Shown here: one piece after another, positions 1-64,000 of the stretch
How positions within the stretch are numbered: position 1 is the stretch's first letter
How the letters are laid out: the number at the start of each line of letters is the position of its first letter
Source of the DNA: Sulfuricella sp.
GTDB taxonomy: Bacteria > Pseudomonadota > Gammaproteobacteria > Burkholderiales > Sulfuricellaceae
Length of the DNA stretch: 64,000 nt
Reading direction: 5' to 3'
Assembly: GCA_028713975.1 (NCBI GenBank)
Contig: JAQTNE010000001.1
Coordinates: 1 to 64,000 of the forward strand
Made by a program: the position numbers and the translations under genes
The notes under the pieces: generated by a model
What the model saw: the letters and a program-made list of their open reading frames with translations, nothing else
Database searches by the model: none
Told to the model about the DNA's origin: nothing

Positions 1-3
1 CTC

Positions 4-71
4 GCATGCATGACGCTTCCCCCTTCGACGTTTGGTCACCGAGATGGAGGTCTTATCGGCGTCATGCATGC
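4..71. repeat. 13-bp perfect inverted repeat at window edge
   Basis: The arms GCATGCATGACGC (4-16) and GCGTCATGCATGC (59-71) are exact reverse complements separated by 42 bases. No ORF of note covers it. It lies just outside the restriction island, so it could be a mobile-element end, an attachment-like site or an operator. The window stops too soon to tell. The rest of 72-175 shows nothing I can name. Confidence 0.45.
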
Positions 72-175
72 ACGACTTGAGATGTAACTTGTTGAATAAC
101 AATGATCGTTTGCGGGGAAACCTCAGCGACCGTCTTCGATAAAGTTGGTGTCAGACTGAATTAGGTAGCGCGAGA

Positions 176-556
176 TTATTTCTTGGCTCGGCCAGTGAGG
201 AATACGGCAGCTAAGCCACCAATCGCTAAGCTGGCGATCATGGCGCCAGCCCATGCTTGCCCGTTTACTGCGACATAAGCCCCACCGCCAATTCCGGCCA
301 ATCCGATCAGGAGTGCAAACACCTGCCCGACAATCCGCTCGATGAAAACAAAGGTGTTTATCCTTTTGTTTTCCGCCCGGCGGTCTTCGGCCTCGATCTG
401 TGTTTGTTGAATGACCCAATCCACGGCATCAGGCTTGAAACTGTTGAGATGTTCAAGCTGCGCGACTGGGATAATGGGGCTGTCGGTTTCATGCTGCTGG
501 ACAGTAAGGTCGCCGTTGCGGCGGTTGCTCTTAACGGTTGTTGAGCGATTCGACAT
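176..556 (-). CDS. DUF2335-like two-helix membrane protein
   Basis: A 126-residue protein. The N-terminal half is soluble and polar, with a segment (about residues 30-62) resembling the PEVIAELERIHPG-type head of DUF2335 proteins, here ending in a charged EAEDRRAENKRI stretch. Two hydrophobic helices follow (about 75-97 and 101-120), separated by a short turn, then a basic tail GRAKK. This layout fits the DUF2335 family of small predicted membrane proteins, whose function is not established. It is the last gene of the minus-strand restriction island. The upstream small ORF overlaps its start by 26 bases, which suggests coupled translation. Family assignment is by recalled pattern only. A membrane-effector role is speculation. 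Confidence 0.7.
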   Translation of the reverse strand: MSNRSTTVKSNRRNGDLTVQQHETDSPIIPVAQLEHLNSFKPDAVDWVIQQTQIEAEDRRAENKRINTFVFIERIVGQVFALLIGLAGIGGGAYVAVNGQAWAGAMIASLAIGGLAAVFLTGRAKK

Positions 557-725
557 GCTTTAATACAGTTTTCCTCAGAGCACCAGTTACCCGGTTTGCG
601 TCCTCACGCAAAACCTTAGCGTCCTTCCGGAAATCGCCTCTGACTGGGCGCACATAATCATCGTCAGGTATCAAGACGAGCGTCTGGCGCGCGCCAGCAA
701 GCATATTCAACAAATACTTTCCCAT
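531..725 (-). CDS. Small conserved-looking protein of unknown function
   Basis: The C-terminal part of the 118-residue ORF 531..887 reads like a real protein (about 64 residues from the ATG at 725), while its first 50 residues are an arginine-rich shadow of hsdS. It has a hydrophobic start (YLLNMLAGARQTLVLIP), an acidic DDDY turn, then a basic amphipathic helix (DFRKDAKVLREDANRVTGALRK). The start is uncertain. ATG 725 has no clear ribosome site, while ATG 704 has GGGAAAG about ten bases upstream. It lies between hsdS and the DUF2335 gene on the same strand and overlaps the latter. I do not recognise its function. Confidence 0.45.
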   Translation of the reverse strand: MGKYLLNMLAGARQTLVLIPDDDYVRPVRGDFRKDAKVLREDANRVTGALRKTVLKHVESLNNR

Positions 726-798
726 ACCGGAATGATAGCAGCCAAAAATCGCAACTGGCAACCCCTTTCTTTTGGAGATTTCTCGGCGCTGCGCTGTT

Positions 799-1947
799 CT
801 ACGCAAAGGTTCGGTGAAGCAGCGCGTTGAAGGTGGCCTCGGCCTTCTGTGTCGCCGCGACCTGTTGTGTCTGGATAGAGAGAGCATCTTGATAGTAGCG
901 CTCGAAAACCACCTGTATATCGAGAGGTGGTACTGGAATGTCCAATCCTTTCATGATTCCAACATTGACGATGCTCATCGTCCCACCATGCGAAACCGAT
1001 TCAATCCGCTCGCGCATACTGTCGCCCGTGAGTAGCGCCTTCATAAACAAGGGCAGGGCTCTTGATCGGTCAAGAGTAATCTTCATTAAGCGCGGATTGA
1101 TGATACCTGGCTCGAACTGTTCAGGAACAATGCTGATTTTTCCGAATGTCCCGACCAAGCTAATGAGAAGATCGTGAGCTTGAAGTCGGCAGTTTTCGAG
1201 TTTGCGATATTTTTCTTCCGAGATGTAATAGTCCCCATAGCTCAAATCATCTCGAATCACTTGTTCTTGCCCGTATATTTTGTAACCGGTAGGAACATAG
1301 AACGCCTTCTTCAACGCTGAACCAAACGGCCCGGCCTTGATCGCAAATTTCTCCTTGGCAGCAAGTTCACCGAGCTTCACAACCGGCCACCCCTTCGGAT
1401 TCGTCACCGGATCGCCAAATAGTTCGAGGAACAGGGCCGGAATCAGCTCCGCCGCCTTCTTCTGCGCCTCGCGCCGCAGGCGGACGATGCCCTCGGCACG
1501 GGAGAGAATATCGACGATGCGGCGTTGCTCGTCGAGTGGTGGTATTGGTAGTTCGATATTTTGTATTTGCTTGGCTGAGATGTGCTTCACGGTCACGAAA
1601 GATGTGGTGTCTTCGATTTCCCGCAATTTCTTTGCGATGCCGTAATAGATATATTCTGGTTCGACAGACGCATTGAAGTTGCGTAAACGGCAGACCCGCT
1701 GATTTAGTAAAGCACGCGGCCCTTGCCAGCGAAAGCAACGAAAATTGCCGTCCATGCCAATTAGGTAGCTGCCCTGTTCGACGATGAACTCTTCCCTGTA
1801 TTTCCCCCGATAATTGATTTCTGTGGATGCATTCGGCAGATCACGAATACGGATAAGCGGCATCTCCGCATCCGGGGTGAAATATTCAGTTTTGAAGGCA
1901 AAACCAGATTGCACTTCCAAGACCTCTCCAAGTCTGACGCTTGGCAT
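799..1947 (-). CDS. hsdS: Type I restriction-modification specificity subunit HsdS
   Basis: This is the DNA-recognition subunit that joins two HsdM chains and, with HsdR, forms the restriction complex. It has two target-recognition domains in tandem, each ending in the family's signature before a coiled-coil spacer: LPIPPLDEQRRIVDIL (first) and IPVPPLDIQVVFERYY (second). Helical spacers (LRREAQKKAAELIPALF and TQQVAATQKAEATFNALL) follow, as expected for HsdS. The length (382 residues) is normal. The ORF opens with TTG at 1971. ATG 1962 is possible, but ATG 1947 sits in TGATATG immediately after the hsdM stop, nine bases behind a GGAG, so I chose it. The bipartite target sequence cannot be read from the protein by eye. 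Confidence 0.93.
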   Translation of the reverse strand: MPSVRLGEVLEVQSGFAFKTEYFTPDAEMPLIRIRDLPNASTEINYRGKYREEFIVEQGSYLIGMDGNFRCFRWQGPRALLNQRVCRLRNFNASVEPEYIYYGIAKKLREIEDTTSFVTVKHISAKQIQNIELPIPPLDEQRRIVDILSRAEGIVRLRREAQKKAAELIPALFLELFGDPVTNPKGWPVVKLGELAAKEKFAIKAGPFGSALKKAFYVPTGYKIYGQEQVIRDDLSYGDYYISEEKYRKLENCRLQAHDLLISLVGTFGKISIVPEQFEPGIINPRLMKITLDRSRALPLFMKALLTGDSMRERIESVSHGGTMSIVNVGIMKGLDIPVPPLDIQVVFERYYQDALSIQTQQVAATQKAEATFNALLHRTFA

Positions 1948-1948
1948 A

Positions 1949-3829
1949 TCAGACGACTCCATCTTGTTCAATCAACGCCGCCCGCAATGCCTCCACCTCT
2001 TCCACAATCTCCGCCTCAATCGCCGCCAGCTCGTCCAGCAGCTCACGCGGATCGCGATGCTCGACCGCCTCTTGGCTCATGGGCCGGTAGCGCCCCGCCG
2101 ACAAGTTGAAGTCGTTGGCACGGATTTCACTGACATCGGCAAACCACCATTTATGGGGCCAGTTTTTTGGCCCCTCGATACGCCCGCTTTGCGGGCTACT
2201 CGGGGCGAACGGTGGGATACTCTGAGCCGTTCGCCCTGAGTAGGCTTCGGCGGTTTTGGCCGAAGCCGTATCGAAGGGCTGCGCACTTGAGGAACCCCGC
2301 TCACCCTTCGATACGCCAGCCTCCGGCTGACTACTCAGGGCGAACGGGGTTTTCCATGCTTGCCAATCGGCCCAGCGTTCGTCCATGTGCCGGTAGATAT
2401 CCAGCAGGCCGGGCAGGTCGTCGGCCTCGATGGGCGTATCGTGGTTGGCGTCCAGCTTGTAGCCGTCGTTATCGGCATGCAGGAACAGTACGCGCTCAGT
2501 ACAGAGACCCGTTCGTAAAGACCCTTCGACAAGCTCAGGGCGAACGGGAACTGTGGGTTTGCTGAAAAACAGCACCGATGTCTTCACGCCCGAATAGGGC
2601 TGGAACACGCCGCCGGGCAGGCTCATGACGGCCTCGACGCGGTTGTTCTCGATTAGTTGCCGCCGCAGTTCCTTATGCGCGCCGGTGGAGCCGAATAGCA
2701 CGCCCTCGGGCACGATCACGCCGCAGCGTCCGCCTGGCCGCAGACTGTCCATCATGTATTTGAGAAACAGCAGCTCGGTCGCGGTGGAGGTGCCAACCTT
2801 CACTTCCTCGACCACGCGATCCTTGTCCACCCGGCCCGCGAATGGCGGATTGGCGAGCACGACATGATAGCCCTCGGCGGGGATGCCCAGCTCGGCCCGC
2901 TGTTCGGGGTCTAGCGTGGTGGTCATCACATTCCGCAGCAGGATGCGAACATTCGCCAACCCGCGCAGGGTGAGGTTCATGGTGGCGAGCCGCACCATCT
3001 TGGGATCGACATCGTTGCCGAAGAAGGTGGCTGTTTGCAGGGCGGAAACCTGCGCGGCGGAGAGCTTGTCGCCCAAGCCGCGCCGCAGCATCTTGCCCCT
3101 TCGACCAAGCTCAGGACAGGCGTCCATGTCCACTTCCTGAATCGCGGTGGGCGAGGAATTGACAAGGCGGATGTGGTTGTAGGCCGCCACCAGAAAGCCC
3201 GCCGTACCCGCTGCCGGATCGTAAATGGTTTCGCCGACCTTGGGGGCTATCATTTCGACAATGGCGCGGATGATGTGGCGCGGCGTGCGAAACTGGCCCA
3301 GCTCGCCTGCCTGCTTGATCTGGCGCAGCACATGCTCGAACAGGTCGCCCTTGGTATCGGAATCGGATTGATCCAGCCGTAGGCCATCGACCAGGCTGAC
3401 GACCTGGGTCAGCACGGTAGGCTCGTCGATGGACAGACGCGCACCGTTCATGAAATTGTTCGCGGCACACTCGCCCAACTCGGCGAAGAAGGCGAACACC
3501 TCGTCGCGCACGAACCGCACCAACGCTTCGCCGGATAGCCCTTTGGCCCACACCGACCAGCGGAAGCGGTCGCGGGGGATGGTTTTTACATCGGGGGCCG
3601 GTGCGTTAAGCGGGTTTCTCAGCGTCCACTCGCCTGTGAACAGGTTCTCATAGGGCTGTTTCAGCACCTTGGCCTTCAAGGCATTTTCGGTGTCGATGCC
3701 TTCCACCAGATAGAAGAAGAACAGGAACGAAAGCTGCTCGGCGTTGCTCACCGGGTCGGGGTAGCCGCCGCCGAAGAGGTAGTCGCGAATCTGGTCGATT
3801 GACCGCCGCATTTCGGGGGTCAGGGGCAT
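1949..3829 (-). CDS. hsdM: Type I RM N6-adenine methyltransferase HsdM with repeat insertions
   Basis: Methyltransferase subunit. It has the HsdM N-terminal helical domain, the SAM-binding motif DPAAGTAGF (204-212) and the N6-adenine catalytic motif NPPF (327-330). The C-terminal helical region (LLDELAAIEAEIVEEVEALRAAL) contacts HsdS. At 626 residues it is longer than usual for this subfamily. Part of the excess is three low-similarity stretches encoded by palindromic repeats: ACPELGRRGK (about 237-246), VRPELVEGSLRTG (about 426-438) and a longer block with KGERGSSSAQPFDTASAK and SSPQSGRIEG (about 497-555). All keep the frame and avoid the catalytic motifs, so the enzyme may still work. AAGGA lies upstream of ATG 3829. 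It is co-directional with hsdR, the GIY-YIG gene and hsdS. Confidence 0.93.
   Translation of the reverse strand: MPLTPEMRRSIDQIRDYLFGGGYPDPVSNAEQLSFLFFFYLVEGIDTENALKAKVLKQPYENLFTGEWTLRNPLNAPAPDVKTIPRDRFRWSVWAKGLSGEALVRFVRDEVFAFFAELGECAANNFMNGARLSIDEPTVLTQVVSLVDGLRLDQSDSDTKGDLFEHVLRQIKQAGELGQFRTPRHIIRAIVEMIAPKVGETIYDPAAGTAGFLVAAYNHIRLVNSSPTAIQEVDMDACPELGRRGKMLRRGLGDKLSAAQVSALQTATFFGNDVDPKMVRLATMNLTLRGLANVRILLRNVMTTTLDPEQRAELGIPAEGYHVVLANPPFAGRVDKDRVVEEVKVGTSTATELLFLKYMMDSLRPGGRCGVIVPEGVLFGSTGAHKELRRQLIENNRVEAVMSLPGGVFQPYSGVKTSVLFFSKPTVPVRPELVEGSLRTGLCTERVLFLHADNDGYKLDANHDTPIEADDLPGLLDIYRHMDERWADWQAWKTPFALSSQPEAGVSKGERGSSSAQPFDTASAKTAEAYSGRTAQSIPPFAPSSPQSGRIEGPKNWPHKWWFADVSEIRANDFNLSAGRYRPMSQEAVEHRDPRELLDELAAIEAEIVEEVEALRAALIEQDGVV
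2171..2350. repeat. Compound palindromic repeat inside hsdM (three half-units)
   Basis: Three copies of a unit of the form CCCTTCGATACG, a short hairpin, then CTACTCAGGGCGAACGG lie in a row. Copies one (about 2174-2213) and two (about 2227-2279) are inverted to each other. The third (about 2303-2348) points like the first. The inner hairpins differ (CCCGCTTTGCGGG; GGCTTCGG/CCGAAGCC; CCAGCCTCCGGCTG), while the outer ends are conserved. The block is open in the hsdM frame and encodes about 58 extra residues. Confidence 0.85.
2507..2552. repeat. Palindromic repeat unit inside hsdM (RPELVEG type)
   Basis: The sequence CCCTTCGACAAGCTCAGGGC followed by GAACGG is the short form of the same repeat family, preceded by an inverted CCGTTCG. 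On the hsdM strand it is read as VRPELVEGS, a reading of this repeat seen in many proteobacterial proteins. It adds about a dozen residues between a beta strand (VLFFSKP) and VLFLHADNDGY. Confidence 0.8.
3097..3122. repeat. Divergent palindromic repeat unit inside hsdM
   Basis: The sequence CCCCTTCGACCAAGCTCAGG is a diverged short unit of the same family as 2507-2552. One extra base changes the reading frame used, so it is translated as CPELGRRG rather than RPELVEG while hsdM stays open. It lies between the SAM-binding motif and the next strand of the methyltransferase fold. Confidence 0.6.
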
Positions 3830-3867
3830 AGCGTCATTCCTTGTTTAGTTTTTTCATCATATCCTCG

Positions 3868-3962
3868 ATACGCCCGCCAGGCGGGCTACTCGGGACGAAC
3901 GGTTGAGGTGGTAATGGCCGTTCGTGGTGAGTAGCGCGCATCGCGCGCGTATCGAACCATGT
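3868..3962. repeat. Two-armed palindromic repeat between GIY-YIG gene and hsdM
   Basis: The left arm, CCTCGATACG, hairpin CCCGCCAGGCGGG, CTACTCGGGACGAACGG, is followed after a short spacer by an inverted right arm, CCGTTCGTGGTGAGTAG, hairpin CGCGCATCGCGCG, CGTATCGAACC. This is the intergenic full-length form of the element found inside hsdM. It fills most of the 154-base gap and could form a long cruciform or an mRNA hairpin. Confidence 0.85.
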
Positions 3963-3983
3963 CCTGAGCGACATCAAAAACCA

Positions 3984-4283
3984 TCACCCTTGCTTCTTCT
4001 TCGTGAAATCTTTTTTAGCCAACTGGGATACCTTTCCCCAATCCCCACGCATCATGGCCTCCTTCTTCTTGCGTCCCCAGCCTTTTATCTGTAATTCCGC
4101 CGCCAATGCCTCTTCGCGGGCGGCGCATTCTTGCGACCAGGCAAGCTCGATTGGCAGACGGGTTGCCGTGTAGCCGCCACATGCGCCAGTTTGGTGTTCG
4201 CCGATGCGTTTCTCCAGATTGTCGGTGTGTCCCGTGTAGTAAGAATCGTCGGCACAGCGCAGGATGTAAACCCAAAACGTCAT
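3984..4283 (-). CDS. GIY-YIG nuclease-superfamily protein (UPF0213-like)
   Basis: A 99-residue single-domain protein. The GIY-YIG core starts with VYILRCADDSYYTGHTDNLEKRIGEH, giving the two tyrosine motifs, the helix arginine and a histidine, and the acidic helix follows (EECAAREEALAAELQIKGWGR). This matches stand-alone UPF0213 / YhbQ-like proteins, which are structure-specific or damage-related nucleases or of unknown role. Its ATG overlaps the hsdR stop in ATGA, so it is translationally coupled to hsdR and sits between hsdR and hsdM. The lysine-rich C-terminus (KKDFTKKKQG) may bind nucleic acid. Whether it takes part in restriction is unknown. Confidence 0.85.
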   Translation of the reverse strand: MTFWVYILRCADDSYYTGHTDNLEKRIGEHQTGACGGYTATRLPIELAWSQECAAREEALAAELQIKGWGRKKKEAMMRGDWGKVSQLAKKDFTKKKQG

Positions 4284-6439
4284 TTCATGACATCTCTGAT
4301 GACGTTCTGTGCTTGTCTGGGCTTGTCCGTCGGTATGCCGATCTCTCCATCAAATACTGCGGCGTTGAGACTATCGAGCAAGGCATCGAGCCGGGCTTCG
4401 CTGCCGAAGACGCGCACCGCCTGCGGCACGCCGCCAAGCTGGGAGAAGGGGTGGAAAGCAAAGTGGCCGGTGCTGAACTCGTCCATGGTGTCGGCGTTGG
4501 CCCGTATCTGGCTGCCGATCATGCGCAGCCAGCGCTCCGCGTCGGCGGTCAACTCCTGCTGGGCCAGCAGCCACGCCTCGAAGCGGGCGCCCAACTCGGC
4601 GGCTTTCAGCTCGGAGGCTTCGGGGAAAACCATGTTGCCGTTTTCATCGACGGTGATCCATTCTCGCGTGGTTGGGTCGATGTGGTCGTCGATGTCCAGC
4701 GACAGCAAGCGGCGCGGCTCGTATTTCTTTTTCGCGGATTTGGCGAGCACGACGCCGCCCTCGGCCAGTTCGTCATCATCGCCGTGGTAGTCGGCCACGC
4801 CCACGAAGTCGAACAAGGTAAACACCGACTTGCCCGGTATCTTGCGCGTGCCGCGTCCGCGCATCTGCTGGTAGAGAATGGCAGAACGGGTGAAGCGGGC
4901 AAACACCAGACTGACCACCTCCGGGCAATCAAAGCCGGTGTCGAGCATGTTCACCGAAACCAGAATCTGCGGAAACTTTTCGCGTTTGAAACGCTTGATC
5001 TTGGTCATGCCGTCCACGGTGTCCTCACTCGACCCCATGCCGGACACGACATAATCGGCATAGCGCACCTCGGGCGAATCCTTCTTGTCGCGGAAAGCCT
5101 CATCAAAAAGCTGGGCCAGCGTTTCGGCATGGCGTTTGTTGACGGCGAAAACGATGGTCTTGCCGATCAGGGGTTTCCTGAGCACGCCCTTGCGGTCGGT
5201 GTAACCGTTTTCCAGCACTTGGCGAAACTCGCGCACGATGGCCCGGTTGCGTTCCGGGATGGTGAAGCGGCGTTCCAGGGCGGAAGGATCGACGACGATG
5301 CTCTCCTGACCTTCAAACAGCTTTTCCAACTCGATGCGAGTTGCCTTATCCATGGCTGTCCAGTCCAGCTCGTTGCGCTTGACTGGAAAGCCGCCTTCGG
5401 CGGCGGTCTTGACGGTCTTGGCCTTGAACACCTGATAGGGGGCGAGATAGCCGTCGTGGATGGCGTCTTTCAGCTTGTAGCTGTAGGTGGGCTTGTCCAC
5501 CTCGAAAAACCGCAAGGTATCGCGCACGAACAGCTTGTCTTCCTCGTCGCTGCCCAGCTCGTCGAGGTTGGATACGCACGGCGTGGCGGTCAGGCCGACC
5601 TGGATGCCGTCGAAGTGTTTGAGCACCCCGCTCCATTTGCCATAGATGCTGCGGTGGCATTCGTCGGAAATGATCAGGTCGAAGTAGCCGGAGGAATAGT
5701 CGCTATAAATGTTCACCATGCTTTGCAGCGTGGTGATGGTGATAAGCTTTTCATCCTGAAAGCGGCGACCGGCGCGCAGCACGTAGGCGGGATAGTCGCT
5801 CAGGTGCTCGGCAAAGGCATCCTCGGTCTGCTTGGCAAGCGGAATGCGATCCACCAGAAACAGCACGCGGGTGATGGCGTTGGCCTCGAACAGCCGCTTG
5901 ATGAAGGCGGCGGCGGTGCGGGTCTTGCCGGTGCCGGTCGCCATTTCGACCAGCAGCTTGCGCCGGCCTTGGACGATTTCGATGCACAGGGCGTTGATGC
6001 ACTCTTCCTGATAATCGCGTCCGGCGATGCGTGCATCAATTTGCACCGACAGCAGGTCGCGCCGCACTTGCCGGGTGGCAAAGCGCCGTTCAAGATCATC
6101 CTGCTTGAAGAAAGTTTTGACGGGATGGGGGAAGGCTTCACTCTCCCATTCCCAGAAGCGCACTTCGTCGCCATTGGAAAGAAAGATATAGGGAACGCCA
6201 AGCTGCCGGGCGTAATTCCTGGCCTGCTCGGCGGCATCGCCCGGATTCACCGAAAACCGCTTGGCCTCGATGACTGCCATCGAGCGGCCATGCCGGTCGC
6301 ACAGCACATAATCGGCACGCGTGCCGTCCTCAATCACCACTTCATAGCGGACACTGTTCGGGTCTTGCGTGTTCCAGCCTTGGTCGGCGAGCTGGGCGTC
6401 GATGACGACGCGGGAAAAGGCTTCGTTGGTGTTTTTCAT
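4280..6439 (-). CDS. hsdR: Type I restriction endonuclease/translocase subunit HsdR
   Basis: The motor and nuclease subunit of the type I complex, cutting unmethylated DNA after ATP-driven translocation. The N-terminal HSDR_N nuclease domain shows the PD-(D/E)xK pattern D43...E58-A-K60. The SF2 helicase core has GTGKT (169-173), DECH (259-262), TATP (284-287) and the later helicase motif QMRGRGTRKIPGKS. The C-terminal domain resembles the EcoEI R family. The length, 719 residues, is complete and open. It begins 46 bases after nudF on the same strand with no strong ribosome site or promoter seen, so it may be read through from the nuo/nudF transcript or have a weak promoter of its own. Confidence 0.95.
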   Translation of the reverse strand: MKNTNEAFSRVVIDAQLADQGWNTQDPNSVRYEVVIEDGTRADYVLCDRHGRSMAVIEAKRFSVNPGDAAEQARNYARQLGVPYIFLSNGDEVRFWEWESEAFPHPVKTFFKQDDLERRFATRQVRRDLLSVQIDARIAGRDYQEECINALCIEIVQGRRKLLVEMATGTGKTRTAAAFIKRLFEANAITRVLFLVDRIPLAKQTEDAFAEHLSDYPAYVLRAGRRFQDEKLITITTLQSMVNIYSDYSSGYFDLIISDECHRSIYGKWSGVLKHFDGIQVGLTATPCVSNLDELGSDEEDKLFVRDTLRFFEVDKPTYSYKLKDAIHDGYLAPYQVFKAKTVKTAAEGGFPVKRNELDWTAMDKATRIELEKLFEGQESIVVDPSALERRFTIPERNRAIVREFRQVLENGYTDRKGVLRKPLIGKTIVFAVNKRHAETLAQLFDEAFRDKKDSPEVRYADYVVSGMGSSEDTVDGMTKIKRFKREKFPQILVSVNMLDTGFDCPEVVSLVFARFTRSAILYQQMRGRGTRKIPGKSVFTLFDFVGVADYHGDDDELAEGGVVLAKSAKKKYEPRRLLSLDIDDHIDPTTREWITVDENGNMVFPEASELKAAELGARFEAWLLAQQELTADAERWLRMIGSQIRANADTMDEFSTGHFAFHPFSQLGGVPQAVRVFGSEARLDALLDSLNAAVFDGEIGIPTDKPRQAQNVIRDVMK

Positions 6440-6484
6440 AGTGGGCGCTGCTGGTTCAGGCTGTCCGCCTCAGTCGCTCTCATT

Positions 6485-7042
6485 CTATGGCACCCATTTC
6501 CTTTCAACAATCTTCTCCGCCCAGAACAGGCCGACCATGGTTTTCACGTCGCTGATGCGGCCATCGCGCACCCATTCCATCGCCGTGCCCAGCGGCAATC
6601 TGACGTTCTCGAGGAATTCGTCTTCGTCGCGCCGATGTCCATGCTCGCTCAAACCCTGCGCAAGGTAGATCAATATCCTCTCGTCGGAGTAACCGATGCA
6701 GGGGTGGATCGTGGTCAGGAACTGCCAGGTTTTTGCGGCATAGCCGGTTTCTTCGAGCAGTTCGCGCTGGCCGCAGACCAGTTCGTTTTCGCCGGGGTCG
6801 ATCTTGCCGGCGGGCAGCTCGTAAAAATCGCGGTGCAACGGGTAACGGAACTGGCGCACCATCAAAACATCGCCGTCTTCCAGCAGGGGAACCACCACGA
6901 CCGCGCCGGGATGGACAATGTATTCCCGCGTTGCCGTCTTGCCGTTGGGCAGTTCTACCCGGTCTTCCCGAACATGCAGCAAACGCCCATCGTAAACATG
7001 GCTGCTGGATAACGGTTTTTCAGTCAGGTCTGGCGAATCCAT
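6485..7042 (-). CDS. nudF: ADP-ribose pyrophosphatase (Nudix hydrolase)
   Basis: Cleaves ADP-ribose, and probably other nucleoside diphosphate sugars, to AMP and sugar phosphate. The Nudix box is complete: G-KIDPG-E-NELVCGQ-RELLEETGY, giving the GX5EX7REUXEEXGU pattern. The upstream strand FYELPAGKIDPGE is typical of the NudF/ADPRase branch. At 185 residues it has normal length. It lies downstream of nuoN-DUF2818 on the same strand, as in other betaproteobacteria, perhaps tied to NAD(H) turnover, although that link is inference. Exact substrate preference cannot be read from the sequence. Confidence 0.9.
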   Translation of the reverse strand: MDSPDLTEKPLSSSHVYDGRLLHVREDRVELPNGKTATREYIVHPGAVVVVPLLEDGDVLMVRQFRYPLHRDFYELPAGKIDPGENELVCGQRELLEETGYAAKTWQFLTTIHPCIGYSDERILIYLAQGLSEHGHRRDEDEFLENVRLPLGTAMEWVRDGRISDVKTMVGLFWAEKIVERKWVP

Positions 7043-7088
7043 GGCAATACCGCAACCGAGGCAGGATCAGGAGAGAGGGAAGTTCAGG

Positions 7089-7388
7089 TCAGGCGCCTTT
7101 TCGACGCCACAGATAACGATAGATGAAACCGGGGAAGGCAAACACCAGGAACAGGCACACGGTCGTGGCGTAGAACTCCCAGTTCTGGCGCTGAACCGGG
7201 CCGATGTTTTTTTCCACCAGCCAGGCCACGCTGCCGACGATGAAATACAGCAGCACCAGTTCCAGCAAGCGCCAGCCTACATTCTTGCCGCTATTGCCGA
7301 CGGGCAAAACCAGCAGGCGGCGTTCCAGAAGAAAAGGCAGATTGGCGGCGGTAAACGCCAGTATCAGGACAATCCAGACCTGCGTCAT
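7089..7388 (-). CDS. DUF2818 small membrane protein downstream of nuoN
   Basis: A 99-residue, very hydrophobic protein with three predicted helices (about 2-22, 38-58, 72-92) and a basic C-terminus ([10 protein letters not shown]). It matches the DUF2818 family, usually found directly after nuoN in betaproteobacteria. The start ATG at 7388 overlaps the nuoN stop in ATGA, so I prefer it over the longer ORF start at 7418. Function is unknown. The tight coupling to nuoN suggests a role in complex I assembly or membrane insertion, which is inference from position only. Confidence 0.88.
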
Positions 7389-8833
7389 AGCAGGGATTTC
7401 TGGATGCTGTAGGCGCACAGCGCCATCAGTGGCTGGGGCAGGATGCCCAGCGCCAATACCGCCAGGCCGTTCAGGCTGATCAACATGCCGGCGTCAGGCT
7501 GGGAAGCAAGCGGGGCCTGATCCAGCGGCGCATCGAAATACATCAGCTTGATGATGCGCAGATAATAGAACGCGCCGATCACCGACATCAGCACCGCGAA
7601 CACCACCAGCCAAAGATAACCGGCTTGTAGCGCTGCCTGCAGCACCGACAGCTTGGCGTAGAAGCCGATTGTCGGCGGCACGCCCGCCATGGAGAACATG
7701 ATCAGCAGCATCACGAAGGCATACCACGGCCTGCGCTGGTTCAGCCCCTTGAAATCATCGAGATTTTCCGCCTCGAATCCGCGCCGTGACAGTAGCATGA
7801 TCATGCCGAAGGAACCCAGGCTCATCAGCACATAGGCCAGCACGTAAAACATCGAACTGCTGTAACCGTTGAGGGTACCGGAAAGGATGCCGAGCAGCAG
7901 GAAGCCCATGTGCGAGATGGTGGAATAGGCCAGCATCCGTTTGATATTGGTCTGCGCGATCGCGGCGAGGTTACCGATCGCCATCGACAGCACCGCCATG
8001 ATCATCAGCATGCCCTGCCAGTCGTGCACCAGCCCGTTCAATCCTTCCGCCAGCAAGCGCATGACAAAGGCGAAAGCCGCAATTTTCGGTGCAGAGCCGA
8101 TGAACAAGGTCACGGCGGTCGGCGCGCCCTGGTAGACATCCGGGATCCACATGTGGAACGGCACCACGCCCAGCTTGAACGCCAGCCCGGCTACGATAAA
8201 CACCAGGCCGAACGTCAGCACGGTTTTATTTGCTCCACCCTGCTGGATGGCTGCGGCCACCTTGCCGATTTCCAGGCTGCCGGTCGCGCCATAGATCATC
8301 GACATGCCGTACAGCAGCAAGCCGGAGGCCAGTGCGCCCAGTACGAAATACTTCATCGCCGCTTCGGTGGCCTGTGCCGAGTCACGCTGCAACGCAACCA
8401 GCGAATACAGGCTCAGGGACAGGAGCTCCAGACCGAGGTAAAGCGTCAGGAAATGACTGGCGGAAATCATCACCATCATGCCCAGCATGGCGAACAGCAC
8501 CAGCACGAAGAACTCGCCGGTAAACAGGTTGCGCAACTGGATATAGCTGCGCGAGTAGACCAGCACCGCCGCTACGGCAAGGTAGGTCATCATCTTCAGC
8601 ACGTTGGCCATCACGTCGCCGACGAACATGCCGTTGAAGGTGTAAACCGCGTCCGCGCTGCCGCTGCTGATGGTGATCCAGGCAGCGCCGAGCAGGGTCA
8701 ACTGGGTAAGGATATAGCTGATATAACGGTTGCGGTCAGACAGGAACAAATCCGCCACCAGAATCAGCGATGCCATGATCAGCACGAAAATTTCGGGCAG
8801 GGCGGGAATCAGGTTGGGCGCAACGAATGTCAT
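7385..8833 (-). CDS. nuoN: NADH-quinone oxidoreductase subunit N
   Basis: Antiporter-like proton-pumping subunit of complex I in the inner membrane. A 482-residue protein with about 14 transmembrane helices and the Mrp-type core, including the conserved [20 protein letters not shown] helix-loop (TM7-8 lysine and proline) and [16 protein letters not shown]. It is the last nuo gene, coupled by ATGA to DUF2818. It is separated from nuoM by a palindromic repeat rather than the usual close junction. Confidence 0.97.
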
Positions 8834-8848
8834 TTAAAATCCTTATTT

Positions 8849-8927
8849 TAGAGGCTAGAGACTAGGGGCTAGCGGTTGTGCCGCTATGCGGCGATTTCCT
8901 AGCCTCCAGCCTCTTGCCTCTTGCCTA
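8849..8927. repeat. Palindromic tandem-unit repeat at nuoM/nuoN junction (GGCTAG family)
   Basis: The left arm AGAGGCTAGAGACTAGGGGC and the right arm CCTAGCCTCCAGCCTC plus TTGCCTCTTGCC are imperfectly inverted and built from short GAGGCTAG/GGCAAGA-like units around a small central hairpin (TGCCGCTATGCGGCGA). On the minus strand the element begins at, and includes, the nuoM stop codon TAG (8925-8927). A relative lies at 34995-35055. Confidence 0.8.
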
Positions 8928-10406
8928 TAACTTGCTCTGCGCCACATGCGACAGCAGGTTGCTCACCGAGTGGTGCATCACTTCGGTGAACGGTAGCGGA
9001 TACAGTCCCATGGCGAGCACCGCAACGGCCAGCAATCCGAGCACCAGAAACTCGCGCGACGAAATGTCGGCCAGCTTCCCGACATGATCGTTGGCAACCG
9101 CGCCGAACACCACCCGCTTCACCATCCACAGGGTGTAAGACGCACCGAAAATCAGCGTGATAGCGGCGAGGAAGGCATACCAGAAGTTGATCTTGATCGT
9201 GCCCATGATCACCATGAATTCGCCGACAAAGCCGCTGGTCGCCGGCAGACCGGAATTGGCCATGGCAAACAGCACGAAGAACGCGGCGAACTTCGGCATG
9301 GTGTTCGCCACCCCGCCGTAATCGGCGATCATGCGGCTGTGCATGCGGTCGTACAGCACGCCAACGCACAGGAACAGCGCGGCGGAGATGAAGCCGTGGG
9401 AAATCATCTGCACCAGCGCGCCTTCAATGCCGTAGGCGTTGAAGATAAAGGTGCCGAGCGTGACGAAACCCATGTGCGAAATCGAGGAGTAGGCGATCAG
9501 CTTCTTCATGTCCGCCTGCACCAGCGCCACCAGGCCGATGTAGACCACGGCGATCAGCGACAGGGTGATCATGAAGCCGGACAGGGCATGGCTCGCGTCC
9601 GGCACAATCGGCAACGAGAGGCGCAGGAAGCCGTAAGCGCCCATTTTCAGCATGATCGCCGCCAGCACCACCGAACCGCCGGTGGGTGCTTCGACGTGAG
9701 CATCCGGCAGCCAGGTATGCACCGGCCACATCGGCACCTTGACCGCAAACGCCATGAAGAAAGCGAAGAAGATCAATATCTGCTCGGTCATGGTCAACGA
9801 CACGCGGTGGAAATCGAGAATCTCGAAGGTGCCGACCTTGCTGTAAAGATAGATGAACGCGACCAGCATCAGCAGCGAGCCGAGCAGGGTGTAGAGGAAG
9901 AACTTGACTGCGGCATAGACCCGGTTCGGCCCGCCCCACACGCCGATAATCAGGAACATCGGGATCAGCATGGCTTCCCAGAACACGTAGAACAGCACCG
10001 CATCAAGCGCGGCGAAAACGCCGTTCATCAGGCCGGACATGAACAGGAAGGCCGCCATGTACTGCGCGACGCGCTTCTCGATCACCTTCCAGCCGGCAAT
10101 CACTACCAGCACGGTGGTGAAGCTGGTGAGCAGGATGAACAGCACGGAAATGCCGTCCACGCCAAGGTGGTAGGTAATCCGGAAAGTTTCGATCCACGGG
10201 CTGATCTCGACGAACTGCATCCCGGCCTGCAAGGTATCAAACTGGGTGTACAGCGGCAGGCTCACCACCAAGCCGGCCAGCGCGCCGATCAGTGCCAGCA
10301 CCCGCGCCAGCCCTGCATTGCGATCGCTGCCGGTGGCGAGCACGGCAACGCCGGCCACAATCGGCACCCAGATAACCAGACTCAACAATGACAGACCAGA
10401 AAACAT
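8925..10406 (-). CDS. nuoM: NADH-quinone oxidoreductase subunit M
   Basis: Antiporter-like membrane subunit of complex I (proton translocation). 493 residues and about 14 helices, with the conserved FWEAMLIPMFLIIGVWG segment (TM5 glutamate) and FAVKVPMWPVHTWLPDAHVEAPTGGSV-type loop (TM7 lysine), then DMKKLIAYSSISHMGFVTLG. The length is normal. It follows nuoL by nine bases. The stop codon lies inside a palindromic repeat. Confidence 0.97.
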   Translation of the reverse strand: MFSGLSLLSLVIWVPIVAGVAVLATGSDRNAGLARVLALIGALAGLVVSLPLYTQFDTLQAGMQFVEISPWIETFRITYHLGVDGISVLFILLTSFTTVLVVIAGWKVIEKRVAQYMAAFLFMSGLMNGVFAALDAVLFYVFWEAMLIPMFLIIGVWGGPNRVYAAVKFFLYTLLGSLLMLVAFIYLYSKVGTFEILDFHRVSLTMTEQILIFFAFFMAFAVKVPMWPVHTWLPDAHVEAPTGGSVVLAAIMLKMGAYGFLRLSLPIVPDASHALSGFMITLSLIAVVYIGLVALVQADMKKLIAYSSISHMGFVTLGTFIFNAYGIEGALVQMISHGFISAALFLCVGVLYDRMHSRMIADYGGVANTMPKFAAFFVLFAMANSGLPATSGFVGEFMVIMGTIKINFWYAFLAAITLIFGASYTLWMVKRVVFGAVANDHVGKLADISSREFLVLGLLAVAVLAMGLYPLPFTEVMHHSVSNLLSHVAQSKL

Positions 10407-10415
10407 ATCTTGTTC

Positions 10416-12416
10416 TTATCCCTTCACAAACAGCGTCATCATTACGAACACGCCGATGATCATGGCGAAAGCATAGTGAAAAATGTAACCGGTCTGGAAC
10501 TGGCGAACCAGCGAGGAAATCCACCCCACCATGCGTGCCGTGCCGTTGACAAAGAATCCGTCAATCACCGCGACATCGCCGCCCTTCCACAAACCGCGGC
10601 CAATCAGGCGCATGCCGCCGGCAAAGAACCAGTCGTTGAATTCATCAAAGCCGTACTTGCGCTCGAGGATCGAGTAGATCAGGCTGAAGCGCTGTTTGAT
10701 CGCCTCGGGAATATCCGGGCGTTTCATGTAGAAGAACCAGGACAACCCCACCCCCGCAAGCGCCAGCCAGAGCGGCAAGGCGGTCAGCGCATGCAGCGCC
10801 ATGGCGGCTGCGCCGTGAAATTCGCTGGCAAGTTCCGCCATGGCCGGGTGGTGCGGCGCAACCTGAATCGCGCCCTGGAAGTAATCGCCGAACAGCATCG
10901 GCTGGATCGCCAGATAACCGATCACTACCGAGGGGATAGCCAGCATGACGAGCGGGAAAGTCACGACCCAGGGCGACTCGTGGGGTTTGCCATGACCATG
11001 GCCGTCGTCCTCCTTGCCGCCTTCATGGTCGTGACTCGGAACCGGATGCCCAAACCGCTCCTTGCCGTGGAACACCAGGAAATACATGCGGAAGGAATAG
11101 AAAGCGGTGATGAACACCCCCGCCACTACGGCGAAATAGGCAAAACCCGAGCCCGGCAAATGCGACAGCCCGACTGCCTCGATAATGCTGTCCTTGGAAT
11201 AAAATCCAGAGAAAAAGGGCGTGCCGATCAATGCCAGCGAACCGATCAGGGAAGTAATCCAGGTAATCGGCATGTACTTGCGCAGGCCGCCCATGTTGCG
11301 GATGTCCTGATCGTGGTGCATGCCGATGATCACCGAGCCGGCGGCCAGGAACAGCAGCGCCTTGAAAAAGGCATGGGTCATCAGATGGAAAATCGCCACC
11401 GAATAGGCTGATGCGCCCAGCGCCACGGTCATGTAACCGAGCTGGGACAGGGTAGAGTAAGCCACCACGCGCTTGATGTCGTTCTGGATCACGCCGAGAA
11501 AGCCCATGAATAACGCGGTAATCGCGCCGATCACCATGACCACGGACAGCGCGGTCTCGGACAATTCAAACAGCGGCGACATCCGCGCCACCATGAAGAT
11601 GCCTGCCGTCACCATGGTGGCGGCGTGAATCAGGGCGGAAATCGGGGTCGGGCCTTCCATCGAATCGGGCAGCCAGACATGCAGCGGGAACTGCGCCGAC
11701 TTGCCCATGGCGCCGATGAACAACAGGATACAGATCACTGTCATCAGCGACCAGGTTTGCCCTTCGATCAAGCTAATAGTGTGGCTCGCCATCTCAGGAG
11801 CCTGGGCGAACACTGCCGCATAATCCAGCGTGCCAAAGTGAGCCAGCACCAGGCCGATGCCCAGCAGGAAGCCGAAGTCGCCGACACGGTTGACCAGGAA
11901 AGCTTTGAGGTTGGCGTAAATCGCAGTCGGTCGGGTATACCAGAAACCAATCAGCAAATAGGAAACCAGGCCCACCGCTTCCCAGCCGAAGAACAGTTGG
12001 ATGAAGTTGTTCGACATCACCAGCATCAGCATCGAAAAGGTGAACAGCGAGATGTAGCTGAAGAAACGCTGATAGCCAGAATCTTCGGCCATGTAACCGA
12101 TAGTGTAGATGTGCACCATGAGCGAGACGAAAGTCACCACCAGCATCATCACGGTAGTGAGACGGTCGATCAGAAAGCCAACCTCGAAGCGGGTTTCCCC
12201 GGTGGTGAGCCAGGTGTAGACGCCGCCGTTGAAGGTGTGGCCGGCGAGCACGTCCTGAAATATCACGATGGACGCGACAAAGGAGACCGCCACGCCGAGT
12301 ATGGTCACCCAGTGGCTCGCAGCACGCCCAATCAGCCAGCCGAACAGGCCGGCAATCAGCGCGCCGGCCAACGGCGCCAGCGGCACCAGCAGATAGAGTT
12401 TTTGCATTTCAATCAT
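10416..12416 (-). CDS. nuoL: NADH-quinone oxidoreductase subunit L
   Basis: The largest antiporter-like subunit of complex I, distal in the membrane arm, with the long lateral helix at its C-terminus. 666 residues. Conserved elements include FFGWEAVGLVSYLLIGFW, the GAMGKSAQFPLHVWLPDSMEGPTPISALIHAATMV loop (split here; TM7 lysine and the ALIHAATMV proton path), and NDIKRVVAYSTLSQLGYM. A histidine-rich insert (HDHEGGKEDDGHGHGKPHE) lies in the C-terminal third, a common variable site. It is preceded by a palindromic repeat that separates it from nuoK. Confidence 0.97.
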   Translation of the reverse strand: MIEMQKLYLLVPLAPLAGALIAGLFGWLIGRAASHWVTILGVAVSFVASIVIFQDVLAGHTFNGGVYTWLTTGETRFEVGFLIDRLTTVMMLVVTFVSLMVHIYTIGYMAEDSGYQRFFSYISLFTFSMLMLVMSNNFIQLFFGWEAVGLVSYLLIGFWYTRPTAIYANLKAFLVNRVGDFGFLLGIGLVLAHFGTLDYAAVFAQAPEMASHTISLIEGQTWSLMTVICILLFIGAMGKSAQFPLHVWLPDSMEGPTPISALIHAATMVTAGIFMVARMSPLFELSETALSVVMVIGAITALFMGFLGVIQNDIKRVVAYSTLSQLGYMTVALGASAYSVAIFHLMTHAFFKALLFLAAGSVIIGMHHDQDIRNMGGLRKYMPITWITSLIGSLALIGTPFFSGFYSKDSIIEAVGLSHLPGSGFAYFAVVAGVFITAFYSFRMYFLVFHGKERFGHPVPSHDHEGGKEDDGHGHGKPHESPWVVTFPLVMLAIPSVVIGYLAIQPMLFGDYFQGAIQVAPHHPAMAELASEFHGAAAMALHALTALPLWLALAGVGLSWFFYMKRPDIPEAIKQRFSLIYSILERKYGFDEFNDWFFAGGMRLIGRGLWKGGDVAVIDGFFVNGTARMVGWISSLVRQFQTGYIFHYAFAMIIGVFVMMTLFVKG

Positions 12417-12423
12417 AAATTCC

Positions 12424-12497
12424 GTGAGGGGTGAGGGGTAAGGGGTGAGGGGAAAAACCGGTCTCTCCCCTCACGCCTCACCCCTCACGCCTCACCC
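12424..12497. repeat. Palindromic tandem GTGAGGG repeat at nuoK/nuoL junction
   Basis: The left arm has about three tandem GTGAGGG(G)/GTAAGGG units, and the right arm has the inverted CCCCTCACGCCTCACCCC and CTCACGCCTCACCC, around a short centre (AAAAACCGGTCTCTC). On the minus strand the element begins with the last codon and stop of nuoK (GGG TGA AGG-like context), so the stop codon is part of the repeat. No other copy of this unit is seen in the window. Confidence 0.8.
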
Positions 12498-12797
12498 TTT
12501 CAAATGATCCATCTCGGTTACATCAACCGTATTCAAATTGCGGAACAGCGCCACCAGAATCGCCAGGCCGATGGCCGATTCGGCGGCGGCAACCGTGAGA
12601 ATGAAAAACACGAAAACCTGCCCGGCGGTGTCATGCAAGTAATGGGAAAAGGCGACGAAGTTCATGTTCACCGCCAACAGCATCAGCTCGATCGCCATCA
12701 GAACGACAATCAGATTTTTGCGGTTGAGGAAGATGCCGACCACGCTAATGGCGAACAACAATGCGCCGAGAACCAGGTAATGGGTCAGTGTCAGCAT
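12492..12797 (-). CDS. nuoK: NADH-quinone oxidoreductase subunit K
   Basis: Small three-helix membrane subunit of complex I, 101 residues. It has the conserved glutamates on TM2 ([17 protein letters not shown]) and TM3 ([18 protein letters not shown]) used in proton transfer. The track ORF begins upstream at 12827 inside nuoJ. ATG 12797 ([11 protein letters not shown]) follows GGGG five to eight bases upstream and gives the family's normal N-terminus, so I use it. Confidence 0.97.
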
Positions 12798-12798
12798 G

Positions 12799-13452
12799 TT
12801 ATTCCCCTTCCTTATACGATCCTTCACGGGCTTCAGCCCGTAGAAGGTCGGAATCCTTTAGGGTCTCGGCGGGCATCGACACCAACCGTACGCGGTCTTC
12901 ACGCTTGACGCGAACCTGTCGTGCCGGATCCTGGTGCTTGGTGCCGGTGCGGCGGCGCAGCGTGATCGCGATTGCGGCGACAATCGCCACCAGCAGGATC
13001 ACGGCGGCAAGCTCGAACGGATAAACATAATCGGTATAAATCAAACGGCCCAACTCTTTGGTATTGCTATAGCCGGCAGCATGGGGCAGCGAGCCGGAAC
13101 CGACGGTTTTGCCGGCCACCATCAATACCAGCGACATCTCGACAGCCATCAGGATGCCGACGAACGCCGCCAGAGGCAGATTGGACCAGAACCCGTTGCG
13201 CAGCTTTTCGATATTCAGGTTCATCATCATCACCACGAACAGGAACAGCACCATCACCGCGCCGATATACACCAGCACCAGCGTGATCGCCAGAAACTCG
13301 GCCTCCAGCAACAGCCACAGCCCCGCGCCGGTAAAAAACGCCAGCACCAGGAACAGCGCCGCATGCACCGGATGGCGCGCAGTCACCACGCGCAGTCCAG
13401 CGAACAACAGGATCGTCGCGAGGAAATAAAAAACCAGTGTTTCAAAGTTCAT
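12799..13452 (-). CDS. nuoJ: NADH-quinone oxidoreductase subunit J
   Basis: Membrane subunit of complex I between the peripheral arm contact (NuoH) and NuoK. 217 residues and five helices, with the flexible TM3 region ([20 protein letters not shown]). The C-terminal tail after the last helix is basic and polar ([21 protein letters not shown]), as in betaproteobacterial NuoJ. It is separated from nuoI by a repeat of the AACCGCAGAG family. Confidence 0.97.
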
Positions 13453-13479
13453 TATGAAGCTTCCACCAAATTCATTTTT

Positions 13480-13549
13480 AACCGCAGAGACGCAGAGACG
13501 CGGAGGATAATTACCATGGTTTTCTTTGCGCCTCCGCGCCTCTGCGGTT
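13480..13549. repeat. AACCGCAGAG-family palindrome at nuoI/nuoJ junction
   Basis: The left arm AACCGCAGAGACGCAGAGAC continues as GCGGAGG; the right arm is CCTCCGCGCCTCTGCGGTT. The arms are inverted copies built from 8-9 base (A/G)CGCAGAG(G) units, with about 25 bases between. The element fills the gap between the nuoJ start and nuoI stop. Relatives lie at 37070, 42371, 55535 and 58247. Confidence 0.85.
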
Positions 13550-13555
13550 CAATTT

Positions 13556-14044
13556 CTATCTGTATTTCGCATCCGCCGCCTTGTCCTGGGCGATTTGCGC
13601 TTCGTGTCTGTCGCCCACGGCGAGCAGCATTTCCTTGGTGTAGTAAAGATCGCCGCGCTTCTCGCCGTGATAGTCGAATATCCGGGTTTCGACAATCGCG
13701 TCCACCGGGCAGGCTTCTTCGCAAAAACCGCAGAAAATGCACTTGGTCAGGTCGATATCGTAGCGCGTGGTGCGCCGTGTGCCGTCATCGCGCTGCGCCG
13801 ATTCGATGGTGATCGCCAGCGCCGGGCAGACTGCCTCGCACAATTTGCAGGCAATGCAGCGTTCTTCGCCGTTGGGGTAGCGACGCAGGGCATGCAGGCC
13901 GCGAAAGCGCGGCGACATCGGCGTGCGTTCTTCGGGGAACTGGATGGTGATTTTGCGCGCAAACATGTAGCGCCCGGTCAGCGCCATGCCCTTGAGCAGC
14001 TCGATCAGCAGGAAAGTCGAAAAGAAACTTTTAATCTTGTTCAC
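13556..14044 (-). CDS. nuoI: NADH-quinone oxidoreductase subunit I (two 4Fe-4S)
   Basis: Electron-transfer subunit of the peripheral arm carrying clusters N6a and N6b. The motifs are [12 protein letters not shown] and [12 protein letters not shown]. 162 residues from the GTG at 14044 ([13 protein letters not shown]), which is preceded by AAGGGGAAACAC, a good ribosome site. The longer ORF start at 14098 would run into nuoH and lacks family support. An N-terminal amphipathic region ([22 protein letters not shown]) lies on the membrane. Confidence 0.96.
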
Positions 14045-14054
14045 GTGTTTCCCC

Positions 14055-15092
14055 TTAATGGAACAGGTAGCCGTAGGGGGTCTGCATGGCGGCGCCAACC
14101 ACCACGATCCACACCAGGGTTACGGGGATGAACACTTTCCAGCCCAGACGCATGATCTGGTCGTAGCGGTAGCGCGGGAAGGTGGCACGGAACCACAGGA
14201 ACAGGAACAGCACAAACAGCACTTTGGCGACCAGCCAGAAGAAGCCGGGAACCCAGGTGAACGGCGCAAAGTCGAACAGCGGGTTCCAGCCGCCGAGGAA
14301 CATCAGCGAGGTCATGGTTGCGACCAGGATCATGTTGGCGTATTCGGCAAGGAAGAAGATGGCAAACGCCATGCCGGAATACTCGGCGTGGAAACCGACG
14401 ATCTCGGATTCGCCTTCAACCACGTCGAACGGTGCGCGGTTGGTTTCCGCCAGGCCCGAAATCAGGTAGACGATGAATAACGGGAACAGCGGCAGCCAGT
14501 ACCAGCTGAATACGCCGCCATGCTGGGCCTTGACGATTTCCACCAGGTTCAGGCTCTGTGCCGCCATCAACACGCCGACCAGGGCAAAACCCATGGCGAT
14601 TTCGTAGGAAACGATCTGGGCCGCTGCGCGCATACCGCCGAGGAAGGCATATTTCGAGTTCGACGCCCAGCCCGCCAGTACGATGCCGTACACGCCCATC
14701 GAGGTAATCGCCATGATGTAGAGCAGGCTGGCATCGATGTTGGCCAGCACCAGCTCCGGCGAAAACGGCACCACCGCCCACGCCGCCAAGGCCGGCCCAA
14801 TAGCCAGCACCGGCGCAAGCAGGAAGATCGCCTTGTTGGCGCTGGCGGGAATCAGGATTTCTTTCATCAACAGTTTCAGCGCGTCGGCAATCGGCTGTAG
14901 CCAGCCCTTGGGGCCGACGCGGTTGGGGCCGATGCGCACCTGCATGTAGCCGATGATTTTACGCTCGGCGTAGGTCAGGTAAGCCACGCCCAGCATCAGC
15001 GGCGCGACGATGGCGACAATCTTGGCCATGCTGTACACCAGCGGCCAGGCAAAGCCGAAAAACCCTTGAAGCAGCGTGATTAGTTCAGTCAT
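14055..15092 (-). CDS. nuoH: NADH-quinone oxidoreductase subunit H
   Basis: Membrane subunit forming the quinone chamber entrance with NuoB and NuoD. 345 residues and eight helices, with conserved [21 protein letters not shown] (split; first loop) and the acidic loop [20 protein letters not shown]. Its ATG overlaps the nuoG stop in ATGA, so translation is coupled. Confidence 0.97.
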
Positions 15093-17386
15093 GATCCTGC
15101 CCGCTCCACCACGATCTCATCCATCAATCCGCCCAGCATGGCGGTCGCAGGGTGCCCCGCCGCCACCCGCACGCAACCCGCCGGCAAGCGGTCGTCGCGC
15201 ATCGCCTTGAGGACAGCGCCTTCGCCACCCTGACGGACGGTGATGTCCATACCTTCAACCGCGCCCACCTTGGCCAGCGTTTCGCCGTTCATCCAGGCTG
15301 CCGGAGTTTTTGCGTCAGCAGTTTCCTGCAACGATGGCGCGCGACGCACGATGGCATCGGCGTGATAGGCCAATACTTCGCCGATGCGCTGCAAGCCATG
15401 CGAAGCGCTACCGGCGGCGTGGGCGACCGGCGCTTTCAGAGCGTTATTCAATTTGCTACCGATACCGCCCGCCAGTGCTTCAGCCTGTACTTGCTCGGAA
15501 CTGTCGTAATCGAAGCCGTCCAGTTCCATCAAATTGCCGAGCACGCGCAGCACTTTCCAGGCCGGACGCGATTCGCCCAGCGGCTTGACCACCGCGCTGA
15601 AGCTTTGCGCACGACCTTCGGTGTTGACGAAAGTGCCGGAGGTTTCCGTGAACGGTGCCACCGGCAACAACACATGGGCGTAGTCCGGTGCTTTGCCCTT
15701 GTAGGCACAGAGCGAGACTACCAGTTGCGCAGACTGCAATGCAGCCAGGGTCTTGGCCGGGTTGTAGCTATCCAGCTCTGCTTCAACATCCAGCAAAATA
15801 TAGGCGCGGCGCGGATCGTCGAGCATCTGCGCCGCGTTCATGCCGCCGCCGGTCGGCAACGCGCCGGCCAGATAGGCGCCGACACTGTTGGCCGCTTCGC
15901 CGAGGAAGCCGAATTGGGCGCCGGTCAGTTCCGCAATCTGCTGCGCCAGCGCGTGCATCTCGGCATAACGCGGATGATGCTGCGCCAGATTGCCGAGCAG
16001 CACCGCCTTGCGCTCGCCGCCCTTGAGACTGGCGGCGATGGCTTGTGCCGACGCGTCGGCAGATTCGCCGGCCAAAGCACGCAGCACCTGATCGAGCGCA
16101 TCCACCATCGCGGCGGGCGCGACGATGACTTTGTTGGCGACAGGACACAACAGATCGTCGTCCACCGGGTTAATCAGGTTGAGCTGTGCGCCGTGTTGGA
16201 TCGCCTGGCGCAAGCGCCATGCGAGCAGAGGATGGTCGGCGCGCAAGGTGCTGCCGACCACCAGTACGCTGTCGAGCTGGCCGAGGTCGGCAATGCTCAT
16301 CCCCAGCCAGGGCGCGCCCTGCAAACTGGCGTCCGCGCTAAAATCCGACTGGCGCAGGCGATGGTCGATATGGTTGCTGCCGATGCCGCGCAACAATTTT
16401 TGCAGCAGATAAAGTTCTTCCAGCGTGGCGTGCGGCGAGGCCAGGGCGGCGATCTGCTCTTCGCCTTGCTCGTCACGAATGCGCTTGAGTTGGGTAGCAA
16501 TGAATTCGAGCGCTTCCGACCAGTCGCACTGGTGCCATGCGCCGCTGCGCTTGATCATCGGATGCTGCAACCGGTCTGCGGAATTCAGGCCTTCATAGCC
16601 GAAGCGGTCCTTGTCCGACAGCCAGCATTCGTTGATCTCTTCGTTGTCGCGCGGCAGCACGCGCATCACCCGGTTGCTGCGGGTCTGCACCGTGAGATTG
16701 GCACCCATCCCGTCATGCGGGCTGACCGATGGGCGCGAGGTCAGTTCCCAGGCCCGTGCGCTGTAGCGGAACGGCTTGCTGGTGAGCGCGCCGACCGGGC
16801 ACAGGTCGATAATGTTGCCGGACAGCTCGGAATTTATCGAGCGCTCGATGAAGGTGGTGATTTCGACGTGTTCGCCGCGGCTGATCTGCCCCATCTCCAT
16901 GATGCCGCCGATTTCCTGGCCGAAACGCACGCAGCGCGTACAACTGATGCAGCGCGTCATGTCGGTGGTAATCAGCGGGCCGATGTTCTTGTTGAACACC
17001 ACGCGCTTTTCTTCGGTGTAGCGCGAGGCACCGGTACCGTAACCCACTGCCAGATCCTGCAATTCGCACTCGCCGCCTTTGTCGCAGATCGGGCAATCGA
17101 GCGGATGGTTGATCAGCAGGAATTCCATCACCGCCTTTTGCGCGTTGATCGCGGTCTCGGAACGGGTCATCACCTTCATGCCGTCCGTCACCACGGTAGC
17201 GCAGGCGGGCAGCGGCTTGGGCACTTTCTCAACCTGAACCAGGCACATCCGGCAATTGGCGGCAACGGAAAGTTTCTTGTGGTAGCAAAAACGCGGGATG
17301 TAGATGCCCGCCGCATCGGCCGCGTCGATGATGCTGGTGCCGGGTTCAACCGTTAGCTGCTTGCCGTCAATTTCGATGTTTAGCAT
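15089..17386 (-). CDS. nuoG: NADH-quinone oxidoreductase subunit G
   Basis: The largest peripheral-arm subunit, which carries electrons from NuoF toward NuoI. The N-terminal 2Fe-2S domain has [15 protein letters not shown]. The 4Fe-4S clusters are bound by [18 protein letters not shown] (His-Cys3, N5) and [16 protein letters not shown] molybdopterin-oxidoreductase-like domain without cofactor follows. 765 residues from ATG 17386 ([16 protein letters not shown]). The track start at 17404 lies in the end of nuoF and was set aside. No strong ribosome site is visible, so coupling to nuoF is likely. Confidence 0.96.
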
Positions 17387-17391
17387 GTCAT

Positions 17392-18657
17392 TTAAACCAT
17401 GCACTTCTTGTGCTGAATGTGATACTCGAATTCATTGCGGTAATGCTTGAGCATGCCCTGCACCGGCATCGCCGCGGCATCGCCCAGGGCACAGATGGTG
17501 CGCCCCATGATGTTGCCGGCGACCGACTCGAGCAAGTCAAGGTCTTCCGGTTTGCCCAGGCCGTGCTCAATGCGGTGGATCACGCGATACAGCCAGCCGG
17601 TGCCTTCGCGGCAGGGCGTGCATTGACCGCAGGACTCTTCGTAATAGAAATAGGACAGGCGCTCCAGCGCGCGCACCATGCACACCGTGTCGTCCATCAC
17701 GATCACCGAACCCGCGCCCAGATAGGAGCCGGCCTTGGCGATGGAATCGTAGTCCATGGTCAGATCCATCATGATCTCGCCCGGCACCACCGGCACCGAC
17801 GAGCCGCCGGGGATCACCGCCTTGAGCTTGCGGCCGTCCTTCATGCCGCCCGCCATCTTGAGCAGTTCGCTGAACGGCGTGCCCATGCCGATCTCGAAAT
17901 TGCCGGGATTGTTGACGTGACCGGATACCGAAAAAATCTTGGTGCCGCCGTTGTTCGGCTTACCCAGCTCGAGAAATTTCTGACCGCCGTGCTTGACGAT
18001 ATAAGGGATCGAAGCCAGCGTCTCGGTGTTGTTGATCGTGGTCGGCTTGCCATACAGGCCGAAAGAAGCCGGGAATGGCGGCTTGAAGCGCGGCTGGCCC
18101 TTCTTGCCCTCGATCGACTCGAGCAAAGCGGTTTCCTCGCCGCACACGTAAGCGCCATAGCCGTGGTGGGCGTGGATGTCGAAATCCCAGCCGCTGCCGA
18201 GAATGTTCTTGCCCAGCAAACCGGCGGCGCGCGCCTCGTCCAGCGCGGCTTCGAAGCGCTCGTAGCACTCCCATATCTCGCCGTGAATGTAGTTGTAGCC
18301 GACCTTGGCACCGAGCGTGTAGCCGCCGATGATCATGCCTTCGATCAACTGGTGCGGATTGAGGCGAATGATGTCGCGATCCTTGAACGTGCCCGGCTCG
18401 CCCTCATCGCTGTTGCACACCAGGTACTTGTCGCCGGGGTAATTCTTCGGCATGAAGCTCCACTTCAAGCCGGTGGGAAAGCCCGCACCGCCGCGACCGC
18501 GCAGCACCGAAGTCTTGACCTGGTTGATGATTTCGTCGGGCGAAATTTTTTCGGCCAGCACTTTTTTCAGTGCGTCGTAACCGCCCGCCTTGAGGTAGTT
18601 TTCGAGCTTCCAGGACTCCGGCAGGTGGATGGAATGGAAAATGACTTCGTTTGCCAT
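17392..18657 (-). CDS. nuoF: NADH-quinone oxidoreductase subunit F
   Basis: NADH-binding and FMN-binding subunit. It has the glycine-rich NADH/FMN motif [15 protein letters not shown] and [12 protein letters not shown], and the 4Fe-4S (N3) ligands in [12 protein letters not shown] plus a later cysteine in GRTICALGD. 421 residues from ATG 18657 ([15 protein letters not shown]), which lies two bases after the nuoE stop. The track's 18768 start is inside nuoE and is not supported. Confidence 0.97.
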
Positions 18658-18659
18658 GA

Positions 18660-19133
18660 TTACTCCAGCCCCGCCAGGATGCGGTCGGCCTCGTCGGGCG
18701 TCAGCCTGGCGCACAGGCGCACGTTGTTGACCAGCGCCACCGGGCCATCGCCGCAGGAGCCCATGCACTCGCCTTCCTTGAGGGTGAACTTGCCGTCCGG
18801 GGTGGTTTCGCCGAAGCCGATGCCGAGCTTGCGCTTCAGATGTTCCACCGTCGGCTCCACGCCCATCAGGGTGCAGGGCAGGTTGGTACAGATTGTGATC
18901 TTGTACTTGCCGACCGGTTGCAGGTTGTACATGTTGTAGAAGGTCGCCACTTCATGTGCCGCAATCGGTGCCATGCCCAGATAGCCGGCGACGAACTCGA
19001 TGGTTTCCGGCGCAAGCCAGCCCTTTTCATCCTGGGCGATGCGCAGCGCCGCCATCACCGCCGATTGCTGCTTGCCGTCCGGGTACTTGGCGATCTCGCG
19101 ATCGATTTTCTTGAGTGATTCAGGCGATAACAT
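18660..19133 (-). CDS. nuoE: NADH-quinone oxidoreductase subunit E
   Basis: 24-kDa-type subunit with a thioredoxin-like 2Fe-2S domain (cluster N1a). The cysteines are in CTNLPCTL and [11 protein letters not shown]. 157 residues. The N-terminal helical part contacts NuoF. Its start shares one base with the nuoD stop (TAATG). Confidence 0.97.
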
Positions 19134-20392
19134 TAGCGGTCGATTTCCCCGAATACAATATCGAATGTGCCCATCAGCGCCACCACGTCGGCAATCATGT
19201 GGCCGCGTGCCAGTTCATCCATCGCCGCCATGTGGGCGAAGCCCGGAGCGCGGATTTTCAAGCGGTACGGCTTGTTGGCGCCATCGGACACCATATAGAT
19301 GCCGAACTCCCCCTTGGGATGCTCCACCGCCGCATAGCACTCGCCTTCCGGCACGTGCATGCCCTCGGTGAACAGCTTGAAGTGATGGATCAGCTCTTCC
19401 ATGTTGGTCTTCATGTCGGCGCGCGAAGGCGGTGCCACCTTGTGGTTCTCGGTGATCACCGGGCCGGGATTGACGCGCAACCAGTCGACGCACTGCTTGA
19501 TGATGCGGTTGGACTGGCGCATCTCTTCCATCCGTACCAGGTAGCGATCGTAGCAATCGCCCTCGACGCCGACCGGAATGTCGAAATCCAGCTTATCGTA
19601 GACTTCGTAAGGCTGCTTCTTGCGCAGATCCCATGCCACGCCTGAACCGCGCAACATCGGCCCGGTCAGGCCCAGCGCCAACGCGCGTTCCGGCGTCACC
19701 ACGCCGATGCCGACCAGACGCTGCTTCCAGATGCGGTTATCGGTCAGCAGCGTTTCGTATTCGTCGACGCAGGCCGGGAAGCGTTTGGTGAAGTCCTCGA
19801 TGAAATCCAGCATCGAGCCGTGGCGGTTCTCATTCATCTTCGCCACGTCTTTGGCGCTGTGCACCGTCATCTTCGCCGTTTCATATAGCGGCATGGTGTC
19901 CGGCAAATCGCGGTAAACCCCGCCTGGGCGGTAGTAGGCCGCATGCAGGCGCGCCCCCGAAACCGCCTCGTAGCAGTCCATCAGGTCTTCGCGCTCGCGG
20001 AAGGTATACAAAAATATCGTCATCGCGCCGACATCCAGCCCGTGCGCGCCGAGCCACAGCAGGTGGTTGAGGATGCGGGTAATCTCGTCGAACATCACGC
20101 GGATGTACTGGGCGCGGATCGGCACTTCCAGCCCGAGCAGCTTTTCGACCGCCATCACGTAGGCGTGTTCGTTGCTCATCATCGACACGTAGTCGAGGCG
20201 ATCCATGTAGGGCATCGCCTGAAGGAAAGTCTTGTGCTCGGCCAGCTTCTCGGTGCCGCGATGCAGCAGGCCGATATGCGGGTCGGCGCGCTGCACCACC
20301 TCGCCGTCCAGCTCCAGCACCATGCGCAACACGCCGTGCGCCGCCGGGTGTTGTGGCCCGAAGTTCAGGGTGTAATTGCGGATATCAGCCAC
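19133..20392 (-). CDS. nuoD: NADH-quinone oxidoreductase subunit D
   Basis: 49-kDa-type subunit that forms the quinone-binding site with NuoB. It begins [21 protein letters not shown], containing the conserved His of the quinone headgroup site, with [25 protein letters not shown]-type sequence (split) further on. 419 residues. It is separate from nuoC (not fused as in enteric bacteria) and overlaps nuoC by eight bases. Confidence 0.97.
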
Positions 20393-20972
20393 CGTAATTC
20401 TCCTCGCGCACGATGCGCGGTGTCAGCTCGCGCGGCTCGATGCTGATCGGCTGGTAAATTACGCGGCGTTGCTCCGGGTCGTAGCGCATTTCGACGTTGC
20501 CGGAAAGCGGGAAATCCTTGCGGAACGGATGGCCGATAAAGCCGTAGTCGCACAGGATACGGCGCAGGTCGGGATGGCCGGTAAAGATCAGGCCGAACAT
20601 GTCGAACGCCTCGCGCTCGAACCAGTTGGCGACCGGCCAGATTTCCGCCACGGAATCCAGCACCGGAAAATCATCGTCGGCGGCAAATATCTTGACTCGC
20701 ACACGGCAGTTATTGCTCACCGACAGCAGATGGGTGACCAGGCAAAAACGCTGCCCCTGCCAACGTCCATCGCCATAAGTGCTGTAGTCCACGCCGCACA
20801 GGTCGATGAGTTGCTCGAAGCGCAGGTCGGGATGGTCGCGCAGGATAGTCGCCGCTTTCAGCCAGTGCGTCGGGCTGATTTCGACCACAAGCTGGCCGAC
20901 ATGCTCGGACAGCTTGACCAGTTTGCCGCCCAGTGCGGCTTGCAGATTTTGTTTGAGGGTTTCCAGTTTCAT
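20385..20972 (-). CDS. nuoC: NADH-quinone oxidoreductase subunit C
   Basis: 30-kDa-type structural subunit of the peripheral arm, 195 residues. It has the signature [17 protein letters not shown] (close to ERE.yDm.Gi.f.gHPdlRRiL) and [13 protein letters not shown]. The track start at 20978 is a GTG directly after the nuoB stop. ATG 20972 (MKLETLKQN) is the better start. The C-terminus overlaps nuoD. Confidence 0.95.
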
Positions 20973-20978
20973 GAGCAC

Positions 20979-21455
20979 TTAACGGGCAATGGTATGAGTG
21001 CGCTTGATCTTGTTCTGCAACTGAACCAAGCCATAGAGCAGCGCTTCCGCCGTCGGCGGGCAGCCCGGCACGTAGACATCCACCGGCACGATGCGGTCGC
21101 AGCCGCGCACCACCGAATAGGAATAATGGTAATAGCCGCCGCCGTTAGCGCAGGAGCCCATCGAAATCACCCAGCGCGGCTCGGCCATCTGGTCGTAAAC
21201 CTTGCGCAAAGCAGGCGCCATCTTGTTGGTCAGGGTGCCAGCCACGATCATCACGTCGGACTGGCGCGGGCTGGGGCGAAAAACGATGCCGAAACGGTCG
21301 AGGTCGTAGCGCGAAGCGCCGGCCTGCATCATTTCAACCGCGCAACAGGCGAGACCGAAAGTCATCGGCCACATCGAACCCGTGCTGGCCCAGTTGAAAA
21401 CCGTGTCGAGGGAGGTGGTGACGAAGCCCTTTTCAAGAATCCCCTCAATGCCCAT
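20979..21455 (-). CDS. nuoB: NADH-quinone oxidoreductase subunit B
   Basis: PSST-type subunit carrying cluster N2, the last electron donor to quinone. Adjacent cysteines are in [12 protein letters not shown], with further ligands in [12 protein letters not shown] and [14 protein letters not shown]. 158 residues. GGAAGG lies seven bases before ATG 21455. It is preceded by a 119-base gap with two hairpins, the longest junction in the operon without a repeat of the palindromic families. Confidence 0.97.
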
Positions 21456-21574
21456 ACAGCACCTTCCTTAAAGTCTCGCTACCATACCGAATATGGTGCG
21501 GCACTTGGCATCCAACGGCAATCGCGGTCGGTCGCATCCCCGTTGCACGGGGCCCCTGCTTCCTGCTCATGCCG

Positions 21575-21931
21575 TTACTCCCATTCCAGCGCCCCCTTCA
21601 TCCACTCATAAATGAAGCCGACCACCAGGATGCCGAGGAAAATCATCATGGCGAGAAAACCGAACAGGCCGATTTCCTGCAATACCACTGCCCACGGAAA
21701 AAGGAATGCGATTTCCAGATCGAACAGGATGAACAGGATGGCAACCAGGTAATAGCGCACGTCAAACTTCATGCGCGCGTCTTCGAAGGCCTCGAAGCCG
21801 CATTCATAAGGAGAGTTTTTCTTGTCGTCAGGGCGGTGAGGGGCAAGAAGCCCACCCATTGCCATCGGAATAACCCCGATAGCCAGGCCGACCATGATAA
21901 ACAGCAAAATCGGAAAATAATTTTCCAGCAT
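21575..21931 (-). CDS. nuoA: NADH-quinone oxidoreductase subunit A
   Basis: First gene of the nuo operon. Three-helix membrane subunit, 118 residues, with the conserved cytoplasmic loop [37 protein letters not shown] (split in discussion) that closes the quinone site with NuoD and NuoH. It lies 133 bases downstream of the tRNA-Leu gene. I could not identify a convincing promoter in that gap. Confidence 0.97.
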
Positions 21932-22064
21932 GTGCAGCCCACTTCCCTTCTAAGCCGGGCCGGACGCCCCGTCATGGCGCTCGTCCAAACCATGCGTTAG
22001 TTAATTACTCTACTGATTCAGCTATGGCCCACCCTCAAACAGAAGGCGAGGCCTTTTAGAAATC

Positions 22065-22149
22065 TGGTGCCGATGAGCAGACTCGAACTGCTACGGCTTT
22101 CGCCACCGCCCCCTCAAGACGGCGTGTCTACCAATTTCACCACATCGGC
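22065..22149 (-). tRNA. tRNA-Leu (anticodon GAG)
   Basis: An 85-base gene including an encoded CCA. The acceptor arms are GCCGATG and CATCGGC. The anticodon stem CCGTC pairs with GGCGG (one G-U) around the loop TTGAGGG with GAG at 34-36. There is a long variable arm (TGGCGAAAGCC) typical of class II leucine tRNA, and the T arm has the GTTCGAGTC loop. It lies between secG and nuoA on the same strand, an arrangement common in betaproteobacteria. A weak hairpin (AAGGC-CTC-GCCTT, 22043-22057) follows. Confidence 0.97.
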
Positions 22150-22166
22150 ATTCAAAAACAGAGGTG

Positions 22167-22535
22167 TTACTTCGGGATTTCTCCAGCCTTCGATCCGGCC
22201 ACATCACCCTGGGCCGGAGCAACGGGTACCACTTTTGCTGCGTCAACCGGAAGCACTGGTTGAACGACACTCTTGTGCGACTCCATCAAACCGACTGACC
22301 GGGTCTTGTGGCTGGAAAAATAAGTCAGCCCCAAACTGGTCAGGAAGAACAGCGTGGCAAAAATCGCCGTGGCCCGGCTCAGGAAATTGGACGAGCCAGT
22401 AGAACCGAACAGGCTGCCGGAAGCGCCGCTACCGAAAGCCGCGCCCATGTCCGCGCCCTTGCCATGCTGCATCAGCACCAGGCCGATGACGCCCAGCGCC
22501 GCAATAATATGAATAACCCAAACCAGTGTTTCCAT
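22167..22535 (-). CDS. secG: Preprotein translocase subunit SecG
   Basis: Two-helix accessory subunit of the SecYEG channel in the inner membrane. The N-terminal helix (VWVIHIIAALGVIGLVLMQHGKGADMGAAFG, split) and GSSNFLSRATAIFATLFFLTSLGLTY match the family. 122 residues. The periplasm-distal tail is alanine, proline and valine rich and poorly conserved. It lies 18 bases after tpiA and ahead of the tRNA gene. Confidence 0.95.
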   Translation of the reverse strand: METLVWVIHIIAALGVIGLVLMQHGKGADMGAAFGSGASGSLFGSTGSSNFLSRATAIFATLFFLTSLGLTYFSSHKTRSVGLMESHKSVVQPVLPVDAAKVVPVAPAQGDVAGSKAGEIPK

Positions 22536-22553
22536 TTTTACCTCAAAAACAGT

Positions 22554-23309
22554 TTAGCGCTGTGCCGCGCGGCAGATCGCCAGAAATTCTTGCGCATCCA
22601 GCGCCGCGCCGCCGATCAGTCCGCCGTCGATATCCGGCATGGAGAACAATTCCGCTGCATTCGCCCCCTTGACGCTGCCGCCGTACTGGATCACCAGCCC
22701 GTCGGCAATCTCCTTGCTCTGTACCGCAATCTTGCCGCGGATGAAGGCATGCACCGCTTGCGCCTGCTCCGGTGATGCTGTCTTGCCGGTGCCGATCGCC
22801 CACACCGGCTCGTAAGCCACAATCGCCTTGGACAGCGCAGCCACGCCCAGCCTGCCGGTCACCGCATCGAGCTGACGCTCCACCACCGCCTCGGTGATGC
22901 CTGATTCGCGTTCTTCCAGCGTTTCGCCGACACACAGAATCGGTGTCAGGCCGGCCTTCTGCGCCGCTTCAAATTTCATTGCCACGGTAACATCATCGTC
23001 GCCATACATGGCGCGACGCTCGGAGTGGCCGACCAGCACATATTTGCAACCGAAATCCAGCAGCATCGCGGCGGAAATCTCGCCGGTGAATGCGCCCTTC
23101 TCGTGCTGGCTCAGGTTCTGCGCGCCCCAGGCAATCGCCGAGCCTTGCAGCAGGGATTGCGCCTGGGACAGGTAAGGAGCGGGTACGCACACCGCGCACT
23201 TCATACCCTTTACGCCCGCCATTCCGGCGCTGACCGCTTCCAGCAGCGCCTTGTTCTGCGCCAGGCTACCGTGCATCTTCCAGTTACCTGCAACCAGTTT
23301 TTCCCGCAT
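22554..23309 (-). CDS. tpiA: Triosephosphate isomerase
   Basis: Interconverts dihydroxyacetone phosphate and glyceraldehyde 3-phosphate in glycolysis and gluconeogenesis. A TIM barrel with N-terminal AGNWKMHG (catalytic Lys), GHSERR (catalytic His), AYEPVWAIGTGK (catalytic Glu) and the phosphate-binding YGGSVKGAN. 251 residues from ATG 23309 (MREKLVAGNWK). The longer track start adds an unrelated lead-in. It is the first gene of the minus-strand run and divergent from the histidine kinase, with 268 bases between. Confidence 0.97.
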   Translation of the reverse strand: MREKLVAGNWKMHGSLAQNKALLEAVSAGMAGVKGMKCAVCVPAPYLSQAQSLLQGSAIAWGAQNLSQHEKGAFTGEISAAMLLDFGCKYVLVGHSERRAMYGDDDVTVAMKFEAAQKAGLTPILCVGETLEERESGITEAVVERQLDAVTGRLGVAALSKAIVAYEPVWAIGTGKTASPEQAQAVHAFIRGKIAVQSKEIADGLVIQYGGSVKGANAAELFSMPDIDGGLIGGAALDAQEFLAICRAAQR

Positions 23310-23577
23310 CGCTGTCATTCTCACTTTTGCAAAGCGGGTCATGATACTGTCTCAGGCCATCCCGGTCAATCTTGGTTGGCGATCGGCTTGTGCGAGGCGG
23401 CCATGCCTTGCCCCAGCCCGCAGCACGAAATTTCCCCCGTAGTTCAAGGTATTACTGAAAGCCGACCCATTCAGCGCCACGCTCCTTCCGCCCGCTTTAT
23501 CTCTTGCAATAAAATACCCCCTTCATTAAAAAATATGATATGACTCGCTTTCGTGTTGAAGCGCAAACCCCTTTTAC

Positions 23578-25614
23578 ATGAAAAAGCGGAACAAAAACCC
23601 GATGACTGACTATACCAAATTAAGCAAGGCGCAATTGATCGCAGAAATCGGGCGGCTACGGGGAAATGTTCCGGGACACACAGACAACGAAATGCGTCTG
23701 CTGCAAGATATAAAGACCCAGCAGATCGGGCTGGAAGCGCAAAGCCGCGAACTGCAAGAAGTGCGGCAGCAGCTTGAAGAGGCGCGCGACCGTTATGCCG
23801 ACCTGTACGATTTTGCCCCGGTAGGCCACTTTACCTTGGGCGAGGGTGGGCTCGTCCATGAAATCAACCTGACCGGTGCCACGATGTTGGGGCAGCCGCG
23901 CTCCGGTATCATTGGCAAACCTTTTTCTGCTTACCTGGATCAGAGTGACCACCCGAGTTTTTTTCAATATCTGCGACAGGTGTGCATTTCTTCCGGCAAT
24001 ACCGTTGCCGAAGTAAGGCTCAGGCACAACCGGAAAGATATCCGGCTGGAAAGCATGTCCATGGCCGCAACAACTGACCGCCCCCGTAGTTGCCGCATGG
24101 TGATAACCGACATTACCGAACAGCAGCGCGCCAGGCGGGCCCTGCAGGAAAGTGAGTCCCGCTGGAAATTCGCATTGGAAGGCGCCGGTGACGGCGTGTG
24201 GGACTGGAACATCCAGACCGGCGAGGTACTGTTTTCAAGACGCTGGAAAGAAATGCTGGGGTATGCCGAAAACGAGATCGGGAACCGCTACGATGAGTGG
24301 GAAGCGCGAATCCATCCGGACGATAAATTACAGACGATGGCCAACCTGCTTGCCTATCTCGACGGCAAGGTGCCGAGCTACGCCAATGAATACCGCCTGA
24401 GATGCAGGGACGGCAGATGGAAATGGATACTCGCCCGCGGCATGGCGGTCAGCCGCGATGCCGATGGCGAGCCGCTGCGCATGATCGGCACGCACGCCGA
24501 CATCAGCAGAACCCAGTTGCTGGCGGAAGAACTCCAGCAAAGCCAGGACCTTCTCGTCGACCTCTCCGAACAGGTTCCGGGCTTTGTCTACCAGTACCGG
24601 TTATTCCCGGACGGACATTCGTGCTTCCCCCTTGCCAGCGCCGGGATACGCAATATCTTCGAACTTGCGCCGGCACAAGTGCGAGATGATGCCGCGCCAT
24701 TGTTCGCCCGCGTATACCCGGAAGACCGCGACAATTTAATCGCTGTCATGCAGGAATCGGCCCGCACCCTGCAACCGTGCCAACATGAATTCAGGGTGAT
24801 GCTACCGAAACAGGGCATACGCTGGCGCCTGATAGGGGCGCAGCCAGAAAAACTGGAAGATGGCAGCGTGCTGTGGCATGGTTTTGTCATCGATATCAGC
24901 CCGATCCGGGAAGCCAAACAGCACGCCCAGGAGCTGCTGCGGCAGAATCGCCTGATCATGCAGTACATGTTCGATATTCAGGAAAAAGAAAGCCGCCACC
25001 TCTCGCGCGAACTGCACGACGACCTTGGCCAATGGCTGACCGCGATACAGGCAGAAGCCGAGGCAATTTGCAATCTCGCCCGCGGCGGGCAGAACCCCGC
25101 CATCCACGAAAGCGCACAAGCCATCAGCAACAACGCTGGCGAAGTGCATAAAACGATCCGCGCCATGCTGCACCGCCTGCGCCCCAGCCTGATGGATGCA
25201 CAGGGGCTGGCGGACAGCCTGCGGGAGCTGGTGTCGCAGTGGCGCAAGCGCCACCCCGGCATTGCCTGCGATCTGATACTGGACGGCGACCTCGCCGGTT
25301 TAGAAGAAGCCCTCAACATCGCCGCTTACCGTATCATCCAGGAAGCACTCACCAACATCACCCGCCATGCCCAGGCCAGCCAGGTAACGGTGAAGCTGCG
25401 CCATGTGGCGGATGAGCCATCCGCCACCGGGATGCTGCTACTGACGGTGGAAGATGACGGCATCGGCATGAATGCCGGCCTGCGGCCCAAGGGATTGGGA
25501 TTGCTGGGAATGCGCGAACGGGCGATCGCGGCAAACGGCAGTATGAAACTGTACAGTTCACCGGAGCATGGCACGCGCATTGAAATTCGCCTGCCGCTGG
25601 TGATATCCGGGTGA
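23578..25614 (+). CDS. PAS-domain sensor histidine kinase (NarX/UhpB type)
   Basis: A cytoplasmic sensor kinase with no membrane helices. It has an N-terminal coiled coil (about 37-72), three PAS-type domains (about 72-185, 190-312, 325-440), a HisKA_3 dimerisation domain with RELHDDLGQWLTAIQ (phospho-acceptor His about 474), and an HATPase_c domain with the N box EALTNITRHAQA and DDGIGM. The signal is unknown; PAS domains suggest a redox, gas or small-ligand cue. 678 residues from ATG 23578, with ATG 23602 (MTDYTKLSK) also possible; neither has a strong ribosome site. It is paired with the response regulator seven bases downstream and followed by pstS. Confidence 0.93.
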   Translation: MKKRNKNPMTDYTKLSKAQLIAEIGRLRGNVPGHTDNEMRLLQDIKTQQIGLEAQSRELQEVRQQLEEARDRYADLYDFAPVGHFTLGEGGLVHEINLTGATMLGQPRSGIIGKPFSAYLDQSDHPSFFQYLRQVCISSGNTVAEVRLRHNRKDIRLESMSMAATTDRPRSCRMVITDITEQQRARRALQESESRWKFALEGAGDGVWDWNIQTGEVLFSRRWKEMLGYAENEIGNRYDEWEARIHPDDKLQTMANLLAYLDGKVPSYANEYRLRCRDGRWKWILARGMAVSRDADGEPLRMIGTHADISRTQLLAEELQQSQDLLVDLSEQVPGFVYQYRLFPDGHSCFPLASAGIRNIFELAPAQVRDDAAPLFARVYPEDRDNLIAVMQESARTLQPCQHEFRVMLPKQGIRWRLIGAQPEKLEDGSVLWHGFVIDISPIREAKQHAQELLRQNRLIMQYMFDIQEKESRHLSRELHDDLGQWLTAIQAEAEAICNLARGGQNPAIHESAQAISNNAGEVHKTIRAMLHRLRPSLMDAQGLADSLRELVSQWRKRHPGIACDLILDGDLAGLEEALNIAAYRIIQEALTNITRHAQASQVTVKLRHVADEPSATGMLLLTVEDDGIGMNAGLRPKGLGLLGMRERAIAANGSMKLYSSPEHGTRIEIRLPLVISG

Positions 25615-25621
25615 ATAAACC

Positions 25622-26281
25622 ATGAATAACAATATTTCCTCAAAGCCGATTACGGTACTGCTGGTGGATGACCATCCGGTAGTGCAGGACGGCTACCGTC
25701 GCCTGTTGGACAATACGCCGGACATCCGGGTGATAGCGGAAGCCGGCGATGGCGAAAGCGCCTGCCTCATCTACGCAGAATGCGTCCCAACCGTGGTCAT
25801 TCTCGACCTCAGCATGCCCGGCATCGGCGGCATGGAAACCATTCGCCGCATCAAGGCCAGGGATGCCAATGCGCGTATCCTGGTATTCACCATGCACGAC
25901 ACCGAAACCCTGATCATGCGCACGCTGGAAGCCGGCGCCACGGGCTACCTCACCAAGCAGGGCGGCATAGCGCAGATGGTGGAGGCGGTGCGCCAGGTAG
26001 CGCAGGGAAAACCGTTCATCGATCCCAAACACGTCACGAATATGGCCACCCGGCAACTGTTCGATTCCGTCGAAGACCCCTTACGGGTGCTTTCCACGCG
26101 GGAATTCCAGTTGTTCCAGTTGTTTGCGGAAGGGCGATCAGTATCCGAGGTTGCAGAAACCCTTTCGATCAGCCCCAAAACCGTCGGGGTTCACCACTCC
26201 CATATCATGAAGAAGCTGGGGCTGGAAAATCCCACCCAGCTCGTCCGCCTGGCCATCCGCAGCAATCTGATCGACTCCTGA
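25622..26281 (+). CDS. NarL/FixJ-family response regulator
   Basis: An N-terminal receiver domain with acidic pocket VDDH (15-18), phospho-acceptor Asp62 in ILDLSMPG, the switch Thr in FTMHD and Lys in YLTKQGG, followed by a LuxR-type HTH (LSTREFQLFQLFAEGRSVSEVAETL-type, with SPKTVGVHHSHIMKKLGL). 219 residues. It is the cognate partner of the upstream kinase (seven bases apart, GGTGA ribosome site in the kinase stop region). Target genes are unknown. It ends about 130 bases before pstS. Confidence 0.95.
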   Translation: MNNNISSKPITVLLVDDHPVVQDGYRRLLDNTPDIRVIAEAGDGESACLIYAECVPTVVILDLSMPGIGGMETIRRIKARDANARILVFTMHDTETLIMRTLEAGATGYLTKQGGIAQMVEAVRQVAQGKPFIDPKHVTNMATRQLFDSVEDPLRVLSTREFQLFQLFAEGRSVSEVAETLSISPKTVGVHHSHIMKKLGLENPTQLVRLAIRSNLIDS

Positions 26282-26322
26282 CCGCAGGCCGCGATTTTAA
26301 TGCGGCGGCTTGCCGTTCGCAT

Positions 26323-26356
26323 TCGTAATAATCCCGTAACATTGCCGCCCTACTAT
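26323..26356 (+). promoter_or_regulatory. Pho-box-like promoter of pstS
   Basis: Two direct repeats CGTAATA and CGTAACA lie 11 bases apart (four-base spacer ATCC). Nine bases further on is TACTAT as a possible -10. This is the PhoB-type layout in which 7-mers with a 4-base spacer replace the -35. The pstC upstream region shows the same spacing. Confidence 0.65.
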
Positions 26357-26414
26357 AGCGACCAGCCAACAGGGGAATCCTCTGTTTTCTTTAGATCCAG
26401 TCAGGAGAACATCA

Positions 26415-27461
26415 ATGAAATTTGAACTTGGTAAGAAACTGGTCGCCTCTGCCGCTCTGGCGCTGATTATGAGCCCTGCTGCCTTTGCCGCCGACGTCAC
26501 CGGCGCGGGCGCAACCTTTCCCTTCCCGATTTACGCCAAATGGGCTGAAGCCTACAAGGCCAAAACCGGCACCGGCATGAATTACCAGTCGATCGGATCG
26601 GGCGGCGGGATCAAACAGATCATCGCCAAGACCGTGGACTTCGGTGCCTCGGACATGCCGCTTAAAGCGGAAGAGCTGGAGAAAAACGGTCTGATGCAGT
26701 TCCCGGCGGTAATGGGCGGCGTGGTGCCGACCCTCAACCTGCCCGGCATGACTGCCGGCCAGTTGAAACTGAATGGCACAGTATTGGCCGACATCTTCAT
26801 GGGCAAGATCAAAAAGTGGAACGATCCGGCCATCGCTGCACTGAACAAGGGCACTCAACTGCCCGACCAGGCCATTACCGTAGTTCACCGTTCCGATGGT
26901 TCCGGCACCACCTTCATTTTCACCAACTACCTGGCTAAAGTCAGCGCCGAGTGGAAGGCCAAGGTCGGCAATGACACTTCTGTCGCATGGCCTGCCGGTG
27001 TCGGCGGCAAGGGCAACGAAGGCGTCGCCTCTTATGTGCAACGCATCAAGGGCTCGATCGGCTATGTCGAATATGCCTACGCCCTGCAAAACAAGATGAA
27101 CTATGCCCAATTGCAGAACAAGGACGGCCAGTTCGTCAAGCCCGAGGAAAATTCCTTCAAGGCTGCCGCCGCCAATGCCCACTGGGACAAGGCACCCGGC
27201 TTCTATGAAATCCTCACCGACGAGCCCGGCAAGGCGAGCTGGCCGATTACCGGCGCCACCTTCATCCTGATGCACAAGAACCAGGACAAGCCGGCAAATG
27301 CGGTTGAAGTGCTGAAATTCTTCGACTGGGCCTACACCAACGGCGACAAGATGGCGCTCGAGCTGGATTACATCCCGATGCCGGACAGCGTTTCAAAGCT
27401 GGTCAAAAACGCCTGGAAAGCCCAGATCAAGGGCGCTGACGGCAAAGCGGTCTGGAAGTGA
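26415..27461 (+). CDS. pstS: Phosphate ABC transporter periplasmic binding protein
   Basis: Captures inorganic phosphate in the periplasm for PstCAB. The signal peptide is MKFELGKK... with cleavage likely after SPAAFA (about residue 24). The mature start DVTGAGATFPFPIYAKW and phosphate-binding segments SIGSGGGIKQI, DFGASDMPL and VHRSDGSGTTFIFTNYL are characteristic. 348 residues. AGGAGAAC lies before the ATG. It is split from pstCAB by four genes, which is unusual. Confidence 0.97.
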   Translation: MKFELGKKLVASAALALIMSPAAFAADVTGAGATFPFPIYAKWAEAYKAKTGTGMNYQSIGSGGGIKQIIAKTVDFGASDMPLKAEELEKNGLMQFPAVMGGVVPTLNLPGMTAGQLKLNGTVLADIFMGKIKKWNDPAIAALNKGTQLPDQAITVVHRSDGSGTTFIFTNYLAKVSAEWKAKVGNDTSVAWPAGVGGKGNEGVASYVQRIKGSIGYVEYAYALQNKMNYAQLQNKDGQFVKPEENSFKAAAANAHWDKAPGFYEILTDEPGKASWPITGATFILMHKNQDKPANAVEVLKFFDWAYTNGDKMALELDYIPMPDSVSKLVKNAWKAQIKGADGKAVWK

Positions 27462-27482
27462 TACCGGCATAATCCGATCTTT

Positions 27483-27522
27483 CCTGCCCACCGAATTCCT
27501 GACTGCGGATTTGCTGGGCAGG
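27483..27522 (+). terminator. Possible stem-loop after pstS
   Basis: A perfect 8-bp stem CCTGCCCA/TGGGCAGG encloses a 24-base loop just after pstS and is followed by TTCTCATTTCC, a weak T-rich run. It could attenuate or stabilise the pstS message end. It is not a classical strong terminator. Confidence 0.3.
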
Positions 27523-27562
27523 TTCTCATTTCCTCCTGCCACCCTGTTTTCGAGGAGCTCGA

Positions 27563-27787
27563 TTGAATATCAATCAAATCATCCACAATCAACTCGACGC
27601 GACAATTACTAACCTGATCCGCGCCCGCGACAAAATAACCTGCATGGAACCCGATGACACACAGGAAATAGGTCAGCAAATCGAGTCGGCTGCTTTCTAC
27701 CTGGAGGATATCCGGTATAATTGGCTATCCCTGCTGCACAGCCATGTTGTCCGGCACCCGCTCACCAGCCCCAACCGGGAGGCATGA
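27563..27787 (+). CDS. Small protein of unknown function in phosphate locus (1)
   Basis: A 74-residue soluble, probably helical protein (NLIRARDKITCM, IGQQIESAAFYLEDIRYNWLSLLHSHVV). It starts with TTG at 27563, five bases behind a strong GAGGAG, so the start is well supported. No signal peptide or membrane segment. The stop overlaps the start of the next small gene in ATGA, so the two are a coupled pair. I do not recognise the family. Its place between pstS and the DUF47/Pit pair suggests a link to phosphate uptake, which is inference. Confidence 0.7.
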   Translation: MNINQIIHNQLDATITNLIRARDKITCMEPDDTQEIGQQIESAAFYLEDIRYNWLSLLHSHVVRHPLTSPNREA

Positions 27788-28038
27788 TGAATACCCTGAA
27801 GAAAATCGAGAAACGCCTGCTGAAAAACCCGGACGAGCACGCCTCTCAAGTTTTCAAAGATCTGACCAGGGCGCTCTACCTGGGAGAAAGCTTCAACCTG
27901 AAGGCGATTTACGATCTCGATTACGAGGATTTCGAACTGGCATTGGCGGTATTGAAGGATTGGCGGCTCGACCGCTTTACCAAAACCAAGGAACGGCTGA
28001 AAGAGCTTGTCGATGCCCAAAAAAATAATGCCGATTGA
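27784..28038 (+). CDS. Small protein of unknown function in phosphate locus (2)
   Basis: An 84-residue, charged, helical protein (MMNTLKKIEKRLLKNPDEHA..., FELALAVLKDWRLDRFTKTKERLKELVDAQ) with no membrane segment. The start ATG 27784 overlaps the preceding stop. GGGAGG lies just upstream, and ATG 27787 is equally possible. The track ORF from 27721 has an unlikely lead-in. The family is not recognised. It is coupled to the preceding small gene and followed by the PhoU-like gene 149 bases on. Confidence 0.7.
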   Translation: MMNTLKKIEKRLLKNPDEHASQVFKDLTRALYLGESFNLKAIYDLDYEDFELALAVLKDWRLDRFTKTKERLKELVDAQKNNAD

Positions 28039-28187
28039 CCCCCTCCTTTCCCGGAATATTTCTGCACCACTCCCCGTTTGCCGGCTCGATACCTTAGGCT
28101 TTAAACTGCCCCACTCAAAACCATTGCATCAGAAAAAATGGATTAACCGTTTTTTGTACGCCATTCATTAAAAAAGGCACTCCTTTC

Positions 28188-28841
28188 ATGGCCCATTCTT
28201 TGATCACTCGTCTTTTGGCGGCCGTCGCGCCCAAAGATGAAAAATTTTTCAATCTTTTCGACTCACATGCCAAGGTTCTTGTTGAAGCGGCCAAACGGTT
28301 GGCCATTATTTCATCGGCGCCGATCAGCGAATTCGAGCTCCACTTCGCGGAAATCCGCTCGCTGGAAACCCAGGCAGACAGCATCGCCAGAACCATCCTG
28401 CTATCCCTGCACAAGTCATTCATCACTCCTCTTGACCGTAGTGAGATCAAGGACCTGATCATGGCCCTGGATGACGTGGTGGACTACATCGAGGACATTC
28501 CGACCAAATCCTCCCTCTATGGCAAGGGCGAATTCACCTCAGAAATGGCGGCACTGGGCCAAATTGTGCTGCGCGCCGCCGAAAAACTCGCCGAAGCGGT
28601 CAACCTGATGCACGACATGACCAATGCAGTCCGGATCATCGAAATCTGCGGAATGATCGGCGAAATCGAATCCGACGCTGACCGGGTGATGCGCCAGGGA
28701 ATGGAGCGGCTGTTCAAGGAAGAAAACGATCCGAAAACACTCATCAGGATCAAGGAAATGTATGAACTTTACGAGGAAGCAGTGGATCGCTGCGAGGACG
28801 CTGCCGACGTGATTCACGGCATTACCCTCGAACGAATCTAG
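28188..28841 (+). CDS. DUF47-family PhoU-like phosphate transport regulator
   Basis: A 217-residue all-helical protein of the PhoU-like DUF47 (PF01865) family. The ExxxD-type metal motifs of PhoU bundles are visible (EIRSLETQADSIAR; DLIMALDDVVDYIEDI; EIESDADRVMRQGM; YEEAVDRCEDAADVIHGI). It is paired with a Pit transporter downstream, as is common. It probably controls Pit activity or links phosphate state to transport; the exact mechanism is not established. No classical phoU is seen after pstB. Confidence 0.92.
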   Translation: MAHSLITRLLAAVAPKDEKFFNLFDSHAKVLVEAAKRLAIISSAPISEFELHFAEIRSLETQADSIARTILLSLHKSFITPLDRSEIKDLIMALDDVVDYIEDIPTKSSLYGKGEFTSEMAALGQIVLRAAEKLAEAVNLMHDMTNAVRIIEICGMIGEIESDADRVMRQGMERLFKEENDPKTLIRIKEMYELYEEAVDRCEDAADVIHGITLERI

Positions 28842-28848
28842 TAACCCG

Positions 28849-28934
28849 TTCATGATAAAACGGATGGATGCGGCACGAGCCAGCTGCCTCCCCCTTTTTC
28901 AAAGGGGGGTATCTATTTTTTTTAGCGTGACTGA
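28849..28934. mobile_element. MITE-like repeat, short copy, between DUF47 gene and pit
   Basis: It shares GGATGCGGCACGAGCC near the left end and AGCGTGACTGA at the right end with the copy at 63711-63869, and has an inner CCCCCTTTTTCAAAGGGGGG palindrome. The ends form an imperfect inverted repeat (TCATGATAAAA versus TCACGCTAAAA). It looks like an internally deleted version of the longer copy. There is no coding capacity. Confidence 0.6.
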
Positions 28935-28969
28935 TCTATTAGGCATATCCGAAAAAGAGAATTTTAAAA

Positions 28970-29971
28970 ATGCCTGAAACCGCATTCCTGACTATCGCGC
29001 TGCTGGTTTTGCTGGCGCTGGCTTTTGATTTCATGAACGGGTTTCACGATGCGGCAAATTCCGTCGCTATCCTGGTGTCCACCAGGGCGATGAGCCCGAA
29101 ATGGGCGGTACTCTGGGCCGCCTTCTTCAACTTTATCGCTTTTCTGTTTTTTGGCATATCCGTTGCCAAGACCATCGGGTCGGGAATCGTCAATCCGTCC
29201 GTGGTCGACAACTCAGTGATATTTGCCGCGCTGGCGAGTGCCACCATCTGGAACATTATTACCTGGCGATTCGGCATTCCCTCCAGTTCGTCCCACGCCC
29301 TGGTCGGCGGATTCGCCGGCGCAGCCATCGCAAAAGCCGGCTTCGGCTCCCTGGTGGGCCATGGATTCCTCAAGACCGGCCTGGCGATTATTCTTTCGCC
29401 TCTGCTCGGCCTGGTGCTGGCCCTGGCATTGACGATCGCCCTGTCCTGGATTCTGATCCGATCTACCCCGTTCGCAGTGGATGCCCGCTTCAGACGGCTG
29501 CAATTCCTTTCCGCATCCCTTTACAGTCTCGGCCATGGCGGCAACGATGCCCAGAAAACCATGGGCATCATCTCCATCCTGCTCTACGCCAACGGCATGA
29601 TAGAAGGGAAATTTTACATACCGCTCTGGGTGGTGCTGGCCTGCCAGATAGCAATGGGGATGGGAACCTTGATGGGTGGCTGGAGAATCGTCCGCACCAT
29701 GGGAATGGGCATCACCAAACTTAAACCCGTAACCGGTTTTTGCGCCCAGAGCGCCGGCGGAATCACCTTGTTTCTCGCCACCTGGCTGGGCATTCCCGTT
29801 TCCACGACCCACACCATCACCGGCGCCATCATCGGCGTGGGTATGACGCGGCGCGTCTCCGCAGTGCGCTGGGGCGTGGCGCGAAATATCGTATGGGCAT
29901 GGGTGCTGACGATTCCGGCAGCCGCCTTGGTGGCTGCGGCTTTGCAGCTAATCAGCGGAAAACTGTTTTGA
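28970..29971 (+). CDS. pit: Low-affinity inorganic phosphate transporter (Pit family)
   Basis: A proton or cation-coupled phosphate permease of the PF01384 family. 333 residues with about ten helices. The two family signatures are present: GFHDAANSVAILVSTRAMSP near the N-terminus, and GHGGNDAQKTMGII with GIPVSTTHTITGAIIGVG in the second half. SSSHALVGGFAGAA is the equivalent in the first half. It lies downstream of the DUF47 gene (128 bases, occupied by a MITE-like repeat). It has no Pho-box-like sequence of its own that I can see. Confidence 0.95.
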   Translation: MPETAFLTIALLVLLALAFDFMNGFHDAANSVAILVSTRAMSPKWAVLWAAFFNFIAFLFFGISVAKTIGSGIVNPSVVDNSVIFAALASATIWNIITWRFGIPSSSSHALVGGFAGAAIAKAGFGSLVGHGFLKTGLAIILSPLLGLVLALALTIALSWILIRSTPFAVDARFRRLQFLSASLYSLGHGGNDAQKTMGIISILLYANGMIEGKFYIPLWVVLACQIAMGMGTLMGGWRIVRTMGMGITKLKPVTGFCAQSAGGITLFLATWLGIPVSTTHTITGAIIGVGMTRRVSAVRWGVARNIVWAWVLTIPAAALVAAALQLISGKLF

Positions 29972-30024
29972 GGGTGGATTTTACTGCCCGTTCAGTCGGC
30001 CAGGAGCAGCAAAAAAGCCAGGTT

Positions 30025-30057
30025 TGTAACATCCCTGTAATATTGGCAGGTTAATAT
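30025..30057 (+). promoter_or_regulatory. Pho-box-like promoter of pstCAB
   Basis: The direct repeats TGTAACA (30025-30031) and TGTAATA (30036-30042) are separated by TCCC. TAATAT follows nine bases later as a possible -10. Repeat length, spacer and distance to the -10 are identical to those before pstS, which supports a shared PhoB-type activator. Confidence 0.7.
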
Positions 30058-30096
30058 AAACGGCTGTGATTGTTGCCGCACCGAGCCCATTAATCA

Positions 30097-31068
30097 ATGA
30101 AAAGCACGCCCAAATTATTCTCGGATACCTACCTGAAACGGCAACACCAGCTGGATATGGTGTTCCGCAACACCACCCGCTTTTTCGCTTTTCTGGTTTT
30201 CGCCCTGCTGGCTGGCATTGTGTTATCCCTGTTTTTCGGCAGCCTGCCCGCGATCAAGGCATTTGGGCTCGGCTTTCTGTTCAGCTCGGAATGGAACCCG
30301 GTCACGGAGAAATTCGGCGCACTGGTGCCGGTCATCGGCACCCTGTCCACCTCCATCATCGCCCTGCTGATCGCCATCCCAGCCAGCTTCGGCATCGCCC
30401 TGTTCATCACCGAACTGTCACCGCGCTGGCTCAAACGTCCGCTCGGCGTCGCCGTGGAGCTGCTGGCGGGCATCCCGAGCATTATCTACGGCATGTGGGG
30501 CCTGTTCGTTTTTGCGCCAGCCTTCGCCGACCATGTCGAACCTTGGCTCACCGATCACCTCGGCAATACCGCGCTGATCGGCCCGCTGTTCCAGGGGCCG
30601 CCGATGGGCATCGGCATGCTCACCGCCGGGCTGATCCTGGCAATCATGGTAATTCCCTTCATCGCCTCGGTGATGCGCGACGTATTCGAGATCGTACCGC
30701 CGATGCTCAAGGAATCGGCCTATGGCCTCGGCGCCACCACCTGGGAAGTGGTGTGGCACGTCGTGCTGCCCTACACCAAAATCGGCGTGGCCGGCGGCAT
30801 CATGCTCGGCCTCGGACGGGCGCTGGGCGAAACCATGGCGGTTACCTTCGTCATCGGCAATTCCCATGAACTCAGCACCTCCCTGCTGATGCCGGGCAAC
30901 AGCATTTCTTCCGCCCTGGCCAACGAATTCAACGAGGCGGTTGGCAAGCTTTATACTTCCGCGCTGATCGAGCTGGGCCTGATCCTGTTCCTGATTACCT
31001 TTATTGTGCTGGCGCTTTCCAAGCTGCTGTTGATGCAGCTTTCCAAGCGCGAAGGCCAGCAATCGTAA
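30097..31068 (+). CDS. pstC: Phosphate ABC transporter permease PstC
   Basis: Inner-membrane permease subunit that pairs with PstA. 323 residues and six helices. The EAA loop that contacts PstB is in [26 protein letters not shown] (split). It begins the pstCAB operon behind its own Pho-box-like promoter, with pstA 12 bases downstream. Confidence 0.96.
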
Positions 31069-31080
31069 AGGAATGACGGC

Positions 31081-31926
31081 ATGATTTCCCTCTACGCCCG
31101 CAGACGGCTGATTAACGGCTTCAACCTGAGTGTTTCACTGCTCACTATGGTGTTCGGCCTGTTCTGGCTCGGCTGGATACTCTGGACGCTGGTCGCACTG
31201 GGATTTCAGGGCTTGAATCTTTCCCTGTTCACCCAGATGACGCCGCCGCCGGGTAGCAAGGGCGGCCTGCTCAACGCCATTGCCGGCAGCTTTTTCATGA
31301 CCATGACGGCTGCTCTGGTCGGCACGCCGATCGGCATTCTCGCCGGCACCTATCTGGCCGAATTCGGCCAGAAGGGCTGGCTCGCGCCAACCACGCGCTT
31401 CATCAACGACATCCTGCTGTCGGCACCGTCGATCGTGATCGGCCTGTTCGTCTATGAAGTTTACGTCATAAGCATCGGCCACTTCTCCGGCTGGGCGGGC
31501 TCGTTTGCGCTGGCCCTGATCGTCATCCCGGTGGTGGTGCGCACCACCGAGAACATGCTGCGGCTGGTGCCGAACAGCTTGCGCGAGGCCGCCGCCGCAC
31601 TCGGTGCGCCGCAGTGGAAAGTCATCATGCTGGTTACGCTGCGCGCATCCACGACCGGGATATTGACCGGCATTCTGCTGGCGGTGGCGCGCATCAGCGG
31701 AGAAACCGCGCCCTTGCTGTTCACCGCCCTGAACAACCAGTTCTGGAGCAGCAACATGAACCAGCCGATGGCCAACCTGCCGGTGGTGATTTTCCAGTTT
31801 GCCATGAGCCCTTATGAAGACTGGCAGAAACTGGCTTGGGCCGGCGCCTTGCTGATCACCTTCGCGGTGCTGACTCTGAATATCCTGGCACGCGCATTTT
31901 TCCGCCAAAAAAGTCTATCGCACTGA
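31081..31926 (+). CDS. pstA: Phosphate ABC transporter permease PstA
   Basis: The second permease of the Pst transporter. 281 residues and six helices. The EAA loop is in [19 protein letters not shown]. The length is typical. It is followed 22 bases on by pstB. Confidence 0.96.
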
Positions 31927-31948
31927 ACTCGCCTAACGGAATAAAACA

Positions 31949-32722
31949 ATGAGCCAGACTGTCATCGCCAATCCGAAAATTGTCCTCAAGGACCTGAATT
32001 TTCATTACGGCAGTTACCACGCCCTGAAATCCGTCAATCTCAGTATTCCGGAAAAGAAAGTCACGGCCTTCATCGGCCCGTCAGGCTGCGGCAAGTCTAC
32101 CCTGCTACGTACCTTCAACCGCATGTACGAGCTTTACCCGAAACAGAAGGCCACGGGAGAAATCATCCTGGACGGGGAGAACATCCTCGATGCAAAACAG
32201 GATATGAACAAGCTGCGCGCCAAGGTGGGCATGGTGTTCCAGAAGCCCACGCCGTTCCCGATGTCGATCTATGACAACATCGCCTTCGGCGTGAAACTGT
32301 ATGAGAACCTGAACCGGCACGAGATGGCAGACCGCATCGAATGGGCGTTGCGCAAGGCGGCGCTATGGGAAGAAGCAAAAAACAAGCTGAAGCAAAGCGG
32401 CAACAGCCTGTCCGGCGGCCAGCAGCAGCGCCTGTGCATCGCCCGCGCCATTGCCGTAAAACCCGAAGTGGTGCTGCTGGACGAGCCGGCCTCGGCGCTC
32501 GACCCGATTTCCACCGCGCACATCGAGGAACTGATCCATGAACTGAAAATGGATTACACCATCATCATCGTCACCCACAACATGCAACAGGCGGCCCGCG
32601 TATCCGACTATACCGCCTACATGTACCTGGGCGAACTGATCGAGTTTGGCAACACCGACGCGATTTTCACCACGCCGAAGAAGAAGGCGACGGAAGATTA
32701 CATCACCGGAAAATTTGGGTAA
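31949..32722 (+). CDS. pstB: Phosphate ABC transporter ATPase PstB
   Basis: ATP-hydrolysing subunit of the Pst system in the cytoplasm. Walker A is [17 protein letters not shown], the signature is [14 protein letters not shown] and Walker B is [12 protein letters not shown]. The H loop is [13 protein letters not shown]. 257 residues. No phoU gene follows, unlike the usual pstSCAB-phoU order. Only a diverged stub of the AACCGCAGAG repeat (about 32751-32777) lies before convergent glmM. Confidence 0.97.
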
Positions 32723-32803
32723 GGTTGTCCACCGAAGAAATCCAAAAATTATTAACGCAAAGACGCGAAGACCTTACTCTCTCATAGCGAATATTCTTCT
32801 GAT

Positions 32804-34162
32804 CTATCCTGCCGTCTGACGCACCGCTTCGGCAATCGCCTCAGCCCAGTGTTTGACATCCTTGGCCGACTTACCTTCCACCATCACCCGCAATACCGGT
32901 TCTGTCCCCGATGCACGCAACAGCACCCGACCGGTGCCGTTCAGCGCGAGTTCCGCTTCGGCCTGCTTCGCCAGGACGGTGACGTCCTCGCGACAATCGA
33001 ACCCCTTGGCCACCGGCACATTGATCAGCACCTGGGGGTACAACGTCAGGTCTTTGGTGAAGCCACTCAGGGTGCTCTTGGTCTCACGTAGCGCCAGCAA
33101 CACTTGCAGCGCCGAAACGATGCCGTCGCCAGTGCTGTGCCGGTCGAGGCAGAGAATATGGCCGGAGCCTTCGCCGCCCAGTTGCCAGCCGCGCTCGCCC
33201 AGCATCTCCATGACGTAACGGTCGCCTACCTTGGAACGGGCGAATGGAATCTTCAGTTTATCCAGGGCATGTTCCATGCCGAGGTTGGTCATCTGCGTGC
33301 CCACCACGCCGCCCTTGAGCAGGCCGTGCTGGTGGCGATACTTGGCAATCACATAGAGCAACTGGTCGCCGTCGAACAGCTCGCCGGAGCCGTCCACCAT
33401 GACAAGGCGGTCGCCGTCGCCATCCAGGGCAATACCGAGGTCGGCCTGGTGCTGCTTCACCGCCTCCTGTAGTGCGCGCGGACTGGTGGCACCGCATTCG
33501 TGATTGATGTTGAGGCCATCCGGCTGGTTGCCGATGGCGATCACCTCGGCGCCAAGCTCGTGGAACACCGGCGGCGCGACATGGTAGGTGGCGCCGTGGG
33601 CGCAGTCCACCACGATCTTCATGCCGCGCAGGTCGAGCTCGCTGGGGAAGGTGCTCTTGCAGAATTCGATGTAGCGCCCGGCCGCATCGTTGATGCGGCG
33701 CGCCTTGCCCAGCCGCGCCGAAGGCATGGTCTGCATCGGGTCGTCCAGTGCTTTCTCGATAGCACGCTCAATTCCATCGGGCAGCTTGGTGCCGGATGCC
33801 GAAAAGAACTTGATACCGTTATCCTCGAACGGATTGTGCGAGGCACTGATGACGATCCCCGCCTGAGCGCGCAAGGCGCGGGTCAGATAAGCCACTGCCG
33901 GCGTCGGCATCGGCCCGAGCAGCAGCACGTCCACCCCGGCAGCGGAAAGCCCGGCCTGTAGCGCAGATTCCAGCATGTAGCCGGAGATGCGGGTGTCCTT
34001 GCCGATCACCACCGCCGGATGTTCGCCCTGGGGCAGACGCTTCTCTGAAGCGGCCAGTACCCTGCCCGCGGCGTAACCAAGGCGCATCACAAAATCAGGT
34101 GTAATCGGCGCTTCGCCGACCTTGCCGCGCACCCCGTCGGTGCCGAAATATTTCCTGGTCAT
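32804..34162 (-). CDS. glmM: Phosphoglucosamine mutase
   Basis: Converts glucosamine 6-phosphate to glucosamine 1-phosphate for peptidoglycan and LPS precursors. It has an N-terminal [11 protein letters not shown], the phosphoserine loop [16 protein letters not shown], the metal site DGDGDRLV and a C-terminal phosphate-binding [12 protein letters not shown]. 452 residues from ATG 34162. The track start at 34165 is the GTG just upstream. The start overlaps the folP stop (TGATG), so the two are coupled. Confidence 0.97.
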
Positions 34163-34989
34163 CACTTCCCCTGATCTTCAATAGCATTAACGATTTGCAA
34201 GGCTTCCCTGGTGGCCTTCACATCGTGAACCCGGATAATTCTAGCACCCTTCATCGCCGCAATCACTGCCGCTGCGACACTGGGAATCAGTCTTTCGTTT
34301 ATGTCCAGGCCGGTGATCTGGCCCAGCATGGATTTGCGCGACAGGCCGGCCAGCACCGGTACGCCCAGCCCGGCGAACTGATCTAAATGGTGCAACAGGG
34401 TCACATTGTGTTGCAGTAGCTTGCCGAAGCCGAAGCCGGGATCGACCACCAGCCGTTCGCGGGCGATTCCAGCAGCTTGCGCCGCCGCCATTCGCGCTTG
34501 CAGGAACGCCATGACCTCCGCCACAACATCCTCATAATGGGGATCATGCTGCATGGTCTGCGACGTACCCTGCCGGTGCATCAGGCACACCGCCACATTC
34601 GAGTCGGCCACGGTCTCGAGTGCGCCCTCGCCCTGCAACGCGCCAATGTCATTGATCATGGCCGCACCCGCCGCAATCGCTTCGCGCATCACCCTGGTTT
34701 TGCAGGTATCCACCGACACCGGCACGTTCCTGCCGCTCAGCGCCTCGACCACCGGCAACACCCGCCGCAATTCCTCCTCGACACTCACGGGTAGCGCGCC
34801 GGGGCGCGACGACTCGCCGCCGATGTCGAGCACGTCAGCGCCTTGATCAAGCAGGCGCAGGGCATGCTCGATACCGGCAGCAGGCGAGCCGCGTTGGCCG
34901 CCATCGGAAAACGAATCGGGAGTGATGTTGACGATGCCCATGATGAGCGGGCGATGAAGGGAAAACTGGAAGGGGCCGCAGTGAAACAT
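34162..34989 (-). CDS. folP: Dihydropteroate synthase
   Basis: Joins p-aminobenzoate and the pterin diphosphate in folate synthesis, and is the sulfonamide target. A TIM barrel with signature [14 protein letters not shown] near the N-terminus, GGESSRPGA, and the later DPGFGFGK and [12 protein letters not shown]. 275 residues. It lies in the common ftsH-folP-glmM block, with a palindromic repeat between it and ftsH. Confidence 0.96.
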
Positions 34990-34994
34990 ATAAA

Positions 34995-35055
34995 AAGAGG
35001 CTAGAGGCTAGGAACCCCGCAATTTCTAGTCCCTAGCCTAGCCCCTAGTCTCTCT
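34995..35055. repeat. GGCTAG-family palindrome between ftsH and folP
   Basis: The left arm AGAGGCTAGAGGCTAGGAA and the right arm CTAGTCCCTAGCCTAGCCCC followed by TAGTCTCTCT are inverted tandem copies of a GAGGCTAG-like unit around a short centre. It belongs to the same family as 8849-8927. It starts five bases after the ftsH stop. Confidence 0.8.
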
Positions 35056-35059
35056 TAAG

Positions 35060-36952
<1,893 letters not shown>

Positions 36953-37069
36953 AATTTCTCCTCACGCCTGCATATGCAGACAAATTCTAAACCCTTTATC
37001 CGGCTCGTGCAGCTCTTTCACAAGTATCCGCTTTGCAGATTACCTGTTTAAACCTGGAAAAAATTATTG

Positions 37070-37217
37070 AACCGCAGAGGACGCAGAGGACGCGAAGGAA
37101 TTCAAATGCTTACACGTCATCATTGCTCCTGCGGGATGGCCTTTGGCGTAAGTCCATAAGCCCTTGTTTTTCCTCTGCGTCCTTCGCGTCCCTTGTGCCC
37201 TCTGGGTATCTGCGGTG
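37070..37217. repeat. AACCGCAGAG-family palindrome between rlmE and ftsH
   Basis: The left arm AACCGCAGAGGACGCAGAGG then ACGCGAAGG; the right arm CCTCTGCGTCCTTCGCGTCC then CTTGTGCCCTCTGGGTATCTGCGGT. These are inverted, 9-base-periodic arms with a longer central region (about 70 bases) than other copies. It fills most of the 276-base gap. Nothing else is recognised there. Confidence 0.8.
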
Positions 37218-37228
37218 AATTGCCATTT

Positions 37229-37846
37229 TCAGGTCAAACCAATCCCAAGCAGATAGGTCTCGTTGGTTCGACCGCGCGATGCTTTCGGCTTGCGCGTCGC
37301 TACCTGCTTGAAATGTCCGCGCATGGCACGGATATATTCATCGAAACCGTCGCCCTGAAATACTTTGACCAGGAAACTGCCGCCCGGTTTCAAATATTGC
37401 ACGGCGAATTCCAGTGCCAGCTCGGCCAGGTGCATCGCGCGCGCCTGATCGGCCAGGGCAATGCCACTTATATTGGGGGCCATGTCGGAAATCACAAGGT
37501 CCACCGGGTGACCGCCCAGCGCCTCGACCAGTTCAACTAGCACGGCTTCCTCGCGGAAATCGCCCTGGATAAAGGTCACGCCCGCCAGCGGCGTCATTTC
37601 CAGCAGGTCGAGCGCCACCACCTTGCCATTGCCTGCCAGCTTCTTGGCCGCCACCTGCGACCACCCGCCTGGCGCCGCGCCCAGATCCACCACCCGCATG
37701 CCGGGCTTGAGCAGGTGGTCGCGCTCGATGATTTCCAGCAGCTTGTACGAAGCGCGCGAACGATAGCCCTCCAGCTTCGCCCGCTGAACATAGGGGTCAT
37801 TAACATGCTCGCTCATCCATGCCTTGCTGGTTTTAGTGGGCTTCAT
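37229..37846 (-). CDS. rlmE: 23S rRNA 2'-O-ribose methyltransferase RlmE (FtsJ)
   Basis: Methylates U2552 of 23S rRNA in late large-subunit assembly. A Rossmann-fold SAM site [17 protein letters not shown], and the K-D-K-E tetrad is visible as the Lys in [10 protein letters not shown], Asp in VISDMAPN, Lys in [11 protein letters not shown] and Glu in TNETYLLG. 205 residues. It is divergent from yhbY and upstream of ftsH, the classic rlmE-ftsH order. Confidence 0.96.
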
Positions 37847-37893
37847 CGGGTAAACTGCGAGCCTTCTTCCAAAGACGTTTCAAGGGTGTCATT

Positions 37894-38187
37894 ATGTTAT
37901 CGCTCACTTCGGCGCAAAAAAGTTTTCTGCGCGCCCAGGCCCATAGCCTGAATCCCGTGGTGACCATCGGGGATGCCGGTCTCACCGAAGCCGTCATGAA
38001 AGAAGTGGAACGCAGCCTGGCCAGCCATGAACTGATCAAGGTCAAATCGCACAGCCGCGACAAGGCTGCGCGTGAAAATCAGTTGAAGGAAATCTGCGAA
38101 ACACTGCACGCCGCACCGGTTCAGCATATCGGAAAAATTCTGATCGTCTACAGACCTGCGGAAAAACCCGTACTCGTACTGCCCTAA
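37894..38187 (+). CDS. yhbY: YhbY-family (CRM domain) ribosome-associated RNA-binding protein
   Basis: A single CRM-domain protein of 97 residues that binds pre-50S particles. It has the conserved AHSLNPVVTIGDAGLTEAV (GxxG loop region) and VLVLP-type end. It is divergent from rlmE and converges with the DUF4149 gene; their stop codons overlap by four bases. Confidence 0.94.
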   Translation: MLSLTSAQKSFLRAQAHSLNPVVTIGDAGLTEAVMKEVERSLASHELIKVKSHSRDKAARENQLKEICETLHAAPVQHIGKILIVYRPAEKPVLVLP

Positions 38188-38639
38188 CCCCGGCGCGGCG
38201 CCAGCACCAAGACCAGGCCGAGCAGGCTTTCAAACAGGTAAACAATGCTGGAGATGCCATGCCAACGGGCGAAACGATCGTGGAACAGGCTTTCCATCAC
38301 CTCCTTCGGCAGCGCCTGTTCCTTCAAGCCTGCCAGTACCGGCTGGATACCGAAATGCCCGGCAACGGTGAACAGCAGCATCAGCAGCACCGCCCAGAAA
38401 AACCCCTGCTTCAAAGCCGAACCGCCAAATACCGCCAGGCGGTGAATCAACAGGTAAGAACCGCAGGCCATGCCGACATAGGCGGTCCAGGTAAACATCC
38501 TGCCGGCCAGCATACCGGCCAGTCCCTTGTCGTCAAGCGAAGCAAACAGCATCGGCGCCGCCAGGTAACCGATTGCCCACAGGCCACCCACCCACAGGGT
38601 GATGGCGAAGAAAGAAAGCTTGTCGGCGAAGCGATTCAT
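38184..38639 (-). CDS. DUF4149 integral membrane protein
   Basis: A 151-residue membrane protein with four predicted helices (about 8-32, 45-68, 76-98, 128-147), beginning FFAITLWVGGLWAIGYLAAPMLF. This matches DUF4149, often next to greA and yhbY in betaproteobacteria. Function is unknown. Its start shares a base with the greA stop, so it is coupled to greA. Confidence 0.88.
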   Translation of the reverse strand: MNRFADKLSFFAITLWVGGLWAIGYLAAPMLFASLDDKGLAGMLAGRMFTWTAYVGMACGSYLLIHRLAVFGGSALKQGFFWAVLLMLLFTVAGHFGIQPVLAGLKEQALPKEVMESLFHDRFARWHGISSIVYLFESLLGLVLVLAPRRG

Positions 38640-39115
38640 TAAATGTATTTCACGTCCAGCACTTCGTACTCACGCACTCCGCCCGGCGCCTGTACCTCGG
38701 CGACATCTCCGGCATATTTTCCGATCAGCGCGCGCGCGATCGGCGAACTGATGGAAATCTTGCCCTGCTTGATGTCAGCCTCATCGTCGCCGACGATCTG
38801 GTAGGTCACTTTGTCTTCGCTCTCGAGATCTTCCAGTTCGACGGTTGCACCGAATACGCAACGGCCTTCGGCATCAAGCAGCTTGGGGTCGATGATCTGG
38901 CCGTTGGACAGCTTGAACTCGACCTCGGCAATACGTCCTTCGACGAAGCTCTGGCGCTCCTTGGCTGCATCGTATTCGGCGTTTTCAGATAAGTCGCCGT
39001 GCGAGCGCGCCTCGGCGATGGCCGCAATCACGTTGGGACGCTCGACGGTTTTCAACTGGTGTAACTCGGCGCGCAGCCGTTCCGCACCGATGACCGTCAA
39101 TGGAACCTTGTTCAT
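38639..39115 (-). CDS. greA: Transcription elongation factor GreA
   Basis: Rescues backtracked RNA polymerase by stimulating transcript cleavage. An N-terminal coiled coil carries the acidic tip ([20 protein letters not shown], with the catalytic D and E), and a C-terminal FKBP-like domain ends in [18 protein letters not shown]. 158 residues. It follows carB by 43 bases, so it may be part of the carAB transcript. Confidence 0.97.
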
Positions 39116-39158
39116 TCCTCTCTCCTAAATTCCTGGGTTGCTGCTTTACGGTGCATAT

Positions 39159-42362
<3,204 letters not shown>

Positions 42363-42370
42363 TTTGCATT

Positions 42371-42439
42371 AACCGCAGAGGCGCAGAGACGCGGAGGGTT
42401 TCGAGCATTTCATCTCTGCGCCTCTGCGTCTCTGCGGTT
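42371..42439. repeat. AACCGCAGAG-family palindrome between carA and carB
   Basis: The left arm AACCGCAGAGGCGCAGAGAC then GCGGAGG; the right arm CTCTGCGCCTCTGCGTCTCT then GCGGTT. The arms pair along most of their length with about 18 bases between. The element ends four bases before the carA stop codon. It would place a strong hairpin between the two coupled cistrons. Confidence 0.85.
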
Positions 42440-42443
42440 CAAA

Positions 42444-43577
42444 TCAAAGTTTATGTTGCTCCATCAATTTGATGAAACGATCGAACAAGTAGTCCACATC
42501 GTGCGGCCCCGGGCTCGCCTCGGGGTGGCCCTGGAAGCTGAAAGCCGGTGCGTCGGTGCGGGAAATTCCCTGGTTGCTGCCGTCGAACAGCGACTTGTGG
42601 GTCACGCGCAGATTGGCCGGCAGCGTCGTTTCGTCAATCGCAAAACCGTGGTTCTGGCTGGTGATCATGACGCGTCCGGTATCGATATCCTGCACCGGGT
42701 GGTTGGCGCCGTGGTGGCCGAATTTCATCTTGCGCGTTTTCGCACCGCTGGCCAGCGCCAGCAATTGGTGGCCGAGGCAGATGCCGTAGACCGGAATGCC
42801 GGCCTGCAAAATCGTCTGGATCGCCGTGATCGCGTAATCGCACGGCTCGGGGTCGCCCGGGCCATTGGACAGGAACACGCCGTCCGGCTTGAGCTTGAAC
42901 GCCTCCTCGGCGGAGGCTTGGGCGGGCAGCACCGTCACCTTGCAACCGCGCTCGGCCAGCATGCGCAGGATGTTGCGCTTGATCCCATAATCGTAAGCAA
43001 CCACGTGGAAGCGAGGCTCAATCTGGGTCTTGAAGCCGTCGGCCAGATTCCACTCGCCCTCCTGCCAGACATAAGGTTTCTCGCAGCTGACTACTTTGGC
43101 CAGATCCATGCCGGCCAAGCCGGGGAAGCCGCGCGCCAGCTCAAGCGCCTTGGCTTCGTCGATCTCGCCCGCCATCAGGCAGCCGTTTTGCGCGCCTTTT
43201 TCGCGGAGCAGACGGGTCAGCTTGCGGGTGTCGATGTCGGCGATAGCGACGACGTTGCAGCGCTTAAGGTAAGTGCTCAAGTCCTCGCCGTTGCGCCAGT
43301 TACTGGATTGAATCGGCAAGTCGCGAATCACCAGGCCACTGGCGTAAACCTGGGCGGATTCCTCGTCTTCGGCATTGGTGCCGGTGTTGCCGATGTGCGG
43401 GTAGGTCAGGGTGACAATCTGGCGGCAATAGGAAGGGTCGGTGAGAATTTCCTGATACCCGGTCATTGCCGTATTGAAGACTACCTCGCCGACAGAATGA
43501 CCAGAAGCCCCAATAGAAATGCCGCGAAACACTGTCCCATCTGCAAGCGCGAGAATGGCGGTCTGGTGGTGCGGCAC
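42444..43577 (-). CDS. carA: Carbamoyl-phosphate synthase small subunit
   Basis: Glutaminase subunit that feeds ammonia to CarB. A class I amidotransferase domain with nucleophile Cys in [16 protein letters not shown] and His-Glu in [13 protein letters not shown]. 377 residues. It starts with GTG at 43577 behind AAGGAG and lies downstream of a near-consensus promoter. Confidence 0.97.
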
Positions 43578-43652
43578 AAAAACTCCTTGGATTAACAGCG
43601 GATATGCAAAGCGGGGAGGATTGACACCCGCCCCGCTCTTCTAACTGCCGGA

Positions 43653-43681
43653 ATTATACCGGATTACGGCAGCACTATCAA
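43653..43681 (-). promoter_or_regulatory. Sigma-70-type promoter of carAB
   Basis: On the minus strand TTGATA (43681-43676) is followed after exactly 17 bases by a perfect TATAAT (43658-43653). The leader to the carA GTG is about 70 bases and contains an AGCGGGG/CCCCGCT hairpin without a following T run. It could be constitutive or modulated by leader structure. Confidence 0.75.
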
Positions 43682-43699
43682 CGCAGACCTTCGCGATGA

Positions 43700-44662
<963 letters not shown>

Positions 44663-44716
44663 AATTGTTGTTATCCAAACTCATGAACCGCCGTTGCAAA
44701 CAACAACCGGCCTGCT

Positions 44717-45190
44717 TCACAGGCCGATCTTGTCCATCATCTTCCCGAAAAATCCTTTTTCCTCTTCCGCCGGCGCCGCATTCTGTGCCGACGGCTCCGA
44801 AATTTTTGCCGGAACGCCTGCTGCGGCGCCCTTGTCCGCTTCCGCCGCCGACTCGGGCGTGACCGCCACCACATCACCCTGGGCGCGGCGCAACACATCC
44901 TGCTCGAAGAACAACGCTATTTTGCGCTCTTCCGTCAATTTGCCGGCTTTCTGAAAACGGTAAACATAATCCCAGCGATCGGCATGGAAAGAATCGGCAA
45001 TCAGCGGGGTGCCCATGATGAAACGCACCTGGGATTTGGTCATGCCGGGCTTGAGCTTTGCCACCATGTCCTGGGTGATGACATTTCCCTGCTGAATATC
45101 GATTTTGTAGGGTGAAATTTTGTCGGTCACAGAGCAAGCGGCGAGCAGCAGAATGGATACGGCAAAAAATGATCGCAGAACGGATTTCAT
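44717..45190 (-). CDS. bamE: Outer membrane assembly lipoprotein BamE (SmpA/OmlA)
   Basis: Small lipoprotein of the BAM complex that inserts outer-membrane beta-barrels. The lipobox is SILLLAAC with Cys about residue 19. The SmpA/OmlA domain contains GNVITQDMVAKLKPGMTKSQVRFIMGTPLI (split) and WDYVYRFQ. 157 residues from ATG 45190. The C-terminal third is a low-complexity acidic and alanine-rich tail (SAAEADKGAAAGVPAK) that BamE of enteric bacteria lacks. It is divergent from fur. A TATAAT lies 34 bases upstream (45229-45224) without a good -35. Confidence 0.94.
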   Translation of the reverse strand: MKSVLRSFFAVSILLLAACSVTDKISPYKIDIQQGNVITQDMVAKLKPGMTKSQVRFIMGTPLIADSFHADRWDYVYRFQKAGKLTEERKIALFFEQDVLRRAQGDVVAVTPESAAEADKGAAAGVPAKISEPSAQNAAPAEEEKGFFGKMMDKIGL

Positions 45191-45302
45191 AAAAATCCCG
45201 GCAGAAAACAATAAAGTGGCCGCATTATAACACCCCATGAAGCGCTGGAAAGTGCCGGCTAAACATTATATGATTGCCTCATTGAAACATTCGGATTGAC
45301 CC

Positions 45303-45728
45303 ATGAGCGACTCCCAGGATCTGAAAAATGCCGGACTCAAGGCCACTACCCCGCGACTGAAGATCCTGAACCTGTTTGAAACCAGCGACGTGCGCCACCT
45401 CACCGCCGAGGATGTATACAAAATTTTGCTGGCGGACGACGAAGACGTCGGCCTGGCCACAGTATATCGGGTGCTGACCCAGTTCGAAGCGGCAGGGCTG
45501 TTGATCCGCCACCATTTTGAAGGCGACAAGGCCATCTTTGAACTCAACCAGGGCCACCATCATGACCACCTGGTCTGCCTGCAATGCGGCAAGGTGGAAG
45601 AATTTTACGACCCGGACATCGAGAAAAAACAAGATAAAATCGCCAGGGAGCGCGGGTTTATCATCCACGACCACTCGCTGTACCTGTTTGCCGATTGCGC
45701 CAAGACAAACTGCCCGAACAAGACCTGA
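45303..45728 (+). CDS. fur: Ferric uptake regulator Fur
   Basis: Iron-responsive repressor. A winged helix ([14 protein letters not shown]...[17 protein letters not shown]) and metal-binding dimerisation domain with [17 protein letters not shown] and a later CAKTNC pair. 141 residues, typical. The divergent neighbour is bamE, a conserved arrangement in betaproteobacteria. Confidence 0.97.
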
Positions 45729-45806
45729 ACGTAGAAAATTTGTAGCAAAGCCCTTCGCCACGCAACCAGGCTGAAGGCTCCGAAAAACAGTTCCTGAGGC
45801 CCCGCC

Positions 45807-46400
45807 GTGTCACCCACCGCAACCCCAGCCTTGCAATTTCCCGCCGAAGGCGCAATCCCCGGTAACAAAGGCATTTGGGCCGGCATCCTGAGCGAGATGA
45901 CCGAGTTTGCGCTATTGTTCGGCGTATATTTCATCGCTAGGGCGCACTTCCCGCAGGAATTCAGGGATGGCCCGCTGCGGCTGAGTCTGTTTGCCGGCAC
46001 GTTCAATACGGTACTAATGATCTCGGGCAGCTATTTCGTCGCCAACGCGGTGCTTGCGATCCGGCAGAACCGGCAACAGGCCAGCATCCGCTGGCTGCTT
46101 CTGGTGCTGATTGCGGCGTGCGGCTATCTGGTTACCAAATTTTTCGAGTTCCGCTGGAACGTCAGTCAGGGCGTCACCGGCGGCACAGGGATTTTTTTCG
46201 CGGTTTATTACTACCTGACCTTCACCCATATCGTGCATGTCGTCTGGGGAATCACGGGACTGCTGTGGGTGATCGTGCGTACCCACACCGGTGCCTACTC
46301 ACCGCAAAACCATGAAGGCATGGAGGCGTTCGCCTCTTACTGGCATGCCACCGATCTGGTGTGGCTGATCATATTTCCGCTGCTTTACCTGTTGCGCTGA
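45807..46400 (+). CDS. Cytochrome c oxidase subunit III-like protein (NorE type)
   Basis: A 197-residue, five-helix membrane protein of the heme-copper oxidase subunit III family. It has WAGILSEMTEFALLFGVYFIAR (conserved Glu), FTHIVHVVWGI and EGMEAFASYWHATDLVWLIIF. The short, five-helix form is that of NorE/NirO, accessory to nitric oxide reductase, or of small CoxIII variants. It starts with GTG at 45807 behind GAGG. It precedes a NorF-like gene. No norCB or oxidase subunit I lies in this window. Confidence 0.85.
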   Translation: MSPTATPALQFPAEGAIPGNKGIWAGILSEMTEFALLFGVYFIARAHFPQEFRDGPLRLSLFAGTFNTVLMISGSYFVANAVLAIRQNRQQASIRWLLLVLIAACGYLVTKFFEFRWNVSQGVTGGTGIFFAVYYYLTFTHIVHVVWGITGLLWVIVRTHTGAYSPQNHEGMEAFASYWHATDLVWLIIFPLLYLLR

Positions 46401-46410
46401 TGGACGGCGA

Positions 46411-46698
46411 ATGATGACACACCAAAGACTTATCAACCTGCTCTGGCTGTTGTTACTGGCATTGACACTGGGCGGTGCCTTGATCGGGGAAACCGCCGAA
46501 CCGAGCCTCACCGTTACGCTGGTCATCGTGCTTACCATGGCCTTCAAGGGCCGGATGGTCATCGATCATTTCATGGAGCTGAAAACAGCGAACCGCACCC
46601 TGCGCAACCTGATGCGTGCCTATTTTTACGTGGTGCCGCTGGTGGTGGTACTCACCTCCCTGTTCGGCGACTGGCTGGCCAGACTGACCACGCTGTAA
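46411..46698 (+). CDS. NorF-like small membrane protein (cytochrome oxidase subunit IV type)
   Basis: A 95-residue protein with three predicted helices (about 9-26, 33-50, 70-88) and the loop KGRMVIDHFMELKTANRTLR, typical of NorF / COX4-like proteins next to NorE. It starts ten bases after the preceding gene and forms a pair with it. It converges with recN, with only 12 bases between the stops. Confidence 0.8.
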   Translation: MMTHQRLINLLWLLLLALTLGGALIGETAEPSLTVTLVIVLTMAFKGRMVIDHFMELKTANRTLRNLMRAYFYVVPLVVVLTSLFGDWLARLTTL

Positions 46699-46710
46699 GC
46701 AGTACGAGGG

Positions 46711-48363
46711 CTAAATTCCCAGCATCTCCGCCGCGTGCTTGCGGGTGGTATCGGTCACTTCCACCCCGCCCAGCATGCGGGCAACCTCTTCAATGCGTAG
46801 CACCCGATCCAGCATCTGGATGCGGCTGACCACACTGCCGTCGCGGCTCTCCTTGCTGACCTGCCAGTGATGATTGCCTTGCGCCGCCACCTGCGGCAGG
46901 TGGGTGACACACAGCACTTGGCGCTCGGCGCCCAGCTTTTTCAATAACTGCCCGACAATTTCCGCCACGCCGCCGCCGATACCAACGTCCACTTCATCGA
47001 AGATCAGGGTCGGCACCAGCGACACCTTGCTGGTGATCACCTGTATCGCCAGACTGATGCGCGACAATTCGCCACCGGAGGCCACCTTGGCCAGCGGTCT
47101 GGCCGGCAGTCCGCTATGCGCGCTGACCAGAAACTCGATTTCTTCGAGACCGTGCGAACTGCCATCACAGGCCGCCAGCGCAATCTCGAAACGTCCGTCC
47201 GCCATGGACAGAGATTGCATTGCGGCACTGACTTTTTCGCCCAGTTCCTGCGCCGCAGTCTGTCTGGCCGCGCTCAATTTTCCGGCCAGATCGAGATAAT
47301 GCGATTGCGCCGTCGCTTCGTGCCGGGTTTCGTCGCCGCCCGCGCCGAAGCTGCCCAATTCGTTCAAACGCGCGGTTTTTTCCGCCAGCAGTTCGGGCAA
47401 TTGCTCCGGACTGACGCGGTATTTGCGCGCCGTGTCGTGAATTATCCCCAATCGCTGCTCGCACTGGGCAAGCCGCTCCGGGTCGAGATCCAGGCGTTGC
47501 AGATAATGCCGCAGGCTGTAGGCCGCTTCGCTTAGCTGCACACCCGCTGGCTCCAGCAGATCCAGCACTTCCCTGAGCCCGGCATCGTATTCGACCAGAT
47601 TATTGAGGCGGGCAATCACGCTGTTGGCTTGCGCCAGACAGGCCATGTCACCTTCGGATATCACTTCAAGCCCGAACTGCGCACCTTCCATCAGGCTGGC
47701 CGCGTTGGACAAGCGGCCATGCTCGGCCTGCAATTCATCCCATTCCAGGGCGGCGAAAGCCAGCGTAGCCAGTTCTTTTACCTGCCATTCGAGCCGCTCC
47801 ATTTCCTCGGCATAAACGGCGGCATTTTTTTCCCGCTCCAGCCGCGCCCGCCTGAGCGCTTGCCACTCGCGCCAGGCTGCCGCCGTTTCCTTTACCTGAC
47901 GCCCCTGGCCGGCATAGGCATCAAGCAGTTCGCGCTGGGCCGCCGTCTTGAGCATGGACTGATGGGCATGCTGGCCGTGAATATCCACCAGAAACTCGCC
48001 CGCCTCGCGCAATTGCTGGAGGGTGGCAGAGCGACCGTTGATGAAGCCGCGCGAGCGTCCGCCGGCATCCACCACGCGGCGCATCAGGCAGACACCGGGA
48101 TCGCCGCCAAGGTCGTTCTGATCCAGCCAGGATTCAAGCTGGGGCAGAGCGCGGCTATCGAACTCGGCCTCGATTTCGGCACGCGCCGCATTGGCGCGAA
48201 CCACGCCTGCATCGGCGCGCTCGCCCAGCACCAGAGACAGGGCGTCGATCAGGATCGACTTGCCTGCCCCGGTCTCGCCGGTCAGCACGGTAAAGCCAGG
48301 CTGGAACTCAAGTTCGAGGTGATCGACGATAACGAAGTCGCGAATGTTTAAATGTTGCAACAT
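46711..48363 (-). CDS. recN: DNA repair protein RecN
   Basis: SMC-like ATPase used in double-strand break repair. Walker A is GETGAGKSILIDALSLVLGE, followed by a long coiled coil; the ABC signature region is VASGGELSRISLAIQ and Walker B is TLIFDEVDVGIGG. 550 residues. It begins three bases after the nadK stop, so the two are coupled. Confidence 0.97.
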   Translation of the reverse strand: MLQHLNIRDFVIVDHLELEFQPGFTVLTGETGAGKSILIDALSLVLGERADAGVVRANAARAEIEAEFDSRALPQLESWLDQNDLGGDPGVCLMRRVVDAGGRSRGFINGRSATLQQLREAGEFLVDIHGQHAHQSMLKTAAQRELLDAYAGQGRQVKETAAAWREWQALRRARLEREKNAAVYAEEMERLEWQVKELATLAFAALEWDELQAEHGRLSNAASLMEGAQFGLEVISEGDMACLAQANSVIARLNNLVEYDAGLREVLDLLEPAGVQLSEAAYSLRHYLQRLDLDPERLAQCEQRLGIIHDTARKYRVSPEQLPELLAEKTARLNELGSFGAGGDETRHEATAQSHYLDLAGKLSAARQTAAQELGEKVSAAMQSLSMADGRFEIALAACDGSSHGLEEIEFLVSAHSGLPARPLAKVASGGELSRISLAIQVITSKVSLVPTLIFDEVDVGIGGGVAEIVGQLLKKLGAERQVLCVTHLPQVAAQGNHHWQVSKESRDGSVVSRIQMLDRVLRIEEVARMLGGVEVTDTTRKHAAEMLGI

Positions 48364-48366
48364 CTT

Positions 48367-49239
48367 TTATAATTTCTCGCCCCAATGCAGCTTCTGCCTG
48401 AGCATGCTGTAATAGCTGTGGCCCAATGGGTGAAGCAGGCGCACCATCTGACTGGAGCGACGCACGATGATCCAGTCGTTTTCCTGCAAATCGAAATGGC
48501 GCTGGCCGTCGAAGTGGACGCGCGCATCGTCGGCGCGGAGCAGCAAAATCTCGATGGTGCTTTCGCTGTTCACCGCGATAGGCCGGTCGCTCAAGGTGTG
48601 CGGGCAGATCGGCACAAGCACCACCGCTTCCAGCGTGGGATGCAGAATCGGCCCGCCGGAAGACAGGGCATAAGCGGTAGAGCCGGTCGGAGTGGAGACG
48701 ATCAAACCGTCGGAACGCTGGCTGTAAACGAATTGACCATCGACAAACACCTCCAGCTCGATCAGGCGCGCCGTAGCGCCCTTGCTCACTACCGCATCGT
48801 TGAAGGCACAAGCCTCGTGGACATTTTCCCCATGGCGACGGATAGTAACTGCAAGCAAAAAACGGGCTTCGCTAAGATAATCGCCAGCCAGAATTTCGGC
48901 CATGGTTTCCAGCATGGCTTCCGCCGAAACATCGGTGAGAAAACCGAGCCGCCCCTGATTGACGCCCACCAGCGGCACGTCATAGGCATGCAGGGAACGG
49001 GCGATGTTCAGCATGGTGCCGTCGCCGCCCAGCACTACCGCCAGATCGGCCCGCTCGCCGATTTCCTCCAGGCTGGCCACAGGAAATGCGCTCACGCCGG
49101 TGCTTTCGGCGGTTTGCCGTTCCACCAGCACGCCGCACTCCCGCTCCTCGAGGAAGCGGGCCAGGCGCAACAGCGGATCGCCGATCTCCGGGCTATTGTA
49201 TTTGCCAATCAGGGCAACGGTTTTGAAGAGCTGACTCAT
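48367..49239 (-). CDS. nadK: NAD kinase
   Basis: Phosphorylates NAD to NADP. It has the GGDGTMLNIAR motif, the substrate Asn-Asp in CAFNDAVV and the ATP/NAD site STPTGSTAYALSSGGPI. 290 residues. It is divergent from hrcA with 78 bases between and upstream of recN, an arrangement conserved widely in proteobacteria. Confidence 0.97.
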   Translation of the reverse strand: MSQLFKTVALIGKYNSPEIGDPLLRLARFLEERECGVLVERQTAESTGVSAFPVASLEEIGERADLAVVLGGDGTMLNIARSLHAYDVPLVGVNQGRLGFLTDVSAEAMLETMAEILAGDYLSEARFLLAVTIRRHGENVHEACAFNDAVVSKGATARLIELEVFVDGQFVYSQRSDGLIVSTPTGSTAYALSSGGPILHPTLEAVVLVPICPHTLSDRPIAVNSESTIEILLLRADDARVHFDGQRHFDLQENDWIIVRRSSQMVRLLHPLGHSYYSMLRQKLHWGEKL

Positions 49240-49317
49240 GCCGCGAATTAGACCATAATTAAACTTTTGGTGGTACTATCAATCAAAGCGCATATCGTAA
49301 AATACACAGTTAAATCC

Positions 49318-50337
49318 ATGATAGACAAACGCGCGCAAATCCTGCTCAAAACCCTGGTGGAACGCTACATCAGCGAAGGCCAGCCAATCGGTTCCCGCAC
49401 CCTGTCAAAATTTTCCGGGCTGGATCTGAGTGCGGCCACCATCCGCAACATCATGGCCGACCTGGAAGAGATGGGCTACATTATCAGCCCGCACACCTCC
49501 GCCGGTCGCATCCCCACGCCGCTCGGCTACCGTTTCTTTGTGGATTCCCTGCTGACGGTGCAACCGCTGGGCGCCATCGAAGTGCACCAACTGGAAAACC
49601 AGCTCCATCCCAGCGACCCGCAAAAACTGATCGCATCCGCCTCGCAACTGCTGTCCGACCTGACCCAGTTCGCCGGCATCGTCATGTCGCCAAAACGCCG
49701 CAGCATCGCCTTCCGGCATATCGAGTTCGTCAGCCTCTCCGACAAGCGCATTTTGCTGATCCTGGTCACCACCGACGACAATGTGCAGAACCGTATCATC
49801 GTCAGCGAGAAATCCTACACCGCGTCGGAACTGACCCAGGCGGCTAATTTCATCAACCAGCACTATGCCGGCTGCACCCTGGAAGAAGTACGCGGCAAAA
49901 TGCAGGTCGAACTGAAGCAATTGCACCGCGACATGACCTCGCTGATGGCCGTGGCGCTGGAAGCAGGCAGCGAAGCAATGGGAGACGTCGCCGACAGCTA
50001 CGTACTGTCCGGCGAGCGCAAGCTGCTGCATGTGCAGGACCTGTCTTCCAACATGGCATCGCTGCGCAGGCTGTTCGACGCCTTCGATCAGAAAACCACC
50101 CTGCTGCAGCTTCTGGACATCAGCCAGCAAGCCCAGGGCGTGCAGATTTTCATCGGCGGCGAATCGGGCCGCATGCCACTCGACGAATACAGCATGGTCA
50201 CCGCGCCCTATGAAGTGGACGGCCAGGTCGTCGGCACTGTCGGCGTAATCGGCCCAACCAGGATGGCCTACGAACGTGTCATTCCGATCGTGGACGTGAC
50301 CGCCAAGCTGCTTTCCAGCGCGCTGTCCTATCATTAA
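49318..50337 (+). CDS. hrcA: Heat-inducible transcription repressor HrcA
   Basis: Represses heat-shock operons through CIRCE sites. It has an N-terminal winged helix ([25 protein letters not shown], split) with [18 protein letters not shown], then the GAF-like and insert domains ending [17 protein letters not shown]. 339 residues from ATG 49318 (MIDKRAQ). The track start at 49267 adds an unlikely lead-in. I see no CIRCE sequence in this window, so its targets are probably elsewhere (for example groESL). Confidence 0.96.
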
Positions 50338-50401
50338 ACGCCGATGCACGCAGATTACCCTGTAAATTTTTATCGGCGTTTACCGGCGCTTACCGGCGGT
50401 T
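50336..50401. repeat. CCGCCGAT-type palindrome between hrcA and hemH
   Basis: The left arm AAACGCCGATGCACGCAGAT and the right arm ATCGGCGTTTACCGGCGCTTACCGGCGG are partly inverted. It begins within the hrcA stop codon TAA (50335-50337) and ends seven bases before the hemH ATG. It relates to the copy at 44529-44662. Confidence 0.65.
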
Positions 50402-50408
50402 GATCTCC

Positions 50409-51581
50409 ATGCCATCCTATCTCCCCGAACCCCTTTACCGCCACGGCACCGCCGCAAAAACCGGCATTCTCCTGATCAACCTCGGCACGCCGGACGCGCC
50501 CACTGCCGCCGCAGTAAGAGCTTATCTAAAGGAATTTCTCGGCGACCCGCGCGTGGTGGAAATTCCCCGCGCATTGTGGTGGCTGATCCTGAACGGCGTT
50601 ATCCTCAACACCCGGCCAAAAAAATCGGCGGAAAAATACGCCCTGATCTGGACAGCGGAAGGTTCGCCACTGCTCGTCCACACCCAAAAGCAGGCCAAGC
50701 TGTTGCGGGGTTATCTCGGCGAATCGCTCGGCTCATCCGCCCCGGCAGCCCTCTCCCCAACCCTCTCCCATGGGGAGAGGGGGCAATCGTGCTCTCCCCC
50801 AAAAGACGGGGGAGAGGATAAACCCTTGGTGGAATTCGCCATGTGCTACGGCAACCCTTCGATTGCAGCCGGACTGGAAAAACTCAGGCAGCAGAACTGC
50901 GACCGCATCCTGATCGTGCCGCTTTACCCGCAGTATGCCGCCAGCTCCACCGCCTCGGCCATGGACGCAGTGTTCAAGGCGTTACGGAGAATGCGCAACA
51001 TGCCGGAAATCCGCACCATCCGGCATTTTCACGACCATCCGGCCTACATCGCGGCATTGGCGCAAAGCGTGCGCGACTACTGGATGCAGAACGGTCATCC
51101 TGACAAACTCATCATGAGTTTTCACGGCGTCCCCCGTTACACCCTGGACAAAGGCGACCCCTACCACTGCGAATGCCAGAAAACCGGCCGGCTGCTGGCA
51201 GAAGCGCTGGGACTCTCGGCGCAACAGTACCAGATCACCTTCCAATCGCGCTTTGGCCGCGCCGAATGGGTCAAGCCTTACACTACCGCGACTCTGGAAG
51301 ACCTCGGCAAACAGGGTACAAAGCGCGTGGACGTAATCTGTCCCGGCTTCGTCGGCGACTGCCTGGAAACGCTGGAGGAGATTGCCATGGAAGGCAAAGC
51401 CACCTTCCTCGGCGCAGGCGGCGGAGAATATCATTACATCCCCTGCCTCAACGAGCGGCAGGACTGGATAATGGCATTGCGCACCATTGTTGCCGAACAT
51501 CTACAGGGCTGGCACACCGGACAGGAAGATGCCAGCGCCGCTTCACGTACCCGCGCGCTGGCGATGGGCGCAAGGAATTAA
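50409..51581 (+). CDS. hemH: Ferrochelatase with in-frame repeat insertion
   Basis: Inserts Fe2+ into protoporphyrin IX, the last step of heme synthesis. It has [14 protein letters not shown] near the N-terminus, catalytic His in [17 protein letters not shown] and Glu in [14 protein letters not shown], and the signature [15 protein letters not shown]. 390 residues from ATG 50409, some 20-30 more than usual. The excess is a stretch at about residues 112-139 ([21 protein letters not shown]) encoded by a CCCTCTCCC-type palindromic repeat. It falls at a surface position between LRGYLGESL and [12 protein letters not shown], so activity may be kept. The track start at 50400 is a TTG. Confidence 0.95.
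50743..50826. repeat. CCCTCTCCC palindromic repeat inside hemH
   Basis: The hairpin CCCTCTCCCATGGGGAGAGGG is followed by a second, CTCTCCCCCAAAAGACGGGGGAGAG. The block has a multiple-of-three effect on hemH, without stops, and encodes about 28 residues that do not belong to the ferrochelatase fold. This is the only copy of the family seen in the window. Confidence 0.8.
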
Positions 51582-51643
51582 AATATTCAATATCAAGCAG
51601 CAATCTCTTAAAATTTTTATAGATACCCCTGCGGCATCCTCAT

Positions 51644-51669
51644 AGAGCCATAAAAATTTTTATGGCTCT
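51644..51669. promoter_or_regulatory. 26-bp perfect palindrome downstream of hemH
   Basis: AGAGCCATAAAAA and TTTTTATGGCTCT are exact inverted copies with no spacer. As RNA it can fold with an AATT loop. No T run follows on the plus strand, so a terminator is only partly supported. The perfect two-fold symmetry also fits a protein-binding operator about 70 bases before the EF-hand gene. Confidence 0.5.
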
Positions 51670-51739
51670 GACCATCAAGTTTCGCCCCGAATTACCGATA
51701 CATCTAATGTAGAACTTATTCGCCGGGACGGAACCCATC

Positions 51740-52840
51740 ATGAAAATCGCAAGCTCGAACATTCTGCTGACCAGCCAGCATGCTTCCATCGAGCAGCATA
51801 CGGTGCAGGAATCGCTCAAAATGTGGATCGGAAATAAGCGTCCGGATTTTGAGGGCCACAACAGCGAACAAAACACCACTCGCGCGGCTGGCGTGGACAG
51901 CCGGTTGAAAGCTGATATGGTCAACCTGTCGAAAGAAGGCCAGGCAGCGGCACAGGCCGATTCATCCAAAAAAACAGCCGAAATCGATCCCGAAAAGGAA
52001 CTGGAAAAAGACCCACGCTTCATGTTGATCAAACTGATGGTGGAAGCGCTCACCGGGCAGAAGATCAAACTGGTTAAAGTTGAGGATGTCCAGCCCGCCC
52101 CGTCCGTCCAGAACATTTCCGACCCGAACAAGGCGGCACAGGCGCAGGCGCCGGAGCAACCCGAGCAGGCCGGGTTCGGCGTCGAATACGACCGCCACGA
52201 AACCCACTATGAAGCCGAACAGACCGCTTTCTCCGCCACGGGCGTAGTCACAACCACAGACGGCAAGGAAATAAAGTTCGACCTGAACCTTTCCATGAAC
52301 CGCGAACACTTTGAACAAACCGATATCAGCCTGCGCCTGGGCGACGCGAAAAAGAAAGACCCGCTGGTGATCAATTTTTCCGGTACCGCGGCGCAGCTCA
52401 CCAGCACCAAGTTCAGCTTCGACCTCGATGCAGACGGCAAGAACGACAATATCTCCTTTGTCGCTCCCGGCAGCGGCTTTCTCGCCCTCGACAAGAACGG
52501 CGACGGCAAAATCAATAACGGCAGCGAACTGTTCGGCCCCGCCAGCGGCAACGGTTTTCAGGAACTGTCGGCTTATGATGAGGACAAGAATGGCTGGATC
52601 GACGAGAACGACGCGGTTTACCAGAAACTGCGCGTCTGGACCAAGGACGCCGATGGTAAGGACACCTTGAGCACGCTGGCCCAGAAACAAGTCGGCGCGA
52701 TCTACCTCGGCAATGTCAGCACGTCATTCGACCTCAAGAATAGCCAGAACCAGTTGGATGGACAGATCAAATCCACCGGGGTCTACCTCGGCGAGAACGG
52801 CGGTGTTGGCACGGTGCAGCAGGTCGATCTGACAGTGTAA
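51740..52840 (+). CDS. EF-hand-like calcium-binding protein of unknown function
   Basis: A 366-residue soluble protein without signal peptide or membrane helix. The N-terminal half is polar and helical (about 1-140, with an EKELEKDPRFMLIKLMVEALTGQKIKLVKVEDV stretch, split). A beta-rich segment follows (165-225). Then come three acidic loops of DxDxDG type: DLDADGKND (228-236), DKNGDGKINNGSELFG (251-266) and DEDKNGWIDENDAVYQ (280-295). The C-terminus ends VQQVDLTV. The loops should bind Ca2+. It resembles flagellar- or secretion-linked EF-hand proteins of proteobacteria, but I cannot name a family. It stands alone between hemH and grpE. Confidence 0.85.
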   Translation: MKIASSNILLTSQHASIEQHTVQESLKMWIGNKRPDFEGHNSEQNTTRAAGVDSRLKADMVNLSKEGQAAAQADSSKKTAEIDPEKELEKDPRFMLIKLMVEALTGQKIKLVKVEDVQPAPSVQNISDPNKAAQAQAPEQPEQAGFGVEYDRHETHYEAEQTAFSATGVVTTTDGKEIKFDLNLSMNREHFEQTDISLRLGDAKKKDPLVINFSGTAAQLTSTKFSFDLDADGKNDNISFVAPGSGFLALDKNGDGKINNGSELFGPASGNGFQELSAYDEDKNGWIDENDAVYQKLRVWTKDADGKDTLSTLAQKQVGAIYLGNVSTSFDLKNSQNQLDGQIKSTGVYLGENGGVGTVQQVDLTV

Positions 52841-52928
52841 TTCCGCAGGAGCAGCCTTTCGCCGGACGCCCTATCTGTCGCGGCGGGCAAGGGTACTCCG
52901 CGCCCTTCAAAAATATCGTCACCCCCCT

Positions 52929-52956
52929 CTTGAAATAAACAGACCACACCCCACAT
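52929..52956 (+). promoter_or_regulatory. Sigma-32 heat-shock promoter of grpE-dnaK-dnaJ
   Basis: CTTGAAA (52929-52935), a 13-base spacer, then CCCCACAT (52949-52956) matches the sigma-32 consensus CTTGAAA / CCCCATnT in all but one or two positions. It lies 28 bases before the grpE ATG, which has AGGAGG as its ribosome site. Confidence 0.85.
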
Positions 52957-52984
52957 ACCGTTGCATTGACATCAGGAGGACGCA

Positions 52985-53533
52985 ATGCAACCCGAAGATC
53001 AAGAAAACAAACTCGAGCAGGAAGAATTCCTCGAAAAGCTGGATGAAGCGTCAACCACAAGCGAAGTCATGCCCAGCCTGGAGGAGATGCTCAAGCAGGC
53101 CGAACTGGCCGCACAGGAGCACCATGACGCATGGCTGCGCGCCAAGGCCGACGCGGACAACACCCGCAAGCGCGCGCAGGAAGACATTGCCAAGGCCCAT
53201 AAATTCGCCGTCGAAGGCTTCTCCTCCGAACTGCTGGCCGTCAAGGACAGCCTCGAAGCCGCCCTCAAAGTGGAAACAGCCGATCTTGCCAGCATGAAAA
53301 GCGGCGTCGAGCTGACCCTCAAACAACTCATCTCGGTGTTCGAAAAATTCAACCTCAACGAAATCCACCCGGTGGGTGAAAAATTCGACCCGCACAAACA
53401 CCAGGCGATGAGCATGGTCGAGGCCGATGCCGCCCCCAACACCGTAGTCAGCGTTCTGCAAAAAGGTTATCTGCTGCATGACCGGGTGCTGCGGCCAGCC
53501 TTGGTGATGGTAGCCAAGCCCAAAGAGGCTTGA
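52985..53533 (+). CDS. grpE: Nucleotide exchange factor GrpE
   Basis: Releases ADP from DnaK. A long N-terminal coiled coil ([35 protein letters not shown], split) and a C-terminal beta domain with [14 protein letters not shown] and [21 protein letters not shown] (split). 182 residues. First gene of the chaperone operon behind a sigma-32-type promoter. Confidence 0.97.
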
Positions 53534-53609
53534 AAATACCCGGGCCAACCCCATCTACTCGTCAGGGTTAAGTTAATCATCGGAAATTTGTTAATTTAAA
53601 GGAATTATT

Positions 53610-55526
53610 ATGGGAAAAATCATCGGCATTGACTTGGGTACCACCAACTCGTGCGTGGCCGTCATGGAAAACGGCCAGTCCAAGGTCATCGAAAACTCCG
53701 AAGGCGCGCGCACCACGCCGTCCATCGTCGCCTACGCCGAAGACGGCGAAATCCTGTGCGGCGCACCGGCCAAGCGCCAGGCCGTCACCAACCCGAAAAA
53801 CACCTTGTACGCGGTGAAACGCCTGATTGGCCGCCGTTTCGAGGAAAAAGAAGTGCAAAAAGACATCGGCCTGATGCCCTTCTGTATTCTCAAGGCCGAC
53901 AACGGCGATGCCTGGGTACAAGTGCGCGACAAGAAAATGGCGCCGCCGCAGGTTTCCGCAGAAGTGCTGCGCAAAATGAAGAAGACCGCCGAAGACTACC
54001 TCGGCGAAGAAGTCACCGAAGCGGTGATCACCGTGCCGGCCTACTTCAACGACAGCCAGCGCCAAGCCACCAAAGACGCGGGTCGCATTGCCGGTCTGGA
54101 AGTGAAACGCATCATCAACGAGCCGACCGCGGCCGCGCTGGCCTTCGGCATGGACAAGAAAGAAGGTGACCGCAAGGTCGCGGTATTCGACCTGGGCGGG
54201 GGCACCTTCGACGTTTCCATCATCGAGATCGCCGAGATCGAGGGCGAACACCAGTTCGAGGTGCTGTCCACCAACGGCGACACCTTCCTCGGCGGCGAAG
54301 ACTTCGACCAGCGCCTGATGGACTACCTGGTGGATGAATTCAAGAAAGACAGCGGCGTCGATCTGAAGAATGACGTGCTCGCCCTGCAACGTCTGAAAGA
54401 CGCCGCCGAAAAGGCCAAGATCGAGCTGTCTTCCGGCCAGCAGACCGAGGTCAACCTGCCTTACATCACCGCCGACGCCACCGGGCCGAAGCACCTTGCG
54501 GTCAAAATCACCCGCAGCAAGTTCGAGAGTCTGGTCGAAGACCTGATCGAGCGCACCGTTGCGCCCTGCCGCATGGCGATCAAGGATGCCGGCGTCAAGC
54601 TCGACGACATTGCCGACGTGATCCTGGTCGGCGGCCAGTCCCGCATGCCCAAGGTACAGGAGAAGGTCAAGGAAATTTTCGGCAAAGAGCCGCGCAAGGA
54701 CGTCAACCCCGACGAAGCCGTTGCCGTCGGCGCCGCCATTCAGGGCGGCGTGCTGCAAGGCGAAGTGAAGGACGTGCTGCTGCTCGACGTGACGCCATTG
54801 TCTCTCGGCATCGAAACCATGGGCGGCGTGATGACCAAGCTGATCCAGAAGAACACCACCATCCCGACCAAGGCGTCGCAGGTGTTCTCCACCGCCGAGG
54901 ACAACCAGAACGCGGTGACCATCCACGTGCTGCAGGGCGAACGCGAAGTGGCTGCCGGCAACAAGAGCCTGGGCCAGTTCAACCTGTCCGACATCCCGCC
55001 TGCGTCGCGCGGTATGCCGCAGATTGAGGTCACCTTCGACATCGACGCCAACGGCATCTTGCACGTTTCCGCCAAGGATAAGGCCACCGGCAAGGAGAAC
55101 AAGATCAAGATCCAGGCCAGCTCCGGTCTGTCCGAGGAAGAAATCCGCCGCATGGAGCAGGACGCGGCGACCCACGCCGAGGAAGACCGCAAGACGCTGG
55201 AACTGGTCAACGCCCGCAACCAGTGCGACGCCATGGTACATTCGGTGAAAAAATCGCTGACCGACTATGGCGACAAGATCGACGCCGACGAAAAAGCCAG
55301 GATCGAGGCCGCGCTGAAAGATGCCGAGGAAGCCCTCAAAGGCAACGACAAGGACACCATCGAAGCCAAGACCAAGGCACTGGCCGACGCCTCCCACAAG
55401 CTGGCGGAAAAAATGTACGCCGATCAGGCACCACCGGAAGCGGGCGGCGCTGAACCGGGCAATAAAGAGGCGGACGACAACGTGGTGGATGCCGAGTTTG
55501 AGGAAGTCAAAACTGAGAAGAAGTAA
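53610..55526 (+). CDS. dnaK: Molecular chaperone DnaK (Hsp70)
   Basis: ATP-dependent folding chaperone. The nucleotide-binding domain starts [20 protein letters not shown], with [15 protein letters not shown] and [11 protein letters not shown]. The substrate-binding domain has [16 protein letters not shown] and the tail ends in a [13 protein letters not shown] motif. 638 residues, full length. It is 76 bases after grpE. A strong palindrome separates it from dnaJ. Confidence 0.98.
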
Positions 55527-55534
55527 AACCCATT

Positions 55535-55618
55535 AACCGCAGAGGACGCGGAGGACGCAGAGGAAAAGCGCCAGATTCATGCCTGGCATTTCTCCGCGTC
55601 CTCCGCGTCCTCTGCGGT
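55535..55618. repeat. AACCGCAGAG-family palindrome between dnaK and dnaJ
   Basis: The left arm AACCGCAGAGGACGCGGAGG then ACGCAGAGGA; the right arm TCTCCGCGTCCTCCGCGTCC then TCTGCGGT. The arms are nearly perfect inverted copies of 28-30 bases with 9-base periodicity and about 25 bases between. This is one of the best-paired members of the family and would form a strong mRNA hairpin. Confidence 0.88.
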
Positions 55619-55632
55619 AAAGATTGGTAATT

Positions 55633-56760
55633 ATGTCAAAACGCGACTTTTACGAAATTCTCGGCGTCAACAAAGATGCCAACGATGACGAGATCAAGAA
55701 GGCTTACCGCAAGCTCGCCATGAAGTTTCATCCGGATCGCAATCCGGATAATCCCAAAGCGGAAGAGCATTTCAAGGAAGCCAAGGAAGCTTACGAGGCG
55801 CTGTCCGACCCACAGAAACGTGCGGCTTACGACCAGTACGGCCACGCCGGGGTTGACCCGCAGGCCGGCATGGGCGGCGGTGCTGGCATGGGCGGTTTCG
55901 CGGACGCCTTCGGCGATATTTTCGGCGATATTTTCGGCGGTGCCGGTGGGCGCGGCGGCGGGCGCTCCAACGTCTACCGCGGCGCCGACCTGCGCTACAA
56001 CCTGGAAATCTCGCTGGAAGAAGCTGCCCGCGGCACCGAAACCAAGATCCGCATTCCCACCATGGCGGCATGTGACACTTGCCACGGCTCGGGCGCCAAA
56101 GCCGGTACCAAGCCGGAAACCTGCCCTACTTGCGCGGGCCACGGCCAGGTGCGGATGCAGCAGGGCTTTTTCTCGATCCAGCAGGCCTGCCCCAAGTGCC
56201 ACGGCAGCGGCAAGGTCATCGCCAACCCCTGCCCCACCTGCCAGGGCAGTGGCCGGGTCAAGCAGTACAAGACCCTGGCGGTAAAAATCCCTTCCGGCGT
56301 CGACGAGGGCGATCGCATCCGGCTGTCGGGCGAAGGCGAGGCTGGCGTCAACGGCGGGCCGCCGGGCGACCTCTACGTGGTGATCCAGATCAAGGCCCAC
56401 TCCGTTTTCCAGCGCGACCACAACGACCTGCACTGCGAAATGCCGATCAGCTTCACCACCGCCGCACTGGGCGGCGAAATCGAAATTCCGACGCTGGACG
56501 GTCACGCCAAAATAAAAATCCCGGCGGAAACCCAGTCCGGCAAGGTGTTCCGCCTGCGCGGCAAGGGCATCAAGGGCGTGCGCAGCAGCACGCACGGCGA
56601 TCTGCTCTGCCATATGGTGCTTGAGACCCCGGTCAACCTGACCGAGCGCCAGAAGGAACTATTCAAGGAACTCGAGGCATTGAGCTGGGGCCACGAAGCG
56701 ACCCACAACCCACGCGCGAAATCCTGGATGGATAAGGTACGCCAGTTTTTCGGGCAATAG
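55633..56760 (+). CDS. dnaJ: Chaperone protein DnaJ (Hsp40)
   Basis: Stimulates DnaK ATPase and delivers substrates. The J domain has [10 protein letters not shown]-type HPD ([14 protein letters not shown]), a Gly/Phe linker ([23 protein letters not shown], split), four zinc-binding repeats [24 protein letters not shown] and CPTCQGSG, and the C-terminal substrate domain. 375 residues from ATG 55633 ([12 protein letters not shown]). The track start at 55624 is a TTG. Confidence 0.98.
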
Positions 56761-56780
56761 CCTTGTGAATGACAGGCAAT

Positions 56781-56809
56781 AAAAAAGGGAGGCGATGCCT
56801 CCCTTTTTT
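56781..56809. terminator. Bidirectional rho-independent terminator (dnaJ / cysS)
   Basis: AAAAAAGGGAGGC-GAT-GCCTCCCTTTTTT is a perfect 13-bp stem whose A and T runs serve both strands. It lies between the convergent dnaJ and cysS stops and should end both transcripts. Confidence 0.93.
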
Positions 56810-56815
56810 ATTCGG

Positions 56816-58231
56816 CTAGTTGCGCCGCCACACCGTACCCTGCGCGGTGTCTTCCAGCACGATGCCGACATCCAGCAGCTCCTTGCGGATGCGATCGGCC
56901 TCGGCGTAATTTTTTGCGTTTTTCGCTACCATGCGCTTTTCAATAAGTCGCTCAATGTCTACATTTGGCTTTAAAGAGGAACCCTCGGCTAAAGTACCCC
57001 AGCCAGCCATTGTTCCCTGAAAGAATTCGTCTGGATCGCGCTGCAACAGACCCAAGGTCGCGCCCAATGACCGAAGCAATCCGGCCAGGCGCGCGTCGCG
57101 AGATTTGTTGACCTCGCCCGCCAAGTCGAACAACACGGCGACCGCTTCGGCGGTATTGAAATCGTCCTCCATCGCCGCCTTGAAGGCGGCGGCGTAGGGA
57201 TCATGCCAGTCGACAGTGACTTCGTCCGGCGGCACATTCTTCAGCGCGGTGTAAAGCCGCGTCAGCGCGCCCTTGGCGTCATCCAGATGCTGGTCGGAAT
57301 AGTTCAGCGGGCTGCGGTAGTGGGCGCGCAGGATGAAGAAACGGATAATTTCTGCACCTTTTATTTTGTCATCTGCAAATTTCTTATCAAACACTTCGCG
57401 GATGGTGAAAAAATTACCCAGCGACTTCGACATCTTTTCGTTGTCGACCCGCACGAAACCGTTGTGTATCCAATAGTTGACGTGCTGGTGGCCGTGCGCG
57501 CCCTCGGACTGGGCGATCTCATTCTCGTGGTGGGGAAACTGCAAATCCGCGCCGCCGCCATGGATGTCAAAATGATCGCCGAGCAACGCATCGCTCATCA
57601 CCGAGCATTCAATATGCCAGCCCGGACGACCCGAACCCCACGGCGAATCCCACTGCGGTTCATCGGGCTTGGCCGATTTCCACAGCACGAAATCGAGCGG
57701 GTCATCCTTGCCGACCGCGACTTCCACTCGTTCACCGGCACGCAGATCGTCGAGCGACTTGCCGGAGAGCTTGCCGTAGCCGGGGAATTTGTGCACCGAA
57801 TAGCACACGTCGCCGCTCTTCGCCACATAGGCCAGCCCGTTGTCCATCAGCGCCTGGATCATCGCGACCATGCCCGGCACGAACTGGGTGGCGCGCGGCT
57901 CGTAAGTGGGCTTTTCCACCCCGAGTTTCGCCGCATCCTCATCCATCGCCGCGATGAAGCGACCGGTCAGCACATCAATGGCCTCGTGGTTCTCTGCGGC
58001 GCGTTTGATGATCTTGTCGTCGATGTCGGTGATGTTGCGCACGTAAGTCACATCGTAGCCATCGGCCTTGAGCCAGCGCTGAATCATGTCAAACACCACC
58101 AGCACGCGGGCGTGGCCCAGATGGCAGTAGTCGTACACCGTCATGCCGCACACATACATGCGCACTTTGCCGGGTTCGATTGGGACGAAATCCTGCTTGG
58201 AGCGGGAAAGGGAATTGTAGATTTTCAGCAT
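56816..58231 (-). CDS. cysS: Cysteinyl-tRNA synthetase
   Basis: Class I synthetase charging tRNA-Cys. It has the zinc/HIGH region [20 protein letters not shown] and [16 protein letters not shown] for ATP binding, plus GWHIECSVM and the [19 protein letters not shown] zinc ligands. 471 residues, full length. It is divergent in repeat context from glnS, which lies upstream on the same strand with a palindromic repeat in between. Confidence 0.97.
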
Positions 58232-58246
58232 CGTAGTACACCTTCT

Positions 58247-58317
58247 AACCGCAGAGGCGCGGAGACGCAGAGATTCCAGCTATTGGATTTTCTCAGCACC
58301 TCCGCGCCTCTGCGGTA
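58247..58317. repeat. AACCGCAGAG-family palindrome between glnS and cysS
   Basis: The left arm AACCGCAGAGGCGCGGAGAC then GCAGAG; the right arm CACCTCCGCGCCTCTGCGGT. They are inverted, with about 26 bases between. It ends six bases before the glnS stop and fills the gap to the cysS start. Confidence 0.85.
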
Positions 58318-58322
58318 AAAAA

Positions 58323-59999
58323 TCAGCCCTGTTCTTTCGTCCAGGAATCCTTGAGCGTCACCGTGCGATTGAACACCAGCTTTTTGCCCGGCTGATGTTC
58401 CTTGCGGTCGGCGCAGAAATAACCCAGCCGTTCGAACTGGTAACGGGTTTCAGGCGGCACATCGCGCACGGCAGGCTCGACCCAGCCCGACACCACCTCC
58501 AGCGAGTGGGGGTTGATGAATTCGCGGAAGTCGCGTTCCTTGTCCGCGTCCGGCTCGGCTACGGTGAACAGGCGGTCGTACAGGTGGATTTCCACCGGCA
58601 GCGCGTGTTCGACGGAAACCCAGTGGATCACGCCCTTGACCTTGCGGCCTTCGGGATTTTTTCCGAGGGTGTTGGGGTCGATGGAGCAGCGCAGTTCAAT
58701 CACGTTGCCCGCCGCATCCTTGATGACTTCGTCGCATTTGATTACGTAGCTGTAGCGCAGGCGCACTTCGCCGCCCGGTACCAGGCGCTGCCAGCCGGGC
58801 GGCGGGGTTTCGGCGAAATCGTCGGCTTCGATCCATATCTCTTTCGAGAACGGCACCAGCCGGCTGCCGAATTCGGGATGGTTGGGATGAAAGCCGGCCT
58901 CGCGCGACTGGGTTTCGCCTTCGGCAAAGTTGCTGATCACCAGCTTGAGCGGCCTGACCACCGCCATCACGCGCGGCACGCGCACTTCCATATCCTCGCG
59001 GATGCAGCCTTCGAGTACGCTCATATCGACCACGTTGTCGCTCTTGGAAATGCCGATGCGTCGAGCAAATTCGCGAATGCCCTCAGGGGTGTAGCCGCGC
59101 CGGCGCATACCGGTAATAGTCGGCATGCGCGGATCGTCCCAGCCCGCCACCCGCTTTTCCGTCACGAGCTGGTTGAGCTTGCGCTTGCTGGTGAGGGTGT
59201 ATTGCAGTTCCAGCCGGGAGAATTCGATCTGCTGCGGGTGACACGGCACGGAAAGCTGATCCAGCACCCAGTCGTAAAGCGGGCGGTGATCTTCGAACTC
59301 GAGCGTACACAGGGAATGAGTGATGTTTTCCAGCGCGTCGGAAATGCAATGGGTGTAGTCGTACATCGGGTAAATGCACCACTTGTCGCCAGTGCGAATA
59401 TGGTGGGAACGCTTGATGCGGTAGATCACCGGGTCGCGCAGATTGATATTGGGCGAGGCCATGTCGATCTTGGCGCGCAGCACCTTGCTGCCGTCAGCAA
59501 ACTCGCCTGTGCGCATCCGGGCAAACAGGTCGAGGTTCTCCGCCACGACACGGTCGCGGTGAGGGCTGTTTTTGCCCGGCGCGGTGAGCGTGCCGCGGTA
59601 CTCGCGCATCTCTTCGGCGCTGAGCTCATCCACGTAAGCCTTGCCCTGCCGAATCAACTCGACCGCATAATCGTAAAGCGCCTCGAAATAATCCGATGCC
59701 CAGCGCACTTCGCCGTCCCACTGGAACCCCAGCCAGCGCACGTCATCCTGAATGGACTGGGCGTATTCCTCGCTTTCTTTCTCCGGGTTGGTGTCATCGA
59801 AGCGCAAATTGCATTTGCCGTGATAATCCAGCGCCAGGCCAAAATTCAGGCAAATCGACTTGGCGTGGCCGACGTGCAGATAGCCGTTCGGCTCAGGCGG
59901 AAAGCGGGTGACAATGGCCTTGTGCTTGCCGCCGGCAAGATCGCTTTCGATAATGTTGCGGATGAAATGGGGAACGGGGGCGTTATCGCTGCTGCTCAT
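58323..59999 (-). CDS. glnS: Glutaminyl-tRNA synthetase
   Basis: Class I synthetase charging tRNA-Gln directly. HIGH-type motif [20 protein letters not shown], and the KMSKS equivalent [13 protein letters not shown]-terminal anticodon-binding beta-barrel ends in [11 protein letters not shown]. 558 residues from ATG 59999 ([15 protein letters not shown]). The track start at 60101 adds an unlikely lead-in that runs into the divergent TPR gene's start region. The presence of GlnRS fits a beta- or gammaproteobacterium. Confidence 0.96.
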
Positions 60000-60100
60000 A
60001 AGTTGGGCTGTCTGAAAGTAATTAAAGCAAAGAGTTTGGTGAAAAGGGCGCTTCTTGTTAGAATTCGGCTTGTCTGTAAACAGCGAAAAGTATACTACCA

Positions 60101-61192
60101 ATGAGCCGTTTCCGCATTGCCGCGACCCTGACCATCCTGTCTTGCACCATGTTCATGGCTGTCGCACAGCCCGTGTATGCCGATGAGTTGCAGGAAATCA
60201 ACAAACTTTACAAACAAGGGCAGAACGGCAAGGCACTGGAACGCCTTGAAAGTTTTCTCACCAGCCGCCCCAAGGACGCCCAAGGGCCGAAAATCGCCCA
60301 AGGACGCTTCCTCAAGGGTTTAATCCTGGCTGAGCTGGGAAAAAATGCAGAGGCGATCCAGGTCTTCACCAAGCTCACCGAGGAATACCCGGAACTGCCC
60401 GAACCTTATAACAACCTGGCGGTGCTGTACGCGTCCCAAGGCCAGTACGACAAAGCCAGGCACGCCCTGGAAATGGCGATCAGCACTCACCCCAGCTATG
60501 CCACCGCGCACGAGAACCTGGGCGACATCTACGCCAAAATGGCCAGCCAGGCCTATGATAAGGCGCTGCAACTGGACAAGAGCAATGCCACCGCACAAAC
60601 CAAGCTGGCGCTGGTGAAGGAACTGTTCTCCGTCACCAGCAAGGCGAACCGGGCACCGGTACCGGCGCCATCTTCATCCGGGGCAGAACCAACCAAACCG
60701 GTTCCTGTGCCAGCGCCAGTCACATCCAAACCCGTGCCTGAAGCCAAACCTGCACCTGAAATCAAAGAAGTCAAACCGACACCCGAAGCCAAACCCGCGC
60801 CTGAGGCCAAATCTGCTCCAGCCCCCACCGAGCAGGGCAGCAAATCCGATACCCAGGCCGCAGTGCTGAAAACCTTGCACGGTTGGGCCAAGGCCTGGTC
60901 CGGCAAGAATGTGGGCGCTTATCTCGCCTACTATGCCAGGGATTTCAAGACGCCCGGCGGCGAAAACCGCACCGCTTGGGAAAAATCCCGCAAGGAGCGC
61001 ATCGGCAAGCCAAAGTCCATTCATGTCAGTATCGAATCGCCACGTGTCAGCCTGATAGATACCGGCCATGTCAGCGTCACATTCAGGCAGGCCTATAAAT
61101 CCGACGCCCTGTCGACCTCCACCCAAAAAACCGTTGTCCTGGTCAAGACTGGCGATAAATGGCTGATCCAGCAAGAACGGATCGGCCGATAG
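60101..61192 (+). CDS. Exported TPR protein with C-terminal NTF2-like (Cds6-type) domain
   Basis: A 363-residue protein. The signal peptide ends near AVAQPVYA (about residue 27). TPR-type helices span about 30-170 ([26 protein letters not shown] is a clear unit). A proline-rich linker of repeated PxPE(A/I)K units (about 185-250, such as [14 protein letters not shown]) may cross the envelope. The C-terminal domain (about 255-363, [26 protein letters not shown]...WLIQQERI) is an NTF2-like fold seen in L,D-transpeptidase partners. It precedes such a transpeptidase, which ends in the same kind of domain. It probably helps cell-wall remodelling; this is inference. Confidence 0.88.
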
Positions 61193-61239
61193 TTGCTTTC
61201 TCAGAATTGCGGGCTACGGAAAAACACAATTTGTTCGGC

Positions 61240-62514
61240 ATGACAAGGCTAACCCCGGCGGCACCTTTCGCATCTCCCTCCACAAAAACCCGAGAACGCT
61301 CCGGCCTGGCTTGCGCGCTGCTGTGCGCCATTTTCGTTGTCTTGCTGTCGCCACGCGCAATGGCAATGGGCAGCAAACCGCCGGTACAAAAGCGCGAAGC
61401 CCAGAGCCCGGCACAGGGCGACATTGAATCCATGCTGGTCAAAAGCCTGCTGGAAATCCGGGAGAGCCGCCTGGACCTGGCCCTGAAAGATATCGATGCC
61501 TTGCTCAGGAGCTACCCCAATTTCAAGCTGGCTCACCTGATCCGGGGCGATCTACTCATGGCGCGGGCATACCCGCTCAGCAACATCGGCAATGTCGCCG
61601 GTGCCTCCCCGCAGCAAATGTCCGACCTGCGCGAAGAGGCTCGTGCCCGGCTACGGCGCCATCTGGAGCAATTGCCCGCCAACCGCGTACCTAAATATCT
61701 GGTGCAATTGCAACCGGAGCAGCACCACGCCGTGGTGGTAGATACCGAAAAATCCCGTCTTTATCTGTTCCAGAATGATAACGGCACGCCGCGTTATATG
61801 GCCGACTACTACATCAGCGTCGGCAAGGCCGGTGCGGAAAAGATCAAGGAAGGGGATCTGAAAACGCCGCTGGGGGTCTATTTCATCACTTCCAGCCTGT
61901 CAAAATCCCAGATTTCCGCCTTTTATGGCAACGGCGCTTTCCCTATCAGCTATCCTAACGAATGGGATAGGCAACACGGCAAAAACGGCCACGGTATCTG
62001 GCTGCACGGAGTGCCGAGCGATACTTACAGCCGCCCGCCCCGCGCCAGCAGCGGTTGCGTCGTATTGTCCAATCCCGACCTGGACAAACTCGGCAAAAAT
62101 CTCCAGATTGGACTGACACCGGTGGTCATCAGCGAGCGGGTGGAATGGGTCGATCCCAAGGAACTGCTTGCACAGCGCAACGATCTCGGCGGTCAGATTG
62201 AAAACTGGCGCAAGGATTGGGAAAGCATTGATTCAAATAAATATTTGCGGCATTATTCCAAAAACTTCAAAGCGCTAGAGCAAAATTATGCTTCATGGGA
62301 CAGCCAGAAACGCTCGGTCAATGCAGGCAAATCCTGGATCAAGGTCAAGCTGTCGGACATCAGCATTTTTGGTTATCCGGGCTATGAAAACCTGATGGTG
62401 GTAACATTCACCCAGGATTACAATAGCAACAATCTGAAGAACCAGATGCGCAAGCGCCAGTACTGGAAGCTCGAAAACCACGAATGGAAAATCATTTACG
62501 AGGGGGCCGCATGA
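61240..62514 (+). CDS. L,D-transpeptidase (YkuD) with C-terminal Cds6-type domain
   Basis: Periplasmic enzyme that forms or edits 3-3 peptidoglycan crosslinks or attaches proteins. 424 residues from ATG 61240. The N-terminus has a membrane or signal segment ALLCAIFVVLLSPRAMA. A helical region follows, then the YkuD domain with HHAVVVDTEKSRLYLFQND, GDLKTPLGVYFI and the catalytic HGIWLHGVPSD ... ASSGCVVLSNPD (Cys about 273). A C-terminal NTF2-like domain (about 315-424, WRKDWESIDSNKYLRHYS...WKIIYEGAA) resembles that of the upstream TPR protein. The stop overlaps the next gene's ATG in ATGA. The track start at 61159 overlaps the TPR gene and was not used. Confidence 0.9.
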   Translation: MTRLTPAAPFASPSTKTRERSGLACALLCAIFVVLLSPRAMAMGSKPPVQKREAQSPAQGDIESMLVKSLLEIRESRLDLALKDIDALLRSYPNFKLAHLIRGDLLMARAYPLSNIGNVAGASPQQMSDLREEARARLRRHLEQLPANRVPKYLVQLQPEQHHAVVVDTEKSRLYLFQNDNGTPRYMADYYISVGKAGAEKIKEGDLKTPLGVYFITSSLSKSQISAFYGNGAFPISYPNEWDRQHGKNGHGIWLHGVPSDTYSRPPRASSGCVVLSNPDLDKLGKNLQIGLTPVVISERVEWVDPKELLAQRNDLGGQIENWRKDWESIDSNKYLRHYSKNFKALEQNYASWDSQKRSVNAGKSWIKVKLSDISIFGYPGYENLMVVTFTQDYNSNNLKNQMRKRQYWKLENHEWKIIYEGAA

Positions 62515-63170
62515 AAATCCGCCTGACACTTCTGATCGTTAGCCTGTTTCTCTGCACTGGCGCATTCGCTACCAACCCGCAAGTAAAAATGCGCACCAAC
62601 CTGGGAGAGGTGGTATTTGAACTCTACCCCGACAAGGCGCCTAAAACCGTCGCCAACTTCCTGCAATACGTGAATAACAACTACTACAACGGCACTGTCT
62701 TTCATCGAAGTATCGATAAATTCATCATCCAGGGCGGCGGTTTTACTCCGGATTTCCAGTACAAGCCCACGCTCGCCCCGATTCCCAACGAAGCCGCCAA
62801 CGGTCTCAGGAACGAACGCGGCATGCTCGCCATGGCGCGCACTTATGACCCCGATTCAGCCACCTCGCAGTTTTTCATCAACCTCGATGACAACAAGTTC
62901 CTCAACTTCCATCGCCCGCTTCCCGACTATTATGGATACTGCGTATTCGGCAAGGTGATCAAGGGCATGGATGTAGCGAAGAAAATTGCCGCCCTGCCCA
63001 CCGGCGCCGGCGGCCCGTTCCCTTCCGATGTCCCGGCCCAGCCGGTGATCATCGAGGAAATGGCAATGGCCGCCGAAGAACCCTCGCTGGCAGCAGCGGA
63101 TGCGCCCACCAAGATCATCAAGACCACCAAGAAAACCCAAAAGCGCAAAAAGGAAAAAATCCATGGTTAA
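62511..63170 (+). CDS. ppiA: Periplasmic peptidyl-prolyl cis-trans isomerase (cyclophilin)
   Basis: Proline isomerase for envelope proteins. Signal peptide [20 protein letters not shown], then a cyclophilin domain with [15 protein letters not shown] and [21 protein letters not shown]. The C-terminal tail is lysine rich ([16 protein letters not shown]), which is unusual for this family. 219 residues. The ATG at 62511 overlaps the transpeptidase stop. It overlaps ppiB by eight bases. Confidence 0.94.
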
Positions 63171-63654
63171 GCTTCACACCAATTTCGGCGACATCACCAT
63201 TGAGCTGGACGCCGAAAAAGCACCCAAGACTGCTGAAAACTTTCTTAAATATGTGGAAAAAGGCTTCTACGACGGCACGATCTTCCACCGCGTGATCGAC
63301 GGTTTCATGATTCAGGGCGGCGGCTTCATGCCCGACCTGATCCAGAAAGAAACCATGGCACAAATCGAGAATGAAGCCGCCAATGGCCTGAAAAACGGAA
63401 TCTACACTATCGCCATGGCGCGCACGCCAGATCCCCACTCGGCTTCCAGCCAGTTCTTCATCAACACGGCAAACAACGGCTTCCTCGACTACACTGCGCC
63501 AACCCCGCAAGGATTCGGCTATTGCGTATTTGGCAAGGTGACCGATGGCAAGGAAGTGGTGGATCGTATCGGCAAGGCCAAAACCGGCAACCAGGCCGGC
63601 TACCAGGACGTGCCTCTCGAGGATGTCGTCATTGAAAGCGCAACAGTCTGCTGA
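63163..63654 (+). CDS. ppiB: Cytoplasmic peptidyl-prolyl cis-trans isomerase B
   Basis: Cyclophilin without signal peptide, 163 residues from ATG 63163 ([23 protein letters not shown]). The active-site region [18 protein letters not shown] and [18 protein letters not shown] are conserved. It is closely related to the preceding ppiA, so the pair may derive from a tandem duplication. The track start at 63100 lies in ppiA's lysine-rich tail. Confidence 0.96.
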
Positions 63655-63710
63655 CTTCAAACCGGAGGCGAGAGGCCGGGGCTTGCCGTCCCTTTTGGTC
63701 TCTAATAGTT

Positions 63711-63869
63711 AGTCATGGTAAAACAGGTGGATGCGGCACGAGCCTGCTACCTCCCCCTTTGTAAAAGGGGGATTGAGGGGGATTTAACGGTAGCGGTTAT
63801 TCGCCGCGCTTTTAAATCCCCCCTACCCCCCTTTTTCAAAGGGGGGCATCTCTTTGTTTCAGCGTGACT
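63711..63869. mobile_element. MITE-like repeat, long copy, between ppiB and lpxH
   Basis: It starts AGTCATGGTAAAAC and ends (inverted) AGTCACGCTGAAAC, an 11-of-14 terminal inverted repeat. Inside are GGATGCGGCACGAGCC and two inverted blocks of AAAGGGGGATTGAGGGGGATTT and AAATCCCCCCTACCCCCCTT. It shares both ends with the shorter copy at 28849-28934, which lacks the middle. No coding capacity. It fills most of the gap upstream of lpxH. Confidence 0.65.
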
Positions 63870-63886
63870 GACCAGTAGCCCCTGCC

Positions 63887-64000
63887 ATGCCCCACACTCT
63901 GTTCATCGCCGACCTTCATCTTTGCGCGAAACGCCCGCAGACCACCCAAATATTTCAGAACTTCGTACGCCACATCGCATCTCTGGCCGATGCGCTGTAC
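63887..64000 (+). CDS. lpxH: UDP-2,3-diacylglucosamine diphosphatase (partial, 5' end)
   Basis: The first 38 codons only, cut by the window end: MPHTLFIADLHLCAKRPQTT... The metallophosphatase motif I (ADLHL, Asp and His ligands) is present at the expected place. LpxH removes UMP from UDP-diacylglucosamine in lipid A synthesis. Its place after ppiB is common in betaproteobacteria. The call rests on a short stretch and on context. Confidence 0.75.
   Translation, partial: MPHTLFIADLHLCAKRPQTTQIFQNFVRHIASLADALY

What the first reader, a model, noticed from the sequence alone, without database searches (positions are those of the whole stretch)
2171..3122. Palindromic repeats inserted in frame at several sites of hsdM
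At least three separate sites in hsdM carry units of one palindromic family, at one site as a three-unit block. All stay in frame and add roughly 80 residues outside the catalytic motifs. The same family occurs just upstream of hsdM. This resembles protein-coding palindromic elements such as those of Rickettsia. A restriction methyltransferase tolerating repeated insertion, in different reading registers (RPELVEG and CPELGRRG), is a good case for studying how new linker peptides arise.
Basis: partly seen in the sequence, partly recalled or inferred. Interest (0 to 1): 0.6.

Follow-up and report, generated by a model that had tools for sequence, protein, structure and literature searches.

The report
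Palindromic repeats inside methyltransferase gene loops
Short mobile-looking palindromic DNA repeats have been inserted in frame, several times and at the same few loops, into the DNA-methylating subunit of a bacterial restriction system; the kind of event is known, but this gene is hit repeatedly, by three different repeat families, in different species.

Summary
HsdM (window 3829-1949, minus strand, 626 aa) carries five repeat units at three sites. They add 8, about 16 and about 59 residues that close homologues lack, all in frame and all in predicted disordered loops away from the catalytic motifs. An ancestral pair of the same hairpins lies just upstream. The units are GTAG-type REP elements, and in-frame intragenic REPs are already described (Di Nocera 2013, PMC3733652). 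The comparison with Rickettsia elements is right as an analogy, not as membership. One detail is wrong: RPELVEG and CPELGRRG start in the same register; the second is a loop-length variant that shifts half-way. The units truly read in another register are those of the three-unit block.

The partner HsdR of the same operons shows one such insert. In the window genome, every detected copy of the family lies at hsdM. The best explanation is repeated REP insertion filtered by selection for in-frame, loop-located survivors. Why copies persist only at hsdM in three genomes is unexplained.

The parts
1949..3829 (-). hsdM, type I restriction-modification N6-adenine methyltransferase subunit, 626 aa, uninterrupted
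   Evidence: Pfam N6_Mtase E 7e-50; PDB relatives 5ybb, 2okc, 3ufb by sequence and fold
3098..3121 (-). site B: single 24-nt unit GCCTGTCCTGAGCTTGGTCGAAGG = ACPELGRR (residues 237-244)
   Evidence: absent from all other homologues; only copy in genome; pLDDT < 50 at 238-243; the same unit in HsdR of L064
2516..2563 (-). site D: insert SKPTVPVRPELVEGSL (residues 423-438) with core CCCGTTCGCCCTGAGCTTGTCGAAGGG at 2522-2547, closed by CGAACGGG
   Evidence: empty in most homologues, other units of the family in L039 and L053; fold z -3.2; pLDDT < 50 at 430-440
2177..2353 (-). site E: 59-residue block (residues 493-551) made of three hairpin units in alternating orientation
   Evidence: pLDDT < 50 at 497-552
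2304..2347 (-). site E unit c, GTAG hairpin, encodes PFALSSQPEAGVSK
2227..2278 (+). site E unit b, GTAG hairpin in opposite orientation; hsdM strand encodes PFDTASAKTAEAYSGRT
2171..2212 (-). site E unit a, GTAG hairpin, encodes PFAPSSPQSGRIEG; same site and subfamily as the unit in G010
3863..3903 (-). upstream hairpin unit, between the GIY-YIG gene and hsdM
   Evidence: conserved in G005 and G010
3918..3955 (+). upstream hairpin unit, inverted partner
   Evidence: conserved in G005; partner of 3863-3903
4280..6439 (-). hsdR, 719 aa, control subunit without palindromic insert
   Evidence: Pfam ResIII, HSDR_N, EcoEI_R_C
799..1971 (-). hsdS, specificity subunit with two Methylase_S stretches
3984..4283 (-). 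GIY-YIG domain gene between hsdR and hsdM, conserved in place in the genus

Best explanation
The sites are insertions of small non-autonomous palindromic elements: GTAG-type REPs in this genome, two other palindromic families in relatives. The elements land at many places. Copies persist in hsdM only where their total length is a multiple of three, the frame read has no stop, and the peptide falls in a flexible surface loop or in the linker before the C-terminal HsdS-binding helices. HsdM has about five such loops, so the same loops are filled again and again in different species. Shown: the elements, the empty sites, in-frame gain, recurrence at the same sites, disorder in the model, contrast with HsdR. 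Inferred: that a transposase such as a RAYT moved them, that the enzyme is still active, and that the peptides are tolerated rather than useful.
For: Empty sites in homologues at 72-87% identity. In 90 homologues, palindromic inserts at five sites, 29 carriers, fewest changes on the gene tree 4+1+6+3+10 = 24. Site E holds three unrelated families (GTAG-type; CCCTCTCCC..GGGAGAGGG; CCCGCGAAGGCGGG), so shared descent cannot explain it. HsdR of the same operons has one palindromic insert in 81 sequences; P about 3e-8 for 24 of 25 falling in HsdM given length. 24 random events never fall in five or fewer 25-residue clusters, even if limited to coil. Hosts with inserts of the second family often hold large dispersed populations of it: 93, 95, 48 and 79 copies in four. 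Inserts lie in segments with pLDDT < 50. Nearly all carriers keep a full-length frame. dN/dS is 0.05-0.18, including 0.055 and 0.048 for pairs in which both members carry inserts. Ordinary non-palindromic indels also occur at site A, as expected of a tolerant loop.
Against: In three genomes the family's detected copies lie only at hsdM, which plain random insertion plus tolerance does not predict. The RAYT of the window genome is flanked by a different REP family. Insert DNA folds better than 95% of same-length stretches of the same gene in about 15 of 29 cases, so short units are called by sequence alone. Parsimony counts do not separate gain from loss, and the tree is a quick one.
Confidence: 0.87

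Rival explanations
1. The inserts are selected, not only tolerated: they diversify exposed loops of HsdM, for example to escape phage anti-restriction proteins that bind the methyltransferase, or their mRNA hairpins tune the amount of HsdM relative to HsdR.
For: Strong bias for HsdM over HsdR in the same operons; repeated filling of the same loops; in three genomes the family survives only at this locus.
Against: Site, family, orientation and length differ between close relatives, which argues against a fixed peptide or RNA function; ordinary indels also occur at site A; the bias is expected if HsdM simply has longer flexible loops.
Confidence: 0.1
2. The hsd cassette, or hsdM alone, was imported from a repeat-rich bacterium and brought the palindromes with it.
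For: The family is absent from the rest of the window genome and of G005 while genomes such as G009 and G195 are rich in it.
Against: The cassette sits in the same place (nuoM-nuoN-nudix-hsdR-GIY-YIG-hsdM-hsdS) in window, G005, G010 and G006, with identities like those of the neighbouring genes (82-92%); the upstream hairpins are shared. GC of the cassette is like the rest. Exchange of short hsdM segments is not excluded.
Confidence: 0.15
3. The residues are an original part of this HsdM subfamily that most homologues lost.
For: Parsimony change counts alone cannot tell gain from loss.
Against: Each site is filled in a minority and by unrelated repeat families; empty homologues align without scars; the inserted DNA matches dispersed repeats of other genomes and, for the second family, of the hosts themselves.
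Confidence: 0.02
4. hsdM is a decaying gene in which insertions accumulate without cost.
For: Relatives with broken copies exist (L041 lacks the N-terminal half; L105 lacks the first 51 residues).
Against: Window hsdM, hsdR and hsdS are all full length with intact motifs; inserts are in frame in essentially all carriers; dN/dS 0.05-0.18.
Confidence: 0.06

Closest known systems
GTAG-tagged REP elements inside genes (Di Nocera, De Gregorio and Rocco 2013, PMC3733652)
   Same: Small hairpins with GTAG next to the stem, single, paired or grouped; in-frame inside genes of Opitutus, Thauera and others; clusters coding for 43-82 aa; two insertions in one gene (uvrA); different REPs at about the same site of recB in two Xanthomonas species.
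   Different: Restriction or methyltransferase genes are not mentioned in the main text. Here one gene has five recurrent sites filled by three unrelated palindromic families across many genera, and the family is confined to this locus in the window genome.
Rickettsia palindromic elements (RPE; Ogata 2002, Claverie and Ogata 2003, known here through PMC3733652)
   Same: Palindromic elements inserted in frame into functional genes, presumed to lie in surface loops.
   Different: RPE-related repeats of R. conorii carry a CGTC tag and belong to other families; no sequence relation was claimed or tested here.
REPINs and RAYT transposases
   Same: GTAG hairpins in inverted pairs, as upstream of hsdM; RAYT genes present in the genus.
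   Different: The window's RAYT is flanked by another REP (GTAGGAGCGGCGCC...); G005 has the hsdM repeats but no detected RAYT.

Membership tests
GTAG-type REP elements | 20-50 bp palindrome forming a hairpin | tested here: met
   six of seven window units fold with z of -1.0 to -3.2; the short site B unit does not, z +1.2
GTAG-type REP elements | GTAG tetranucleotide at one end of the stem | tested here: met
   five hairpin units read GAGTAG-stem-CGTATCGA; the short units at sites B and D lack it (CCTGAGC)
GTAG-type REP elements | high copy number, dispersed over the genome | tested here: not met
   in the window genome all detected copies lie at hsdM; met in relatives such as G009 (47) and G195 (82), so the family as such qualifies, the local population does not
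GTAG-type REP elements | a RAYT gene flanked by the same repeat | tested here: not met
   one RAYT of the window genome is flanked by a different GTAG repeat, the other showed no inverted repeats; RAYTs of relatives were checked only at three loci
Rickettsia palindromic elements | in-frame insertion in functional protein genes | tested here: met
Rickettsia palindromic elements | sequence family membership, CGTC tag | tested here: not met
   the tag here is GTAG; Rickettsia sequences themselves were not aligned
Type I restriction-modification HsdM | N6-adenine methyltransferase domain with DPxxGxxxF and NPPF motifs, in an operon with hsdS and hsdR | tested here: met
Type I restriction-modification HsdM | methylates a bipartite target | not testable with these tools
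   needs native-DNA sequencing

The most novel reading that the evidence does not exclude
hsdM is a preferred and maintained home for palindromic elements rather than just a tolerant one: elements from unrelated families are kept in its loops because they diversify the methyltransferase surface or its expression, or because the locus acts as a refuge from which a repeat family that has died out elsewhere in the genome persists and spreads locally.
Probability: 0.12. Interest if true: 0.75.

Novelty: new member of a known kind. Interest (0 to 1): 0.47.

Why it matters
It gives a well-replicated natural experiment on how mobile palindromes create new protein linkers. One protein has five loops, about two dozen mostly independent insertions, three repeat families, and closely related empty alleles to compare with. 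Because methylation by type I systems can be read from native DNA, the effect of each insert on enzyme activity is directly measurable. The concentration of the repeats at one defence gene, in genomes otherwise free of them, also asks how such repeat families persist.

Tried and rejected
Recent import of the whole cassette with its repeats looked attractive after but was given up when the locus proved syntenic and normally diverged in three relatives. The idea that CPELGRRG arose by a one-base slip in this genome was dropped because the same loop variant is dispersed in many genomes and occurs, read in the same frame, in the HsdR of a Gallionella. Local duplication of one unit as source of all was not supported: stems of the units differ, apart from unit a and the upstream unit at 3863. 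Folding energy alone does not recognise the short units against the GC-rich gene. One genus search used a wrong spacing and was repeated. Searching papers for the peptide or repeat letters found nothing relevant.

Full report
Observation. The window carries a type I restriction-modification operon on the minus strand: hsdR (4280-6439), a GIY-YIG gene (3984-4283), hsdM (1949-3829) and hsdS (799-1971). HsdM has a strong N6_Mtase match and solved relatives such as 5ybb, 2okc and 3ufb. Seven repeat units of one family lie within window 2171-3955, five inside hsdM and two upstream. Hairpin units read CCGTTCGYCCYGAGTAG-stem-CGTATCGARGG. Short units read CCTGAGC-loop-GTCGAAGG. Six of the seven fold better than shuffled sequence to some degree; the 24-nt unit at site B does not.

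Empty sites. Seven HsdM homologues at 72-86% identity align with gaps exactly at the repeats. The window has +8 residues after 236, about +16 at 423-438 and about +59 at 493-551; the empty homologue L034 has 541 residues against 626. Catalytic motifs are outside the inserts. In the AlphaFold2 model, made with 46 sequences, mean pLDDT is 72.5, and the segments below 50 include 238-243, 430-440 and 497-552, that is, the three inserts.

Registers. RPELVEG and CPELGRRG both read CCT GAG CTT. The second has one more base in the loop and so shifts in its second half. That loop variant is common: it occurs in 12 of 100 related genomes (one mismatch allowed) and encodes ACPEQGRR in the HsdR of locus L064. 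The truly different registers are those of the site E units, read PFALSSQPEAGVSK and PFAPSSPQSGRIEG, and on the other strand of the unit PFDTASAKTAEAYSGRT. For these, the register used at site D would meet the TAG of GTAG as a stop.

Recurrence. In 90 HsdM sequences, palindromic inserts occur at five sites only: A (after residue 77), B (237-244), C (364-365), D (423-443) and E (490-552). Three unrelated families are involved: F1, the family of the window; F2, CCCTCTCCC..GGGAGAGGG (PSPSTGEGRGG, FSPRPQAGEGQG); F3, CCGGCGAAGGCCGG or CCCGCGAAGGCGGG. Site A has F1 and F3, C has F2, D has F1, and E has all three. On a maximum-likelihood gene tree built without the inserts, the fewest changes are 4, 1, 6, 3 and 10. 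Thiobacillus sp. 65-29 (L053) has A, D and E filled, and G006 (L039) at least D and E, with masked sequence near A. Many F2 carriers live in genomes with dozens of dispersed F2 copies (93, 95, 48, 79 and 30 in five of them; as few as 1-10 in others).

Control. HsdR from the same operons, 81 sequences and 710 core positions, has one palindromic insert. Given lengths, 24 of 25 in HsdM has P about 3e-8. If only distinct family-by-site combinations are counted (roughly 9 of 10), P is about 0.003. Random placement, even in coil only, never gave as few as five clusters in 20,000 draws. Site A also shows ordinary, non-palindromic length variation in Variovorax and others, so a tolerant loop is the simplest cause.

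Selection. Core dN/dS between window and relatives is 0.10-0.18. Pairs in which both members carry inserts give 0.055 (L054-L055) and 0.048 (L059-L060). Nearly all carriers keep the whole frame. L105 and L041 are truncated. Detection of loci did not require an open frame, so frame-shifting insertions would have been seen in part; some bias from the ORF step remains.

Origin of the repeats in this genome. All detected copies of the family in the 2.33-Mb assembly lie at hsdM. The same holds for G005, a 99%-complete genome in two contigs, and, for the exact short pattern, for Thiobacillus sp. 65-29. The cassette is nevertheless at the same nuoM-nuoN-nudix position in window, G005, G010 and G006, with identities like those of its neighbours, and the upstream hairpins are conserved in G005 and G010. 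So the repeats are long-standing residents of this locus. Whether they are relics of a family lost elsewhere, local spread, or gene conversion from repeat-rich relatives is open. A RAYT of the window genome is flanked by a different GTAG repeat.

Comparison with the literature. Di Nocera and co-workers described GTAG and CGTC REPs, in-frame intragenic copies, clusters coding for 43-82 residues, double insertion in uvrA, and different REPs at about the same site of recB in two Xanthomonas (PMC3733652). Restriction genes are not mentioned in its main text; its supplement could not be read. The present case is therefore a new, unusually rich member of a known kind. Recurrence by several unrelated families at fixed loops of HsdM, and confinement to that locus, are the parts I did not find described.

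Noticed in passing
window 3984-4283 (-); L138, L139, L140: A GIY-YIG domain gene sits between hsdR and hsdM and is kept in that place in three relatives (85-89% identity), as if part of the cassette.
   Followed up: partly
L142 (G000:C3:139900-142300): A RAYT transposase of the window genome is flanked by its own GTAG repeat (GTAGGAGCGGCGCC...), unrelated to the hsdM family.
   Followed up: partly
L064, hsdR: HsdR of Gallionella sp. STB_67 carries ACPEQGRR, the same 24-nt unit in the same frame as site B of the window HsdM; its HsdM carries long inserts of another family at sites C and E.
   Followed up: partly
G005, G419 (Thiobacillus sp. 65-29), window genome: The F1 palindrome family is found only at hsdM in three genomes; not explained.
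   Followed up: partly
window 2153-2172: A further short inverted repeat, GGGGCCAGTTTTTTGGCCCC, adjoins unit a inside hsdM.
   Followed up: no
L041 (G001) and L105 (Sedimenticola): Truncated hsdM copies: N-terminal half missing, and first 51 residues out of frame or missing.
   Followed up: no
window 1-80: Near-palindromic CATGCATGACG...CGTCATGCATG at the very end of the contig.
   Followed up: no
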